Positions 1 through 64,000 of a stretch of 64,000 nt of DNA are shown in pieces. The stretch is from the NCBI GenBank assembly GCA_037576195.1, contig CM075104.1, positions 26,986,211-27,050,210 on the forward strand, written 5' to 3'. Source of the DNA: Phytoseiulus persimilis. Its lineage: Eukaryota; Arthropoda; Arachnida; Mesostigmata; Phytoseiidae. Every line of letters begins with the position of its first letter. Within the stretch, counting starts at the first letter, position 1. A program made the position numbers and the translations under genes. A model generated the notes under the pieces. That model saw only the letters and a list, made by a program, of their open reading frames with translations, had not been told where the DNA came from and did no database searches.

Positions 1-224
1 TAACTACCTCACTGCGGAATGAGAATTGGGCTGGTTAGCTCAAGGGCGTTGTGGCAGCAGGTGAACAATCGAACGGTAGAAAACAAGAAACAAGGCACTC
101 TCGAGTTTCGCATGCAGACAGACGAACACAGGAACGGACAGTGAGTCACCTGAGACGATACAAACGGAACCCCGCACGAGACGCACAGGCGGAAACCGCC
201 TGTTTTCACAATCAAGTCGAGTGC

Positions 225-1035
225 CTAAGTTTTCTTTACAGTTTTGGCTTTCCGTGAGTCTCCTGTTCGACGCAGTTTACGAGACTGTTTCCGTTTGGAA
301 AACTCGTCGTCGGGATCTTCGGCCGAACGCTCGTATTCCGGATTGTTTGAGGGGTCGCCAGTGGACGGTCTCTCCGCATCGTCGTGCTCCTCAAGCTCGG
401 ACAGAGAAGCTTCTTTGTGCTCGAGTTCCTCTCCATGGTAAACCTCAGGGTAGGCTGAACCGTCCGAGTTTTGCGAGATGATTTTGCATTCAACATGCGG
501 CTCCTCTTTCAAGGCTGTGTACACCGCCGGATGCGCGAGTCGATATGCGGACCGACGATTTTCTAAAGAGTATCTCAAGACCTGGCGCAAGGAATGCAGG
601 ATCGGAGGTCGATTGGAGAACGAATGCCGATACGTGTAATAGCTTGAGGAAGCAACGCTTTTGTTGCAAGCAACGGAGAAGGGAGTTAGTGGGGAACAAT
701 GAGACAGAACGCATAGGGTTACGAAAAGACAACAAGGAAGCACGAACGCTGACGGGCAAGAGAACTGAACACGAACGATGCAAAAAATCAGGAAGTGTCT
801 GAAGAACTCACGGATGGTATGGCTGGTTTTTGTGGGAACCTGTGACAACTCCGGCGACGACTCCACCTGCGAGTCCAGCACCGGCGCCCGCAATGACTGG
901 GATGGCGATATTCCGAACAATTTTGTGCACAATTTTAGCTTCAGCGAATCCAGCCAGCTGCAAAGTGAAGAACATCATTGCAACCAAAGCGAAGATAAGT
1001 CCTGACGGACGGAATCGTGCCACAGCGAGTCGCAT
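225..1035 (-). CDS. putative secreted small protein, two exons (hypothetical)
   Basis: I do not recognise the family. Exon 1 (1035-812) starts at an ATG followed by a typical signal peptide: basic start MRLAVARF, hydrophobic core around LIFALVAMMFF, small residues before a likely cleavage after GFAEA. A short Gly/Ala-rich hydrophobic stretch (AGAGAGLAGG) follows. The exon ends at a consensus GTGAGT donor (811-810). A phase-compatible acceptor at 658/657, or at 642, joins it to exon 2 (about 657-225). Exon 2 encodes a very acidic tail rich in Glu/Asp/Ser that turns Lys/Arg-rich before the stop. The total is about 218 residues. Signal peptide, donor and matching phase support a real gene; the exact acceptor is uncertain and no homologue is recognised. 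An in-frame ATG lies further upstream at 1200, but starting there would bury the signal peptide. Confidence 0.45.
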
Positions 1036-2682
1036 CCTGTCTCCGAATAAAACTGCCGCTGTGGTCGACACCGCTACCGACGGCAAGGGAAAGCGATCAG
1101 GTCGGAAGCTATCAAAAACTAGCTTTCTCGCTACATCGCGGGCCGACCGTTGATCGTTGTCGTGAGACCCCTCCCCTGTTCCTAGCAACGCTACCGCCAT
1201 CGCAAGTGCAAGCGAAGGGCACCTTTACCTGCACAAAACTCAATGGATTGTTGATTCCAATCTTCTTTGATTGTCGAGATCCTCTTCCGTTCGAGAATTC
1301 GCTGTCGCTTTTCTCCTCATGCAACATGCTCCAAGAACCCCACGGGGTACCAACATTCTGTGTTGATGCCATCCTGTGTGCTGCTCCAGGTCGATAACTC
1401 GTATCTAGATGTGGAATGTCTCTGAGTAATCGCCCTGAAAATGACGACCTGAGAGTTCTAGGTAGCTTCCAAGTCACCCAGTTGTATTGTAGCTCACTTT
1501 GAAGACTGGACTTGATAGATATTCTGGAACAAATTTCGATGTTTCCAAGTGAGTTCCTATGATCGCGTTACAGCAACGGCCCAACTGCCTGGCCAAATCC
1601 ATCATCGGCCGTCTGAATTCGATTCAGCGACTTGAATCGTGTTGAGGATGGCTTTCGGAGGACCCATTCCGACGGTTCCAGCGTTTGAGATCAGTGAGTG
1701 CCGTCTGAGACTGGCAAAGAGCCTTGAACGACGCGATGCCGCGTGCCTTGCGCTCCGCCAGCCGAGCTGCGTGGCCGAACCGACGCTTTTCCAACAGGGA
1801 TATCGCGGAATTTCTTTCCCTTTCGGGAAGTGTTTGGTTGTGATTCTCACCCGCCAGCATCTCTCTAAGACCTCACATACATACATCAGGTGCCCTCAGG
1901 GTGGACACATCCCGCAGAGGACGCACATCCCGAAATTCAAGAACAAGACAAACTGGACTCCGCATAGAAACATTACATGGAGCCCAAATCCTCATTGAGC
2001 GAATATCGGACCAGATGATCAGCTTTCCATGTCAGACGCGAGTTGTCTCTACTGATCGGGTTTTGTCGCACTCCTCCAGGATTATTCTCGTTCTCCTTAC
2101 GTCGGGAGTTCCAGAAATTTGCTCTCGTTGTTTCACTTGACGTCGTTTCCCGAGACCACTTTGCTGTCTGGATCTTCGTAGAGGCCGCTGTAGAGCGTCT
2201 CGAATGTTTCTATGAAGAATTTCAGAGCTGGCCTTGTACGGAGTCGATTGCATTATTCAAGACTTATCGCACGCCGAACTCTCGATTGTCTCCAGGTGAT
2301 CGCTATCCGAAACCTCTGTTTTGAATCAACTGCCTGATAGTGATCGGCCGTTCCTGCGTAGGCCTTTTGGGCTCGCCCCAGCCCCACCAACAGTATCAGA
2401 GCAGTGAAGAAGCCTACAAATATCTCTCGATCCCAGTCAGCTACAAGACTGAGAGGCTCTGTGGCTTCCGCGGATCATGCGCAACGCCATCGGTTTGTAG
2501 AGCAACGGCGTACATTCGCAAGAGTTTCCCTCCGTGAGGCATCCAGTTGCACCGCCCCGCGTCACCGTGAGCCGTCGTATTTCGAAGAAAGAAGGCAAGT
2601 ATAGCGGTAATTGGTTACTTTCTTTGTACATGATTACGACACTCACAAGTATTCACATTTGTTCAACAAAATGTACAAAACC
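1036..2682. other. intergenic, no gene recognised
   Basis: This stretch has only short overlapping open frames on both strands, without recognisable domains or a chain of phase-compatible splice sites. It presumably holds the upstream region of the putative secreted-protein gene and the 3' flank of LARP7. I saw no RNA gene or repeat. Confidence 0.5.
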
Positions 2683-4555
2683 TCAATCATGAAAAACAGT
2701 TCGCTTGTTTAGAACTCTCTTCTCTTGGATAGCAACGTGCTTCTCGTAGCGACCCTGCAGTTTCTCCCTTCCCCTTTGTTTTTCTCGACCGCGTCTTCTT
2801 TTCTTTACTCGCATGGATTCGACCCTCTCCCAGTAGAGCTGCTCGTCCTGTCCGGCCAAGATTAGTTTACTCTTGACTTTGATGTCCACTAGGTGGCATT
2901 CGCTTTCAATGAACTTCTTAGATTCTTCGACTGAAGGGAACCTCAGAAATGCAACAGGGTCGTTCTCCATCAAATCCACGTACACCACATTTGGGATTTC
3001 CCTCAGGGTCGCCTTCAAGAGAAGAAGAGGGTCAAGTTAGTTGAACGGACGTTCTGTGGCGGTTCTTTGCTCGACTGATCAGGCTTCACGACAACGTTAT
3101 AATGGAGAAAATTACTTTGGCAGTTTTTGTGAGCGGATCTTCAGCTTCAAGTTTCACGATACACCCTTCGACAAAGTGAGGAGGTTCTTGGGGATCCCTG
3201 TTGCTAGCCTCGACTTTGTTCGCGGATTGGTCTTCTGTATCGTGTTTCGAGTTTTCGTTTCCTGTTCCATCGGCTGCGACACCATCTCTAGCATCTTCTG
3301 GATGCGGCGAACCCGAGTTTTCATTTTGCTTCCGACTGCCCCCAAAATCTACGCTTGCAGAAGAAGCGAAAGTGCTCAAGAATTTCTTGGTCAGTTTCGC
3401 ACTCTCTTTCCGCAGTTTCAAATATTGCTGCTTGTATTGTGCCCATTCTCTCCTGAGGGCAAGCAACCAGAATTAGGATAGCTCTCCCGGGGAACGAATC
3501 AGGCTCAAGAGTGAATTTAGATTAGTGCTCTTGGGAGTCAGTTAAACCTACTTGGACAACACTTGGATGAGCCGCGTCGACTCAGGTTCCACGGAATCGC
3601 CCGCTCTGTTATCTTCACTGGCGAAGTGGAAACCTGTCCCGCCCGTGCGCAGATTGTGGAATTTACAAGCGTTTTCCGCTCCTGTCCTTTCGGAGAATTC
3701 AACAAATGCGAATCCTTTGTGATCACCTGTTGCTTTGCGAGGCAAGGAAACGTATTCGACGAGACCGAATTCTGAGAACAAACATCTGATCGATTCGATC
3801 GTTGCGGTCGGCTGCAGGCCCTGGGAAGCGAATTTGGAGATGAGCAACAATATTTCTCCATCACGGAGACGACACCCACCACTTCGAAGCTCTCAAAGAT
3901 GCAAGGAATTCCAGTGCAAGTAATAAGAAAACTCAGCTCACTTGGACGTATATGGTGCAGTCATCAACGAGCTCCTGATCTTTTTCTTTGACGGGAAATT
4001 TCTCTAGGTTCCGGCGCACTTTCGTCAGATCACTGCTAACTTCAAGAATTTCAGAATCTTTAGCGGCTTTAGCGACTTCAGCAACCTCGATCCCTCTCTT
4101 CTCGAGGAGGAGCTTGATCTTGTTGAACTTCAGAAACTCGTCCAGATTCACCCCTAGATGAAGAACAAATCCGATATCAAACGCCAAACGCAGATGGTGT
4201 CCGCATACTATGGGTGCCTCATCGTATTAGCATCGTTCGATATCGAGTTATACGCACAGCCATCCTGACCAGCAGCGACGAGTTCCTTCATATAGCGATC
4301 TTTTCTGAGATTCGCATCACAAAAATAGAACTCCAGCTGCTTGCTGATGTCTTGCCGAAGCTTTTTCACGCGAACCCTCTTTCGTTTCCGACTCTTTTTC
4401 CCATTCTCTCCGTCCTGTTGTCGATCCGATGCTTCTTGGTTTTCTCGGTGTCCGTTCTCCTGTTGCTGCTCACTCTCCCTCGTTTCCAACTTCTTGACCC
4501 TCTTCGCCAACGGAACTTCTACTTCCTCGTCGGTCTCCGCACGCTTTCCTTTCAT
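2683..4555 (-). CDS. LARP7: La-related protein 7 (7SK snRNP core protein), five exons
   Basis: LARP7 binds the 3' end of 7SK RNA, protects it, and helps hold P-TEFb inactive in the nucleus. Exons, 5' to 3': 4555-4258, 4153-3942, 3820-3552, 3452-3116, 3012-2683; all phases match, giving 481 codons plus stop. Domains: a basic/acidic N-terminus with a Lys/Arg cluster; a La motif from about residue 64 (KQLEFYFCDANLRKDRY, then DGWV rebuilt across intron 1, then FLKFNKIKLL); RRM1 from about residue 166 (CTIYVQGLQPTAT, later KGFAFVEFSE); a linker with QVLSKREW rebuilt across intron 3; and a C-terminal xRRM with YVDL and LRF, ending in a basic tail. The order La motif-RRM1-xRRM and the VLSK-x-EW element distinguish LARP7 from genuine La. 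The linker is shorter than in the vertebrate protein (about 580 aa). A TTACAG acceptor five bases before the ATG indicates an intron in the 5' UTR. Confidence 0.93.
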
Positions 4556-5277
4556 TTCACCTGTAACAACGACAGTTGAGAATAAAGAACACGTCGCCTT
4601 TCGGAAGATGCTCAATCACAGAGCGCGGAGACTGTCCGAAGGGAACGAGCGGTTGAGGTTCAGGGGATCTGACGTTCTCCGTTGTGCCCAGGGGGGAAGC
4701 GAGCCCCCTTCCCGCGAAACTCTTCGATCATGGTGGGAAGGCTGGACTATAGCCCATTTTGACGGATGAAAGTATCACGCAAAGATTCGGTCTTATCAGA
4801 GACGTCGTCGCAAGCTTGAAAACCATGTTGAATTGGTTATGAAAAGCTCGCGACGAAGATGATCAACATCAACCCCCCTCCTCCCCCGAGCTGCGCACGA
4901 CCCGGCACAGAGGAGCCAGCTCGATTCAGCAAGGAAACTTCATGATCACGCTCCTCAGACTGAGAGCCGGTGTTTACGACTCCGTGATTAGGCGGACAGG
5001 GATCAGTAACCAGCAAACTGCTTCAACTCCGGTCGGCTACTCTGCCACCTACTTCAGGGTGTCAGTAAGAAGACGACAAGGGATCAGTAGGAAACGTCGG
5101 CGCCTTCGTGCACTTCTCCACCGTGAACCCGTGCTGTATTTTTGTTATGCTCGGCTAGCAGCCTGAACATCGAGCTCCGTCGGTTAGTTACGTCTCGCTG
5201 ACGCCCAGGATGAGGATCGAAGTTCGAGAAGCCGATTCTCTGCATCGGACTCATGCATACACCTTCCTCGACCAGAG
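4556..5277. other. LARP7 5' UTR intron and flank
   Basis: Just upstream of the LARP7 start on the minus strand is a splice acceptor (AG at 4562-4561), so part of this stretch is probably a 5' UTR intron and the promoter side of LARP7. I could not place the first non-coding exon. The short open frames here have no recognisable domain. Confidence 0.4.
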
Positions 5278-5621
5278 TCACAGATTAGCGTGAACTGCTG
5301 TCAGATCGAGAGTGATTTCTGCTAAACTCGGCAAGGAATCGCCAGACAACCCACTAAAACGCGGGAGCCGCCTCTCCCTGTTCCTCTGCGGATCTTCTGA
5401 CACTGCATATCGAGCTCCGGAACCCATCGACTGTTTCATTCTCATCAAGAGACTGAACGTCAAGTGAACGAGCCGGGGATCGGACTCAAGTCGTTCCAGC
5501 GTGCGTACTCACCGTGCAGCTTATATTGTGGAACAACGAACTCCTCCGCAGCGGAGTCGGAATCATCTGTTTGCTCGACCAAACAACCGCATTTGTTCAG
5601 GACGTCATCCACTGAGCTCAT
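5278..5621 (-). CDS. small hypothetical protein, probable two-exon gene
   Basis: Exon 1 (5621-5513) starts MSSVDDVLNKCG, continues as an acidic stretch (DDSDSAAEE), and ends PQYKLH before a consensus GTGAGT donor in phase 1. The best phase-compatible acceptor on the minus strand is TATGCAG before 5402. The second exon (5402-5278) then encodes a basic segment (RNRERRLPRF) and a short tail ending TAVHANL and stop. The product is about 77 residues. An alternative acceptor at AAACAG just upstream gives a different tail that stops sooner, so the second exon is tentative. An in-frame ATG also lies further upstream at 5726. I do not recognise the family. It is divergent from GET3, with under 200 bp between coding starts, so the two may share a promoter. 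Confidence 0.35.
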
Positions 5622-5818
5622 ATTCGTCTTCTCCTCAATCAGGATTCGCGAAGAGATCAGCCGGTGAGGGTCATTCTCTGAGAGCGAGTGCGATAGGTTC
5701 TCTGACATGCGAGACGTATTCCTCATGAGTTGCCAATTTGCCCACCACTATCGTTACACAAAGAGCATCTGGACCGGAATATTGACCGAATCACGTTATT
5801 GTGTCCGCAGGCTTTCTG
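5622..5818. promoter_or_regulatory. short divergent intergenic region, possible shared promoter
   Basis: This region separates the minus-strand hypothetical gene from the GET3 start. A splice acceptor (TCCGCAG at 5804-5810) immediately precedes the GET3 start exon, so GET3 has a 5' UTR intron and its transcription start lies at or upstream of this region. No clear TATA box is visible. The shared-promoter role is inferred from spacing and orientation only. Confidence 0.3.
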
Positions 5819-7660
5819 ATGGAGCCCCTCGATCCCACACTACAGAACATCATTCATCAGAAGACACTGAAATGGATCTTCGTTGGAGGAAAAGGAGGTG
5901 TGGGTAAAACCACCTGCAGTTGTTCACTGGCGGTTCAGCTATCGCGAGCGCGGAACAGTGTTTTAATTATTTCGACAGACCCGGCACACAACATTTCCGG
6001 TGAGTTTTGTGGCGGCGTTTTCCTTCTCGGTGCAGCTCGGGTCGGTTCACATATTGCGCTGGAGTAACACTCGCACATCGATACTACTTTGCCACGGAAA
6101 AAGGATACCGCAGCCCCCTGGCATCGAAGGTCTTGGGAGCGATGTCATATGTTTTAAGAGCACTGCTACTGAGACTTCCAAGGGCACCACTGAGCATTCA
6201 ATGTTGATTTCGAGGATATATGCTCCTGGTCCCAGTGATGGATGAACGTAAGCTGAAGAAAGAGGCATTTCGAGAGGTATTCGGGGCGCGCTCGAGACGC
6301 TGTGTCCGTACACAAAATTGAGCTCAGACCACGGACTCGGATCATCGTGATGGAAGTCAGCATCTTGGCGGAGTGTGACGTAACGCTGAGGGCCTTTCTG
6401 TTTTCAGATGCATTCAATCAGAAGTTCAGCAAAGTTCCAACATTAGTCAATGGCTTCACGAATCTGTCAGCGATGGAGATCGATCCGAATCTAGGCATCT
6501 CAGAGCTCCCGGATGAATATTTCAACGAGGGGGATCCATTCCGCATGAGCCGCGGTTTGGTTCAAGAGGTGCGTCATCTTCTGCTCGACTACCGGATGGC
6601 TCGTCCGCATTGTTGTGTAGCAACATTGAAGAATCCATTCTTCCACAGTTCATGCAAGCATTCCCTGGTGTAGATGAGGCCATGAGCTACGCAGAAGTCA
6701 TGAAACTCGTGAAGGGAATGAATTTCGATGTAGTTGTCTTCGATACCGCTCCAACTGGACATACTTTGAGACTTCTGTCGTTTCCCAAAGTCATGGAGAA
6801 GGGCTTGGACAAACTGCTCAAACTGAAAAATCAGTTCAGTCCGTTCGTGAACCAAATGTCAAGTGAGGCCGAACACCACCCCAGCGACCATTTCATGTAC
6901 ATAGATATCGAGATTAGCGTTCTCTATTAGTTGTGCGCTCCGTCGGAGGCAAAACTCTAAACGCTATTCTCTTTCCAGTGCTGCTGGGTGGTGCTGATTT
7001 GAACATAGACACAATGTCACAGAAGTTGGAAGAGCTTCTACCAGTCATTCGTCAGGTACTCAACCTCGCTGTCCTCAGCTGTTCCTCGATACATCTGTGT
7101 TCACTCCCGAGTGATACCGGGCTTGCCTTCTTAGTTGTAATCCTCGATGTCACACTGGTTGCTGTTTCCAGGTGAATGAGCAGTTCTGCAATCCCGAACA
7201 AACCACGTTCGTTTGCGTCTGCATAGCGGAGTTTCTGTCCTTATACGAAACCGAACGTCTCATCCAAGAGCTCACGAAGTGCGATATAGACACTCATAAC
7301 ATCATCGTGAACCAATTGCTGTACAAGAAACCTGGAGACGAATGTAAAATGTGTAATTCTCGAATGAGACTTCAAGCGAAGTATCTGGATCAAATTACTG
7401 GTTCGTAGATTACGAGAAGAGTTTATTCAATCTATTCGCGCTGGATGTGTCGGTTCGTACTACAGCAACATCATCGGAAACTATTGTACAATCATGCCGG
7501 CGATCTTGGGAGCAGGTCTCTGAAGATTCTCGTTGTTTCAGATCTCTATGAAGATTTCCATGTTGTCAAGCTGCCGCTGCTAGACAGGGAAGTTCGAGGC
7601 GTCGCTCAGGTCAAGGAGTTCTCGGATCTTCTGATCTCGCCTTACGTGCCTCCGAATTGA
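5819..7660 (+). CDS. ASNA1: ATPase GET3/ASNA1 (TRC40), tail-anchored protein targeting, six exons
   Basis: GET3 is the cytosolic homodimeric ATPase that carries tail-anchored membrane proteins to the ER receptor. Exons: 5819-5999, 6408-6568, 6649-6862, 6979-7055, 7172-7400, 7542-7660; phases agree throughout, giving 326 residues (human about 348). Visible motifs: deviant P-loop [10 protein letters not shown] at residues 23-32 with its signature first Lys; switch I DPAHN at about 54-58; [12 protein letters not shown]; the conserved [17 protein letters not shown] helix; IIVNQLL; and the zinc-binding CxxC (CKMC, about 269-272) that joins the dimer. The C-terminus reads [14 protein letters not shown] and PYVPPN. 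The start ATG follows a 5' UTR acceptor and gives the short N-terminus expected of the family. The exon 5 donor is the unusual GTTCGT. An AATAAA lies 76 bp after the stop. Confidence 0.96.
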
Positions 7661-7735
7661 TTCCCCACCCGGGGCTAGTTTCCAAACTTGTGGAATACGT
7701 ACTGTGTTACTGTCTCGGGGCTTTTGTCACGTTTC

Positions 7736-7741
7736 AATAAA
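7736..7741 (+). terminator. polyadenylation signal of GET3
   Basis: A canonical AATAAA lies 76 bp downstream of the GET3 stop codon, at a normal distance for a short animal 3' UTR. Confidence 0.6.
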
Positions 7742-10700
7742 TGCGATTGATCTTCGAGTTGCGGTCGGTCTGTGTGCCTCTTTATCGGGAATCCAATGAT
7801 AACAGCTTGCTGTAATGTCAAGATCGAGGAGCTTCACGCCGAAACCGACTGGAGGGTTTGTCCTCCCCCTCCTCTGATCTTTTAACGAGTTTCCTGACGA
7901 TTCCAAACAATCTTGCGCCCTCGAAAGGTGTATGATCAGTAGAGCCTGTAAGTTCAGGTGTTCTTTCGAAATCATCTTCTCATTGCTGCGGATCAATCCA
8001 AGGCGATTGATGGAATAATTTAAAAACCACCTAAACCTCCCGACTACAGTTATTAGATGAGGGTGGAGAACAGGTTTTCGAGTCGCTCTGGGGAGGAGGC
8101 TTCGAGCGACGGAGAGTTTCGTCGAATGTTTTCTTGACATCATCGCCTGCTCATAGAGAACACACAAATCACGCAGTCTGAATCCCGACAGAACGCGCCA
8201 TCCGCGAGTGTATATCAGCGCCTCTGAGCCCCTCCACCGAGTAGACGCTTCGAGTTCATGTAGTCGGCGTTCCACGCACGCTCATCATGCGTTGTGGCTC
8301 GATAGTTGACCTGGACTCACACAACACTGACTGCTGAAGACTGAGCTACAGGCTGGCAAACCTCATTTGAAGACTCGCGCAGACATTTTCGTCAAAACTT
8401 GGCATGCTCCGTGTTGTGGAAAATCAGAAGGGAAACCCTCGATCGTGACTCCAGAGTCTCCATCCGGTTTTTCTTTCGAAACATCACAGTTCTGACGATT
8501 GAAATAGGTTCTGTTCTGCTGTTATCGACTGCCCCAGAAGGAACTCAGCGGGAGAATATCGACCGACTTTCGGCTAGAGTGAAAACTATCGCAGGCAGCC
8601 AAAAAAAAAATCTGTTTCTCGGGCGAGAAAGAGATGCGTACCGTACATGGTTCGTGTAAATTGTCAAATGGTGGGATCTCGTGGCGCGACGGCCGCGCGG
8701 TCACCGCTGCTCGGATTCGTCGGCCAGGCAAGATCAGTCAAACATCATTTGTTTATATTTGGAAATTTTGCGGCCGCCGACGAATCGACGACCAGCGATG
8801 AAGTTGAGAACTACGGCACAACCGACTACGTGAAGTGTCACTGCGGAGCGTAAAATTTTCTCGCCAGTTCTGTGAGGTTCTTTCATGTGTGCCACGGTGT
8901 TTAAGAAAAGTGAATGAGTCGCTCAATCAGAGAGAGATCGTTAGCCGCCGCGTCTCAGAGAAAGGAGGAATCAGGCTTCCTTCATCAGGCTGAGAGTACG
9001 GCTCTGCTTCCGCCCGTACCAACTATCTACCTGACTGAGTGCCTTCGCGACCGCCTGCCGGTCCTCGTGACGGGCTGACGGACGGCGGCACGGACGTACA
9101 GACCAGGGGACCGACTACCGAGCGACCGACCGATCGACCAGCCGGTTGACAGAGCAATAGACTGGCTGACAAACTGACCAGCGTCGGTGGAGGCTGTTCA
9201 CTATTGCGAGATCTCTTGTTCCGTGTGATCTTCTCCACAACAGAGTTCCTGTCCTGGATGTCTGCATAGCTGAGGTAGGCGCCAACGACATTGCCCTTCG
9301 ATAAGCCCACTTCGAACTCGAGGTTGAATCTATCTGCAAAGTTTATGAGGATAGTCGAGTGTGCGGAAACGCGGAACTCGTGTTCGAGATTCATTGCGTT
9401 CTGATTCTCCAACATGGTCTTGCGCTGGTCGAGGCACCAAAGCTGACACTTTCGTGAGGCTATCGCCGGGTGTTCCGCCGGAACTTCTCATCTCGAGCTC
9501 ATGGGATTCAATGTGTGGAACACTGTCACGCAATGGATGGGTCGCATCTACCAATAAACGTGATTCGGCTGGGTCGATCTGAAATCCTCTTCGGACCCGG
9601 ATCTCTCTCATCATTTCGACAGAATCCCGAGTTGGACCAAATATCTGGTGCCGACGACGCTTCCCGAGGTTGTCATTAATGCGGAGGTCACAGTATCATG
9701 GAGGACTTTCTGTTCTGAGCGAGTTCTGTCTGCGGCATCTAATATTGACCGCAGCTGCCGACACTCTGTCTGTTACCTGACCAAATATAGAGACGCCTCT
9801 TGCAGAGCGTAAATTCGAGATATTCAACGAATCGCTCTGCTCGGAACGTCCTCATAGGTCCTTGGTGTGAAGTGAGTCTATTGAGTTGAATACGCCCATA
9901 GCACCGCGCCGCGTGTCGAACGCAGAGGGACCAGGCTCAACGGTTCGCCGCGAGCTCTCGGAAACCCTTCAGCTACGAGAGAGTCCCCGACTGGACGCCG
10001 ATACTCCTGCGAGAAGTTATAATTGTACGCGAGGTTGCGCGGCTTATCGCAAAGAATCCATCCGCCTACCTGTCCATTCTGAGCAGGTCAGGGAAGGGGT
10101 CGAGAGAAGAAAATTCCTCTTCATCGACAGCCCTTCATGAAAACGGTCGCGGCGAAAGTAGTAGCAGACCTCGGAAGAATTAGAGTAAATTGTGGGTGGT
10201 GGCCAGACAGCAGCCAGGCTCGAGGCAGGTTGGCCTATATTGAACCGTCAGACTGCCTTCTCATCTCTCTCGCAGTCGGTTCACGCACTCGTTTCCTTAG
10301 GAGTGAAATTTCAAAAAAGACCGATGAACGCCACTCCTCCCTGTGGTGAAGGAAGATCCGAACACGCTTGAGCTCAGCTTTGCAAAGTGCTTACCAAGCT
10401 GAATGATGACTTGTGCTTGTCCGTAAACTGTGCGAAGGCTGGTCTTTCAGTCTCCTGCGATTCATGAGCGAGGTGATTCCAACGAGAGTCCCAATGCAAC
10501 CACTGGTTCGGTGTGTGATAGGGTAGATAACAGAGGAAGCATAAGTTTTTGCCTGATCAAAATGTTAAGCAACTGGCAGGCTTAGGCAGGGCTCACTTGA
10601 TGTTCCGCGCCGGCTCGAGGTATTTTTAGCTGGCGGCCTTCGGAGCACTATGACATAGTCAGACAACTGAGAGTCTTAATCTTCGTATTACGTAATCGTA

Positions 10701-11036
10701 CCTCAGCCTGTCGTCAGATTGTTCCTCAGCAAAGATGGCGATCTTCTCCGGATAATTGATGTCCTCGCTCGCAGACTGTCATTCGGCGCGCAGGCAGTCA
10801 GCCTTTAGTCTCTTTGGTCTAGTCTTATGACGTTCAAATCACCCCGTCGAACGGCCGTCATTACCCGCCGGTCGTTAGCCTCGCATCGCCGCAATTTCCT
10901 ATTTCATGTGTCTGAGTCGTTCTAGACCATCCCTCGCACTCCGAGGAGTCATGGAACTGTTGGTGAAGGTCTTGTGCATAACTTTGACGACGCGATTGGT
11001 CCTCCCTGCAGGTAAAGTCCTTCTCCAAAGTGGCTC
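7742..11036. other. intergenic / MYPT 5' region, no assignable gene
   Basis: No gene is recognised. A minus-strand open frame of 182 codons (8275-7727) overlaps the GET3 polyadenylation signal and has no domain I know. A minus-strand frame at 9415-9023 begins with plausible globular-looking protein (FEVGLSKGNVVGAYLSYADI) but runs into low-complexity sequence and has no convincing upstream exon. Positions 9056-9180 are a low-complexity GACC/GACTG-rich tract. A CCTGCAG acceptor about 25 bp upstream of the MYPT start shows that its 5' UTR is spliced, so first exons of MYPT probably lie in this stretch. Confidence 0.4.
9056..9180. repeat. low-complexity GACC/GACTG-rich tract
   Basis: The sequence is dominated by short irregular repeats of GACC, GACG and CTGAC. 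It shows no clear unit length and is probably decayed simple-sequence DNA. It makes artificial Ser/Val/Arg-rich frames on the minus strand. Confidence 0.5.
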
Positions 11037-14000
11037 ATGGCGCTACAGGGAACAGCTAAGGAGGCTCGCGCGAAACGCCGCGAGCAGCTCCGACTCTGGG
11101 AGGAGTCCGAAACGAATCTCGTCGACCTCGAAGCGACGCAAACTTCGGGACCGCCCAAAAAAGCCAGAGTGAAATTCAACCAGCAGTGCGTTTTCTTGGC
11201 TGCATGTTCTGCCGGCGACAAAGAAGAGGTCCAGAGGCTACTCAGTTCTAAACAAGCCGACATCAATACAACGAATGTCGACGGCCTCACAGCTCTCCAC
11301 CAAGCTTGCATCGACAACAACATCGAGATGGTGGAGTTCCTCATAGATAAGGGCATCGATATCAACATCGGCGACAACGAGGGATGGACGCCCTTACATG
11401 CGACAGCATCCTGTGGATACGTGTCGATCGCACAGCTCCTCCTCGAACGCGGCGCAAGACTAGATATTGTTAACGTTGATAATGAGCTTGCCGTGGATCG
11501 AGCCGAAGAACCAAAAATGAAACAGCTCCTGGAGAACGAAGCCAAGAAGCTGGTGAGTTCTGATCTCCGTGCTGTCACAGACTGTTGAATTGAATATTGG
11601 ATTCGGACTTGATCTCAATCAACACCCTTTTTTCTGCAGGGGATCGACTCGGAGGCGGTTCGCAAACAGGAACAGAAGATAATGCTGGACGACGCCAAGA
11701 GAATGCTGGAGGCACAGCGTAAACTGCCTCCTTCGCAACGGCATGCGATAGTCGTGGACGAGAAAACGGGGGCCACTGCGTTGCATGTTGCTGCTGCAAA
11801 AGGCTATACAGATGTGATACACTTATTGCTCAAGGAGCAGCACGACGTCCACGTCATCGACTCGGATGGATGGACCCCGCTGCACGCGGCTGCTCATTGG
11901 GACCAAAAAGAGGCTTGTACAATGCTTGTGAAAGAGGGATTGGCAGATCTGGAGAAGCTCACGCACTCGGTACGTAGCCTCTTCGACGATTCCCTCCTGC
12001 CTCCACTCCTTTTCCACGCTGCTCCAACATACGCGACTGCGCGAGAATAGGCTCCATCTCAAGTATGCTGTCTCTCTCTCTCTCTCAACAGGGCCAAACG
12101 GTGGCAGACGTTTGTGATGAAGGTTTGACCAGCCATATTGCAGAACTGAAACAGAGGAGGCCTGAGTGGCTGGCAGAGCGACAAAACATGATGGAAGAAA
12201 ATCGCGAGAAGGAATCACCTCCTCATGAAGTGAGAGTTTTGCTCGAGCTATCGAGCCGTGTTCCCTGTCAAGCGAAACGATCAGAGCGCATCCAACGTCT
12301 GAACTCTTCTCTCTCCACACAGACTGTGACTTTGTCGCTCCCTCCGCCGCATGTCCTCAAGAGACGAACTTCGGTGACGCGTATGAGTGGCAGCGACAGG
12401 AGTCATCTTAAGGACGCGTCGGCAGAGCGTATCAGCGCATCAATCATCCTCGTATGTTGAAACGATCGCCTCCGTTCTCCTCCTCCAATTTCACCCTCCC
12501 AATATGGATGTAGCCTCGGGTTTTCATGCACGCGTCTTGTTTCTCAGGAGAACACCATGGAAGAAGAACCGTCGGTTGAGGCAACCATTGATCTTCCTCC
12601 TCCGTTGCCTCGGAGCAGTCCTCCGTCCCAGAGCAACTCGACGGCTTCGACACCCTCGTCCAACTCTGCGTCTGTTTCTGCGACTCTCAGTCTGTCCTCT
12701 GTGAGTCCGAGTCCTGTTCGATATTCCTACTGATCCGCTCCATGCTGTCGTTCAAGTGCCGTTAACTTACATCGTGCGTTTCTCTTCTGGTATTGCAGAG
12801 CTGCGTCGGAGCTGGCGTCAAACGAAGCTTCGTCGCACCGGTCCGAGACGAGGAAAGCGAAACGCAGCGGAAGGCGCACGCCAAACGTGTTCGTGAGACC
12901 CGCAGAAGTACACAGGTGAGTATTCGGGCTCAGGGGCTTTTGGGTCACACGTGGGGATAGGCGGAGCTAAGGGATGGATATGTGAATCAACGGACGAATC
13001 CAGCCAGTCTAGTAGAGTTGGGTTGGGATGTGTTCTTCCAACCGTGACTGCTGCTGGAAGGGACTCATCTCCGCTAGCTTACGCCGTGAGCCGTCGCTCA
13101 TATGATCGAAGCCGACGTTCAGTCCTCCGATTCCGATACACAGAAGCTGAGGCTGTCGGTGAAGTTTGGCGTTGAGATTGGGTGCTAACGGCGTTTCAGC
13201 GATATCATCAGTCGTTCGAGCTCGCAACTATACGGCTCATCAAGACGGGATCGAAGCGTCTTCCGTGCACTCAAAATGTGTTCTGAAAGTCGATTTCCAT
13301 CTTTTTTCAGGGTGTGACTCTGGAAGATCTTAAGTCGGCTGAGGAGAACATAAGGAGAACGAATGATGGAAAGATGTCTGATGTAGGGAATACTGTTCAT
13401 GCCAGTGAGTTGATCCGCCAAGTTTCCGCGCTCCATAGCACAATAAAGAGTTTAGACAATCTCAATCGTGCACGACCTTTTGAAGCGAACACCACGTTTC
13501 GGATACAGGTTTAACAGTGCCTCCAGCCTCGTCTTCAGCTTCTATGGACCTTGGCTACGACTCAAGTCTGGAGCGACGGACGTCCTGGCGAGAGCGCGCG
13601 GCAGCGGAACAGAGGCAACGACAAATAGAAGACGCACCCCATCTCAAAATCGTCGACAGTATCGAGGCTGTTCACAATCACGGAGATTTATCACAATCGG
13701 ACAGTGAACAAAGCGTCACGATTCAGCCAGGAGCAGGTTCGTAAGCATGGTTGATTTTAAACTTTCAAAATTGCTCGTCAGCCCCGGAAACTGCTTCAAT
13801 GTGAACCCTTTCGCACAGTTACTGAGAACAAGGAGAACACCGAAGTCGATTCAGCTGTGGCATCCCAAACACGCCAACGGCGGAGGCCAAAGAGAAGAAG
13901 CACAGGTATCTGCGCCGGCGGTGGTGTGTCGGATGAAGTGAGTAGAATCGTTTTGGACAGTTCTTGGCGATTGTTTCTTCGAGCGTATATGAGAGGAATG

Positions 14001-14626
14001 TTTCCAACTATCCGAATCGCAGGTGCCAGTACAACTGGAGTTAGACAACGGGCAGAGTCGATTGAAAGTCCATGAGATTGAGCTACGGGCTAATTCCGCT
14101 CGGCAGCAAATGTCGGAGAATTCGACGAATTTTAAGAAGGCGAGTCGAGCGCTCCTCCGTCATCATTTGTCTCGGAATTGTATTGATGCAAGAAAAACCT
14201 GTCTACCCCGGAGCCGACAAGAGTTCATTTGATATTTTTGTCCCTGCAGCTCTACGAGATTGAGGTCTCCCTACGGGAAGCCAACAAAAAGGAAGCAGAG
14301 CTTGTCAGGATAGAGAACGAGCGTTTGAAAGAACTCCTCGCGGAGAAAGAGGAAGAGGTCTTGGAGACGAAGAAGTTCGTCGAGCAAGAGAAAAACCGGC
14401 GCCTCGAAGCCGAAAAGTGTCTTAAAGATATGCAAAACGATATTCAGGTAAAGATAGTTTTGTTGAGCTCAGCGTTCTGTTCGAGATGGGACCGCGCATC
14501 ATTTAAACCGGGAATCGTTCCTTCCAGAACATTGATACCCTCAAACGGAAGATTGAGAATCTCCAAGAAGAGAATGCCGCATTGATCAGAGTCATATCGA
14601 AGCTTTCTATCAATAATCACAAATGA
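11037..14626 (+). CDS. PPP1R12A: myosin phosphatase targeting subunit (MYPT, PP1 regulatory subunit 12), twelve exons
   Basis: MYPT targets PP1-delta to myosin light chain and is switched by Rho kinase. Exons: 11037-11552, 11640-11969, 12092-12229, 12323-12451, 12548-12700, 12799-12915, 13311-13404, 13509-13736, 13819-13937, 14023-14139, 14250-14447, 14528-14626; all phases fit, giving 745 residues. Features: PP1-docking RVKF at 44-47; ankyrin repeats to about residue 300 (DGLTALHQACIDNN, EGWTPLHATASCGY, ATALHVAAAKGYT, DGWTPLHAAAHWD); a Ser/Pro-rich middle; PVRDEESETQRK followed by the inhibitory Rho-kinase site RRSTQGVTL (Thr about 460, across intron 6); a second basic RRPKRRSTG motif; and a C-terminal coiled coil ending ALIRVISKLS. 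It is shorter than human MYPT1 (about 1030 aa) and ends without the leucine-zipper tail. Intron 10 appears to be GC-AG. The acceptor of exon 8 could shift by nine bases without changing frame. Confidence 0.95.
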
Positions 14627-16262
14627 CAGAATAGGAATCGTTCGTAACCCATGAAACGCACGGGCGTTCTTTCTCGTTGTTTCAACACTTCCTTCAGGAA
14701 TGATTATTCAGCTTCACATGTGATTGCGTACCCGGTGGACTGCTTCCCGAGTGATACAAGTTGAAACGTCCTCATCAGCGGAGTTTAACAGCTGTATCCA
14801 ACTTTTAATGATAATAATTCTAATTGATATTAGGAGAAATAATTCTTACGGAGGATGCGGGAGGATATTTCAAAAATGTTGCGCATGTGGAAATGGGATC
14901 TGGTTTGGCTATCAAGTTGCAGATCGTGCTCTCTGTCTCATGGTCGGCTCCTTGAACCTTGCCGGTCTAGCGGATCGCAGTGCGTCCGTGGAAGTTTCAG
15001 ACTTCAGGGAGTATACTTTCTCCCCAGCCGTTAACCTGAGCACCCATGGTGAAAAGTATGGGAGAGGGGCGAGTCTCGCTTTCTATGTAACCTACCGATT
15101 CACTCATGAAACGAGCTCCAGCTTCCGCTCAAGGACTCTATCGAACGCTCTCCAGATTCCCTGCCCGCTCGCTCTCGACCGGATTACCTACCCATCTATG
15201 ATGTGTACCTTATTTGTTCTGGCTCCGAAGACGCATCATCCCACTCTGCCAGATGACCCCGTGCGTGCCGATCCGTTGGGGGAAAGTTGAGCTCTTTCCG
15301 TGGTTTTTGTGGTCACTAATTGGTAAAACCATTCGAACGTAGTCTCCAATTTCGGGGATATTCGTTGTTCCTGTTGATGTTGTTATGCACTGTCCCGAGC
15401 ATTGGCGGTTCTGTATGCAAGTGTGGGTCTCCAGCCTGAGCATCTTTTCGCTGCCTGGGTGCTCGTTGGGCTGGTCGGTTCGGCGGTTGTTTTGTCAACG
15501 TGAATGCATGTTTGTGAGTATGTCTTCAGCCTTTTTCCGCGGAAGTCTGTGAGCTCTGCGTCTGAGAATCCGGATGGATCGTTGAAAAGCGTCGGAGTGA
15601 CAATTCTGTCACGAGTCCTCGGATAAGCGTTCCGTGCGTAAAATCCTGAGGCCGCCGCGCCAGTCTTTCAAGCTGGCCTTGAATCCAAACACGAAAATGC
15701 CGATCACGGAGCGCCGACTTGGGAAACTACGCATGCACCAACGATCTTCTCGAGGACTCTAGGATGACTCTTAGGGCAAGAATGAAACTTTTTTCAACCG
15801 GGAGGAGAAGCCTTGTCAAGAAATCCTTACGGGCGATCTAGTGATGTATATAATTTACCTTCTTAAGACCTTGACATCGATTGATAGGTGGATAGATGAA
15901 TGGCTCTTACAATGGATAGACGTATAGATGAATGGATGGACTAGAAGGGAGCAAGAGATTTCTTAACGGTTGATGCCGAAAGCTTCTCGGGGAGCGTTAT
16001 TCGAGGAAACTGGAGAACTAAAAGCTTTAAAGGTAGTTGAATGCACCGGTTCGTTTGAACGGCGTGAGAGACCGTAACCTCATAACATACAGAGAAATTT
16101 CGAGCTCAATAAATGGGGATTTATGATTGTGTAACAGTCGGCGCATTTAATACGTCGGTATCATGAAAAAAGATCAGGCCGACCATTCGACCTGCTCTGG
16201 ATTAGCTCCCAGCCGCATCATTCCTTGATGAGCTTTTTAGCATTTCCCGGTCGCAGAAATCA
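14627..16262. other. intergenic, no gene recognised
   Basis: A plus-strand frame of 188 codons at 14724-15290 has no recognisable domain and is not supported by splice sites or context. Around 15880-15950 there is a short region of imperfect GATA/GGAT simple repeats. No other feature was seen. Confidence 0.4.
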
Positions 16263-16968
16263 TCATCTTCGATTCATTCCGAAGCTGCCGTTCGGTGAGC
16301 CGTGCAACTGCCGCAGCTGAGACCTCACAAGCACGATTGAGACCAAATGACTGGTCACCTCGGCTGAAAGGTAAGCCAGGGCCCGAGAAAGCAGCACGAA
16401 TTCTCTCGTCACATCAATAGCGTCGTAGATCAATGCGCAGGAGTAGTACAGGAGCTGGAAATTGATTGAGAGCTACAAGCTGTGTTCACTCAACAGTCAG
16501 GGCGTTGGAAGTGAATTGAAAACGAGAATCCGAACCTTGATTGCCAAGGCCGAAACCCACATCTCGTGAAAGCGGAGGTCGCACCTGGTGGGCGTTTTTT
16601 TCAGGGCGAGCAAGTGCGTCAGAAGGAGTGCAAGTGCCCCCAAAGCGCACACAATGGACTCATACCTATGAATTTTCGCAACCGGGATGATCGAGTATTG
16701 CGCGATTTCCTCAAATGTAGCTGGCACCTGATGAAGGAAAAGGAACCATGAACCTAGTCTTTGGGTGCATCGTTTCGAGGCAGAGGAAGTTATTTCTCAC
16801 CGAAACCATCGACACGTGCCAAATGCCATACAAATGTAGACATGCATGGATGGCGGAAGCTACCGTGAGTTGGGGATCAACCTTGAAGATAGCTTGAGAC
16901 AATAGTTTCATCACTGGGTTATTGATCTCTTCAAATAGATCATTCCTCACTAAAGATATAATCAGCAT
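16263..16968 (-). CDS. putative multi-pass membrane protein, three exons (hypothetical)
   Basis: Three minus-strand exons join in phase 0: 16968-16801, 16727-16536, 16454-16263, giving 183 residues. The donors are GTGAGA and the less usual GTTCGG; the acceptors are TCATCAG and TTTCCAG. The conceptual protein has several hydrophobic segments that could cross the membrane: LTVASAIHACLHLYGIWHV near residue 35, CALGALALLLTHLLAL near 83, LLYYSCALIYDAI near 121, and a fourth around YLSAEVTSHLVSIVLV. It ends with a short polar tail (GSFGMNRR). Matching phases over three frames and the repeated hydrophobic pattern argue for a real gene. I do not recognise the family, and the N-terminus and last exon boundary could differ. 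Confidence 0.45.
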
Positions 16969-17977
16969 CGTTTTCTCCGCTGGACCTCGGTTGAATTCCT
17001 CTGTCGGGCAAAAGCTAGGGATGGTAGCTATTCCATGATGTGTCTTTTCTCATTGAATCTCCATTCCTTGGCCCCAAGTTCGAGTCTCCTGAGAGATCGA
17101 ACGCGGATTCAAACAACGACCGTCCGCGCGATCTCCAGATGGAGAGGATCCGTTCGAAGCTAGGAAGACATTACCATCATGTTATCTCCAACCCATCCAG
17201 AGAATCTTCGCCTCGAGTAAGTATGCAATATGTTGCTCATCAAACGAGCGAGGCTGGTCCACGGAAGCGGCTCGAATTGCGATGTTCGAGCAGTCCTCGG
17301 AGCAGTGTTGCCAGGAATTTTCGCCCATGACAGGACGAAATTTTTCTCACCTCGACACTCGTCACTCAGAACAACTCAGCCTGTGTTGAAAGTTTTGACG
17401 ACGTTCTCGAGCCCGAGTATGTTTCTGCCATAACTTCGTCATTTTACGGCACTTTCCAGGAATCAGAAACTGGTCAGAGGCGGATTTCAAGGCGGTTGAT
17501 TTGACCAGTTGTGGGCAGGGGATAGTTTCGGGATCGCGCCATTTTTTTTTTCGAGGACTTCCTTGAATTGATCGGGAAAACATAAACTCCTATCTAATCG
17601 GGCTCACCGGGGTCGCGTTGGCCGCGCAAAAGGGAGCCGGTCACGACTCACGAACTCACGACCCAGAAAACTGTTTTGAATTATTTTCACGCCTCGGAAA
17701 ATGTGGAGCGATGGTGTCTACCCTTTTTCTTGAGCCCCGTCATTCGCGCAATGTTGTTTTCCGAGGCGGGATCGAGCAGGCATGACTGGACCAGCCTGAA
17801 GCAAACAAGGCCTTGACATTCTATTGTAGTCATGGACGAATGGTTCCGAACCTCTGAGATCAGAATCGGAGACTTGAAAGGGCGATTCCTGGGCGCTTTC
17901 CGTCCATGGTGACAGCTTAAAGATCTTTGGATCTCGAGAACCAATGGGAGCGCATTTCGAATGCTCTGCCCGTGAGC
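16969..17977. other. intergenic, possible single exon only
   Basis: A plus-strand frame at 17040-17219 ends at a good GTAAGT donor after ESSPR, but I found no downstream exon to join it to. The rest shows only shadow frames. No RNA gene was seen. Confidence 0.3.
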
Positions 17978-18276
17978 CATGCTCTCGTGTTTTTTTTTTC
18001 TGGTGGGTGGGGAAATCACCCCGGACACAAGAGATAGGACTTGAGTCCGTTGCCCTAGGCCGACCCCGGTTCGCCCGTTTATGAGGTGTGTCCTCTAAAA
18101 CCCCTCTCTCCGCCCTTTCAGTGACTGGGCACTCGAGGCAAGCCCTGTATTGTATTCCTTCCGGGTCACCGAGGGCCGTCCACTTCGTCATTCAGCTCTC
18201 GTCTCCCTCTTCATCTATTCTTAGTTCTGTCTCGCGGCTAGGGTTCCTGGGGGATCTCGGGCGCATGTTCTCGTGT
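17978..18276 (-). mobile_element. 5'-truncated LINE copy (3' UTR only) with 13-bp target-site duplications
   Basis: On the plus strand the insert begins with a poly(T) run (17991-17999), the poly(A) tail of a minus-strand LINE. It continues with sequence matching in patches the 3' UTR of the larger LINE ending at 43386: shared blocks include GGAAATC, CGGACAC and TTGCCCT in the same order and spacing. The insert (17991-18263) is flanked by CATGCTCTCGTGT (17978-17990) and CATGTTCTCGTGT (18264-18276), which match at 12 of 13 bases and look like a target-site duplication. It contains no coding sequence. Confidence 0.65.
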
Positions 18277-18346
18277 CATACGATCGAAAATCGGACGATT
18301 GCTTCGAAGATTTTGTTTCTCGAGTGCCCACTGTGGTAACTGCCCA

Positions 18347-18440
18347 AAATTATGGTCAGATCGATCCCGGAATCACCCGCAACTACTCCGAAGAGTATGG
18401 TCAGATCAATCCGGGAATCGCCTCCATGGACTCTGAAATA
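18347..18440 (+). repeat. two degenerate units of the 45-bp satellite
   Basis: Two consecutive copies begin ATGGTCAGATCGATCCCGG and ATGGTCAGATCAATCCGGG, each followed by a diverged second half. They clearly descend from the same 45-bp unit as the large array at the end of the window, in the same orientation as that array. Confidence 0.7.
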
Positions 18441-19343
18441 TCGGCCCGGAAGACAATCTATCGAGCCTAGAAGATAACCCAGAGCTCGAACTTAACGAGT
18501 CGAGGGAGTTACTTCGTGACTCTTTACTCGTCCCTTCACTCACCATAACTACGAGTCTCGAACTTCCCGATGTCTGCGTGGAGAACCCTGTTGTTTTTTC
18601 GCTTGAGCAGTTCACCCAAATATTCGACCAAGCCTTCTTGATATTTCCAATGAAACCTCGATCTGGCAGTTTTCAGCGTTTCATTGTGAGCTTCCTGGTT
18701 GTCAAAAATGCCAAGTTTGTACCTACGACGTCGGCCAACCTATCGGAGGCTTTGAAACATGACGTCTCGCGATTTTCCGGACCGCTATCGACGACGCGCG
18801 AAAGCACAGCGGGACGGCTTCTCGGCTCGTCCGAGGAGCAGGCTGCACTCGTGCGTGACTCCACCCATATCCGACACCGGGAGAGCAAAAATAACGCTTC
18901 CCAGCGACTGTCCTGGTCAGAATAAGTGGCTCGCCTGGGAGCCGTTTCAGTATCTATAGGTCTGAGGGATACACCGTATATTTCGCTGGACCTTCCTCCT
19001 CAACGGAAAACGAGTGATTCTATCGTGAAAAATGTCTTGGAAGACCTCCTCTCATATCGCTCCCGAACCGCTTCGGACACATGAGATGGCTGCGAAGACC
19101 CACCACACTCGGGAGGATATCAGCAGCAGATCTCACCGATTTTCCCAGGTTGACGGAGCGTGATATCGTCTACCTCGCATCGGGGCCGCATCAGATGAAA
19201 CCTTCCTCTTCCTGTCCGGTGGACGACGAGGACAACGTCTAGATGAGTTTTGTGGAGGCCGAGCCATCGTTCGCCTGGTCATCAGTCTGGACTGATGGGG
19301 TTTTGCTTGAGAAAAGATGGTTTCGAGGCCGTTCGATGCCTAT
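18441..19343. other. intergenic, no gene recognised
   Basis: A plus-strand frame at 18578-18925 overlaps another in a second frame (18759-18959). Neither shows a known domain, and no splice chain supports them. Confidence 0.35.
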
Positions 19344-19538
19344 GATTACTTTCCAACTCTGGAGGGGGGGGGGGGGGGGGGTGATTCCGAGACCAATCTG
19401 ACCATTATTTTCCAAGTCCGGAGGGGTGATTCCGCGACCAATCTGACCATTATTTTCCAAGTCCGGAGGGGTGATTCCGGGACCAATCTGACCATTACTT
19501 TCCAAGTCCGGAGGGGTGAATTCGGAGGGGTGAATCTC
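19344..19538 (-). repeat. small block of the 45-bp satellite, reverse orientation
   Basis: About four tandem units, reverse-complemented relative to the main array: each carries TTTCCAA, GGAGGGGTGATTCCG and ACCAATCTGACCATTA. The first unit has its G run expanded to about 16 bases (19366-19381). The block ends in a partial unit. Confidence 0.9.
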
Positions 19539-20609
19539 ATTTCCTCTGCCCCATCTGTCCATTTCATCGATGGTGGCTTGGAGATATAGACACTCGCCGT
19601 TGAGATGATGGGCGAAAATGGCAGCGGCGGACGGTGGGGAAAAAATGGAAGCGGATTCATGAGCCGGGAAAGATGGGGAAATTGGTGATCGAACGGGGTT
19701 CCCGCTCGGATAGTGGGGAGCTATTTATCTTGACAGAGCTCAGAGTCTGTGTCACGAAAGTCTCATTCTCTGCCCGTATCGGGATCGCGCGCTCGGGGAG
19801 CAAAAATGGTGCTCAAGCGAAGCGCACAGCCGGAAACTTTTCCAGATCAGGGAAGATACTCAGAATGACTGCTGAAAGACTGCGACTTCTCCGAGAACGC
19901 CGTTGGGAAACTTCATGTGAGATGGCCTCTATATATTCTTGACATAAGCTCGCTGATATTGAGCCGCTCGGGAATCTAGGTATGCATACATAATACATAT
20001 ACTATACATCCAGGTCCAATTCAAACAAAATCCATGAGCGGAGCCAGTCAGAGGTATTGCTCCTACTCTTCTTTGGTACTAATCCAAGACGGTCCACACC
20101 CCTTGAGTCATACCTAGGTCCGCAACTCCACACTTCCAAACATACTTCCGCATGCTTTGATGAGGAAAATCGACCGCCGATGGCTGGAAGGTTAAGGCTA
20201 ATTCGAGAGCGGTATCCGCGCGACGCCCGGCGGGAATAGGCGATAGCTCAGCTCTTAGCTGCGCTCGAAACAGACCGCTCAGGATGTAGCGCGCAAACTT
20301 GGCAGCAGGTTGTGCTAGCAGACCACATTTTTTTCCAAAATACTTCAGTCTTTCGTGGGTGCTGGATATCTGTTGGAGAAGCTGTTCTGTCGTGTTGTCG
20401 TTAAGGGCCCACCAAATCGCCCGCGAGGGAGCTTGTCGAGGGGTACTGCCCATCGTCAGATAGAAGCGGGCACCCGATGACCGTTCCCACCTTCGCCGCA
20501 CCGTAGAGATCTACAAAAGGAAGAGTTTGACGTGTTGCCTCAAAGGACAACCTTGTGTCTGCATTTTCGGTCCCGTGAGGCGAGAACGCGGAATATCGTT
20601 CCGTGCGAA
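19539..20609. other. intergenic upstream of AP-1 gamma, no gene recognised
   Basis: A minus-strand frame of 140 codons (20501-20079) contains no domain I know. The rest is unremarkable. First non-coding exons and the promoter of AP-1 gamma may lie here. Confidence 0.35.
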
Positions 20610-25126
<4,517 letters not shown>

Positions 25127-26661
25127 GAGGATCGCGCAGGCCTCAACAAGGGCGCGACGAAACCCCACGGGCAGTCTCCTTTATCGTTAGTTGGTATGAG
25201 TCGACATGATTGATTTAGCGAATGTGTAGCAAGGTCGGTCGAAGTCTTCCTTCGAGACCAATCCTGTCAACAAGCCGTCACTGCACCGTCATTTCGGCGT
25301 GTACCATGGGCTATTCTCGGGAAATTGATCGATGGTTGACATAACTTGTTCGTTTGCGGCCCTGGCGATTACCGAGTGGATCGGCGTCGGTCCCAAACCA
25401 CATCTTATCAGAAAATCAGCAGCAACGTTCCATGAGAAAATACACAGGCAATCGGTTCCTTGGATGGAACTCTGCTTTTTGTTCTACATTCGAAATGCAC
25501 AGGGAGCTCTTATCAGTGGAGTTCCTCCTAACGATTTGAACCATCACAGAGGATATACGGTAACATTGCAGGATTATTTATTGTTTGTCACTTCCGTGGT
25601 CGAAAGAGACGACCTCAAGAATCGCCACGGACTCGAATGATGCGGAATAAATGAACGACCCCAAGGAAATCTTGATTGATCTCTCACGGACTTGAAGCTT
25701 GACAAGTTCCATTCAGAGTGAGAGTTGGGGAATAGCGGCCCGAGGGCCGCATGCGGCTCCCGCCGGTTACTCGGCAAGTTGATGTGTCTGTAGTGTTTCG
25801 CTATCCTGGGAACAGTTGACGTTAAAGTATCACCCGAATTACGGTCCCCCTTCATCCCTGACATCACTCGTAGTTGAGCAAATTGGTGGGCGATTGCGCG
25901 GAGCATCAATGAATATGAATGTTGTCGTTGGGTACCGTACATATACAACAACCCCGTGCTGGACCATTCGAGGATTCACATCCGGCGTTTTGTACGTGTA
26001 TGCAGAAGGGCAGCTTGTTGAGTGAAACTTGAAAAATCACAATATGGTCTCATAGAGATAACTTAGTAAGATCCTTTATTGGATTCGCCGCATAACAACG
26101 AGCGGCGAAATTCACGACCTGTCAACATTCATCAATAGCCCGCTATTGTCCTTGAGGGAAGACCGAGCTGTTGTCTCGCCATGTCTTTTGTTTGGAATGA
26201 CGAAGGCCTCATACGGAATATAGGACCTTGAGTTGATGCAATGGTGGTTGGAACTAGAATCGTCTCGTGGAGCCCGCTACAAAACGAACTCGGATCCGGG
26301 CAGCTCATAGCGTCTTCCACAGTGAAACTATTTTTTTGGTCAATGGAGGAGCCACAGGTCCGTCAACAGACGTCTGGCAGTTTCGAGAACTGATTGCGGC
26401 AAAACTTTGGTTGATTCAGATCGAAGGCTCGAAACATCCAACCCAGCATGTGGTGGCATGGCCACTTTTCTTCACCAGGAAGAACTCAGGGTCAGAGCCT
26501 CCTTGGCTTATGGAGAGTTTCAACTTCCAAAAGACAACGTATCGATGACGTAACTTTTTCTTGTTGATCGTGTTATGAATATGCGCAGTGGCGGCCCACA
26601 AAACTTCGACCTCGGCTTCAATAACAGTAGGAAGAGATCTTGAGTTCAGAAGGAGCACCCA
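25127..26661. other. convergent intergenic region between AP-1 gamma and PLA2G6
   Basis: This holds the 3' flanks of two convergent genes. An AATAAA at 25646-25651 (+) could serve AP-1 gamma, and a TTTATT at 26075-26080 could serve PLA2G6 on the minus strand; both are over 500 bp from the stop codons, so this is tentative. The short frames here show no recognised domain. Confidence 0.35.
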
Positions 26662-29600
26662 CTAAGCGCTTCTTAAGGGCTTTGCGTCGTCGCGCAAGAG
26701 TTCAGCGATCATTGAAATTTCTTCTGGGAACTGTTTAAAGCAGGCCATCGTTTCCCAGAGGATTTTGGCAATGATTCTGTTGTCACTCTCGTTGACCGGG
26801 ATATTCTGCGACAGAGTAGGCTGCAGTCGGGCGTAAGGCACTCCGATTCCGTAACACCAAGCTCTGGCGCGATCAACATGTCTCCCGTCGGGCTCTGCGA
26901 TCTTGGAAGGACAAGAAGCTGATTAGACATAATTTTCACAAATAGGCAGAGAATACATTTTTTCTGGGCTCGCTAAACCAACCTGCTCCACAGCAAATTT
27001 CATAAGGTGACCAACGGAGTAAGCTACTTTGGCTGCCCCAAACAGCCCGGGGTCCAGCCGGAGAGCATCGATGGTTCCTGCCGACGCTGACGGTCGCATA
27101 CCACCCCCAACCGAAAGTACGATGTCCACATCATAACACTCGGCTGGCTTATCCTGAGAGAACAGATTACTTCAACAGAGCGTCGTCGAAGTGACCAAAT
27201 CTCTAATTGACTCGGATGGATTCGATCGCCAGCCCACCTGCTGCGGGACTAACCTTCGAAGCAGCGTTGTGCTCAGTGATTTCAGTGATCAGATCCAGGG
27301 TGGGATTATTCGAAATGATTGCACCGTCGAGATACTGCTTGTAAGGCTTGAAAAACGTCGGAGCAGCGCCCGTCGCTCTAGCTGCGGACCATACGAATTC
27401 GTCATCTGGAGCTTCAGGCTTCTTTTCCAACAATGATCGAGGTTTTATGTAATTCCGGAATAACTTCAAACGAGTCGGCCAGGCTTCAGCGTTGACAGCT
27501 GTCACCGCGAACCTGCGTCAGGAGAGTGGGAGAATGAGTTCAGATCGACAGACAGGCTTCGCGCACAGGCTGACACTCAGAGAAGAAGAAGAATACCTGG
27601 GATGTTTGATGTCGGAGAATTTCGTCTCGTCCCCAAATACCTTCTTGAAAAATCCTTCCAGGCCCTCTGTGTCATACGGTCTCGGTCCTACTATAAATTT
27701 TTCTTTCAACCGGAACGCGGTGCGAAAAGCGTGGTCTATCTTGTGGCCTGATCAGCGGGAACTCGAAATTAATATCCAAGCCCAATATGAGTTTTGAGGC
27801 AGGGGATTTCCCCAACGACATATCTGCTCGGGGAGCTTGAACTACAGACTGAGCGTCGAAACTCACCACAGGCCAAACAGCATGTTGAAATGCCACCAGC
27901 GCTTGTACCGATAGCCCAATCGATACAATTAAAAATGGGTTGTCCTATGACTTCTTCCAGGCATTTCAGCGTTCTCAGTGTAACCAAACCTTTGACACCG
28001 CCGCCGTCGACGGACAGAGCACGGCAACGCTTCCCTTTGTATAAACCCCTGCGTTTTCGTTCCAACGTCTCTCTCAGGATGTCCGCACCCAATTCTTCAT
28101 CGAAAACTGAATGGAAACATAGAGAATCAGATGCTCCCCAATGCATCGCTCGGCATGGAACGTGTGGACCCTCAAGAAAAAGCCGACGTACTCTTCATGC
28201 GGTCCTTGCAGAAGTCTGGAGGAGGGACCCCATCAAAGCTGCCATCCGGACTGCATCCGTCCGTGCATCCGGGGCTCTTCTTCGAGCATCGTTTTGCACC
28301 CACTGCATGGAGGGTGAAGAGTAATTGATCCAACCGAGGCGTGTGCGTTGTAGAAGCCATCACTGCGGCGATGTGACGAGCAGTTTCTCCAGCGTCATTG
28401 ACACTGTTGAGATCTGCACCGAACGCCAGTAGTATTTGGACGATCGAGAGCCCGTCATGCTGTCGGAGTTACAACTGATGACCTTAAATGCCACAAGTAG
28501 ACTCGCGACCTTCTGAGGCCAGCAAGCAGCGATCTCTCGACCGAACTCCCGTTGTTTCCTCATCTCTTACGAACCTTCTGTCGCCCGTAATTTTTTTGCT
28601 CAACTTTCTGTTTGAAGAGCATCCATGCGTCCTGAGGCTTGGGCACCCTCGCCGATCGCACAGCGACGTGCAGGGGTGTGTCTCCGCCACTACCTCGTGC
28701 GTTGACATCTGCGCCTTCTATAAGCAGCCAGATGAGTGAGTCCAGACGCCGCTTTGACGCAACAACGTGCAGTGCTGTGTCGCCGCTCACGTTGGTTGCG
28801 TTCAAATCACATCCGATGTCGATCAGAATCTCCAAAGACTGAAAAACAGAGAGGTGAAGCTTATCCCCCAGGCCTGCGGCCCACGACCAATAGGTCTCCA
28901 TTTTCGCTCTTCAACACGGAGGTTAGAGGTCCTCTTGGCGCTACATTCGAACCAAGTTCGATCCCAACTCACGGCTCGGTTCTTCACCCAATGCAGTGGC
29001 GTTCCACCCTTCTTCATTTGTCGTTCGCTGAAGAGGCCGAGATCTTTTTCTCCTAGGAGTCTGAAAAACTGCAGCGAGTCAGGGCACTGCAAAATGGAGC
29101 GACTCCCGATCAAAGTAGTGAACAGATCGAAACATCATGAGAGCGCACCTATATTGCGACCTTGTTCCTTGGAAATTACTCCCGAACGAAGCCGAGTTCA
29201 CATCCGCGCCTAGCTTCAACAATTGCTCAACGCATGCAGTCAAGCCGGCGATGCATGCAGCTCGCAAAGGGGTTTCGCCATCAACGTTCTTCTGGTTCAT
29301 GCCTCTGGACGCACCAGGACCTTTACAAATCATCTGGAAAGGAAAGTCTGTGTGGACCGAATTCCTCGATATCAAAGAGGAAAATTGAGTAATTGAATAT
29401 ATAGCCATCCGTTTAAGCGGCGCCTGTACTTACTTCGAGGAAATATTTGCTCTCCGCTTTGACGGCGTAATGGAATGGGGAATTGTTGCGGTTGTCGACG
29501 ACATCCACACGAGCGCCTTGATCGAGGAGGATTTGCAGAGCGGGTCCGTTTTGCAGCTCGATCGCTAAATGCAGTGCTGTTTTGCCTGTCACCTCACATT

Positions 29601-30911
29601 TTGTATCGATATACCTGAAAACCGTTTCGTTTTAGATCAGTTGGGGGTGCTTCTATCCCCATCCTGGAGACTCTCCGCCTTCGGGATTCAAATCGGGGGA
29701 GTGAGCGATGAAGGAAGGACGATTGAGAGACTCACTTGACCACTGCTGGACTCTTGAGAATGTCCAGTAAAGCCAAAGAGACAGCAATATGTCCTACCGA
29801 CCACGAAGGATTCTCCAGGGCGCAGTTGCTGTAGTTCCGGAGAAGTTCTTTGCTTGGGAAAGACTCGTGAACTTGAAGGAGCTGCGGAAGCTTGGTCCGG
29901 AGAAGTGCGAATTGCTGCCGCGCTTCACCGTTGTCAACAAAGCGCCGGAGGCTGAAAATTGTTCCGATGAGGTTCGGAGGCGCTGAGAAGGATCTCGGCC
30001 CTCCATTGACCCGTTACTTCACGCTGGCATCGATCAGTTATCGAACCCACCTGACTCCATGTTCTTTGTTTTTGATATTCCTCACAATCAAGTCGAATTT
30101 ACACAGCGGTTTCTCATCTTTGAGTTTGTTGTTGTTTTCCCGCTGAGGCTCTGGCAGTTCGAAAAGGACGATCTCATCCGTCTCATCGTCCACTTTGCAC
30201 TCTTTGTAGCAGGTGAAACGGATGTCCCGCACTTCTCGAGGATCGTCATTTCCTGTAACACAATATCCACGATGAAATGCGTCACTCACATGTTCCCTTG
30301 GAATCAGCCGGCCTTAACGAGAACCAAAATGACGCCATCCTTCGTCAAGAGAGACCCTCGAAACTTCGAGGAAGTCTATGCCCTCATGCACGCGAAGCTG
30401 ATACGCTCCACGCTATGGGATAAAATCCGAGTTCTCCGGCTCTGATCATAATCATCGACAAGCAGAATAGGTCGCACGTGGAGGAAGCATTTTATTCAAT
30501 GAACTCCATCAGCGACAGAGCAGCGCTGCCCATTTAGCCGGGTTCTGAATGAATCACAACAGATGACTCGAGCGAGTTTTGCCACCAGTAGTGGAGTTCT
30601 GCTCAGGAATTATGTTCCGCATTGTGAGCACGGTCGCCATCGCTGAGGATCAGCTTACAATTTAGCAGGCTCTCAAGGTGGTCTTGCAGTTTATCAAGCA
30701 GATCGTATCGCGACGTGTGACTCAATACCACAGAATTTTCATTAGATGTGATCGGTTCAAAACAACCAATGAGCTCAAAAAATCCGGAGTCTCATAATTC
30801 TCGATCACGCATTCGATATACAAGATCAGACGCTTGGACGAGTCGGAGATTCCTGCCCGCTGCTATTCAATACTCACCTGCGTAGAAGTTGAGAATTTTG
30901 AGAAGAGCCAT
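26662..30911 (-). CDS. PLA2G6: calcium-independent phospholipase A2 (iPLA2-VIA/beta), thirteen exons
   Basis: This enzyme hydrolyses the sn-2 acyl chain of phospholipids without calcium, in membrane remodelling and mitochondrial lipid maintenance. Exons, 5' to 3': 30911-30878, 30252-30051, 29951-29736, 29614-29434, 29333-29149, 29060-28973, 28838-28647, 28459-28192, 28106-27867, 27747-27597, 27512-27254, 27153-26983, 26901-26662; phases agree, giving 808 residues, against 806 in the human long form. The N-terminal region has NPSWSVGHIAV. Ankyrin repeats run from about residue 150 to 420 (TGKTALHLAIEL, VDGETPLRAACIAG, SGDTALHVVAS, GGDTPLHVAVRS). The patatin domain has the glycine-rich DGGGVKG (about 489-495), the lipase motif GTSAG with catalytic Ser about 524, and the catalytic Asp in LDGA (about 648) followed by NNPTLD. 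The C-terminus includes DRARAWCYGIGVPY. The 34-bp first exon (MALLKILNFYA) is fixed by its GTGAGT donor and phase. The junction between 29149 and 29060 is the least certain. Confidence 0.94.
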
Positions 30912-32145
30912 AATGTGGCAGTTTCAGTCGAGTTTCGTCGAGGCTTCTCAAGTGACAGCTCGAAGATACGGACGCTGCGATCCCCCACCTGAGGTCTTCT
31001 CGGAATTTCGTGTTCCACCAAGACCCCGCGTACACTCACAGGAGTCCATTCTTCAATTTACTCGGTCAACCGTAGCTTCACGGAATCTTCTCGCACTCAT
31101 AACTGTAGTTTGATGTCAGCTCCTCGTCCAAAGCGCCGAACTTGCCCAAGTCAAGTTTCCCAGAAGTAACTCAACAGGTTCTCTTTCCGCGACGATGCTT
31201 CTGCGATCAAGTCTCCAGACTCACAACTGGTCGACTAGACTAGCCGTCAGTTACCGGACTCACGGAATAGCGCAGGCCGCGGCCGCTAGTGTTGTTCTTC
31301 TCTTGTTCCAGAGTAAGGCCACACCACACACCAACCACTCACAGCCGGTCGCTAATGCCGGCGCTAGCGCAGCGATGGTGATGGTGCCGCTGTTTGAAGC
31401 GATGGAGATTCTCGTGGCGTTACCGCGGCTGCTGCTAAGTATACACACTGGCCGCTCCCTTCTTGGCGGAGAGGAAAACATCACCGATTGTGGAGAGAGT
31501 GTAGCAAGCATGGGACTACTCAGCTTGTGGCAAGAGCTGCAATCCCTCTTCCCAACCGGAGTCGATCGGGTATCGAATGGGGCGCTCGAAAGTTCCAGCC
31601 GCGAGCTGTGATGAGACGATAAAGAGTTCTCTAAGCGGGCAGCACGCTCTGCTGATGGTTTGGCGTCATAACTGATCCTCTCACAGATCAGATCTACGCT
31701 GCTCTCGTTTGTCGACGATGATAATCACCAGAGCCTGGAAGTTCACGCATCTATCATTCTATACCTCCCATCTATCCATATGGGGAGGCGAATCGATGAG
31801 TCTCTGATGGCTTAGTTCATCAGTTCTCATAGTAATGATGCATAATTCATCGATCTATTCATTTATCCACCCATATATCCATGGATTAATGGATGATGAT
31901 AAATGAATAATGCCCGAACTTCAAAGCTCTGACAATCATCCTTGGAGTCCCACGGGGTCTTAGGCTCGAGGAGCATGAACACTCTCTCCTTGCTCCTGCG
32001 ACGGCCGTATCGGTTGAGCAGATTGAGTCGGGAATCCAGTTGTGAGACATAGACATGGGAATCCGGCCGATTCCGGCGGCCGGGTCGGATGGCTCCAGCA
32101 AGAAGGGCGGCCATATCTACAATGGCGGCGATGGCCGGCGCGGCG
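30912..32145. other. transition zone, no gene recognised
   Basis: A plus-strand frame of 138 codons at 31195-31611 lacks any recognisable domain. Around 31740-31900 there are short imperfect ATCCAT/TCATC repeats. The PLA2G6 promoter should lie at the left edge of this stretch. Confidence 0.35.
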
Positions 32146-32560
32146 CGGTTTTTGAAACTCCGAAAATCTTCGGGTTCCTTATTCCGAAGATTCTCGGAGT
32201 CGTCTTCGGCCATGGCCATGTGGATAGAACTCCGAAAATTTTCGGAGTCGTCTTCGGCCGTGGCCATGTGGATAGATCTCCGAAAACTCTCGGGTTCCCC
32301 AATCCGGAGATTTTCGGAGTCGTCTTTGACCTTGACTATGCGGATTGAGCTCCGAAAATCCTCGGGTTCCCCGATCCGGAGATTCTCGGAGTCGTCTTTG
32401 GCCATGGCTATGTGGATAGCACTCCGAAAATCCTCGGATTCCCCGATCCGGAGATTCTCGGAGTCGTCTTCGACCGTGTCAATGTGGACAGAACTCCGGA
32501 AATTCTCGGGTTCCCCATTCCGAAGATTTCCGGAGTCGTCTTCGATCGTGTCTGTTGAAG
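32146..32560 (+). repeat. 72-bp hairpin repeat (family B), block 1
   Basis: Tandem imperfect units share the arms CTCCGAAAATC and GATTTTCGGAG around a variable loop (often CTCGGGTTCCCCAATCC), joined by a spacer such as GTCTTCGGCCATGGC plus CATGTGGATAGA. One unit lost its loop, so the two arms are fused near 32240. The repeat keeps long open frames on both strands, giving for instance a 24-residue peptide period on the minus strand. I regard these frames as artefacts of the unit length. Confidence 0.85.
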
Positions 32561-32914
32561 AGGAAATTCGTCTTGAGTGGCACACTAGCTAGAGGGCTCC
32601 GTGCACAGGCAGATTCACCTCGCGGACACTGATACGGTAGCAAGGAGAAGACAGTACGGCGTATAGATGAACAGTAGTTTATTCGGGTGTGGAGTATGGT
32701 TATATGGGATGTGATTGGGAGAGTGAGAGTTGTTGAGTTGAGTCTTCGGGGAGTACTTCGAGGGTGTTAGTAATTACGGCACTAAGCCGGGGTTCTAAGG
32801 TTTTCTGATGGAAGGATTGATTACTTTGGCGCCTTGAGTGGCGTGGGTTCTAGTACGAACCGAGTCTGCTGAATCTAGATTCGGATGCATCCGCTTTCGC
32901 GTGTTGCATCTCAA
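32561..32914. other. spacer inside the family B region
   Basis: Unique-looking sequence lies between two family B blocks. No gene, RNA or repeat was recognised. Confidence 0.3.
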
Positions 32915-33110
32915 CAGTGTCAATGTGGATAGAACTCCGGAAATTCTCGGGTTCCCCAATCCGAAAATTTTCGGAGTCGTCTTTGGCCGTGGCTGTGTGG
33001 ATAGATCTCCGAAAATTATAGGGTTCCCCAATCCGGAGATTTTTGGAGTCGTCTTCGGCCGTGGCTATACGGATTGAACTCCGAAAATCGTCGGGTTCCC
33101 CAGTCCGAGA
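32915..33110 (+). repeat. 72-bp hairpin repeat (family B), block 2
   Basis: Nearly three units are in the same orientation as block 1, with GTGGATAGAACTCC, a loop containing CTCGGGTTCCCCAATCC, and TTTTCGGAGTCGTCTT. Confidence 0.85.
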
Positions 33111-33129
33111 ATTCCCAATGTTCTCTCGA

Positions 33130-33850
33130 CATATCCACGGCTGATTCCATTCTGAAAATTTCCGGATGGAGGAACCCGAGGATTTTCGAAGATCTATCCA
33201 CATAGCCACGGCTGCTTCCATTCCGAAATCTTCGGATGGAGGAACCCGAGGACTTTCGGAGTTCTACCCACAAAGGCACGGCTGATTCAATTCCGAAAAT
33301 TTCCGGATGAGGGACCCGAGGATTTTCGGAGATCTATCCACATGGCCACGGTTGAAGACGACTCCGAGAATCTTCGGATGGAGGAACCCGAGGATTCCTT
33401 GAGTTCTACCCACAAAGCCACGGCTGATTCGATTCCGCAAATTTCCGGATGAGGGACCCGAGGATTTTTGGAGTCCTGTCCTCAAAGCCAGGGCTGATTC
33501 CATTCGGAAAATCTTCGGATGGAGGAACCCGAGGATTCTCGGAGTTCTACCCACAAAGCCACGGCTGATTCAATTCCGAAAATTTCCGGATGAGGGACCC
33601 GAGGATTTTCGGAGTTCTATCCACATAGCCACTGCCAAAGACGACTCCGAGAATCTCCGGATCGGGGAACCCGAGGATTTTCGGAGTTCTACCCACAAAG
33701 CCACGGCTGATTTAATTTCGAAAATCTGCGGATGAAGGAACTCGAGGATTTTCGGAGTTCTATCCACGTAGCGAGGGCGGATTCAATTCCGAAAATCTCC
33801 GGATGAAGGAACCTGAGGATTTTCGGAGCTCTATCTACATAGCCACGGCG
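33130..33850 (-). repeat. 72-bp hairpin repeat (family B), block 3, inverted
   Basis: About ten units are reverse-complemented relative to blocks 1 and 2: spacer CTATCCACATAGCCACGG, arms GATTTTCGGAG and CTCCGAAAATC-type, loop GGAACCCGAG. The spacer varies between an ATTCCATTC type and a GACGACTCC type. Blocks 2 and 3 therefore meet head to head around 33110-33140. Confidence 0.85.
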
Positions 33851-34692
33851 ACGCTAGAGACTCTGAAATATCTGAATCTTCCATTCACAATAAAACCCCA
33901 AAATTGTCGGAGTTCTGTCCCGATATTCAACTCCGAGAATCTTCGAAATAGAAAATCCAAGACGCTTTCGCCCGACATATTTCGAGAATTTTTTCGCAAA
34001 CTCTCGGTATATGGAAGGGTCTATCGAGAATCGAGATGGGAACGAGAACTATGAATTTTTCGGTGCCTTCCGTGTGACTGTACCGAGATCGGAACTGTTT
34101 TAAAAGGTTCTCGTTGGGGTTAAGCCTTTGCAAATTGCGCAAGCTGAACGAATTTCTCAGGAGTTCCTTCAAGTCTGGATCTCTAAAACCCCCTCTTCAC
34201 CTTCTGCCTCATGCTCTCCGATGCTAGAGACGGAAAAAGCTTTGGTTTTTTTAATCCACTCATGTTTAATCTTAATGTTGTTTGACAATAAATCATGGAT
34301 AACTTTCTCATGTACTTCCCTAGTACATCATCTTGCTCCAACGTAGTTGGATAATTTCCGATATACATTGTTCTTCAAGGTACATGATGTAACTTACACG
34401 TTGCTTCATGATGATGATGTTGTTATATGATGCTTTTCGATTTCGACATACATGCTTTTCTACATGAAGACTTCCTAGGTCAGTAAACTGATTTACACGA
34501 CTTCTTGCTAGCTTGACCTCACAAGGTTTGCCATGATGAAGGCTTCTGCCCATTTCCCAGCGTTGGGAGCCGCACTGGGAATCGCATCTCCGTGCGCCCC
34601 GAGCGGGAACTCATTTTCATAGCCACCGAAGTTGTTCTCGAACTCGAGGGAGTTGTTTCTGCGGTTGAAGTCAAAATGATCCTGGGCTTGTT
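33851..34692. other. AT-rich unassigned stretch
   Basis: The first part (to about 34050) contains two more decayed fragments with CTCCGAGAATCTTCG-like arms. The remainder, especially 34240-34450, is AT-rich with broken short frames. No gene was recognised. Confidence 0.3.
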
Positions 34693-35584
34693 TCAGAGCC
34701 TTCGGTACCAGCTGCGCATCCGGTGTCGCCGCCGCTTCCGTTTCCGAATGTTTCTCAGAACATCCTTACAGAAGAAGGACACCGGATGGGGTCCCTCGTC
34801 GTCCATGCGGACGCAACTCAAGGTGGTGAGTCCCGTTGGCTTTGAGGTCAGGACCACAGCCGCCAAGAGCCCGCGAAGATTCGTCCATGCGGCTGTGCGA
34901 AGGCGATCCAAGACGCCTCGGAAGTCGACAGCTCGGGCCGACGTCGCGGCCTCCGCTTTGAGCCGTTGCACTCCTGTGGCAAGTGAGCCCCACACATGTG
35001 GTCTTGCATAAGCCTCGACTGGATCGCTCTCGATGGCATTTTCATCCTTCCACGTCACCGTGTGCACCGAGAACATTGGGCTCTTGCCCGTAACAAGAAC
35101 GTCCATGCGATCAATGAACCGAACGTGTTCGATCGTCAACAGCTTTTTTTGAGAAGGCGTCAGCATCTCCAAAAACTTCAACGATCTTGTCGGTGGGGAT
35201 CGGCACTGACGCTAGCGCTGCTATGCGCGCCTGCAATGTCTTGTATGATTCTTCGGAGTGGCCGACCACTGCTGGGTCTGACTCCTCTTGGCTGTGAGTC
35301 AGAGTTCTTTTAGGTGCACTCACAACCATTTGCGGCAAGCTCTTGCGTTTGCGTTCCGAGGCCGCCGGCCGGGACTCTCCAGCGGCATTGAGTATTGGTC
35401 GTGAATTTTCGTGGCCGATGACTTCAGGCAATTGCGCGACTTTGACTGCTGGCAATGTTCCTGCACGGACGAATCCTTGATATGAAGGAGATTGCACGAC
35501 GTTGACTGCAAGCGACGTTCCTGCACGAACTACACTGCCCGACGAAATGATAGCCCGACTGCTTTTTGGCTCAAAAAATCTCAT
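34693..35584 (-). pseudogene. unidentified ORF pair separated by a frameshift at an A7 run
   Basis: Two long minus-strand frames overlap: the upstream one (35584-35111, 157 codons) and the downstream one (35181-34693, 162 codons). Both look protein-like up to and from the overlap: the first runs through SYKTLQARIAALASVPIPTD, the second through KKLLTIEHVRFIDRMDVLV and WGSLATGVQRLKAEAATSA. The switch falls at a run of seven A residues on the minus strand near 35146, consistent with an indel in a homopolymer or a sequencing error. I do not recognise a family. Lying among transposons, it may be a decayed element ORF. Confidence 0.4.
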
Positions 35585-35851
35585 TTTCTCGGAAACACTC
35601 GGCGATTCTCCCCCGGGGCCGAAACATCTCCCGATTCGAAATCCAGAGTTAGATTCTCATACTCCTCGGCTTCAAATCTCGGAACTTAATCAGAAAAAGT
35701 GAGTTTTCGGGGCCGACAAATATATAGCACGGTAGCGCGGAATCCCGGCTGAGACGCTCGCCTGAACAAGTATGACAACGAAGTTGGGTCCACGACAATA
35801 AGCCTCCTAGTTGCCGGATTCTCTCCACTCCATTTCGGTGCTGATTCCGCC

Positions 35852-36166
35852 ATGGGTCGGGGCAACGCTCTCGTTGGAAGTGAAAAATTTGTTATCCTGC
35901 GACTTCATGCGCAGAACAAGTCGCAAACCGAGATTTCTCGAATGACCGGTCGCAGCCGGAAGGTGATCAGGAAGAGGAGGAGCTCGGGACGTCCGAGCGT
36001 CATCACGAGACGACAGGAAAGAACTCCACTACGAGCCGCGTCGAACAGTTCTCGGTCGGCTGGGGAGATCGCGAAAGCCGCGGGAGTGTCCTGCAGTGTA
36101 CGGACGGTGCGAAGAGTGATCAAGCGCGCTCCACACTTAAAAAGGAAGAAGTTACGCGCCACTTAG
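35852..36166 (+). pseudogene. Tc1/mariner-like transposase, N-terminal DNA-binding fragment
   Basis: The frame begins MGRGNALVGSEKFVILRLHA, then KSQTEISRMTGRS and a Gly-Arg-Pro linker (SSGRPSVITRRQ), then ASNSSRSAGEIAKAAGV and SVRTVRRVIKRAPHLKRKK. This is the paired-like layout of two helix-turn-helix domains joined by a GRPR-type linker, as in Tc1-family transposases. The frame stops right after the second domain. The DDE catalytic part is missing and I see no remnant of it downstream, so the copy is dead. Confidence 0.7.
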
Positions 36167-37332
36167 CTCCGGTCTGATCGTCTTTTCTCGCTTCGTAGTT
36201 GATCATAATGCCGCGGCTCTTAAAGTTTTTGATCGGTTGATTGAATCGGCATTCGACTGCCTCAGCCGTCATTAATTTCATCGCGTGTCTTGGATTAGCT
36301 GCTTGTTCATTCAAAAAATGCTCAAGGGCGCAATCCAGGCCTCAGACGCTCCACAGCTCTTTCTGCTCGTTGAGTACATCCTTCATGACTTGATTGATCG
36401 GAGATTTGTCCATAGACGGACACCAGTCGCCGGAATAATCCATCTGACACCTGGAACACAAAATGTCACATGAATACTATAAATATGAAGTCTTTTTGGA
36501 CACGGACGCGACATTGTCGATGCACGTTTCTCCGGGAAGAAATGAGGAATCCGAAGATTATCGGAAGGATATCCAGATAGTCAGGACAAGATTCGGACAA
36601 GAAGACAGCCCATTACTGATCTTCTGGCAAACCAGGATACACGATTGCTAAGGCAGATTATATTATCAGGCGACACAGGACACTATTTTGTCGTATCAAA
36701 GAACGATCGCCGAAGCAAATGTACAGTCAGAACAAAATCCATAGCGAGGACAGAGGCAGTAAGAGACTGCTACTCGTGGCGTATTTGTTCAAAAATCACG
36801 AACGGGCACATCGCCAGTGATGTATTTATGTCGGCGCTGTTGTGATGGTTCACATTTTATACTACCTTTTTAAATAAAGAGTTACTGAATCTGAATCTGA
36901 ATTCTATTCCGAAAATCATCGGATCGAATGATGGACCCGAAGATCATCGGAATGATTTCCAACGAGCCCTGAATCCCACACCGTTTCCGCTCGCAAGGAT
37001 CAATCCCGCGAGTTCGCTCGAAACCAGTGGTATCATCACTGAAATCGGTTCCAGAGGAGGCTTCAACCTGCGAGCGACTTCCCCACGCACAATAATCGTA
37101 GGATTCGGTCGATTTTGAGCGAGAACGAGCCAAATCTTTTCTCCCTTGCTTACGGCCAATTGAGATCTCAGAGGGGAGATTGCGGTTGAATCGACGAGTA
37201 TTTGCAGATGGAATTCACGAGGGCTCATCTGCTCTCATGAGAGCAACCATTCCTAAGAAAAAATAGTTCTCGAACTTACGTTTCTGTTGCGTTTCAATAA
37301 CTTTTTCGAGAGCTGAAAAACGAACCTCACAC
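36167..37332. other. unassigned repeat-rich stretch, with a possible retroelement 3' end
   Basis: Between about 36480 and 36905 the sequence ends in TTTAAATAAAGAG followed by GAATCTGAATCTGAATT. A polyadenylation-like signal followed by a short tandem tail resembles the 3' end of some non-LTR elements, but no coding part is identifiable. Positions 36900-36960 carry degenerate family B-like arms (TTCCGAAAATCATCGG). A minus-strand frame at 37228-36944 has no recognised domain. Confidence 0.3.
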
Positions 37333-37389
37333 TCACAACACAAATCTCAAATGGTTCCGGCCATCTTCTTCTTCATAGGCATCGAGAGA

Positions 37390-37545
37390 CGGCAGAACTC
37401 GGATTTGGAAATCATCGGATTGATTAATCCGAAGATTGTCGGAATGATATCTAAACAGCCAGGACAGAATTCTATCCCGAGAATCATCGGAACGATGAAT
37501 CCGAGAATTATCCGAATGATATCGAGTGAATTTGTGGATGGGATT
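37390..37545 (+). repeat. diverged family B-like units
   Basis: Units alternate AATCATCGGA and ATCCGAAGATT-like arms (for example at 37411 and 37428, again at 37475 and 37498). They form imperfect inverted pairs like the neighbouring family B units but are clearly diverged. Confidence 0.5.
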
Positions 37546-38470
37546 CCGAAAATCCTCGGGCTCCTCCATGAAACGAGTTTCGGAGTCTGGTCTGGACGTG
37601 GCTGTGTGGATAAAGCTCCGAAAATCCTCGGGCTCCTCAATCCGAAGATTTTCGGAGTCTGATCTGGACGTGGCTGTGTGGATAAAACTCCGAAAATCCT
37701 CGGGCTCCTCCATGCAACGATTGTCGGAGTCTGGTCTGGACGTGGCTGTCTGGATAAAACTCCGAAAATCAGCTGGTTCCTCCAGGCAACGATTTTCGGA
37801 GTCTGATACGGACGTGGCTGTCTGGATAGAAGTCCAAGAATCCTCGGGTTCCTCAATCCGACGATTTTCGTAGTCTGATCTGGACGTGGCAGTGTGGATA
37901 AAACTCCGAAAATCCTCGGGCTTCTCCATGCAACGATTTTCGGAGTCTGGTCTGGACGTGGCAGTGTGGATAAAACTCCGAAAATCCTCGGGCTTCTCCA
38001 TGCAACGATTTTCGGAGTCTGGTCTGGACGTGGCTGTCTGGATAAAACTCCGAAAATCTTCTGGTTCCTCCATGCAACGATTTTCGGAGTCTGGTCTGGA
38101 CGTGGCTGTCTGGATAAAACTCCGAAAATCTTCTGGTTCCTCCATGCAACAATTCTCGGAATCTGATACGGACGTGGCTGTCTGGATAGAAGTCCGAAAA
38201 TTCTCGGGTTCCTCAATCCGACGATTTTTGGAGTCTGATCTGGACATGGCTGTGTGGATAGAAGTCCAAGAATCCTCGGGTTCATCAGTCCGACGATTTT
38301 CGGAGTCTGATCTGGACGTGGCTGTGTGGATAGAAGTCCGAAAATCCTCGGGTTCCTCAATCCGACGATTTTCGGAGTCTGATCTGGTCGTGGCTGTTTG
38401 GATAGAAGTCCGAGAATTCTCTGGTTCCTCAATCCGACGATTTTCGGAGTCTGATCTGGACGTGGCTGTT
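37546..38470 (+). repeat. 72-bp hairpin repeat (family B), main block
   Basis: About thirteen tandem units of 72 bp run here, the middle ones nearly identical. Each has GTGTGGATAAAACTCCG, arms CTCCGAAAATC and GATTTTCGGAG separated by about 22 bases (loop with CTCGGGCTTCTCCATGCAAC), and the spacer TCTGGTCTGGACGTGGC. The arms can pair into a 12-13 bp stem in every unit. Open frames of up to 488 codons run through it on the minus strand because 72 is divisible by three. The block ends abruptly at a copia-like fragment. Confidence 0.9.
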
Positions 38471-38533
38471 CCGAAACAGAAGCGCCGGGAAATTGATAAG
38501 AATGCAGAGAGAGGGTTCCTCGTTGGTTACGAT

Positions 38534-39245
38534 GGCGATGAGCGAAGCGCGTCATTTGGGCGCCGGCGTCGGTTGGGCTCCGGAGTCGATTGGGCGCCGG
38601 CGTCGGTTGGGCGCTGGCGTCAATTGGGCTCCGCCTCGAAGGTGGACTCGAGCTTGGGAATATGGTGGCCCTTGGAATATGATTCATCGCGTTCGAAATT
38701 TGATGAATGTACAAGACTATCCACGGGAGGGAGATAATTCGCTGAGCTGAGCGGCTGGCCCGCTCAATGAAACCCGAAAGACTCGCAAATCTAGATTTCA
38801 TCATCATCAACACATCGAAAGCGGAAAATGATCAAGGAGTGAAATTGTTCGGAAATGATCTCCGTGGCTCCCGTATTGAGCGGACGTATATTCGAATCCA
38901 TGCTCAACGGGCGTTTTCCCTCCATTCGCGTACTTCCGATGAGGGTCCATTCCTTCCGCGGAACCCTCCAGCCAGCGAAGACTATCGACGCATTTTCAGC
39001 GCATTCCCATGTTTGACGAAGCCGACAGATCGTCCCTTCAATGACCCGGAAGGACACGCTCCCACATTGTATGAGTGGGCTCTTCGCGGACGCAGCTGAG
39101 TGTATTGTGGGTATGATGACAGCACACAGGGACGACCCTGCGCTGGGGCCCAATTGACGCTGGCGCCCAATTGACGCTGGCGCCCAACTGACGGCGGAGC
39201 CCAATCGACGCCGGCGCCCAATTGACGTGCACCGGGCGATGAGCG
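38534..39245. mobile_element. foldback-like non-autonomous DNA element with inverted arrays of a 17-bp repeat
   Basis: The insert splits the copia integrase/RT reading frame and is flanked by a perfect 11-bp duplication GGCGATGAGCG (38534-38544 and 39235-39245). Each end carries tandem 17-bp units: left (about 38551-38636) reads GCGCCGGCGTCGGTTGG, GCTCCGGAGTCGATTGG and similar; the right end (about 39141-39234) is the same array inverted, for example CCAATTGACGCTGGCGC. About five units per end make terminal inverted repeats of roughly 90 bp. The 500-bp interior has a 110-codon frame (38767-39099) with no recognisable transposase. This organisation is that of foldback elements, and the duplication length (9-11 bp) fits. 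Confidence 0.75.
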
Positions 39246-39252
39246 GTACAGG

Positions 39253-40242
39253 GTGTATGTTCAGAATATCCATGGAGTTGTTGTCTCAAGAGATGTCGAG
39301 TTTCAGGAAAGACTCCTAGAGTGCGGAGTGGGAGTGAGGTTGCCGTTCAAAGACAAAGTGCAGGAGGAGCACGGAAAAATAGAGGAAGACGAAGAAGAGA
39401 AGAAAGACAAGGCTGAGCTGAAGCCAGACGAGGATCCTCATGAAGGAGAAGAGGGAATAGATCTTGAGGGGAAGAGCAACAGCAGAGAATGTGAAGAGGC
39501 AGCCACGAGTGAAGAAAGAGGTGGCGTTGACTCACAAGGCCCAACTTTGTGGAAGTCGTTTCTGAGGAATCCGCTTGCGCGGAAAAAGCCTGCATACCTA
39601 GATGATTTCGGGACGAGTTACGAAATCTGGAATCTATTTGCAGCCCCTCAAACCTATGCAGAAGCGATTCAAAGTGATGAGAGTGTCGAATGGCTGAAAT
39701 CCATGGAGTCTGAGCTGGCATCGCTCGAGGAGAACGAGACATGGGACGTGGTAGATCTTCCACAAGGAGCAAAGGCGCTCCCATGTAAATGGGTGTTACG
39801 AGTGAAAGACACTCTGGATGGAAAGATTGAAAGGTATGAAGCCAGATTGGTGGTAAAAGGGTTCAGTCAGAGATTCGGAATGGACTACAAAGAGACTTTC
39901 AGCCCTGTTGCCAAGCTGGCAACCATGCGCTCTATTCGTATGACGTATGGCGCAAACGAAGGGTTACATCTTGGACAGTTTAATGTAACCACGGCGTTCC
40001 TATACGGGGAACTGAAGAAAGATTTCGAAAATATGAAGGGTCCAGAGGGTTCCGAATTCTCGGATGGGAAAGTTCGCAAGCTCAAGCGTAGCTTATACGG
40101 TTTGAAACAAGCTCCCAGACGCTGGAACATACAGGGTGGTCATCGTAAGTCGGGAACTTTCTTACCCTCTCTTCTTTTGCTCATAACCTCACAACTCGGT
40201 GAAAAATGGTCGGATTCTGGAAAATCTTTTTGCGTTCGATAG
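39253..40242 (+). pseudogene. copia-like polyprotein fragment: integrase tail and N-terminal reverse transcriptase
   Basis: The fragment resumes the copia reading frame after the foldback insert. It shows an acidic linker region, then the copia RT entry WLKSMESELASLEENETWDVV, KWVLRVKDTLDG, ARLVVKGFSQRFGMDYKETF, FNVTTAFLYGEL and KRSLYGLKQAPRRW. After RRW the frame leaves homology and runs into unrelated sequence, so the palm catalytic Asp-Asp is absent. It is non-functional. Confidence 0.85.
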
Positions 40243-40630
40243 CTGGAAGGACGGCGCGTCTTTGTAAATCGGATTATTATTAGAAAATTGAATTTTTTAA
40301 ACCGGCCTAAAAATTGAATTTTTTTTTTCAACTTTTCTTAAAAAACTGATCGACAAACTTCTAAAGTCAACCGATCGAATTCGAAAGTGCTGAAGTCGAG
40401 GCAGGATAGGATGCTGCTCAAACGCCCGGCAGCTTCAGATTTCTAGCTCAGGATCTGTGAGAAGGACGAAAGATCGTTTCAACCTCGACGTCAGGATCGA
40501 CCACCTGACAAGATCGCGTACTCTTTGCATTTAGGCCCGTAGCTCCTCGGGGATGCCGAATTCGAAAATTTTTCCGATGGCAAAAAGTTCTTAGATTGGT
40601 CCAGACTACCCACGGGTAGTCGGAAAAAAA

Positions 40631-41337
40631 TTGTGTACGCCAATGATCCGACCTCCTGAACCAGGGGGAGAAACCGATAAGGATGAATCGTCGGATGGTT
40701 ATCAGGAGGAGTTTCCATATCGACAGGCAGTCGGTGCATTGATTCACCTCATGTTGGGTTCTCGACCGGATCTCGCTTACAGTATCGGGGTTTTATCAAG
40801 AAAACTTGATAATCCTTCCGAAGACGATGTCATGGTCATGATGCTGAAGCGAGTTCTACGGTACTTGGTGGGAACCACCGACCTCGGGATAACTTACAAC
40901 AGAGCTGGAGTGTGAGCTGCTGTACTTGAAGCGTATAGTGACTCAGATTACGGTGGCTGTTCCCAAACGTGAGCCAGAGACAAACCTCGGTAGCCACATC
41001 CACCACAGAAGCTGAAATAGTGGCAGCGAGTGAGGCGGCAAAAGAAGTTGTGTGGCTCAAGCGGCTGTTCGAGGAGATCACGAAGCTGAATTTTGCTGTT
41101 TTCGAAGATAATGCAGCAGCAGTGAAACTTTCACAAAATCCTGGGTTTCATAGGAGGTCAAAACACATTGCCCTTCGACATTTCTTCATCAGGGAAAGAG
41201 TCGTCGGCAAAGATCTAGAGGTGCAGCAGATTTCTTCAAAGAATCAAATAGCCGATATTCTCACCAAACCTTTGTTGAGAATCAGGCACAGGTATCTTTG
41301 TAAGCTAATGGGAATGAACCTTCGACTTCAGCGTTGA
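40631..41337 (+). pseudogene. copia-like polyprotein fragment: RT connection and RNase H
   Basis: The first part (40631-40915) reads FPYRQAVGALIHLMLGSRPDL, then YSIGVLSRKLDNPS. A stop and frameshift follow near 40913, in the stretch where AYSDSDYGGC is readable in another frame. The second part (40969-41337) contains RQTSVATSTTEAEIVAAS, EVVWLKRLFEEI, RRSKHIALRHFFIRE and NQIADILTKPL, the typical copia RNase H ending. The stop precedes the polypurine tract by only a few bases. Confidence 0.85.
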
Positions 41338-41363
41338 TAGTTATACTCCAGAACAAGGGAAAG

Positions 41364-41507
41364 TGTTGTAGTTGGTGTTCAGTCTGTATAACGAAGTTAT
41401 CACCCGTTCCCTATTTAAAGCTGCTCGGCGAGAATAAACGAATTCTTTATAGTCGACATTAACGAAGCGCAAGTGTCCTTGCTCTCCTTCTCAGACTAGT
41501 TGTAACA
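41364..41507 (+). repeat. 3' LTR of the copia-like element (144 bp)
   Basis: The LTR begins TGTTGTAGTTGG right after a purine tract (AAGGGAAAG, 41355-41363) and ends GTTGTAACA, giving the usual TG...CA termini. Inside are a TATTTAAAG promoter-like box and AATAAA. The length matches the short LTRs of copia elements. No second copy is present in the window, consistent with loss of the 5' half. Family B repeat resumes at the next base. Confidence 0.75.
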
Positions 41508-41830
41508 GATAGAACTCCGAGAATCCTGTTGTTTTCGGTGCAGCCTCCCTGACCAGCCCGTCGGGACGCTCCGCGAGAGCTTCCCGATTCGGAGATTTTC
41601 GGACTTGAACCAGCCGTGGCCACGTGGACAGAATTCCGAAAAACCTCGGGTTACCCAATTCGGAGATTTTCGGAGCATATCTGGACGTGGCTGTGTAGAG
41701 AGAACTCCGAAAATCCTCCGGTTGCCCAACTCGGCGATTTTCGGAGTCTAATCTGGACGTGGCCGTGTAGAGAGAACTCCGAAAATTCTCGGGTTACCCA
41801 AATCGGAGATTTTTGGAGTTGAATCAGTCC
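41508..41830 (+). repeat. 72-bp hairpin repeat (family B), block after the copia remnant
   Basis: The block starts GATAGAACTCCGAGAATC directly after the LTR and continues with units such as GAATTCCGAAAAACCTCGG and TTTTCGGAGTCTAATCTGG. Orientation matches the main block left of the copia remnant, as expected if the element split one array. Confidence 0.8.
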
Positions 41831-43209
41831 TCGAACGAATGAGGGCTCGAACGATGTTCGCCGATGCGACCCCGATCAGCAAGAAAACGATCTTGACGAC
41901 GTTCATTATGTCTGCAAGGAATAAGGGGCGACAACCCGCTGAATGTGACTCCAACGGTGTGGAACGAAGTCTCCACCATCAACGAATCGGGAGCAGGAGA
42001 AAACAGATCCTCTCCTAGTCTGAGTCGGATGAACACATTCATTGTATGATATGTGAGCTAGGGGTAGGCTTTGCAAGACCCGGGTTATGGGTCTAGGCCA
42101 CAAGCGCTCGAAAAGTGCACAATGAACGAATTATTTAAAGGGACCGTGAGCGAGGCTCTGCTGGAAAGAGCTGCAGAACTCAAGCTGGCCGCCATCTTGG
42201 CGAACAAATCTCAGCCGAGAGGCTCGGCACTGTGGCGGGAAAGCGCAGAGGCAAATGAAAACCCTTTCAGAGCCCATGAAACGGAGAAACGCGCGACAGA
42301 TTGCGATGTATTCCAGACCAGCCAAGAGGCTTTACCCGTGAGTTGAACAACTGATGGGGAAATCGACCTTTGGCTCGCGGGGGAGATAGTTGAGCTGAAC
42401 CTTCGAGGAGGACGGACGTTTTTTTCATTGCTCCGACTTCTGACTGGTTGAGGGAGCAGTGGTGTGTGAAGTCAGATAGGCGGTGACCTGCGGATCATTT
42501 TGGTGAGAAACACATCCCTGAGGGCCAAGTGGTTTGCGTGCTAGGGATTTTGGAGTGATTTTTTCCAACTTTTGGGAGTACTGGCTGGAACTTGTTCGGG
42601 CGATTGGCTCGGGGAATGAGAGCATCAATCCGGGGCAATCCGCCCGGCCTCTGACGATCATCTCACGCGAAAGACGACTGAGTATCTCTTTTTTCGATTT
42701 TTCCCACAGGTTTAGGAGCTATTAGCGTTAGAGATTGAAGAAAAAAGGGGTTCGGGAAGTACAGGTTTCCTTCGCATTGCACAGGTTTCCTCAGCAGAGC
42801 GCTCCAGAGCTTCGGGACCGGTATTATCGGGTAGAGGGGAAAAAATGCATAGGAGGATAACTTTCAGTGGAGTCTACTCAGTGCTGCCTTAGGTATAAGA
42901 CCTAAAATAGTGAAAGGGGTTCATGTCCGGTTGGGACCACAGAAGGAGAGGATCGGAACCGGAGCTGGAGTCCGAGGAGCTCGCGGGAAAGCTTGACCAG
43001 ATAGAGAGGGCTCTAAAGGTAGCAGGAGGTCAGAGCTCAGGGGGGAAAAGCCGAACCAAGCAGTGGGGAGGGAGGAGGACGCTTTCAGGAGAAACTCCAA
43101 GCGCACTCGCCAATTAAAGGGGGCTCATGCCTCAGGAAACTGGGACAGGACCCAACACAAGAGCGGAAGGCGGGTAGGGTCAAGGGGCAGAAGACATCGA
43201 CCAGCAAGT
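41831..43209. other. unassigned stretch between repeats
   Basis: No gene is recognised. Short plus-strand frames occur at 42071-42346 and 42923-43117. The latter is charged (RGSEPELESEELAGKLDQIE) and could be a fragment of a retroelement ORF1, but that is a guess. Confidence 0.3.
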
Positions 43210-43385
43210 GAGTGATTCCGAGACCAATCTGACCATTACTTTCCAACTCTGGAGGGGTGATTCCGGTACCAATCTGACCATTACTTTCCAACTCTGGAAG
43301 GATGATTCCGAGACCAATCTGACCATGATTTTTCAAGTCTGGAGGGCTGATTCCGAGACCAATCTGACCATTGATTCCCAACTCT
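43210..43385 (-). repeat. 45-bp satellite, reverse orientation, left of the LINE
   Basis: Four units are reverse-complemented relative to the main array (GTGATTCCGAGACCAATCTGA and so on), the last cut by the LINE poly(A) end at 43386. The same orientation resumes on the far side of the LINE. Confidence 0.9.
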
Positions 43386-43638
43386 TTTTTTTTTAACGTG
43401 GAGTCTGAGGAAATCCCTTCGGACACCAGGGATGGGATGATTTATTTGCCCTGGCAGTGTGGTGGATCCACTGAAACCTCATATCTCCGCTGTGAGTGAT
43501 CGGGCGCCCAGATTTTCGATTCGTCTATTACTTCCGAATCCCTCACAGTCGGACCTTACTCGTTGTCTATGTTCCCTGAGCTACTTTGATATCGATTCCT
43601 ATGTATTTTACTTTGATTTTTTCAGGGTTTGTGATGTC

Positions 43639-46600
43639 TCATGGGAGGCCCCCTCTGGTCAATCTTCTCCTTCCTAGCGCTATCTTCTTCGACATGACTT
43701 TTCTGATGAAGCTGGAGATTCTTCTCCATTCCTCTTCGCCGCTCATCATTTTCTCGATGAGTTCGGGTGTTTCACTTGCATCAATAAGGTCTCTCTCTCT
43801 CTCTCTCGCAAAGGCATCGCAGTGCAGCACGGTGTGATCAACGGTGTCTTCTTCGCCGGATCGGCAGTGGACACAGATTGGTGTTGGAGCTTTCCCAATT
43901 CTTGAGAGGTATGCTTGAAAATTTCCATGTTCAGTGAGTGCTTGGGTGGTGAAGTAATCCAGGTCGCCGTGTTTTCGTTGGTACCACTCTTTCACATTCG
44001 GAATACATTTGTGCGTCCATCGACCGTTCTTCGCGCCGTCCCATTGCCTCTGCCATTTGTTTACGGCTTTGTCTCCAACTTCTTCCCTTGTTTTGGAAGT
44101 TTCGCTGATGAGGTCGTCATTCCCCTCCTTCTTCCTTGCTGCCCAAATTTCAGCTCTTCCTTCAGCAATTAAGGTCCAATGTGGTGTTTTGGCTAGAACC
44201 AGGAGTGCTTCAGTTGGTGTTGTCCTGTAAGCCCGGGTTATTCTTATGGCCATGCTTCTTTGTGTTGTTCCCAGCAGCCGTCTGTTCTTCTCAGTGGAGA
44301 GAGTTCTTAGGGACCATACTGGGGACGCGTAGAGTGCGACAGATTGTGCGACAGGGGCTAGAGTTCTTCGCAGTGCTACAGTTGCTCCATGCGTTCTGGG
44401 GAGAATTTTTTCAATGCCCCTGGATGTCCTAGTAGCTTTTTGAGTGACAACCTATTTCCTATTTCCATGCCGTGCACCTGTAAGTGGAGAGTGGTTGGGT
44501 TTCTTTCTCCTCTCTTCTTCACGAGCATTACCGCTTCCGTCTTCTCGGGGGCTAGGGTGAGTTTATTGATCTGACACCATCCCGAGACTATATCCAGTGA
44601 GTCCTGCGCAATTTTTTCTAATTCCTCTAGAGATCTAGCAGTGACCATCAGGGCCAGGTCATCGGCGTAAGAAAGGGCGGTCGCTCCGTCTGGAAGATCC
44701 TCGCGAAGGACGTCGTCGTATCCCACGTTCCACAGGGTGGGCCCGAGAACCGAGCCCTGTGGGACTCCAGCCGTCATTCTGGGCTTGTTTCCCTCCTCAT
44801 CGATGATCCACCTATCCTTGAGGTAAGTGTTTATGATGTTCCGGATGTATGGAGAGATGTTGCGTTTCTCGAGGGCATCGATTATGATTTTCCATTCATT
44901 TGAATTGAGAGCATTTTTAACGTCTAGGAGTATGATAATGATTTTGCTCCTGCTTTGGTGGTACTTTATCATTTCATTCTCGACCTTCTCTGTGATGATT
45001 TCTATGGGACTCAGTGTTGAACCCCCGGTCTGAATCCATACTGATTGTTTGAAAGCCCTGCGCCAGCCTCAAGTTCCTCCCGTAGTCGGTGGTTTATGAC
45101 CGCCTCCACTGCTTTCGCGATGGTGTCAAGTAGGCAGATGGGCCGATAAGAGTCCGCTTTCCCAAGCTTTGGAATGGGGATCAGGTTCGCTGTTTTCCAG
45201 TTTTTCTGGAAATTCTCCGCTTCCGAGAATTTCCTCTGTGAGCTTCTCGAAGGTGCTCGGCCATCTTGTGAGCAGGGTTTTGATTGCCTCGGGGGGGATG
45301 CCGTCCGGGCCAGGGGCTTTTCCTCCGGGGGTTCGAGTTGCGACGGCTTTTATTCCATTCATTGTGATGTTGGGGATATCTTCAGGTTTGGTTGGTATCA
45401 CTCTCCGTTGGATTTCCTCTCCTTGAGGGAAGAGTTTGGTTATGGCTGTCCGGATTGTGTGAGCTGGTAATGGGATTTTCTTCTGCCCGAATTCCTGTCT
45501 GATTATTTTATAGGGGAGTCCCCATACGTCCTCCCGTATTCCATCACATAGTTCTTGCCACTTTTCCCGTTTACTTCTGAGGATTTCGTTTTGGTATTGC
45601 TTCTAGGCTTCTTTTTATGATTCATGTGCTTCTCGTGTTTGTTCTGGGTCAGGGTGTCTTGCTGTTCTGATTCTCAGAAATCTCCTTCTTGATCTGACGC
45701 AGTTCGTTCTACGTTCTGCTATTTCGCTGTTCCACCAGTACATTGGCTTTTTGTCTTTTCTTTTCGGATGTTTGGACGGGGTTCCTGCTCGGCAGGCTTT
45801 TGTCAGGATTTCCGTTAGTGTTGCTGGTGTGATTTCTATATTGCTGTCTCTGCTTGTCTCACAAAGATTGTCGAGTTTTTTAGGAATAGTTCTTCGTTCA
45901 TGGTGGTCCATTTCCATCCTTTTCTTTCTTCAATTTCTCTGATTGCTGTATCTGTATGTATTTCGAATTCTATATATTGATGGTCACTGAGAGGTTCCAT
46001 TTCTTCATTCACATTCCATATTCTAATGAGGTTAGTTCGATGTGGATATGTCGATATATGATGTTTGGGTCCCTCTTCTGAAAGTTAGGATGTCTTTCTG
46101 GTTCGCTATTGTTAGATCTTTACTTGCCAGCATCTCCTCTAGTTCTCTCCCTCTTCTGGTTGTGTATTCACTTCCCCATGACGTCGATGCTGCGTTGAAA
46201 TCCTCGGCGAGGATCCATTTCAGTCTAGATGCTTCATTTATCTTTTGTTCTATCATTTCGAGGTATTTGTTGAATTCTTCAATACTCTTATTGGGGGAGA
46301 AGTAGGGGCTGGTTGAATGGATGTTGCCCGTGATAGTTATTTCTGTGAGACCCTGCGTAGTGGTTTTCCTTTCAGTTCTTGCTTGTCTAGAGGCTCCTGT
46401 CCACCATATCGCCGTGTCTCCCTCTTGGTCCGCAATCCATCCTGAATTTGCCTTGGACTTGTGTTCGGATACCTTTCTGTTGACCTCCGAGAGTATCCAG
46501 ACGTCAAATTATTTGTTCCGGATTCTTTGTTCCAAGATGTCGTGAGCAGCTCTTGATCGATTTAGATTTATTTGGCATGTTCTCAAGATCATTCGGGATA

Positions 46601-46718
46601 TTCTGTAGGGATTTTCGCCTTTCCTTTGACTGTGAACCATTGTTTCCGAGTCTGATTTCAGTGTAGAGGGGTCATCGGTGGGCTGTGATGCTGCTTGCCG
46701 TTCTCTGGTTTCTTGCAT
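43639..46718 (-). pseudogene. LINE ORF2: APE endonuclease, reverse transcriptase, C-terminal Cys/His motif
   Basis: Reading the minus strand from 46718: the endonuclease start (RTCQINLNRSRAAHDILEQRI) is cut by TAA at 46511-46509. WILAEDFNAASTSWGSEY (the GDFNA-type motif) follows, then a frameshift near 46030, then SDHQYIEF. Downstream come YWWNSEIAERR, PGGKAPGPDGIPPEA (RT motif), LLDVKNALNS, GVPQGSVLGPTLWN and the catalytic SYADDLALM around 44670. After a frameshift near 44380 the tail reads CVHCRSGEEDTVDHTVLHC, the CCHC-like motif typical of R1-clade ORF2, and the last stop is at 43639. At least four in-frame stops and two frameshifts make it a pseudogene. Confidence 0.85.
43795..43813. repeat. 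CT dinucleotide microsatellite
   Basis: A run of CT repeats lies inside the LINE ORF2 tail. On the minus strand it encodes Arg-Glu alternation within a conserved region (FARERERDLID), so it is part of the coding sequence rather than a later insertion. Confidence 0.5.
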
Positions 46719-46796
46719 TGGTCCTTTGATGGTTTGTTCTATATGAGATTGCCTCCGGGCCTCAGTTCTGCTTCTGAGTTCTTTGAGGATGCTTAA

Positions 46797-47549
46797 CTAC
46801 TTCGGGCACGCTGTAGTTGATGCTGTGTGTCCACTAATTCTGCAGTTACTGCAGTATGTTTCTTCAACCGTCTTAGTGTCGCATTCTTCAGTGGAGTGTC
46901 CAGTTGGGCCACAGTGGAAGCATCGCTTTTCGGCCATTTCTTCGGAGATGCACGACACGGCTCTGTGTCCAGACTGCTGACACTTGTAGCAAGTTGGGAT
47001 ATCGTACCAGTCTTTCACAGGGCATGACTGTCAGCCTATTTGGATCCTACCGAGCTTCATTATTCGATCAGCATCGGTTGTTGCGAGTCTCGCAACAACC
47101 ACTCTATTGACCGTCCTACCTATTGAGGTCACTCCGATTTTGCCCATTTTGACTGCGTCTGGGTCTTTTCTTCCAAGGGCTCTGAGAAGGCCTTTTATGA
47201 CTTCGCTCTCTTCGACAGTGCTGTCAAGCCTGGATATCATGATTGAGCTGGAGAGAGGAGGTTTGTGGATCATAGCGCTCATTTTGAGCTCTTGCTCCTT
47301 GTACTCTGCCAGCCTCTCTTGTCCGCCACTCCTCTTCTCCTTTACTTGAAGCCTTACTCCCCCGTCGATCTCTTTGGCACCTCGGATCTCAACTCCAAGC
47401 TGGTTTGGATTCACAGCTGATTTGAGATTTTTAAGAACGTCTGCGAATGTGGCTCCGGTCGCTATGACTTCCACTGCTCCTTGATTATATCTTCTGGGTG
47501 GTCTCCTGGTATCAGAGTCGGTGATTGATCTTGGTTTATTGGCTTTCAC
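46797..47549 (-). pseudogene. LINE ORF1 (gag-like) with zinc knuckles and one in-frame stop
   Basis: The frame continues upstream of 47549 without a stop to the 5' junction, so the real N-terminus is missing. The first part contains TFADVLKNLKSAVNP, LGVEIRGAKEIDGGVRL and VNRVVVARLATTDADRIMKL. A single TGA (47033-47031) interrupts it after RIQIG, where R1 proteins usually have Trp. Translation in the same frame then gives three Cys-rich knuckles: CYKCQQSGHRAVSC, CFHCGPTGHSTEEC and CSNCRISGHTASTTAC. It would be a nucleic-acid-binding RNP protein if intact. Confidence 0.85.
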
Positions 47550-47636
47550 GGATATATCTGCTTTTGGTTCGACTTTGTTGGCAGTCCAACAGCCTTCGAT
47601 GATTCGCCTGTGGGTACTGGCTTCTGTGTTGCTTGA

Positions 47637-48665
47637 ATTCCCAACTCTGGAGGGGTGGTTTCGGGACCAATCTGACCATTTTTCTCCAACTCTGGAGGGG
47701 TGATTCTGCGACCAATCTGACCCTTATTTTCCAACTCTGGAGGGGTGATTCCGAGACCAATCTGACCATTATTTTCCAACTCTGGAGGGATGATTTCTGG
47801 ACCAATCTGAGCATTACTTTCCAACTCTGGAGGGTTGATTCCGGGACCAATCTGACCATTACTGTCCAAGCCTGTAAGGTTGATTCCGGGACCAATCTGA
47901 CCATTATTTTCCAACTCTGGAGGGGTGATGCCGAGACCAATCTGACCATTACTGTCCAAGCCTGTAGGGGTGATTCCGGGACCAATCTGACCATTATCTT
48001 CCAACTCTGGGGGGGGGGGGGGTGATTGCGAGACCAATCTGACCATACTTTTCGAAACCTGAAGGGGTGATTCCGGGACCAACCTGACCATGCTTTTTCA
48101 ACTCTCGAGGGGTGATTCCGACACCGATCTGACCGTGCTTTTTCAAGTCTGGAGCGGTGATTCCAAGACCAATCTGAGCATTACTTCCCAACTCTGGAAG
48201 GGTGATCCCGAGACCATTATTTTCCAAATCTGGAGGGGTGATTCCGAGAACAATCCGACCATTACTTTCCAAGCCTGGAGGGGTGATTCCAAGACCAATC
48301 TCACCATGCTTTTTCAAGTCTGGAGGGTTGATTCCGGGACCAATCTGAGCATTACTTTCCAACTCTGGAGGGTTGATTCTGGGACCACTCTGACCATTAC
48401 TGTCCAAGCCTGTAGGGGTGATTCCGGGACCAATCCGAGCATTACTTTGCAAGTCTGGAGGAGCGATTCCGAGACCAATTCGACCATCACATTCAAACTC
48501 TGGAGGGGTGATTCCGGGACCAATCTGAACATTATTTTCCAACCCTGGAGGGTTGATTCCGGGACCAATCTGAGCATTACCTTCCAACTCTGGAAAGGTG
48601 ATTCCGGGACCAATCTGAGCATCACCTTCCAACTCTGGAAAGGTGATTCCGAGACCAATCTGAGT
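47637..48665 (-). repeat. 45-bp satellite, reverse orientation, diverged edge block
   Basis: About 23 units in reverse orientation (TTCCAACTCTGGAGGGGTGA ... ACCAATCTGACCATTA). They differ from one another mainly by substitutions, with sub-variants such as CCAAGCCTGTAGGGGTG recurring at 47866, 47956 and 48404. One unit (about 48008-48022) has its G run expanded to about 14. The block continues the four units left of the LINE, so the LINE split one array. Confidence 0.92.
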
Positions 48666-51600
48666 TGAAAATCAATGGTCTGATTGGTCCCGGAATCACC
48701 CCTCCAGAGTTGGAAAGTAATGGTCAGATTGGTCCCGGAATCAACCCTCCAGAGTTGGAAAATAATGGTCAGATTGGTCCCCGAATCACCCCTCCAGAGT
48801 TGGAAAGTAATGCTCAGATTGGTCCCGGAATCACCCCTACAGGCTTGGGAGTTGGAAAGATTTTGGAAAGTAATGGCCAGATTGGTCTCGGAATCACCCC
48901 TCCACAGTTGGAAAGTAATGGTAATGGATTGGTTTCGGAATCACCCCAGTAATGGTCAGATTGGTCCGGAATCACCCCTCCAGAGTTGGAAAGTAATGGT
49001 CAGATTGGTCTCGGACCACCCCTCCAGAGTTGGAAAATAATGGCCAGATTGGTCTCGGAATCACCCCTCCAGAGTTGGAAAGTAATGGCCAGATTGGTCT
49101 CGGAATCACCCCTCCAGAGTTGGAAAGTAATGGCCAGATTGGTCTCGGAATCACCCCCTCCAGAGTTGGAAAGTAATGGCCAGATTGGTCCGGAATCACC
49201 CCTCCAGAGTTGGAAAGTAATGGTCAGATTGGTCCGGAATCACCCCTCCAGAGTTGGAAAGTAATGGCCAGATTGGTCGGAATCACCCCTCCAGAGTTGG
49301 AAAGTAATGTCAGATTGGTCCCGGAATCACCCCTCCAGAGTTGGAAAGTAATGGCCAGATTGGTCTCGGAATCACCCCTCCAGAGTTTGGAAGTAATGGC
49401 CAGATGGGTCTCGGAATCACCCCTCCAGAGTTGGAAAAGTAATGGCCAGATTGGTCTCGGAATCACCCCTCCAGAGTTTGGAAAGTAATGGCCAGATTGG
49501 TCTCGGAATCACCCCTCCAGAGTTGGAAAGTAATGCCAGATTGGTCCGGAATCACCCCTCCAGAGTTGGAAAGTAATGTCAGATTGGTCTCGGAATCCCC
49601 CCTCCAGAGTTGGAAAGTAATGGCCAGATTGGTCTCGAATCACCCCTCCAGAGTTGGAAAGTAATGTCAGATTGGTCTCGGAATCACCCCTCCAGAGTTG
49701 GAAAGTAATGGCCAGATTGGTCTCGGAATCACCCCTCCAGAGTTGGAAAGTAATGGCCAGATTGGTCTCGGAATCACCCCTCCAGAGTTGGAAAAAAGTA
49801 ATGGCCAGATTGGTCCCGGAATCACCCCTCCAGAGTTGGAAAGTAATGGCCAGATTGGTCTCGGAATCACCCCTCCAGAGTTGGAAAGTAATGGCCAGAT
49901 TGGTCTCGGAATCACCCCTCCAGAGTTGGAAAGTAATGGTCAGATTGGTCTCGGAATCACCCCTCCAGAGTTGAGTAATGGCCAGATTGGTCTCGGAATC
50001 ACCCCTCCAGAGTTGGTAATGGCCAGATTGGTCTCGGAATCACCCCTCCAGAGTTGGAAAGTAATGGCCAGATTGGTCTCGGAATCACCCCTCCAGAGTT
50101 GGAAAGTAATGGCCAGATTGGTCCCGGAATCACCCCTCCAGAGTTGGAAAGTAATGGCCAGATTGGTCCCGGAATCACCCCCCTCCAGAGTTGGAAAGTA
50201 ATGGCCAGATTGGTCTCGGAATCACCCCTCCAGAGTTGGAAAGTAATGGCCAGATTGGTCTCGGAATCACCCCTCCAGAGTTGGAAAGTAATGGCCAGAT
50301 TGGTCTCGGAATCACCCCTCCAGAGTTGGAAAGTAATGGCCAGATTGGTCCCGGAATCACCCCTCCAGAGTTGGAAAGTAATGGCCAGATTGGTCTCGGA
50401 ATCACCCCTCCAGAGTTGGAAAGTAATGGCCAGATTGGTCTCGGAATCACCCCTCCAGAGTTGGGAAGTAATGGCCAGCCAGATTGGTCTGGACACCCGA
50501 AAAATGCTCGTTTGAGATCCAGAGTGGGAAAGTAATGCCAGATTGGTCTCTCGGATCACCCCTCCAGAGTTGGAAAAAATGGCCAGATTGGTCTCGGAAT
50601 CACCCCTCCAGAGTTGGAAAGTAATGGCCAGATTGGTCTCGGAATCACCCCCTCCAGAGTTGGAAAGTAATGGCCAGATTGGTCTCGGAATCACCCCTCC
50701 AGAGTTGGAAAGTAATGGCCAGATTGGTTGGTCCCGGAATCACCCCTCCAGAGTTGGAAAGTAATGGCCAGATTGTGGTCTCGGAATCACCCCTCCAGAG
50801 AGTTGGAAGAAAGTAATGGCCAGATTGGTCTCGGAATCACCCCCTCCAGAGTTGGAAAGTAATGGCCAGATTGGTCTCGGAATCACCCCCCTCCAGAGTT
50901 GGAAAGTAATGGCCAGATTGGTCTCGGAATCACCCCCCTCCAGAGAGGAAAGTAATGGCCAGATTGGATTGGTCTCGGAATCACCCCTCCAGAGTTGGAA
51001 AAATGGTCAGATTGGTCCGGAATCATTGGAAGAGAATCACCCGTCTAATGGCCAGATTCCAAATACCCTCCTCCGGAATCCCCAAGTTGGAAAATAATGC
51101 CAGATGGTCTCCGGAATCACCCCTCCAGAGTTGGAAAGTGGATGGCCAGATTGGTCTCGGAATTGGTCTCGGAACCCCTCCAGAGTTGGAAAGTAATGGC
51201 CAGATTGGTCCCGGAATCACCCCTCCAGAGTTGGAAAGTAATGGCCAGATTGGTCTCGGAATCACCCCTCCAGAGTTGGAAAGTAATGGCCAGATTGGTC
51301 TCGGAATCACCCCTCCAGAGTTGGAAAGTAATGGCCAGATTGGTCCCGGAATCACCCCTCCAGAGTTGGAAAGTAATGGCCAGATTGGTCTCGGAATCAC
51401 CCCTCCAGAGTTGGAAAGTAATGGCCAGATTGGTCTCGGAATCACCCCCTCCAGAGTTGGAAAGTAATGGCCAGATTGGTCTCGGAATCCCCTCCAGTTG
51501 GAAAGTAATGGCAGAGATTGGTCCCGGAATCACCCCTCCAGAGTTGGAAAGTAATCAGATTGGTCTCGGAATCACCCCTCCAGAGTTGGGAAAGTAATGG

Positions 51601-54600
51601 CCAGATTGGTCGGAATCCCCCCCCAGAGTTGGAAAGTAATGATTGCCAGATTGGTCTCGGAATCACCCCCTCCCAAAAACCCTAATGGCCAGATTGGTTC
51701 GGGAATCACCCCCAGAGTTGGAAGAATAACCAGATGGTCTCGGAATCACCCCTCCAGAGTTGGAAAGTAATGGCCAGATTGATTCTCGGAATCACCCCTC
51801 CAGAGTTGGAAAGTAATGGCCAGATTGGTCCGGAATCAATCCCCCTCCAGAGGTTGGAAAGTAATGGTCAGATTGGTCTCGGAATCACCCCTCCAGAGTT
51901 GGAAAGTAATGCCAGATTGGTCCCGGAATCACCCCTCCAGAGTTGGAAAGTAATAATGGCCTGATTGGATTGGTCCGGAATCACCCCTCCAGAGTTGGAA
52001 AGTAATCACCAGATTGGTCTCAGATCATCCCCAGAGTCCAGAGGAAAGTAATGGCCAGATTGGTCCGGAATCCCCTCCAATGAAACCCCAGTCACCCCTC
52101 CAAGTTGGAAGTAATGGCCAGATTGGTCTCTCGGAATCACCCCTCCAGAGTTGGAAAGTAATGGCCAGATTGGTCTCCGGAATCACCCCTCCAGAGTTGA
52201 AAAAGTAATGGCCAGATTGGTCTCGAGAATCACCCCCCCCAGATGGAGAAGTTTGGAAAGTAATGCCAGATTGGTCTCGGAATCACCCCTCCAGAGTTGG
52301 AAAAGTAATGGCCAGATTGGTCCGGAATCACCCCTCCAGAGTTCAAGTGGCCAGATTAATGGCCAGAGACCCCCTCGGAATCACCCCTCCAGAGTTGGAA
52401 AGTAATGGCCAGATTGGTCTCGGAATCACCCCCTCCAGAGTTGGAAAGTAATGTGCCAGATGGTCCCGGAATCACCCCTCCAGAGTTGGAAAAGTAATGC
52501 CAGATTGGTCCAGATCCCCCGGAATCACCCCCCAGAGTTCAGATTGGTCTCGGAATAATGGCCAGATTGGCCAGATTGGTCCGGAATCACCCCTCAGAGT
52601 TGGAAGTAATGGCCAGATTGGTATGAGAATCAGCCCTCCAGTTGGAAAGTAATCACCGCTGCCGACCCCCCCGGGGTTGGAAAGTAATGCTCAGATTGCT
52701 GGACAGATCACCCCTCATGTAGAGTTGAGGAAAGTAATGGCCAGATTGGTCTCGGAAACCCCCCCTCCAGAGTTGGGAAATAATGGCCAGATTGGTCTCG
52801 GAATCACTCTCCAGAGTTGGAAAGTAATGGTCCAAGTAATGGTAATCAGATTGGTCTCGGAATCACCCCTCCAGAGTTGGAAAGTAATGGCCAGATTGGT
52901 CTCGGAATCCCCCTCCAGAGTTGAAAAGTAATGGCCAGATTGGTCTCGGAATCACCCCTCCAGAGTTGGAAAGTAATGGCCAGATTGGTCTCGGAATCAC
53001 CCCTCCAGAGTTGGAAAGTAATGGTCAGATTGGTCCGGAATCACCCCACCCCTCCAGAGTTGGAAAAGTAATGGTCAGATTGGTCTCGGAATCACCCCTC
53101 CAGAGTTGGAAAGTAATGGCAGATTGGTCTCGGAATCACCCCTCCAGAGTTGGAAAGTAATGGCCAGATTGGTCCCGGAATCACCCCTCCAGAGTTGGAA
53201 AGTAATGGCCAGATTGGTCTCGGACCCCCCCCAGAGTTGGAAAGTAATGGCCAGATTGGTCTCGGAATCACCCCTCCAGAGTTGGAAAGTAATGGCCAGA
53301 TTGGGAATCCCGGAATCCCCCCCCTCCAAAGTTGGGCCAATTAATGGCCAGATCACCCCAGAGTTCGGAATCACCCCTCCAGAGTTGGAAAGTAATGGCC
53401 AGATTGGTCCGGAATCACCCCTCCAGTTGGAAAGTAATGGCTCAGATTGGTCTCGGAATCACCCCTCCAGAGAGTTGGAAAGTAATGGCCAGATTGGTCT
53501 CCGGAATCACCCCTCCAGAGTTGGAAAAGTAATGGCCAATTGGTCTCGGAATCACCCCTCCAGAGTTGGAAGTAATGGCCAGATTGGTCCCGGAATCACC
53601 CCTCCAGAGTTGGAAAGTAATGGCCAGATTGGTCCCGGAATCACCCCTCCAGAGTTGGAAAGTAATGGCCAGATTGGTCCCGGAATCACCCCTCCAGAGT
53701 TGGAAAGTAATGGCCAGATTGGTCTCGGAATCACCCCTCCCAGAGTTAAAGTAATGGCCAGATTGGTCTCGGAATCACCCCTCCAGAGTTGAAAAGTAAT
53801 GGCCAGATTGGTCTCGGAATCACCCCTCCAGAGTTGGAAAGTAATGGCCAGATTGGTCTCGGAATCACCCCTCCAGAGTTGGAAAGTAATGGCCAGATCG
53901 GAATCACCCCTCGGAATCACCCCTCCAGAGTTGGAAAAAAGTAATGGCCAGATTGGTCCGGAATCACCCCTCCAGAGTTGGAAAGTAATGGCCAGATTGG
54001 TCTCGGAATCACCCCTCCAGAGTTGGAAAGTAATGGCCAGATTGGATCCTGAATCACCACCCCTCCAGAGTTGGAAAAATGGCCAGATTGGTCCCGGAAT
54101 CACCCCTCCAGAGTTGGAAAGTAATGGCCAGATTGGTCTCGGAATCACCCCTCCAGAGTTGGAAAGTAATGCCCCAGATTGGTCTCGGAATCACCCCTCC
54201 AGAGTTGGAAAGTAATGGCCAGATTGGTCTCGGAATCACCCCTCCAGAGTTGGAAAGTAATGGCCAGATGGTGGTCCCGGAATCACCCCTCCCCCTCCAG
54301 AGTTGGAAAGATGGCCAGATTGGTCTCGGAATCACCCCTCCAGAGTTGGAAAGTAATGGCCAGATTGGTCTCGGAATCACCCCTCCAGAGTTGAAAGTAA
54401 TGGCCAGATTGGTCCGGAATCACCCCTCCAGAGTTGGAAAGTAATGCCAGATTGGTCTCGGAATCACCCCTCCAGAGTTGGAAAGTAATGGCCAGATTGG
54501 TCTCGGAATCACCCCTCCAGAGTTGGAAAGTAATGGCCAGATTGGTCTCGGAATCACCCCTCCAGAGTTGGAAAGTAATGGCAGAGATTGGTCTCGGAAT

Positions 54601-57600
54601 CACCCCTCCAGAGTTGGAAAGTAATGGCCAGATTGGTCCGGAATCTCCCCTCCAGAGTTGGAAAGTAATGCTCCAGATTGGTCCCGGATCCCCTCCAGAG
54701 TTGGAAAGTAATGGCCAGATGGTCTCGGAATCACCCCTCCAGAGTTGGAAAGTAATGGCCAGATTGGTCTCGGAATCACCCCTCCAGAGTTGGAAAGTAA
54801 TCAGATTGGTCAGAATTGGTCTCCAGGAATCCCCCCCAGAGTTGGAAAGTAATGGCCAGATTGGTCTCGGAATCACCCCTCAGAGAGTTGGAAAAGTAAT
54901 GGCCAGATTGGGTCCGTCACCCCAGAGTTGGAATCACCCCCAGAGTTGAGTTGGAAAGAATCCAGATTGGCCAGATTGGTCCGGAATCACCCCTCCAGAG
55001 TTGGTGGAAATGGCCAGATTGGTCCCGGAATCACCCCTCCAGAGTTGGAAAGTAATGGCCAGATTGGTCTCGGAAATCACCCCTCCAGAGTTGGAAAAAG
55101 TAATGGCCAGATTGGTCCGGAATCACCCCTCCAGAGTTGGAAAGTAATGGCCAGATTGGTCTCGGAATCACCCCTCCAGAGTTGGAAAGTAATGGCCAGA
55201 TTGGTCTCGGAATCACCCCTCCAGAGTTGGAAAGTAATGGCCAGATTGGTCTCGGAATCACCCCTCCAGAGTTGGAAAATGGCCAGATTGGTCTCGGAAT
55301 CACCCCTCCAGAGTTGGAAAGTAATGGCCAGATTGCCAGATTGGTCCGGAATCACCCCACCCCTCCAGAGAAGTTGGAAAGTAATGGAGTAATGGCCAGA
55401 TTAACCTCGGAATCACCCCTCCAAGTTGAAAGTAATGGCCAGATTGGTCTCGGAATCACCCTCCAGAGTTGGAAAGTAATGGCCAGATTGGAATCCAGAA
55501 TCACCCCTCCAGAGTTGGAAAGTAATGGCCAGATTGGTCTCGGAATCACCGGAATCACCCCTCCAGAAAGTAATGGCCAGATTGGTCCCGGAATCACCCC
55601 TCCAGAGTTGGAAAGTAATGGCCAGATTAATGGCCAGATTGGTCCGGAATCACCCCTCCAGAGTTGGAAAGTAATGGCCAGATTGGTCCCGGAATCACCC
55701 CTCCAGAGTTGAAAAGTAATGGCCAGATTGGTCTCGGAATCACCCCTCCAGAGTTGGAAAGTAATGGCCAGATTGTCTCCCGGAATCACCCCTCCAGAGT
55801 TGGAAACCCCTGGCCAGATTGGTCCTCGGAATCACCCCTCCAGAGTTGGAAAGTAATGGCCAGATTGGTCTCGGAATCACCCCTCCAGAGTTGGAAAGTA
55901 ATGGCCAGATTGGTCGGAATCACCTCCAGAGTTGGAAAGTAATGGCCAGATTGGTCCCGGAATCACCCCTCCAGAGTTGGAAAGTAATGGCCAGATTGGT
56001 CTCGGAATCACCCCTCCAGAGTTGGAAAGTAATGGCCAGATTGGTCTCGAATCACCCCCCTCCAGTTGGAAAGTAATGGCCAGATTGATTGGTCTCGGAA
56101 TCACCCCTCCAGAGTTGGAAAGTAATGGCCAGATTGGTCTCGGAATCACCCCTCCAGAGTTGGAAAGTAATGGCCAGATCCCCCCCTCGGAATCACCCCT
56201 CCAGAGTTGGAAAGTAATGGCCCAGATTGGTCCCCCGGAATCACCCCTCCAGAGTTGGAAAGTAATGGCCAGATTGGTCTCGGAATCACCCCTCCAGAGT
56301 TGGAAAGTAATGGCCAGATTGGTCTCGGAATCACCCCTCCAGAGTTGGAAAGTAATGGCCAGATTGGTCCGGAATCACCCCTCCAGAGTTGGAAAGTTGG
56401 AAAGTAATGGCCAGATTGGTCTCGGAATCACCCCAGAGTTGGAAAAAGTAATGGCCAGATTGGTCTCCGGAATCACCCCTCCAGAGTTGGAAAGTAATGG
56501 CCAGATTGGTCCCGGAATCACCCCTCCAGAGTTGGAAAGTAATGGCCAGATTGGTCCCCCGGAATCACCCCTCCAGAGTTGGAAAGTAATGGCCAGATTG
56601 GTCCCGGAATCACCCCTCCAGAGTTGGAAAGTAATGGCCAGATTGGTCCCGGAATCACCCCTCCAGAGTTGGAAAGTAATGGCCAGATTGGTCCGGAATC
56701 ACCCCTCCAGAGTTGGAAAGTAATGGCCAGATTGGTCTCGGAATCCCCCCCCTCCAGAGTTGGAAAGTAATGGCCAGATTGGTCCGGAATCACCCCTCCA
56801 GAGTTGGAAAGTAATGGCCAGATTGGTCTCGGAATCACCCCTCCAGAGTTGGAAAGTAATGGCCAGATTGGTCCGGAATCAATCCCCCCAGAGTTGGAAA
56901 GTAATGGCCAGATTGGTCTCGGAATCACCCCTCCAGATTGGAAAAAATGGCCAGATTGGTCCGGAATCACCCCTCCAGAGTTGGAAAGTAATGGCCAGAT
57001 TGGTCCCGGAATCACCCCTCCAGAGTTGGAAAGTAATGGCCAGATTGGTCCGGAATCACCCCTCCAGAGTTGGAAAGTAATGGCCAGATTCCCCTCCGGA
57101 ATCGGAATCACCCCTCCAGAGAGTTGGAAAGTAATGGCCAGATTGGTCTCGGAATCACCCCTCCAGAGTTGGAAAGTAATGGCCAGATTGGTCTCGGAAT
57201 CCCCCTCCAGAGTTGGAAAGTAATGGCCAGATTGGTCAGATCCGGAATCCCCCCCTCCAGAGTTGGGACCGGTAATGGTAATGGCCAGATTGGTCTGGAA
57301 ATCACCCCCAGAGTTCCAGAGTTGAAATGGCCAGATTCATGAAATCCCCAGTTGGTTGGAATCACCCCTCCAGAGTTGGAAAGTAATGGCCAGATTGTCT
57401 CGGAATCACCCCTCCAGAGTTGAAAGTAATGGCCAGATTGGTCCCGGAATCACCCCTCCAGAGTTGGGAAAGTAATGGCCAGATTCCCGGAATCCCCCCT
57501 CCCCCTCCAGAGTTGGAAAGTAATGGCCAGATTGGTCTCGGAAATCCCCCTCCAGAGTTGGAAAGTAATGGCCAGATTGGTCCCGGAATCACCCCTCCAG

Positions 57601-60600
57601 AGTTTGGAAAGTAATGGCCAGATTGGTCTCGGAATCCCCCTCCAGAGTTGAAAAATAATGGCCGAATTCCCCTCTCGGAATCACCCCTCCCAGAGTTGGA
57701 AAGTAATGGCCAGAATGGCCATCATCTCCCCCTCCAGAGGTAATGGCCAGAATCACCCCGGACCCCTCCAGAGTTGGAAAGTAATGGCCAGATTGGTGGT
57801 CCGGAATCCCCCCCCCTCCAGAGTTGGAAAGTAATGGCCAGATTGGTCTCGGAATCACCCCTCCAGAGTTGGAAAGTAATGGCCAGAGGTCCGGAATCAC
57901 CCCTCCAGAGTTGGAAAGTAATGCCCAGATTGGTCCCGGAATCACCCCTCCAGAGTTGGAAAGTAATGGCCAGATTGGTCTCGGAATCACCCCTCCAGAG
58001 TTGGAAGTAATGGCCAGATTGGTCTCGGAATCACCCCTCCCCCAGTTGGAAAAGTATTGGCCAGATTGGTCTCGGAACCCCTCCAGAGTTGGAAAGTAAT
58101 GGCCAGATTGGTCCGGAATCCCCCTCCAGAGTTGGGAAAGTAATGGCCAGATTGGTCCCGGAATCACCCCTCCAGAGTTGGAAAGTAATGGCCAGATTGG
58201 ATTCCCGGAATCACCCCTCCAGAGTTGGAAAGGAAAGTAATGGCCGATGGCCAGATTGGACCCCTCGGAATCACCCCCCCAGAGTTGGAAAGTAATGGCC
58301 AGATTGGTCTCCGGAATCCCCCCCCTCCAGAGTTGGAAAGTAATGGCCAGATTGGTCTCGGAATCACCCCTCCAGAGTTGGGAAGTAATGGCCAGATTGG
58401 TCTCGGAATCACCCCTCCAGAGTTGGAAAGTAATGGCCAGATTGAATCTCGGAATCCCCTCCAGAGTTGGAAAGGAATGGCCAGATTGGTCTCGGAATCA
58501 CCCCTCCAGAATTTTTATGAAGAATGGCCAGATGGGAGGATCACCAGGGGAGAGATGGAAAGGATATCCGATGACGGATGAGAATGGAGTCTGGCCAGAA
58601 AGTTCAATAACTCCAATATGTCACCTCGGAATCATCCTCAGAATTGGAATGGTAATGGATGACAGTATGGATGGTCTCGGAATCACCCCTCCAGAGTTGG
58701 ATTGGAGTAATGGCCAGATTGGTCTCGGAATCACCCCTCCAGAGTGGAAAGTAATGGCCAGATTGGTCTCGGAATCACCCCTCCAGAGTTGGAAAGTAAT
58801 GGCCAGATTGGTCTCGGAATCACCCCTCCAGAGTTGGGAAAATGGCCAGATCTCAGGATCACCCCCCCAGAGTTAATGGCCAATCACCCCGGAATCACCC
58901 CCAGAGTTGGAAAGTAATGGCCAGATTGGTCCCAAACTCCCTCAGAGTTGGAAAGTAATGGCCAGATTGGTCCTCGGAATCCCCTCCAGAGTTGGGAGAA
59001 TGGCCAGATTGGTCTCGGAATCACCCCTCCAGAGTTGGGTAATGGCCAGATTGGTCTCGGAGAGATTGGATTGGTTGGAATGGATCCAGATTGGTCTCGG
59101 AATCACCCCTCCAGAGTTGGTTGGAAAGTAATGGCCAGATTGGTCTCGGAATCACCCCTCCAGAGTTGGAAAAAGTAATGGCCAGATTGGTCTCCCGATG
59201 GAACCCCTCAGAGTTGGAAAGTAATGGCCAGAATCGGAATGAAAGAGAATCAGATTCTCCAGTCTCGGAATGGCCAGACCCCTCCAGAGTTGGAAAGTAA
59301 TGGTCAGAATTGGTCCGGAATCACCCCTCCAGAGTTGGAAAGTAATGGAATCAATTAATGGCCAGATTCACCCCCGGAATCACTCCGATCCAGAGTTGGA
59401 AAGTAATGGCCAGATTGGTCCGGATGGTCATCACCCCTCCAGAGTTGGAAGCCCCCCAGATGGTCTCGGAATCACCCCTCCAGAGTTGGAAAGTAATGGC
59501 CAGATTGGTCCGGAATCCCCCCTAAGAGTTGGAAAGTAATGGCCAGATTCACCCCGGAATCACCCCTCCAGAGTTGGAAATTAATGGCCAGATTGGTCCC
59601 AAGAATCCCCCTCCAGACCAATTAATGGCCATCCACCCCGGAATCACCCCTCCAGAGTTGGAAAGTAATGGCCAGATTGGTCCGGAATCACCCCTCCAGA
59701 GTTGGAAAGAATGCCAGATGGGTGGATTGGTCCCGGAATCCCCCCTCCAGAGTTGGAAAGTAATGGATCCAGATTGAGTCCGGATCACCCCTCCAGAGTT
59801 GGAAAGTAATGGCCAGATTGGTCCGGAATCACCCCTCCAGAGAGAAAGTAATGGAGGATTGTCCCGGAATCACCCCCTTGGAGAGTGGAAAAAGTAATGG
59901 CCAGATGGTCCGGAATCCCCTCCAGAGTTGGAAAGTAATGGCCAGATTGGTCTCGGAATCCCCCTCCAGAGTTGGAAAGTAATGGCCAGATTGGTCTCGG
60001 AACCCCCCCCCCCCAGAGTTGGAAAGTAATGGCCAGATTGGTCTCGGAATCACCCCTCCAGAGTTGGAAAGTAATGGCCAGATTGGTCTCGGAATCACCC
60101 CTCCAGAGTTGGGAAATGGTCCATGGATTGGTCTCGGAATCACCCCTCCAGAGTTGGAAAGTAATGGCCAGATTGGTCTCGGAATCACCCCTCCAGAGTT
60201 GGAAAGTAATGGCCAGATTGGTCTCGGAATCACCCCTCCAGAGTTAGTAATGGCCAGATGGCGTTCGGAATTGGTCTCCGGAATCACCCCTCCAGAGTTG
60301 GAAAAGTAATGGCCAGATGGGTCTCGGAATCACCCCTCCAGAGTTGGAAAGTAATCCCCAGATTGGTCTCGGAATCCCCCCTCCAGAGTTGGAAAGTAAT
60401 GGCCAGATTGGTCTCGGAATCACCCCTCCAGAGTTTGGAAAGTAATGGCCGGATTGGTCTCGGAATCACCCCTCCAGAGTTGGAAAGTAATGGCCAGATT
60501 GGTCTCCAGAGGAACCCCTCCAGAGTTGGAAAGTAATGGCCAGATTGGTCTCGGAATCACCCCTCCAGAGTTGGAAAGTAATGGCCAGATTGGTCTCGGA

Positions 60601-63600
60601 ATCACCCCTCCAGAGTTGGAAAGTAATGGCCAGATTGGTCTCGGAATCACCCCTCCAGAGTTGGAAAGTAATGGCCAGATTGGTCTCGGAATCACCCCTC
60701 CAGAGTTGGAAAGTAATGGCCAGATTGGTCTCCCGGAATCACCCCTCCAGAGTTGGAAAGTAATGGCCAGATTGTCTCGGAATCCCCCCCTCCAGACCCC
60801 TCCAGAGTTGGAAAGTAATGGCTCAGATTCCTCGGAATCACCCCTCCAGAGTTGGAAAAGTAATGGCCAGATTGGAAAGTCCCGGAATCACCCCTCCAGA
60901 GTTGGAAAGTAATGGCCAGATTGGTCCGGAATCCCCCTCCAGAGTTGGAAAGTAATGGCCAGATTGGTCTCGGAATCCCCCCTCCAGTTGGAAAGTAATG
61001 GCCAGATTGGTCTCGGAATCACCCCTCCAGAGTTGGAAAGTAATGGCCAGATTGGTCGGAATCCACCCCTCCAGAGTTGGAAAGTAATGGCCAGATTGGT
61101 CTCGGAATCACCCCTCCAGAGTTGGAAAGTAATGGCCAGATTGGTGGTCCGGAATCCACCCCTCCAGAGTTGGAAAGTAATGGCCAGATTGGTCTCGGAA
61201 TCACCCCTCCAGAGTTGGAAAGTAATGGCCAGATTGGTCTCGGAATCACCCCTCCAGAGTTGGAAAGTAATGGCCAGATTGGTCTCCATCATCCCCCCCC
61301 CCAGAGTTGGAAAGTAATGGCCAGATTGGTCTCGGAATCACCCCTCCAGAGTTGGAAAGTAATGGCCAGATTGGGTCTCGGGAATCACCCCTCCCAGAAG
61401 TTCCCTCGGAATCATCAGAGTTCCAGATTGGTCCAGAATCACCCCTCCAGAGTTGAAAAAGTAATGGCCAGATTGGTCTCGGAATCACCCCTCCAGAGTT
61501 GGAAAGTAATGGCCAGATTGGTCCGGAATCCCCCCTCCAGAGTTGGAAAAAGTAATGGCCAGATTGGTCTCGGAATCACCCCTCCAGAGTTGGAAAGTAA
61601 TGGTCAGATTGGTCCGGAATCACCCCTCCAGAGTTGGAAAAGTAATGGTCGAGATTGGTGGTCCGGAATCACCCCTCCAGAGTTGGAAAGTAATGGCCAG
61701 ATTGGTCTCGGAATCACCCCTCCAGAGTTGGAAAGTAATGGCCAGATTGGTCTCGGAATCACCCCTCCAGAGTTGGAAAGTAATGGCCAGATTGGTCTCG
61801 GAATCACCCCTCCAGAGTTGGAAAGAATGGTAATGGCCAGATTGGTCTCGGAATCACCCCTCCAGAGTTGGAAAAGTGGCCAGATTGGTCTCGGAATCAC
61901 CCCTCCAGAGTTGGAAAGTAATGGCCAGATTGGATCTCGGAATCACCCCCCTGGAGTTGGAGTTGGAAACCGATGGGATGTTGCCAGATTGGTGGCGGAA
62001 TCACCCCGGAGAGGATGGAAAGTAATGTCAGATTGGTCCCGGAATCCCTGGATCCAGTTGGAAAGTAATGGTCCAGATTGGTCTCGGAATCACCCCTCCA
62101 GAGTTGGAAAGGAAGGGGAATGGTCTCGGAATCACCCCTCCAGAGTTGAAAGTAATGCCAGATTTTCCCGGAATCACCCCTCCAGAGTTGGAAAGTAATG
62201 CCAGATTGATCCGGAATCAATCCCCCCTCCAGAGTTGACAAAGTAATGGCCAGATTGGTCCGGAATCCCCTCCAGAATCACCCCTAATGGAGATTGGAAA
62301 GTTGGAATGGCCAGATTGGTCCCGGAATCACCCCTCCAGAGTTGGAAAGTAATGGCAGATTGGTCCCAGAATGGACAGAGTTGAAGAAAGTAATGGCCAG
62401 ATTGGTCTCGGAATCACCCCTCCAGAGTTGGAAAGTAATGTCCAGATTGGTCCGGAATCACCCCTCCAGAGTTGGAAATGGAAAGTAATGGCCAGATTGG
62501 TCTCCCGGAATCACCCCTCCAGAGTTGGAAATCAAATGATTCAGATTGGTTCGGAATCATCCCCCTCCAGAGTTGGAAAGTAATGGCCAGATTGGTCTCG
62601 GAATCACCCCTCCAGAGTTGGAAAGTAATGGCCAGATTGGTCTCGGAATCACCCCTCCAGAGTTGGAAAGTAATGGCCAGATTGGTCTCGGAATCACCCC
62701 TCCAGAGTTGGAAAGGAATGGCTCAGATTGGTCTCGGAATCACCCCTCCAGAGTTGGAAAGTAATGGCCAGATTGGTCTCGGAATCACCCCTCCAGAGTT
62801 GGAAAGTATGGCCAGATTGGTCTCGGAAATCACCCCTCCAGAATTGGTCTCTCGGAATCACCCCTCCAGAGTTGGAGGAATGGCCAGATTGGTCTCGGAA
62901 TCACCCCTCCGGTGGAAAGTAATGGCCAGATTCACCTCGGAATCACCCCTCCAGAGTTGGAAAGTAATGGCCAGATTGGTCTCGGACCCCACCCCCCTCC
63001 AGAGTTGGAAAGTAATGGCCAGATGGGTCTCGGAATCACCCCTCCAGAGTTGGAAAGTAATGGCCAGATTGGTCTCGAATCATCCCCCCTCAGAGTTGGG
63101 AAAGTAATGGCCAGATTGATCACCCTCGGAATCACCCCTCCAGAGTTGGAAAGTAATGGCCAGATTGGTCGTTGTGGAATCACCCCTCCAGAAAGAAATG
63201 CCCAGATTGGTCTCCAGAATCACCCCTCCAGTTTGGAAATGGCCAGATTGGTCTCGGAATCACCCCTCCAGAGTTGGAAAGTAATGGCCAGATTGGTCCC
63301 GGAATCACCCCTCCAGAGTTGGAAAGTAATGGCCCATTGGTCCCGGAATCACCCCTCCAGAGTTGGAAAGTAATGTCAGATTGGTCCGGAATCACCCCTC
63401 CAGAGTTCCAGAATGGAAAGTCCCGGAATGGCCAGATTGGTCCGGAATCACCCCCCAGAGTTGGAAAGTAATGGCCATTGCCAATGGTAATGGAATCCGG
63501 AATCCTCCCCCTCCAAGTTGGAAAATAATGGCCAGATTGGTCTCGGAATCACCCCTCCAGACAGAACCCCAAGTAATGGCCAGATTGGTCATCCGAATCA

Positions 63601-64000
63601 CCCCTCCAGAGTTGGAAAGTAATGGCCAGATTGGTCTCAGAGAGAATCACCCCTCCAGAGTTGGAAAGTAATGGCCAGATTGGTCCCTCGGAAGAATCAC
63701 CCCTCCAGAGTTGGAAAGTAATGGCCAGATTGGTCCGGAATCACCCCTCCAGAGTTGGAAAGTAATGGCAGAGATTGGTCTCGGAATCACCCCTCCAGAG
63801 TTGGAAAGTAATGGCCAGATTGGTCTCGGAATCACCCCTCCAGAGTTGGAAAGTAATGGCCAGATTGGTCTCCGGAATCACCCCTCCAGTTGGAAAGTAA
63901 TGGCCAGATTGGTCTCGGAATCACCCCTCCAGAGTTGGAAAGTAATGGTCAGATTGGTCCCGGAATCACCCCTCCAGAGTTGGAAAAATGGCCAGATTGG
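48666..64000 (+). repeat. 45-bp satellite array, forward orientation, continuing past the window end
   Basis: About 340 head-to-tail units of 45 bp run to the last base of the window. Landmarks in each: AATGGCCAGATTGG, GGTCTCGGAATC (sometimes GGTCCCGGAATC), CACCCCTCCAGAG and TTGGAAAGTAAT. The first seven or so units (to about 48990) are diverged like those of the neighbouring inverted block; the rest are nearly identical apart from many small deletions, insertions and partial duplications. Because 45 is divisible by three, two forward frames stay open (for example SNGQIGLGITPPELE repeated) and so do reverse frames. These are not evidence of a gene. No other feature is embedded, except a more scrambled stretch at about 58510-58680. 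Confidence 0.95.

Follow-up and report, generated by a model that had tools for sequence, protein, structure and literature searches.

What interrupts the copia remnant at this locus of the Phytoseiulus persimilis genome, and what could have moved it there? We analysed a 64,000-nt stretch of contig CM075104.1 (the window; L-numbered loci are places fetched from the same genome), in which an earlier note had read the insert as a Foldback-like transposon. The results below make us confident that the insert is a Mutator-like (MULE) DNA transposon with Foldback-type ends, non-autonomous owing to an internal deletion; long copies of the family encode a FLYWCH and MULE transposase.

Insertion into the copia remnant

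The copia remnant lies on the plus strand in two pieces defined by alignment to empty sites, one 5′ of the insertion (38470-38542) and one 3′ of it (39235-40140), the latter with an RVT_2 domain within 39601-40140 (E 8.4e-34). Direct checking of the letters confirmed an 11-bp direct repeat at 38534-38544 and 39235-39245, which the earlier note had taken for the duplication made upon insertion. The true target-site duplication, however, is the 9-bp GGCGATGAG, with its left copy at 38534-38542 and its right copy at 39235-39243, as judged from the direct repeat, the empty site and the other copies of the element. The 11-bp version was rejected, because the element starts with CG and the same two letters happen to come after the target site. 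Likewise, the insert noted as 690 bp is real, its exact size being 692 bp (38543-39234).

The copia flank has relatives elsewhere in the genome. The two flanks, joined over a single copy of GGCGATGAG, aligned without a break to three of these (L043, L044 and L045, 93% each) and also to the more distant L046 (81%). The insertion into copia was thus precise, since the uninterrupted site is present in paralogous copia copies. By inspection, the joined pieces form one frame (...GFLVGYDGDE / GDERYRVYVQN...), as the note had proposed; but insert and duplication together add 701 bp, so that the frame is shifted rather than kept across the insertion.

The surroundings are rich in repeats. A tandem array with a 72-bp unit (37545-38469) interrupts the 5′ side of the copia remnant directly before the split piece, and further arrays with 71-72-bp units lie at 32183-33849 and 41583-41818. 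Most of 47641-64000 is a degenerate 45-bp satellite, and similar units were seen at the beginning of contig C1 (L066) as well as close to L047 and L060. Three contig ends were checked for five types of telomere repeat, none of which formed a run there. The GC content of the window is 48-52%.

Anatomy of the element

The element (38543-39234) is placed on the plus strand, following the direction of the transposase in the long copies L010-L012; its limits come from the copies, the ends and the alignment to L012. It begins with the 9-bp 5′ terminal motif CGAAGCGCG (38543-38551, plus strand), which in many copies reads CGGAGCGCG. The motif is followed by the 5′ array of five 17-bp units, roughly TCRRTTGGGCGCYGGCG (38552-38636, plus strand). 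At the other end, the 9-bp 3′ terminal motif, CGGTGCACG when read inward (39226-39234, minus strand), is preceded by the 3′ array of five 17-bp units in inverted orientation (39141-39225, minus strand). Both motifs were delimited by end analysis and genome matches, and both arrays by tandem-repeat and end analysis, together with arm complementarity for the 3′ one. Each end is therefore a 9-bp motif and then five inward-pointing units; the arms are 86 bp each, 85% complementary and 512 bp apart, and the description of the ends as opposed arrays of about five 17-bp units holds. The interior (38637-39140, plus strand) has two parts which, by alignment to L012, match the stretches on either side of the transposase gene of the long copy, with a deletion junction at about 38886.

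Copies across the genome

At least 115 pieces matching the element were found in the 181-Mb genome. The 3′ terminal 20-mer matched 24 genomic places and the 5′ terminal 20-mer 29 (up to two mismatches), as compared to 0 and 1 place, respectively, for the reversed-pattern controls; C1:7270416, where the L024 copy has its 5′ end, was common to both lists. We surveyed termini and duplications in the window and 26 fetched loci. Both termini were present in 15 of these 27 sequences, and 12 had no intact pair. Exact duplications flank 13 of the 15 two-terminus copies, window included, being 9 bp long in 10 cases and 8 bp in three (L010, L019 and L029), within the 8-10 bp typical of MULEs; the two others have a 9-bp repeat with one mismatch (L027) and a 10-bp repeat one base off (L013). 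Every one of the 13 exact duplications has a different sequence. Many copies with common ends and short flanking duplications, the finding that the note had looked for, are thus present, and the Foldback-like reading stands as a multi-copy family with fixed ends, duplications and inverted unit arrays.

The window copy differs from that in L014 at only 2 of 692 positions, and from that in L018 at 18. The window and L014 copies occupy different target sites, therefore the family has moved, and recently, as far as sequence can tell. Three of the copies closest to that of the window (L015, L016 and L017) are nested in a single amplified repeat of 2.24 kb and do not count as independent insertions; their 3′ ends are missing the final 8 bp. 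Among arms with an intact terminus the number of units ranges from 2 to 9 (four in the 5′ arm of L024), and even the near-identical L010, L011 and L012 have 8/9, 9/8 and 8/9 units. Foldback elements are defined by this structure, inverted ends that consist of a variable number of short tandem units.

Long copies and their transposase

The note had asked for a longer copy with a transposase reading frame and the same ends. L010, L011 and L012 are such copies: each is 2,939 bp long, with pairwise identity of 99.1-99.7% over aligned stretches, termini the same as in the short element, and open transposase frames. We ran Pfam on the ORFs of the long copies L012, L009 and L013. The two ORFs of L012 match the FLYWCH zinc finger (PF04500, E 2e-8, above the cut-off), located N-terminally, and the end of the MULE domain (PF10551), which at E 1.7e-5 and 25.6 bits falls just under the cut-off of 27.6. 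L009 gave FLYWCH above the cut-off (E 2.8e-8) and MULE with E 4.8e-5. It keeps its 5′ terminus, and the terminal-motif search found no match to the 3′ terminus at that locus. In L013 the second ORF is interrupted by a stop; the ORFs of this copy match MULE at E 0.17 only, and FLYWCH was not found in them. The only other Pfam matches in these three sets of ORFs were two weak unrelated ones, and a scan of viral contigs revealed no relatives of the second transposase ORF.

The two ORFs can be joined over a 119-bp GT-AG intron predicted from the sequence. The putative splice site is one of four joins that keep the frame open, picked by eye because it continues the frame where the MULE domain would go on. 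Counted from the first Met, the predicted protein is 478 residues long in all three of L010-L012, and it contains a D-62-D-134-E triad, a His at +24 from the second Asp and a Trp at -18 from the Glu. By sequence, the family is Mutator-like, with a MULE-type triad and a domain that in the family itself scores just under the cut-off, and most resembles the Phantom/Muta type.

Origin of the short element

The window element aligned to L012 in two blocks, 93-344 to 235-507 and 344-685 to 2522-2864. Both blocks meet at one point of the element (344), and about 2,014 bp of L012 are missing between them. The short element thus has the ends of a coding copy and has lost the gene across a single junction, which bears out the proposal of a non-autonomous insert with no transposase. 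Nineteen places, including the window and the three nested copies, are continuous across the deletion junction. In contrast, six loci break at the junction, namely the five long copies and C1:8974432-8986755. Because continuity and breakage fall at the same point, the short lineage probably goes back to a single deletion. The two halves of C1:8974432-8986755 (L032-L033) lie about 12 kb apart and were taken as one element; this is probably one more long copy, into which something else may have inserted later.

Related MULEs in the same genome

A genome search with the second transposase ORF gave 148 matches, of which 18, mostly stronger ones, were fetched. Inverted tandem arrays with a period of 15-17 bp lie on both sides of the gene in 13 of the 18 loci (L047, L048 weakly, L049, L050, L051, L052, L053, L054, L058, L060, L061, L062 and L063). 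Several of these are 84-99% alike in their transposases, so that about seven groups can be told apart among the 13; as compared to the focal family, identity goes down to 30% (L061) and 29% (L063). Inverted arrays at both ends were not found in the other five: L056 and L057 have no arrays, in L064 their place is taken by a long simple inverted repeat, L059 has an array on one side, and the arrays of L055 do not flank the gene as an inverted pair. Among seven related ORFs searched with Pfam, six scored above the cut-off for MULE and three for FLYWCH (L047, L051 and L053). A search for a solved structure with the one ORF tried (L051) found none.

Flanking direct repeats were looked for at 14 related loci. 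Pairs fitting 9-bp duplications against the ends were found at L047, L049, L051, L060 and L061, and shorter or less exact pairs at L052, L053, L058, L063 and L064. The pair at L048 does not abut the element ends, and none was found at L050, L054 and L062. Random placement gave a pair of at least 8 in 70 of 2,000 draws (some draws skipped). By eye, the terminal motif upstream of the gene in L047, L053 and L058 differs from that in L012, L051 and L060. In the former three (711-5675 in L047), the two unlike terminal motifs have traded places with respect to the direction of the transposase, which suggests that the interior was inverted between the two arrays.

Where consensus units were obtained for both arms, they agree within the element, apart from rotation and differences at a few letters. 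The units of L047 and L060 resemble the focal unit more than shuffled units do (0 of 300 shuffles as high). Homology of the array units was rejected for the other five of seven families, since shuffled units scored as high in 102 (L051), 61 (L053), 162 (L058), 115 (L061) and 298 (L063) of 300 cases. Across eight families, unit similarity correlates with transposase similarity (Mantel r 0.72; 10 of 5,000 permutations as high), a result that is suggestive only, because the families share ancestry. For the part of this genome's MULE radiation that we examined, it is quite possible, though slightly less than probable, that the Foldback ends are old and have been kept. The inverted layout and the 15-17-bp period would then persist between transposases that are no more than about 30% identical, whereas the letters of the unit would change in step with the transposase, and in both arms at once. 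On this view the arrays are a series of transposase binding sites that co-evolve with the enzyme, and recombination between them would flip the interior, as in L047, L053 and L058.

Alternative explanations

Could the insert be something other than a MULE, or other than a transposon? Galileo, a P element, also has long repetitive inverted ends (PMC3688188), therefore architecture alone cannot name the transposase, and a Foldback-like element of another superfamily, such as a P element of the Galileo type whose ends are repeat arrays, has to be considered. L012, with the same ends as the insert, nevertheless encodes FLYWCH and a MULE match, and THAP, the domain expected of a P-type transposase, was not found at E up to 1 in the ORFs of L009, L012 and L013. 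The 9- or 8-bp duplications, moreover, are of MULE size as described in PMC3169594 and PMC5225508. We consider this origin extremely improbable. Equally improbable is an origin without transposition, in which the copia copy received a minisatellite pair or a segmental duplication, as might be imagined for a locus rich in tandem repeats and for a family in which L015-L017 spread inside a larger repeat. That explanation is refuted by the precise empty site in the copia paralogues and by the different duplication at each of the 13 sites with fixed termini; the coding partner with the same ends also argues against it.

A third alternative concerns the arrays and not the identity of the element: they may be tolerated by-products of end repair or gene conversion, and not sites bound by the transposase. 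The free variation in unit number, next to more constant outermost 9-bp motifs, is in keeping with this, as are the units of the five related families that come no closer to the focal unit than shuffled ones. Against it, inverted 15-17-bp arrays were kept in 13 of 18 related MULE loci despite their different unit letters, and unit similarity tracks transposase similarity, albeit among families of shared ancestry. In addition, the array repeats of Galileo hold binding sites for its THAP domain (PMC3688188). We therefore regard by-product arrays as unlikely, though with more in their favour than the two preceding alternatives.

Proposed mechanism

We prefer the reading that the arrays serve the transposase. 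By analogy with Galileo, where the THAP sites sit in tandem repeats, we infer that the transposase of the long copies would recognise the 17-bp units, probably several together. It would then pair both ends, excise the element and reinsert it at a staggered cut of 9 bp, sometimes 8 bp. The short copy was presumably mobilised in trans by the long-copy transposase, since it keeps both terminal motifs and arrays and has lost the gene alone. Array length changes in steps of one unit or more, for which slippage or unequal exchange is the presumed cause. The family may still be active.

Comparison with known systems

Drosophila Foldback elements (FB/NOF) have inverted ends made of short tandem units in variable number. 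The present family resembles them in this feature, going by the general description of FB/NOF. Some Foldback elements have been grouped with Mutator (PMC3169594). The earlier note held that such elements are poorly catalogued outside Drosophila and a few other groups; they are known, however, from nematodes (Tm1) and from Aedes (Muta1 and other families). Its claim of an undescribed family may thus hold for this family itself; it fails for the kind of element. Among the open-access literature matches listed, no title or abstract start dealt with such elements in a mite.

The closest description is that of Muta1 from Aedes aegypti, which its authors term a type 2 Foldback element (PMC5225508). 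Muta1 is about 3 kb long, encodes a FLYWCH and DDE transposase of 504 aa predicted from two exons, makes 8-9-bp duplications and has derivatives with variable unit numbers; each end is a 9-10-bp motif followed by an array of nine 12-bp repeats with 3-4-bp spacers (PMC5225508). The present family, likened by description, shares the length of about 3 kb, the two-exon FLYWCH and DDE protein of some 500 aa (478 aa predicted, against 504), the size of the duplications, the variation in unit number and the plan of the ends. The catalytic triad of Muta1 is D214, D283 and E419 (spacing 69/136), and H307 and W401 are essential (PMC5225508). His and Trp in L010-L012 lie at the same distances (+24 and -18), whereas the triad spacing of 62/134 is close and not equal. 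Further differences from the published description are the period of 17 bp as opposed to 12-bp repeats with spacers, and the two terminal motifs, which in the present family, unlike in Muta1, differ from each other. The activity of Muta1 was tested in yeast, whereas the present family is known from sequence alone. In Ae. aegypti, subterminal tandem repeats are reported for 10 of 12 families with long TIRs (PMC5225508).

Tm1 of root-knot nematodes, as described, has 1-9 tandem units, mostly of 14 bp, 9-bp duplications, a Phantom-like FLYWCH/MULE transposase and short non-coding derivatives (PMC3169594). It shares with the present family Foldback-type ends, duplication size, the FLYWCH/MULE kind of transposase, short derivatives and a different motif at each end; in M. 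incognita one of the two terminal motifs starts with CGGT, as does the present 3′ end. The 14-bp unit has another sequence than our 17-bp unit. Tm1 is represented by a single transposase element and shows signs of senescence (PMC3169594), whereas the present family has three near-identical long copies, open frames and recent insertion. Phantom elements have 8-10-bp duplications, inverted repeats of 18-613 bp, FLYWCH in some members and hosts that include arthropods (PMC6446971); FLYWCH, duplication size and arthropod hosts are the likeness here, again by description. Galileo, of the P superfamily, has long, internally repetitive inverted ends likewise (PMC3688188; see also PMC3573991), while its transposase is unrelated to the present one.

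In itself, the family is an ordinary addition to the Foldback-type MULEs of mosquitoes and nematodes. It is, however, well preserved: the transposase frames of its long copies are open, its short derivatives are recent, and the empty site is precise. Its graded relatives in the same genome, with their differing arrays, make a natural set for following joint change in a transposase and its putative multi-copy binding array, and the persistence of the arrays across related families while the unit sequence changes is the most interesting point.
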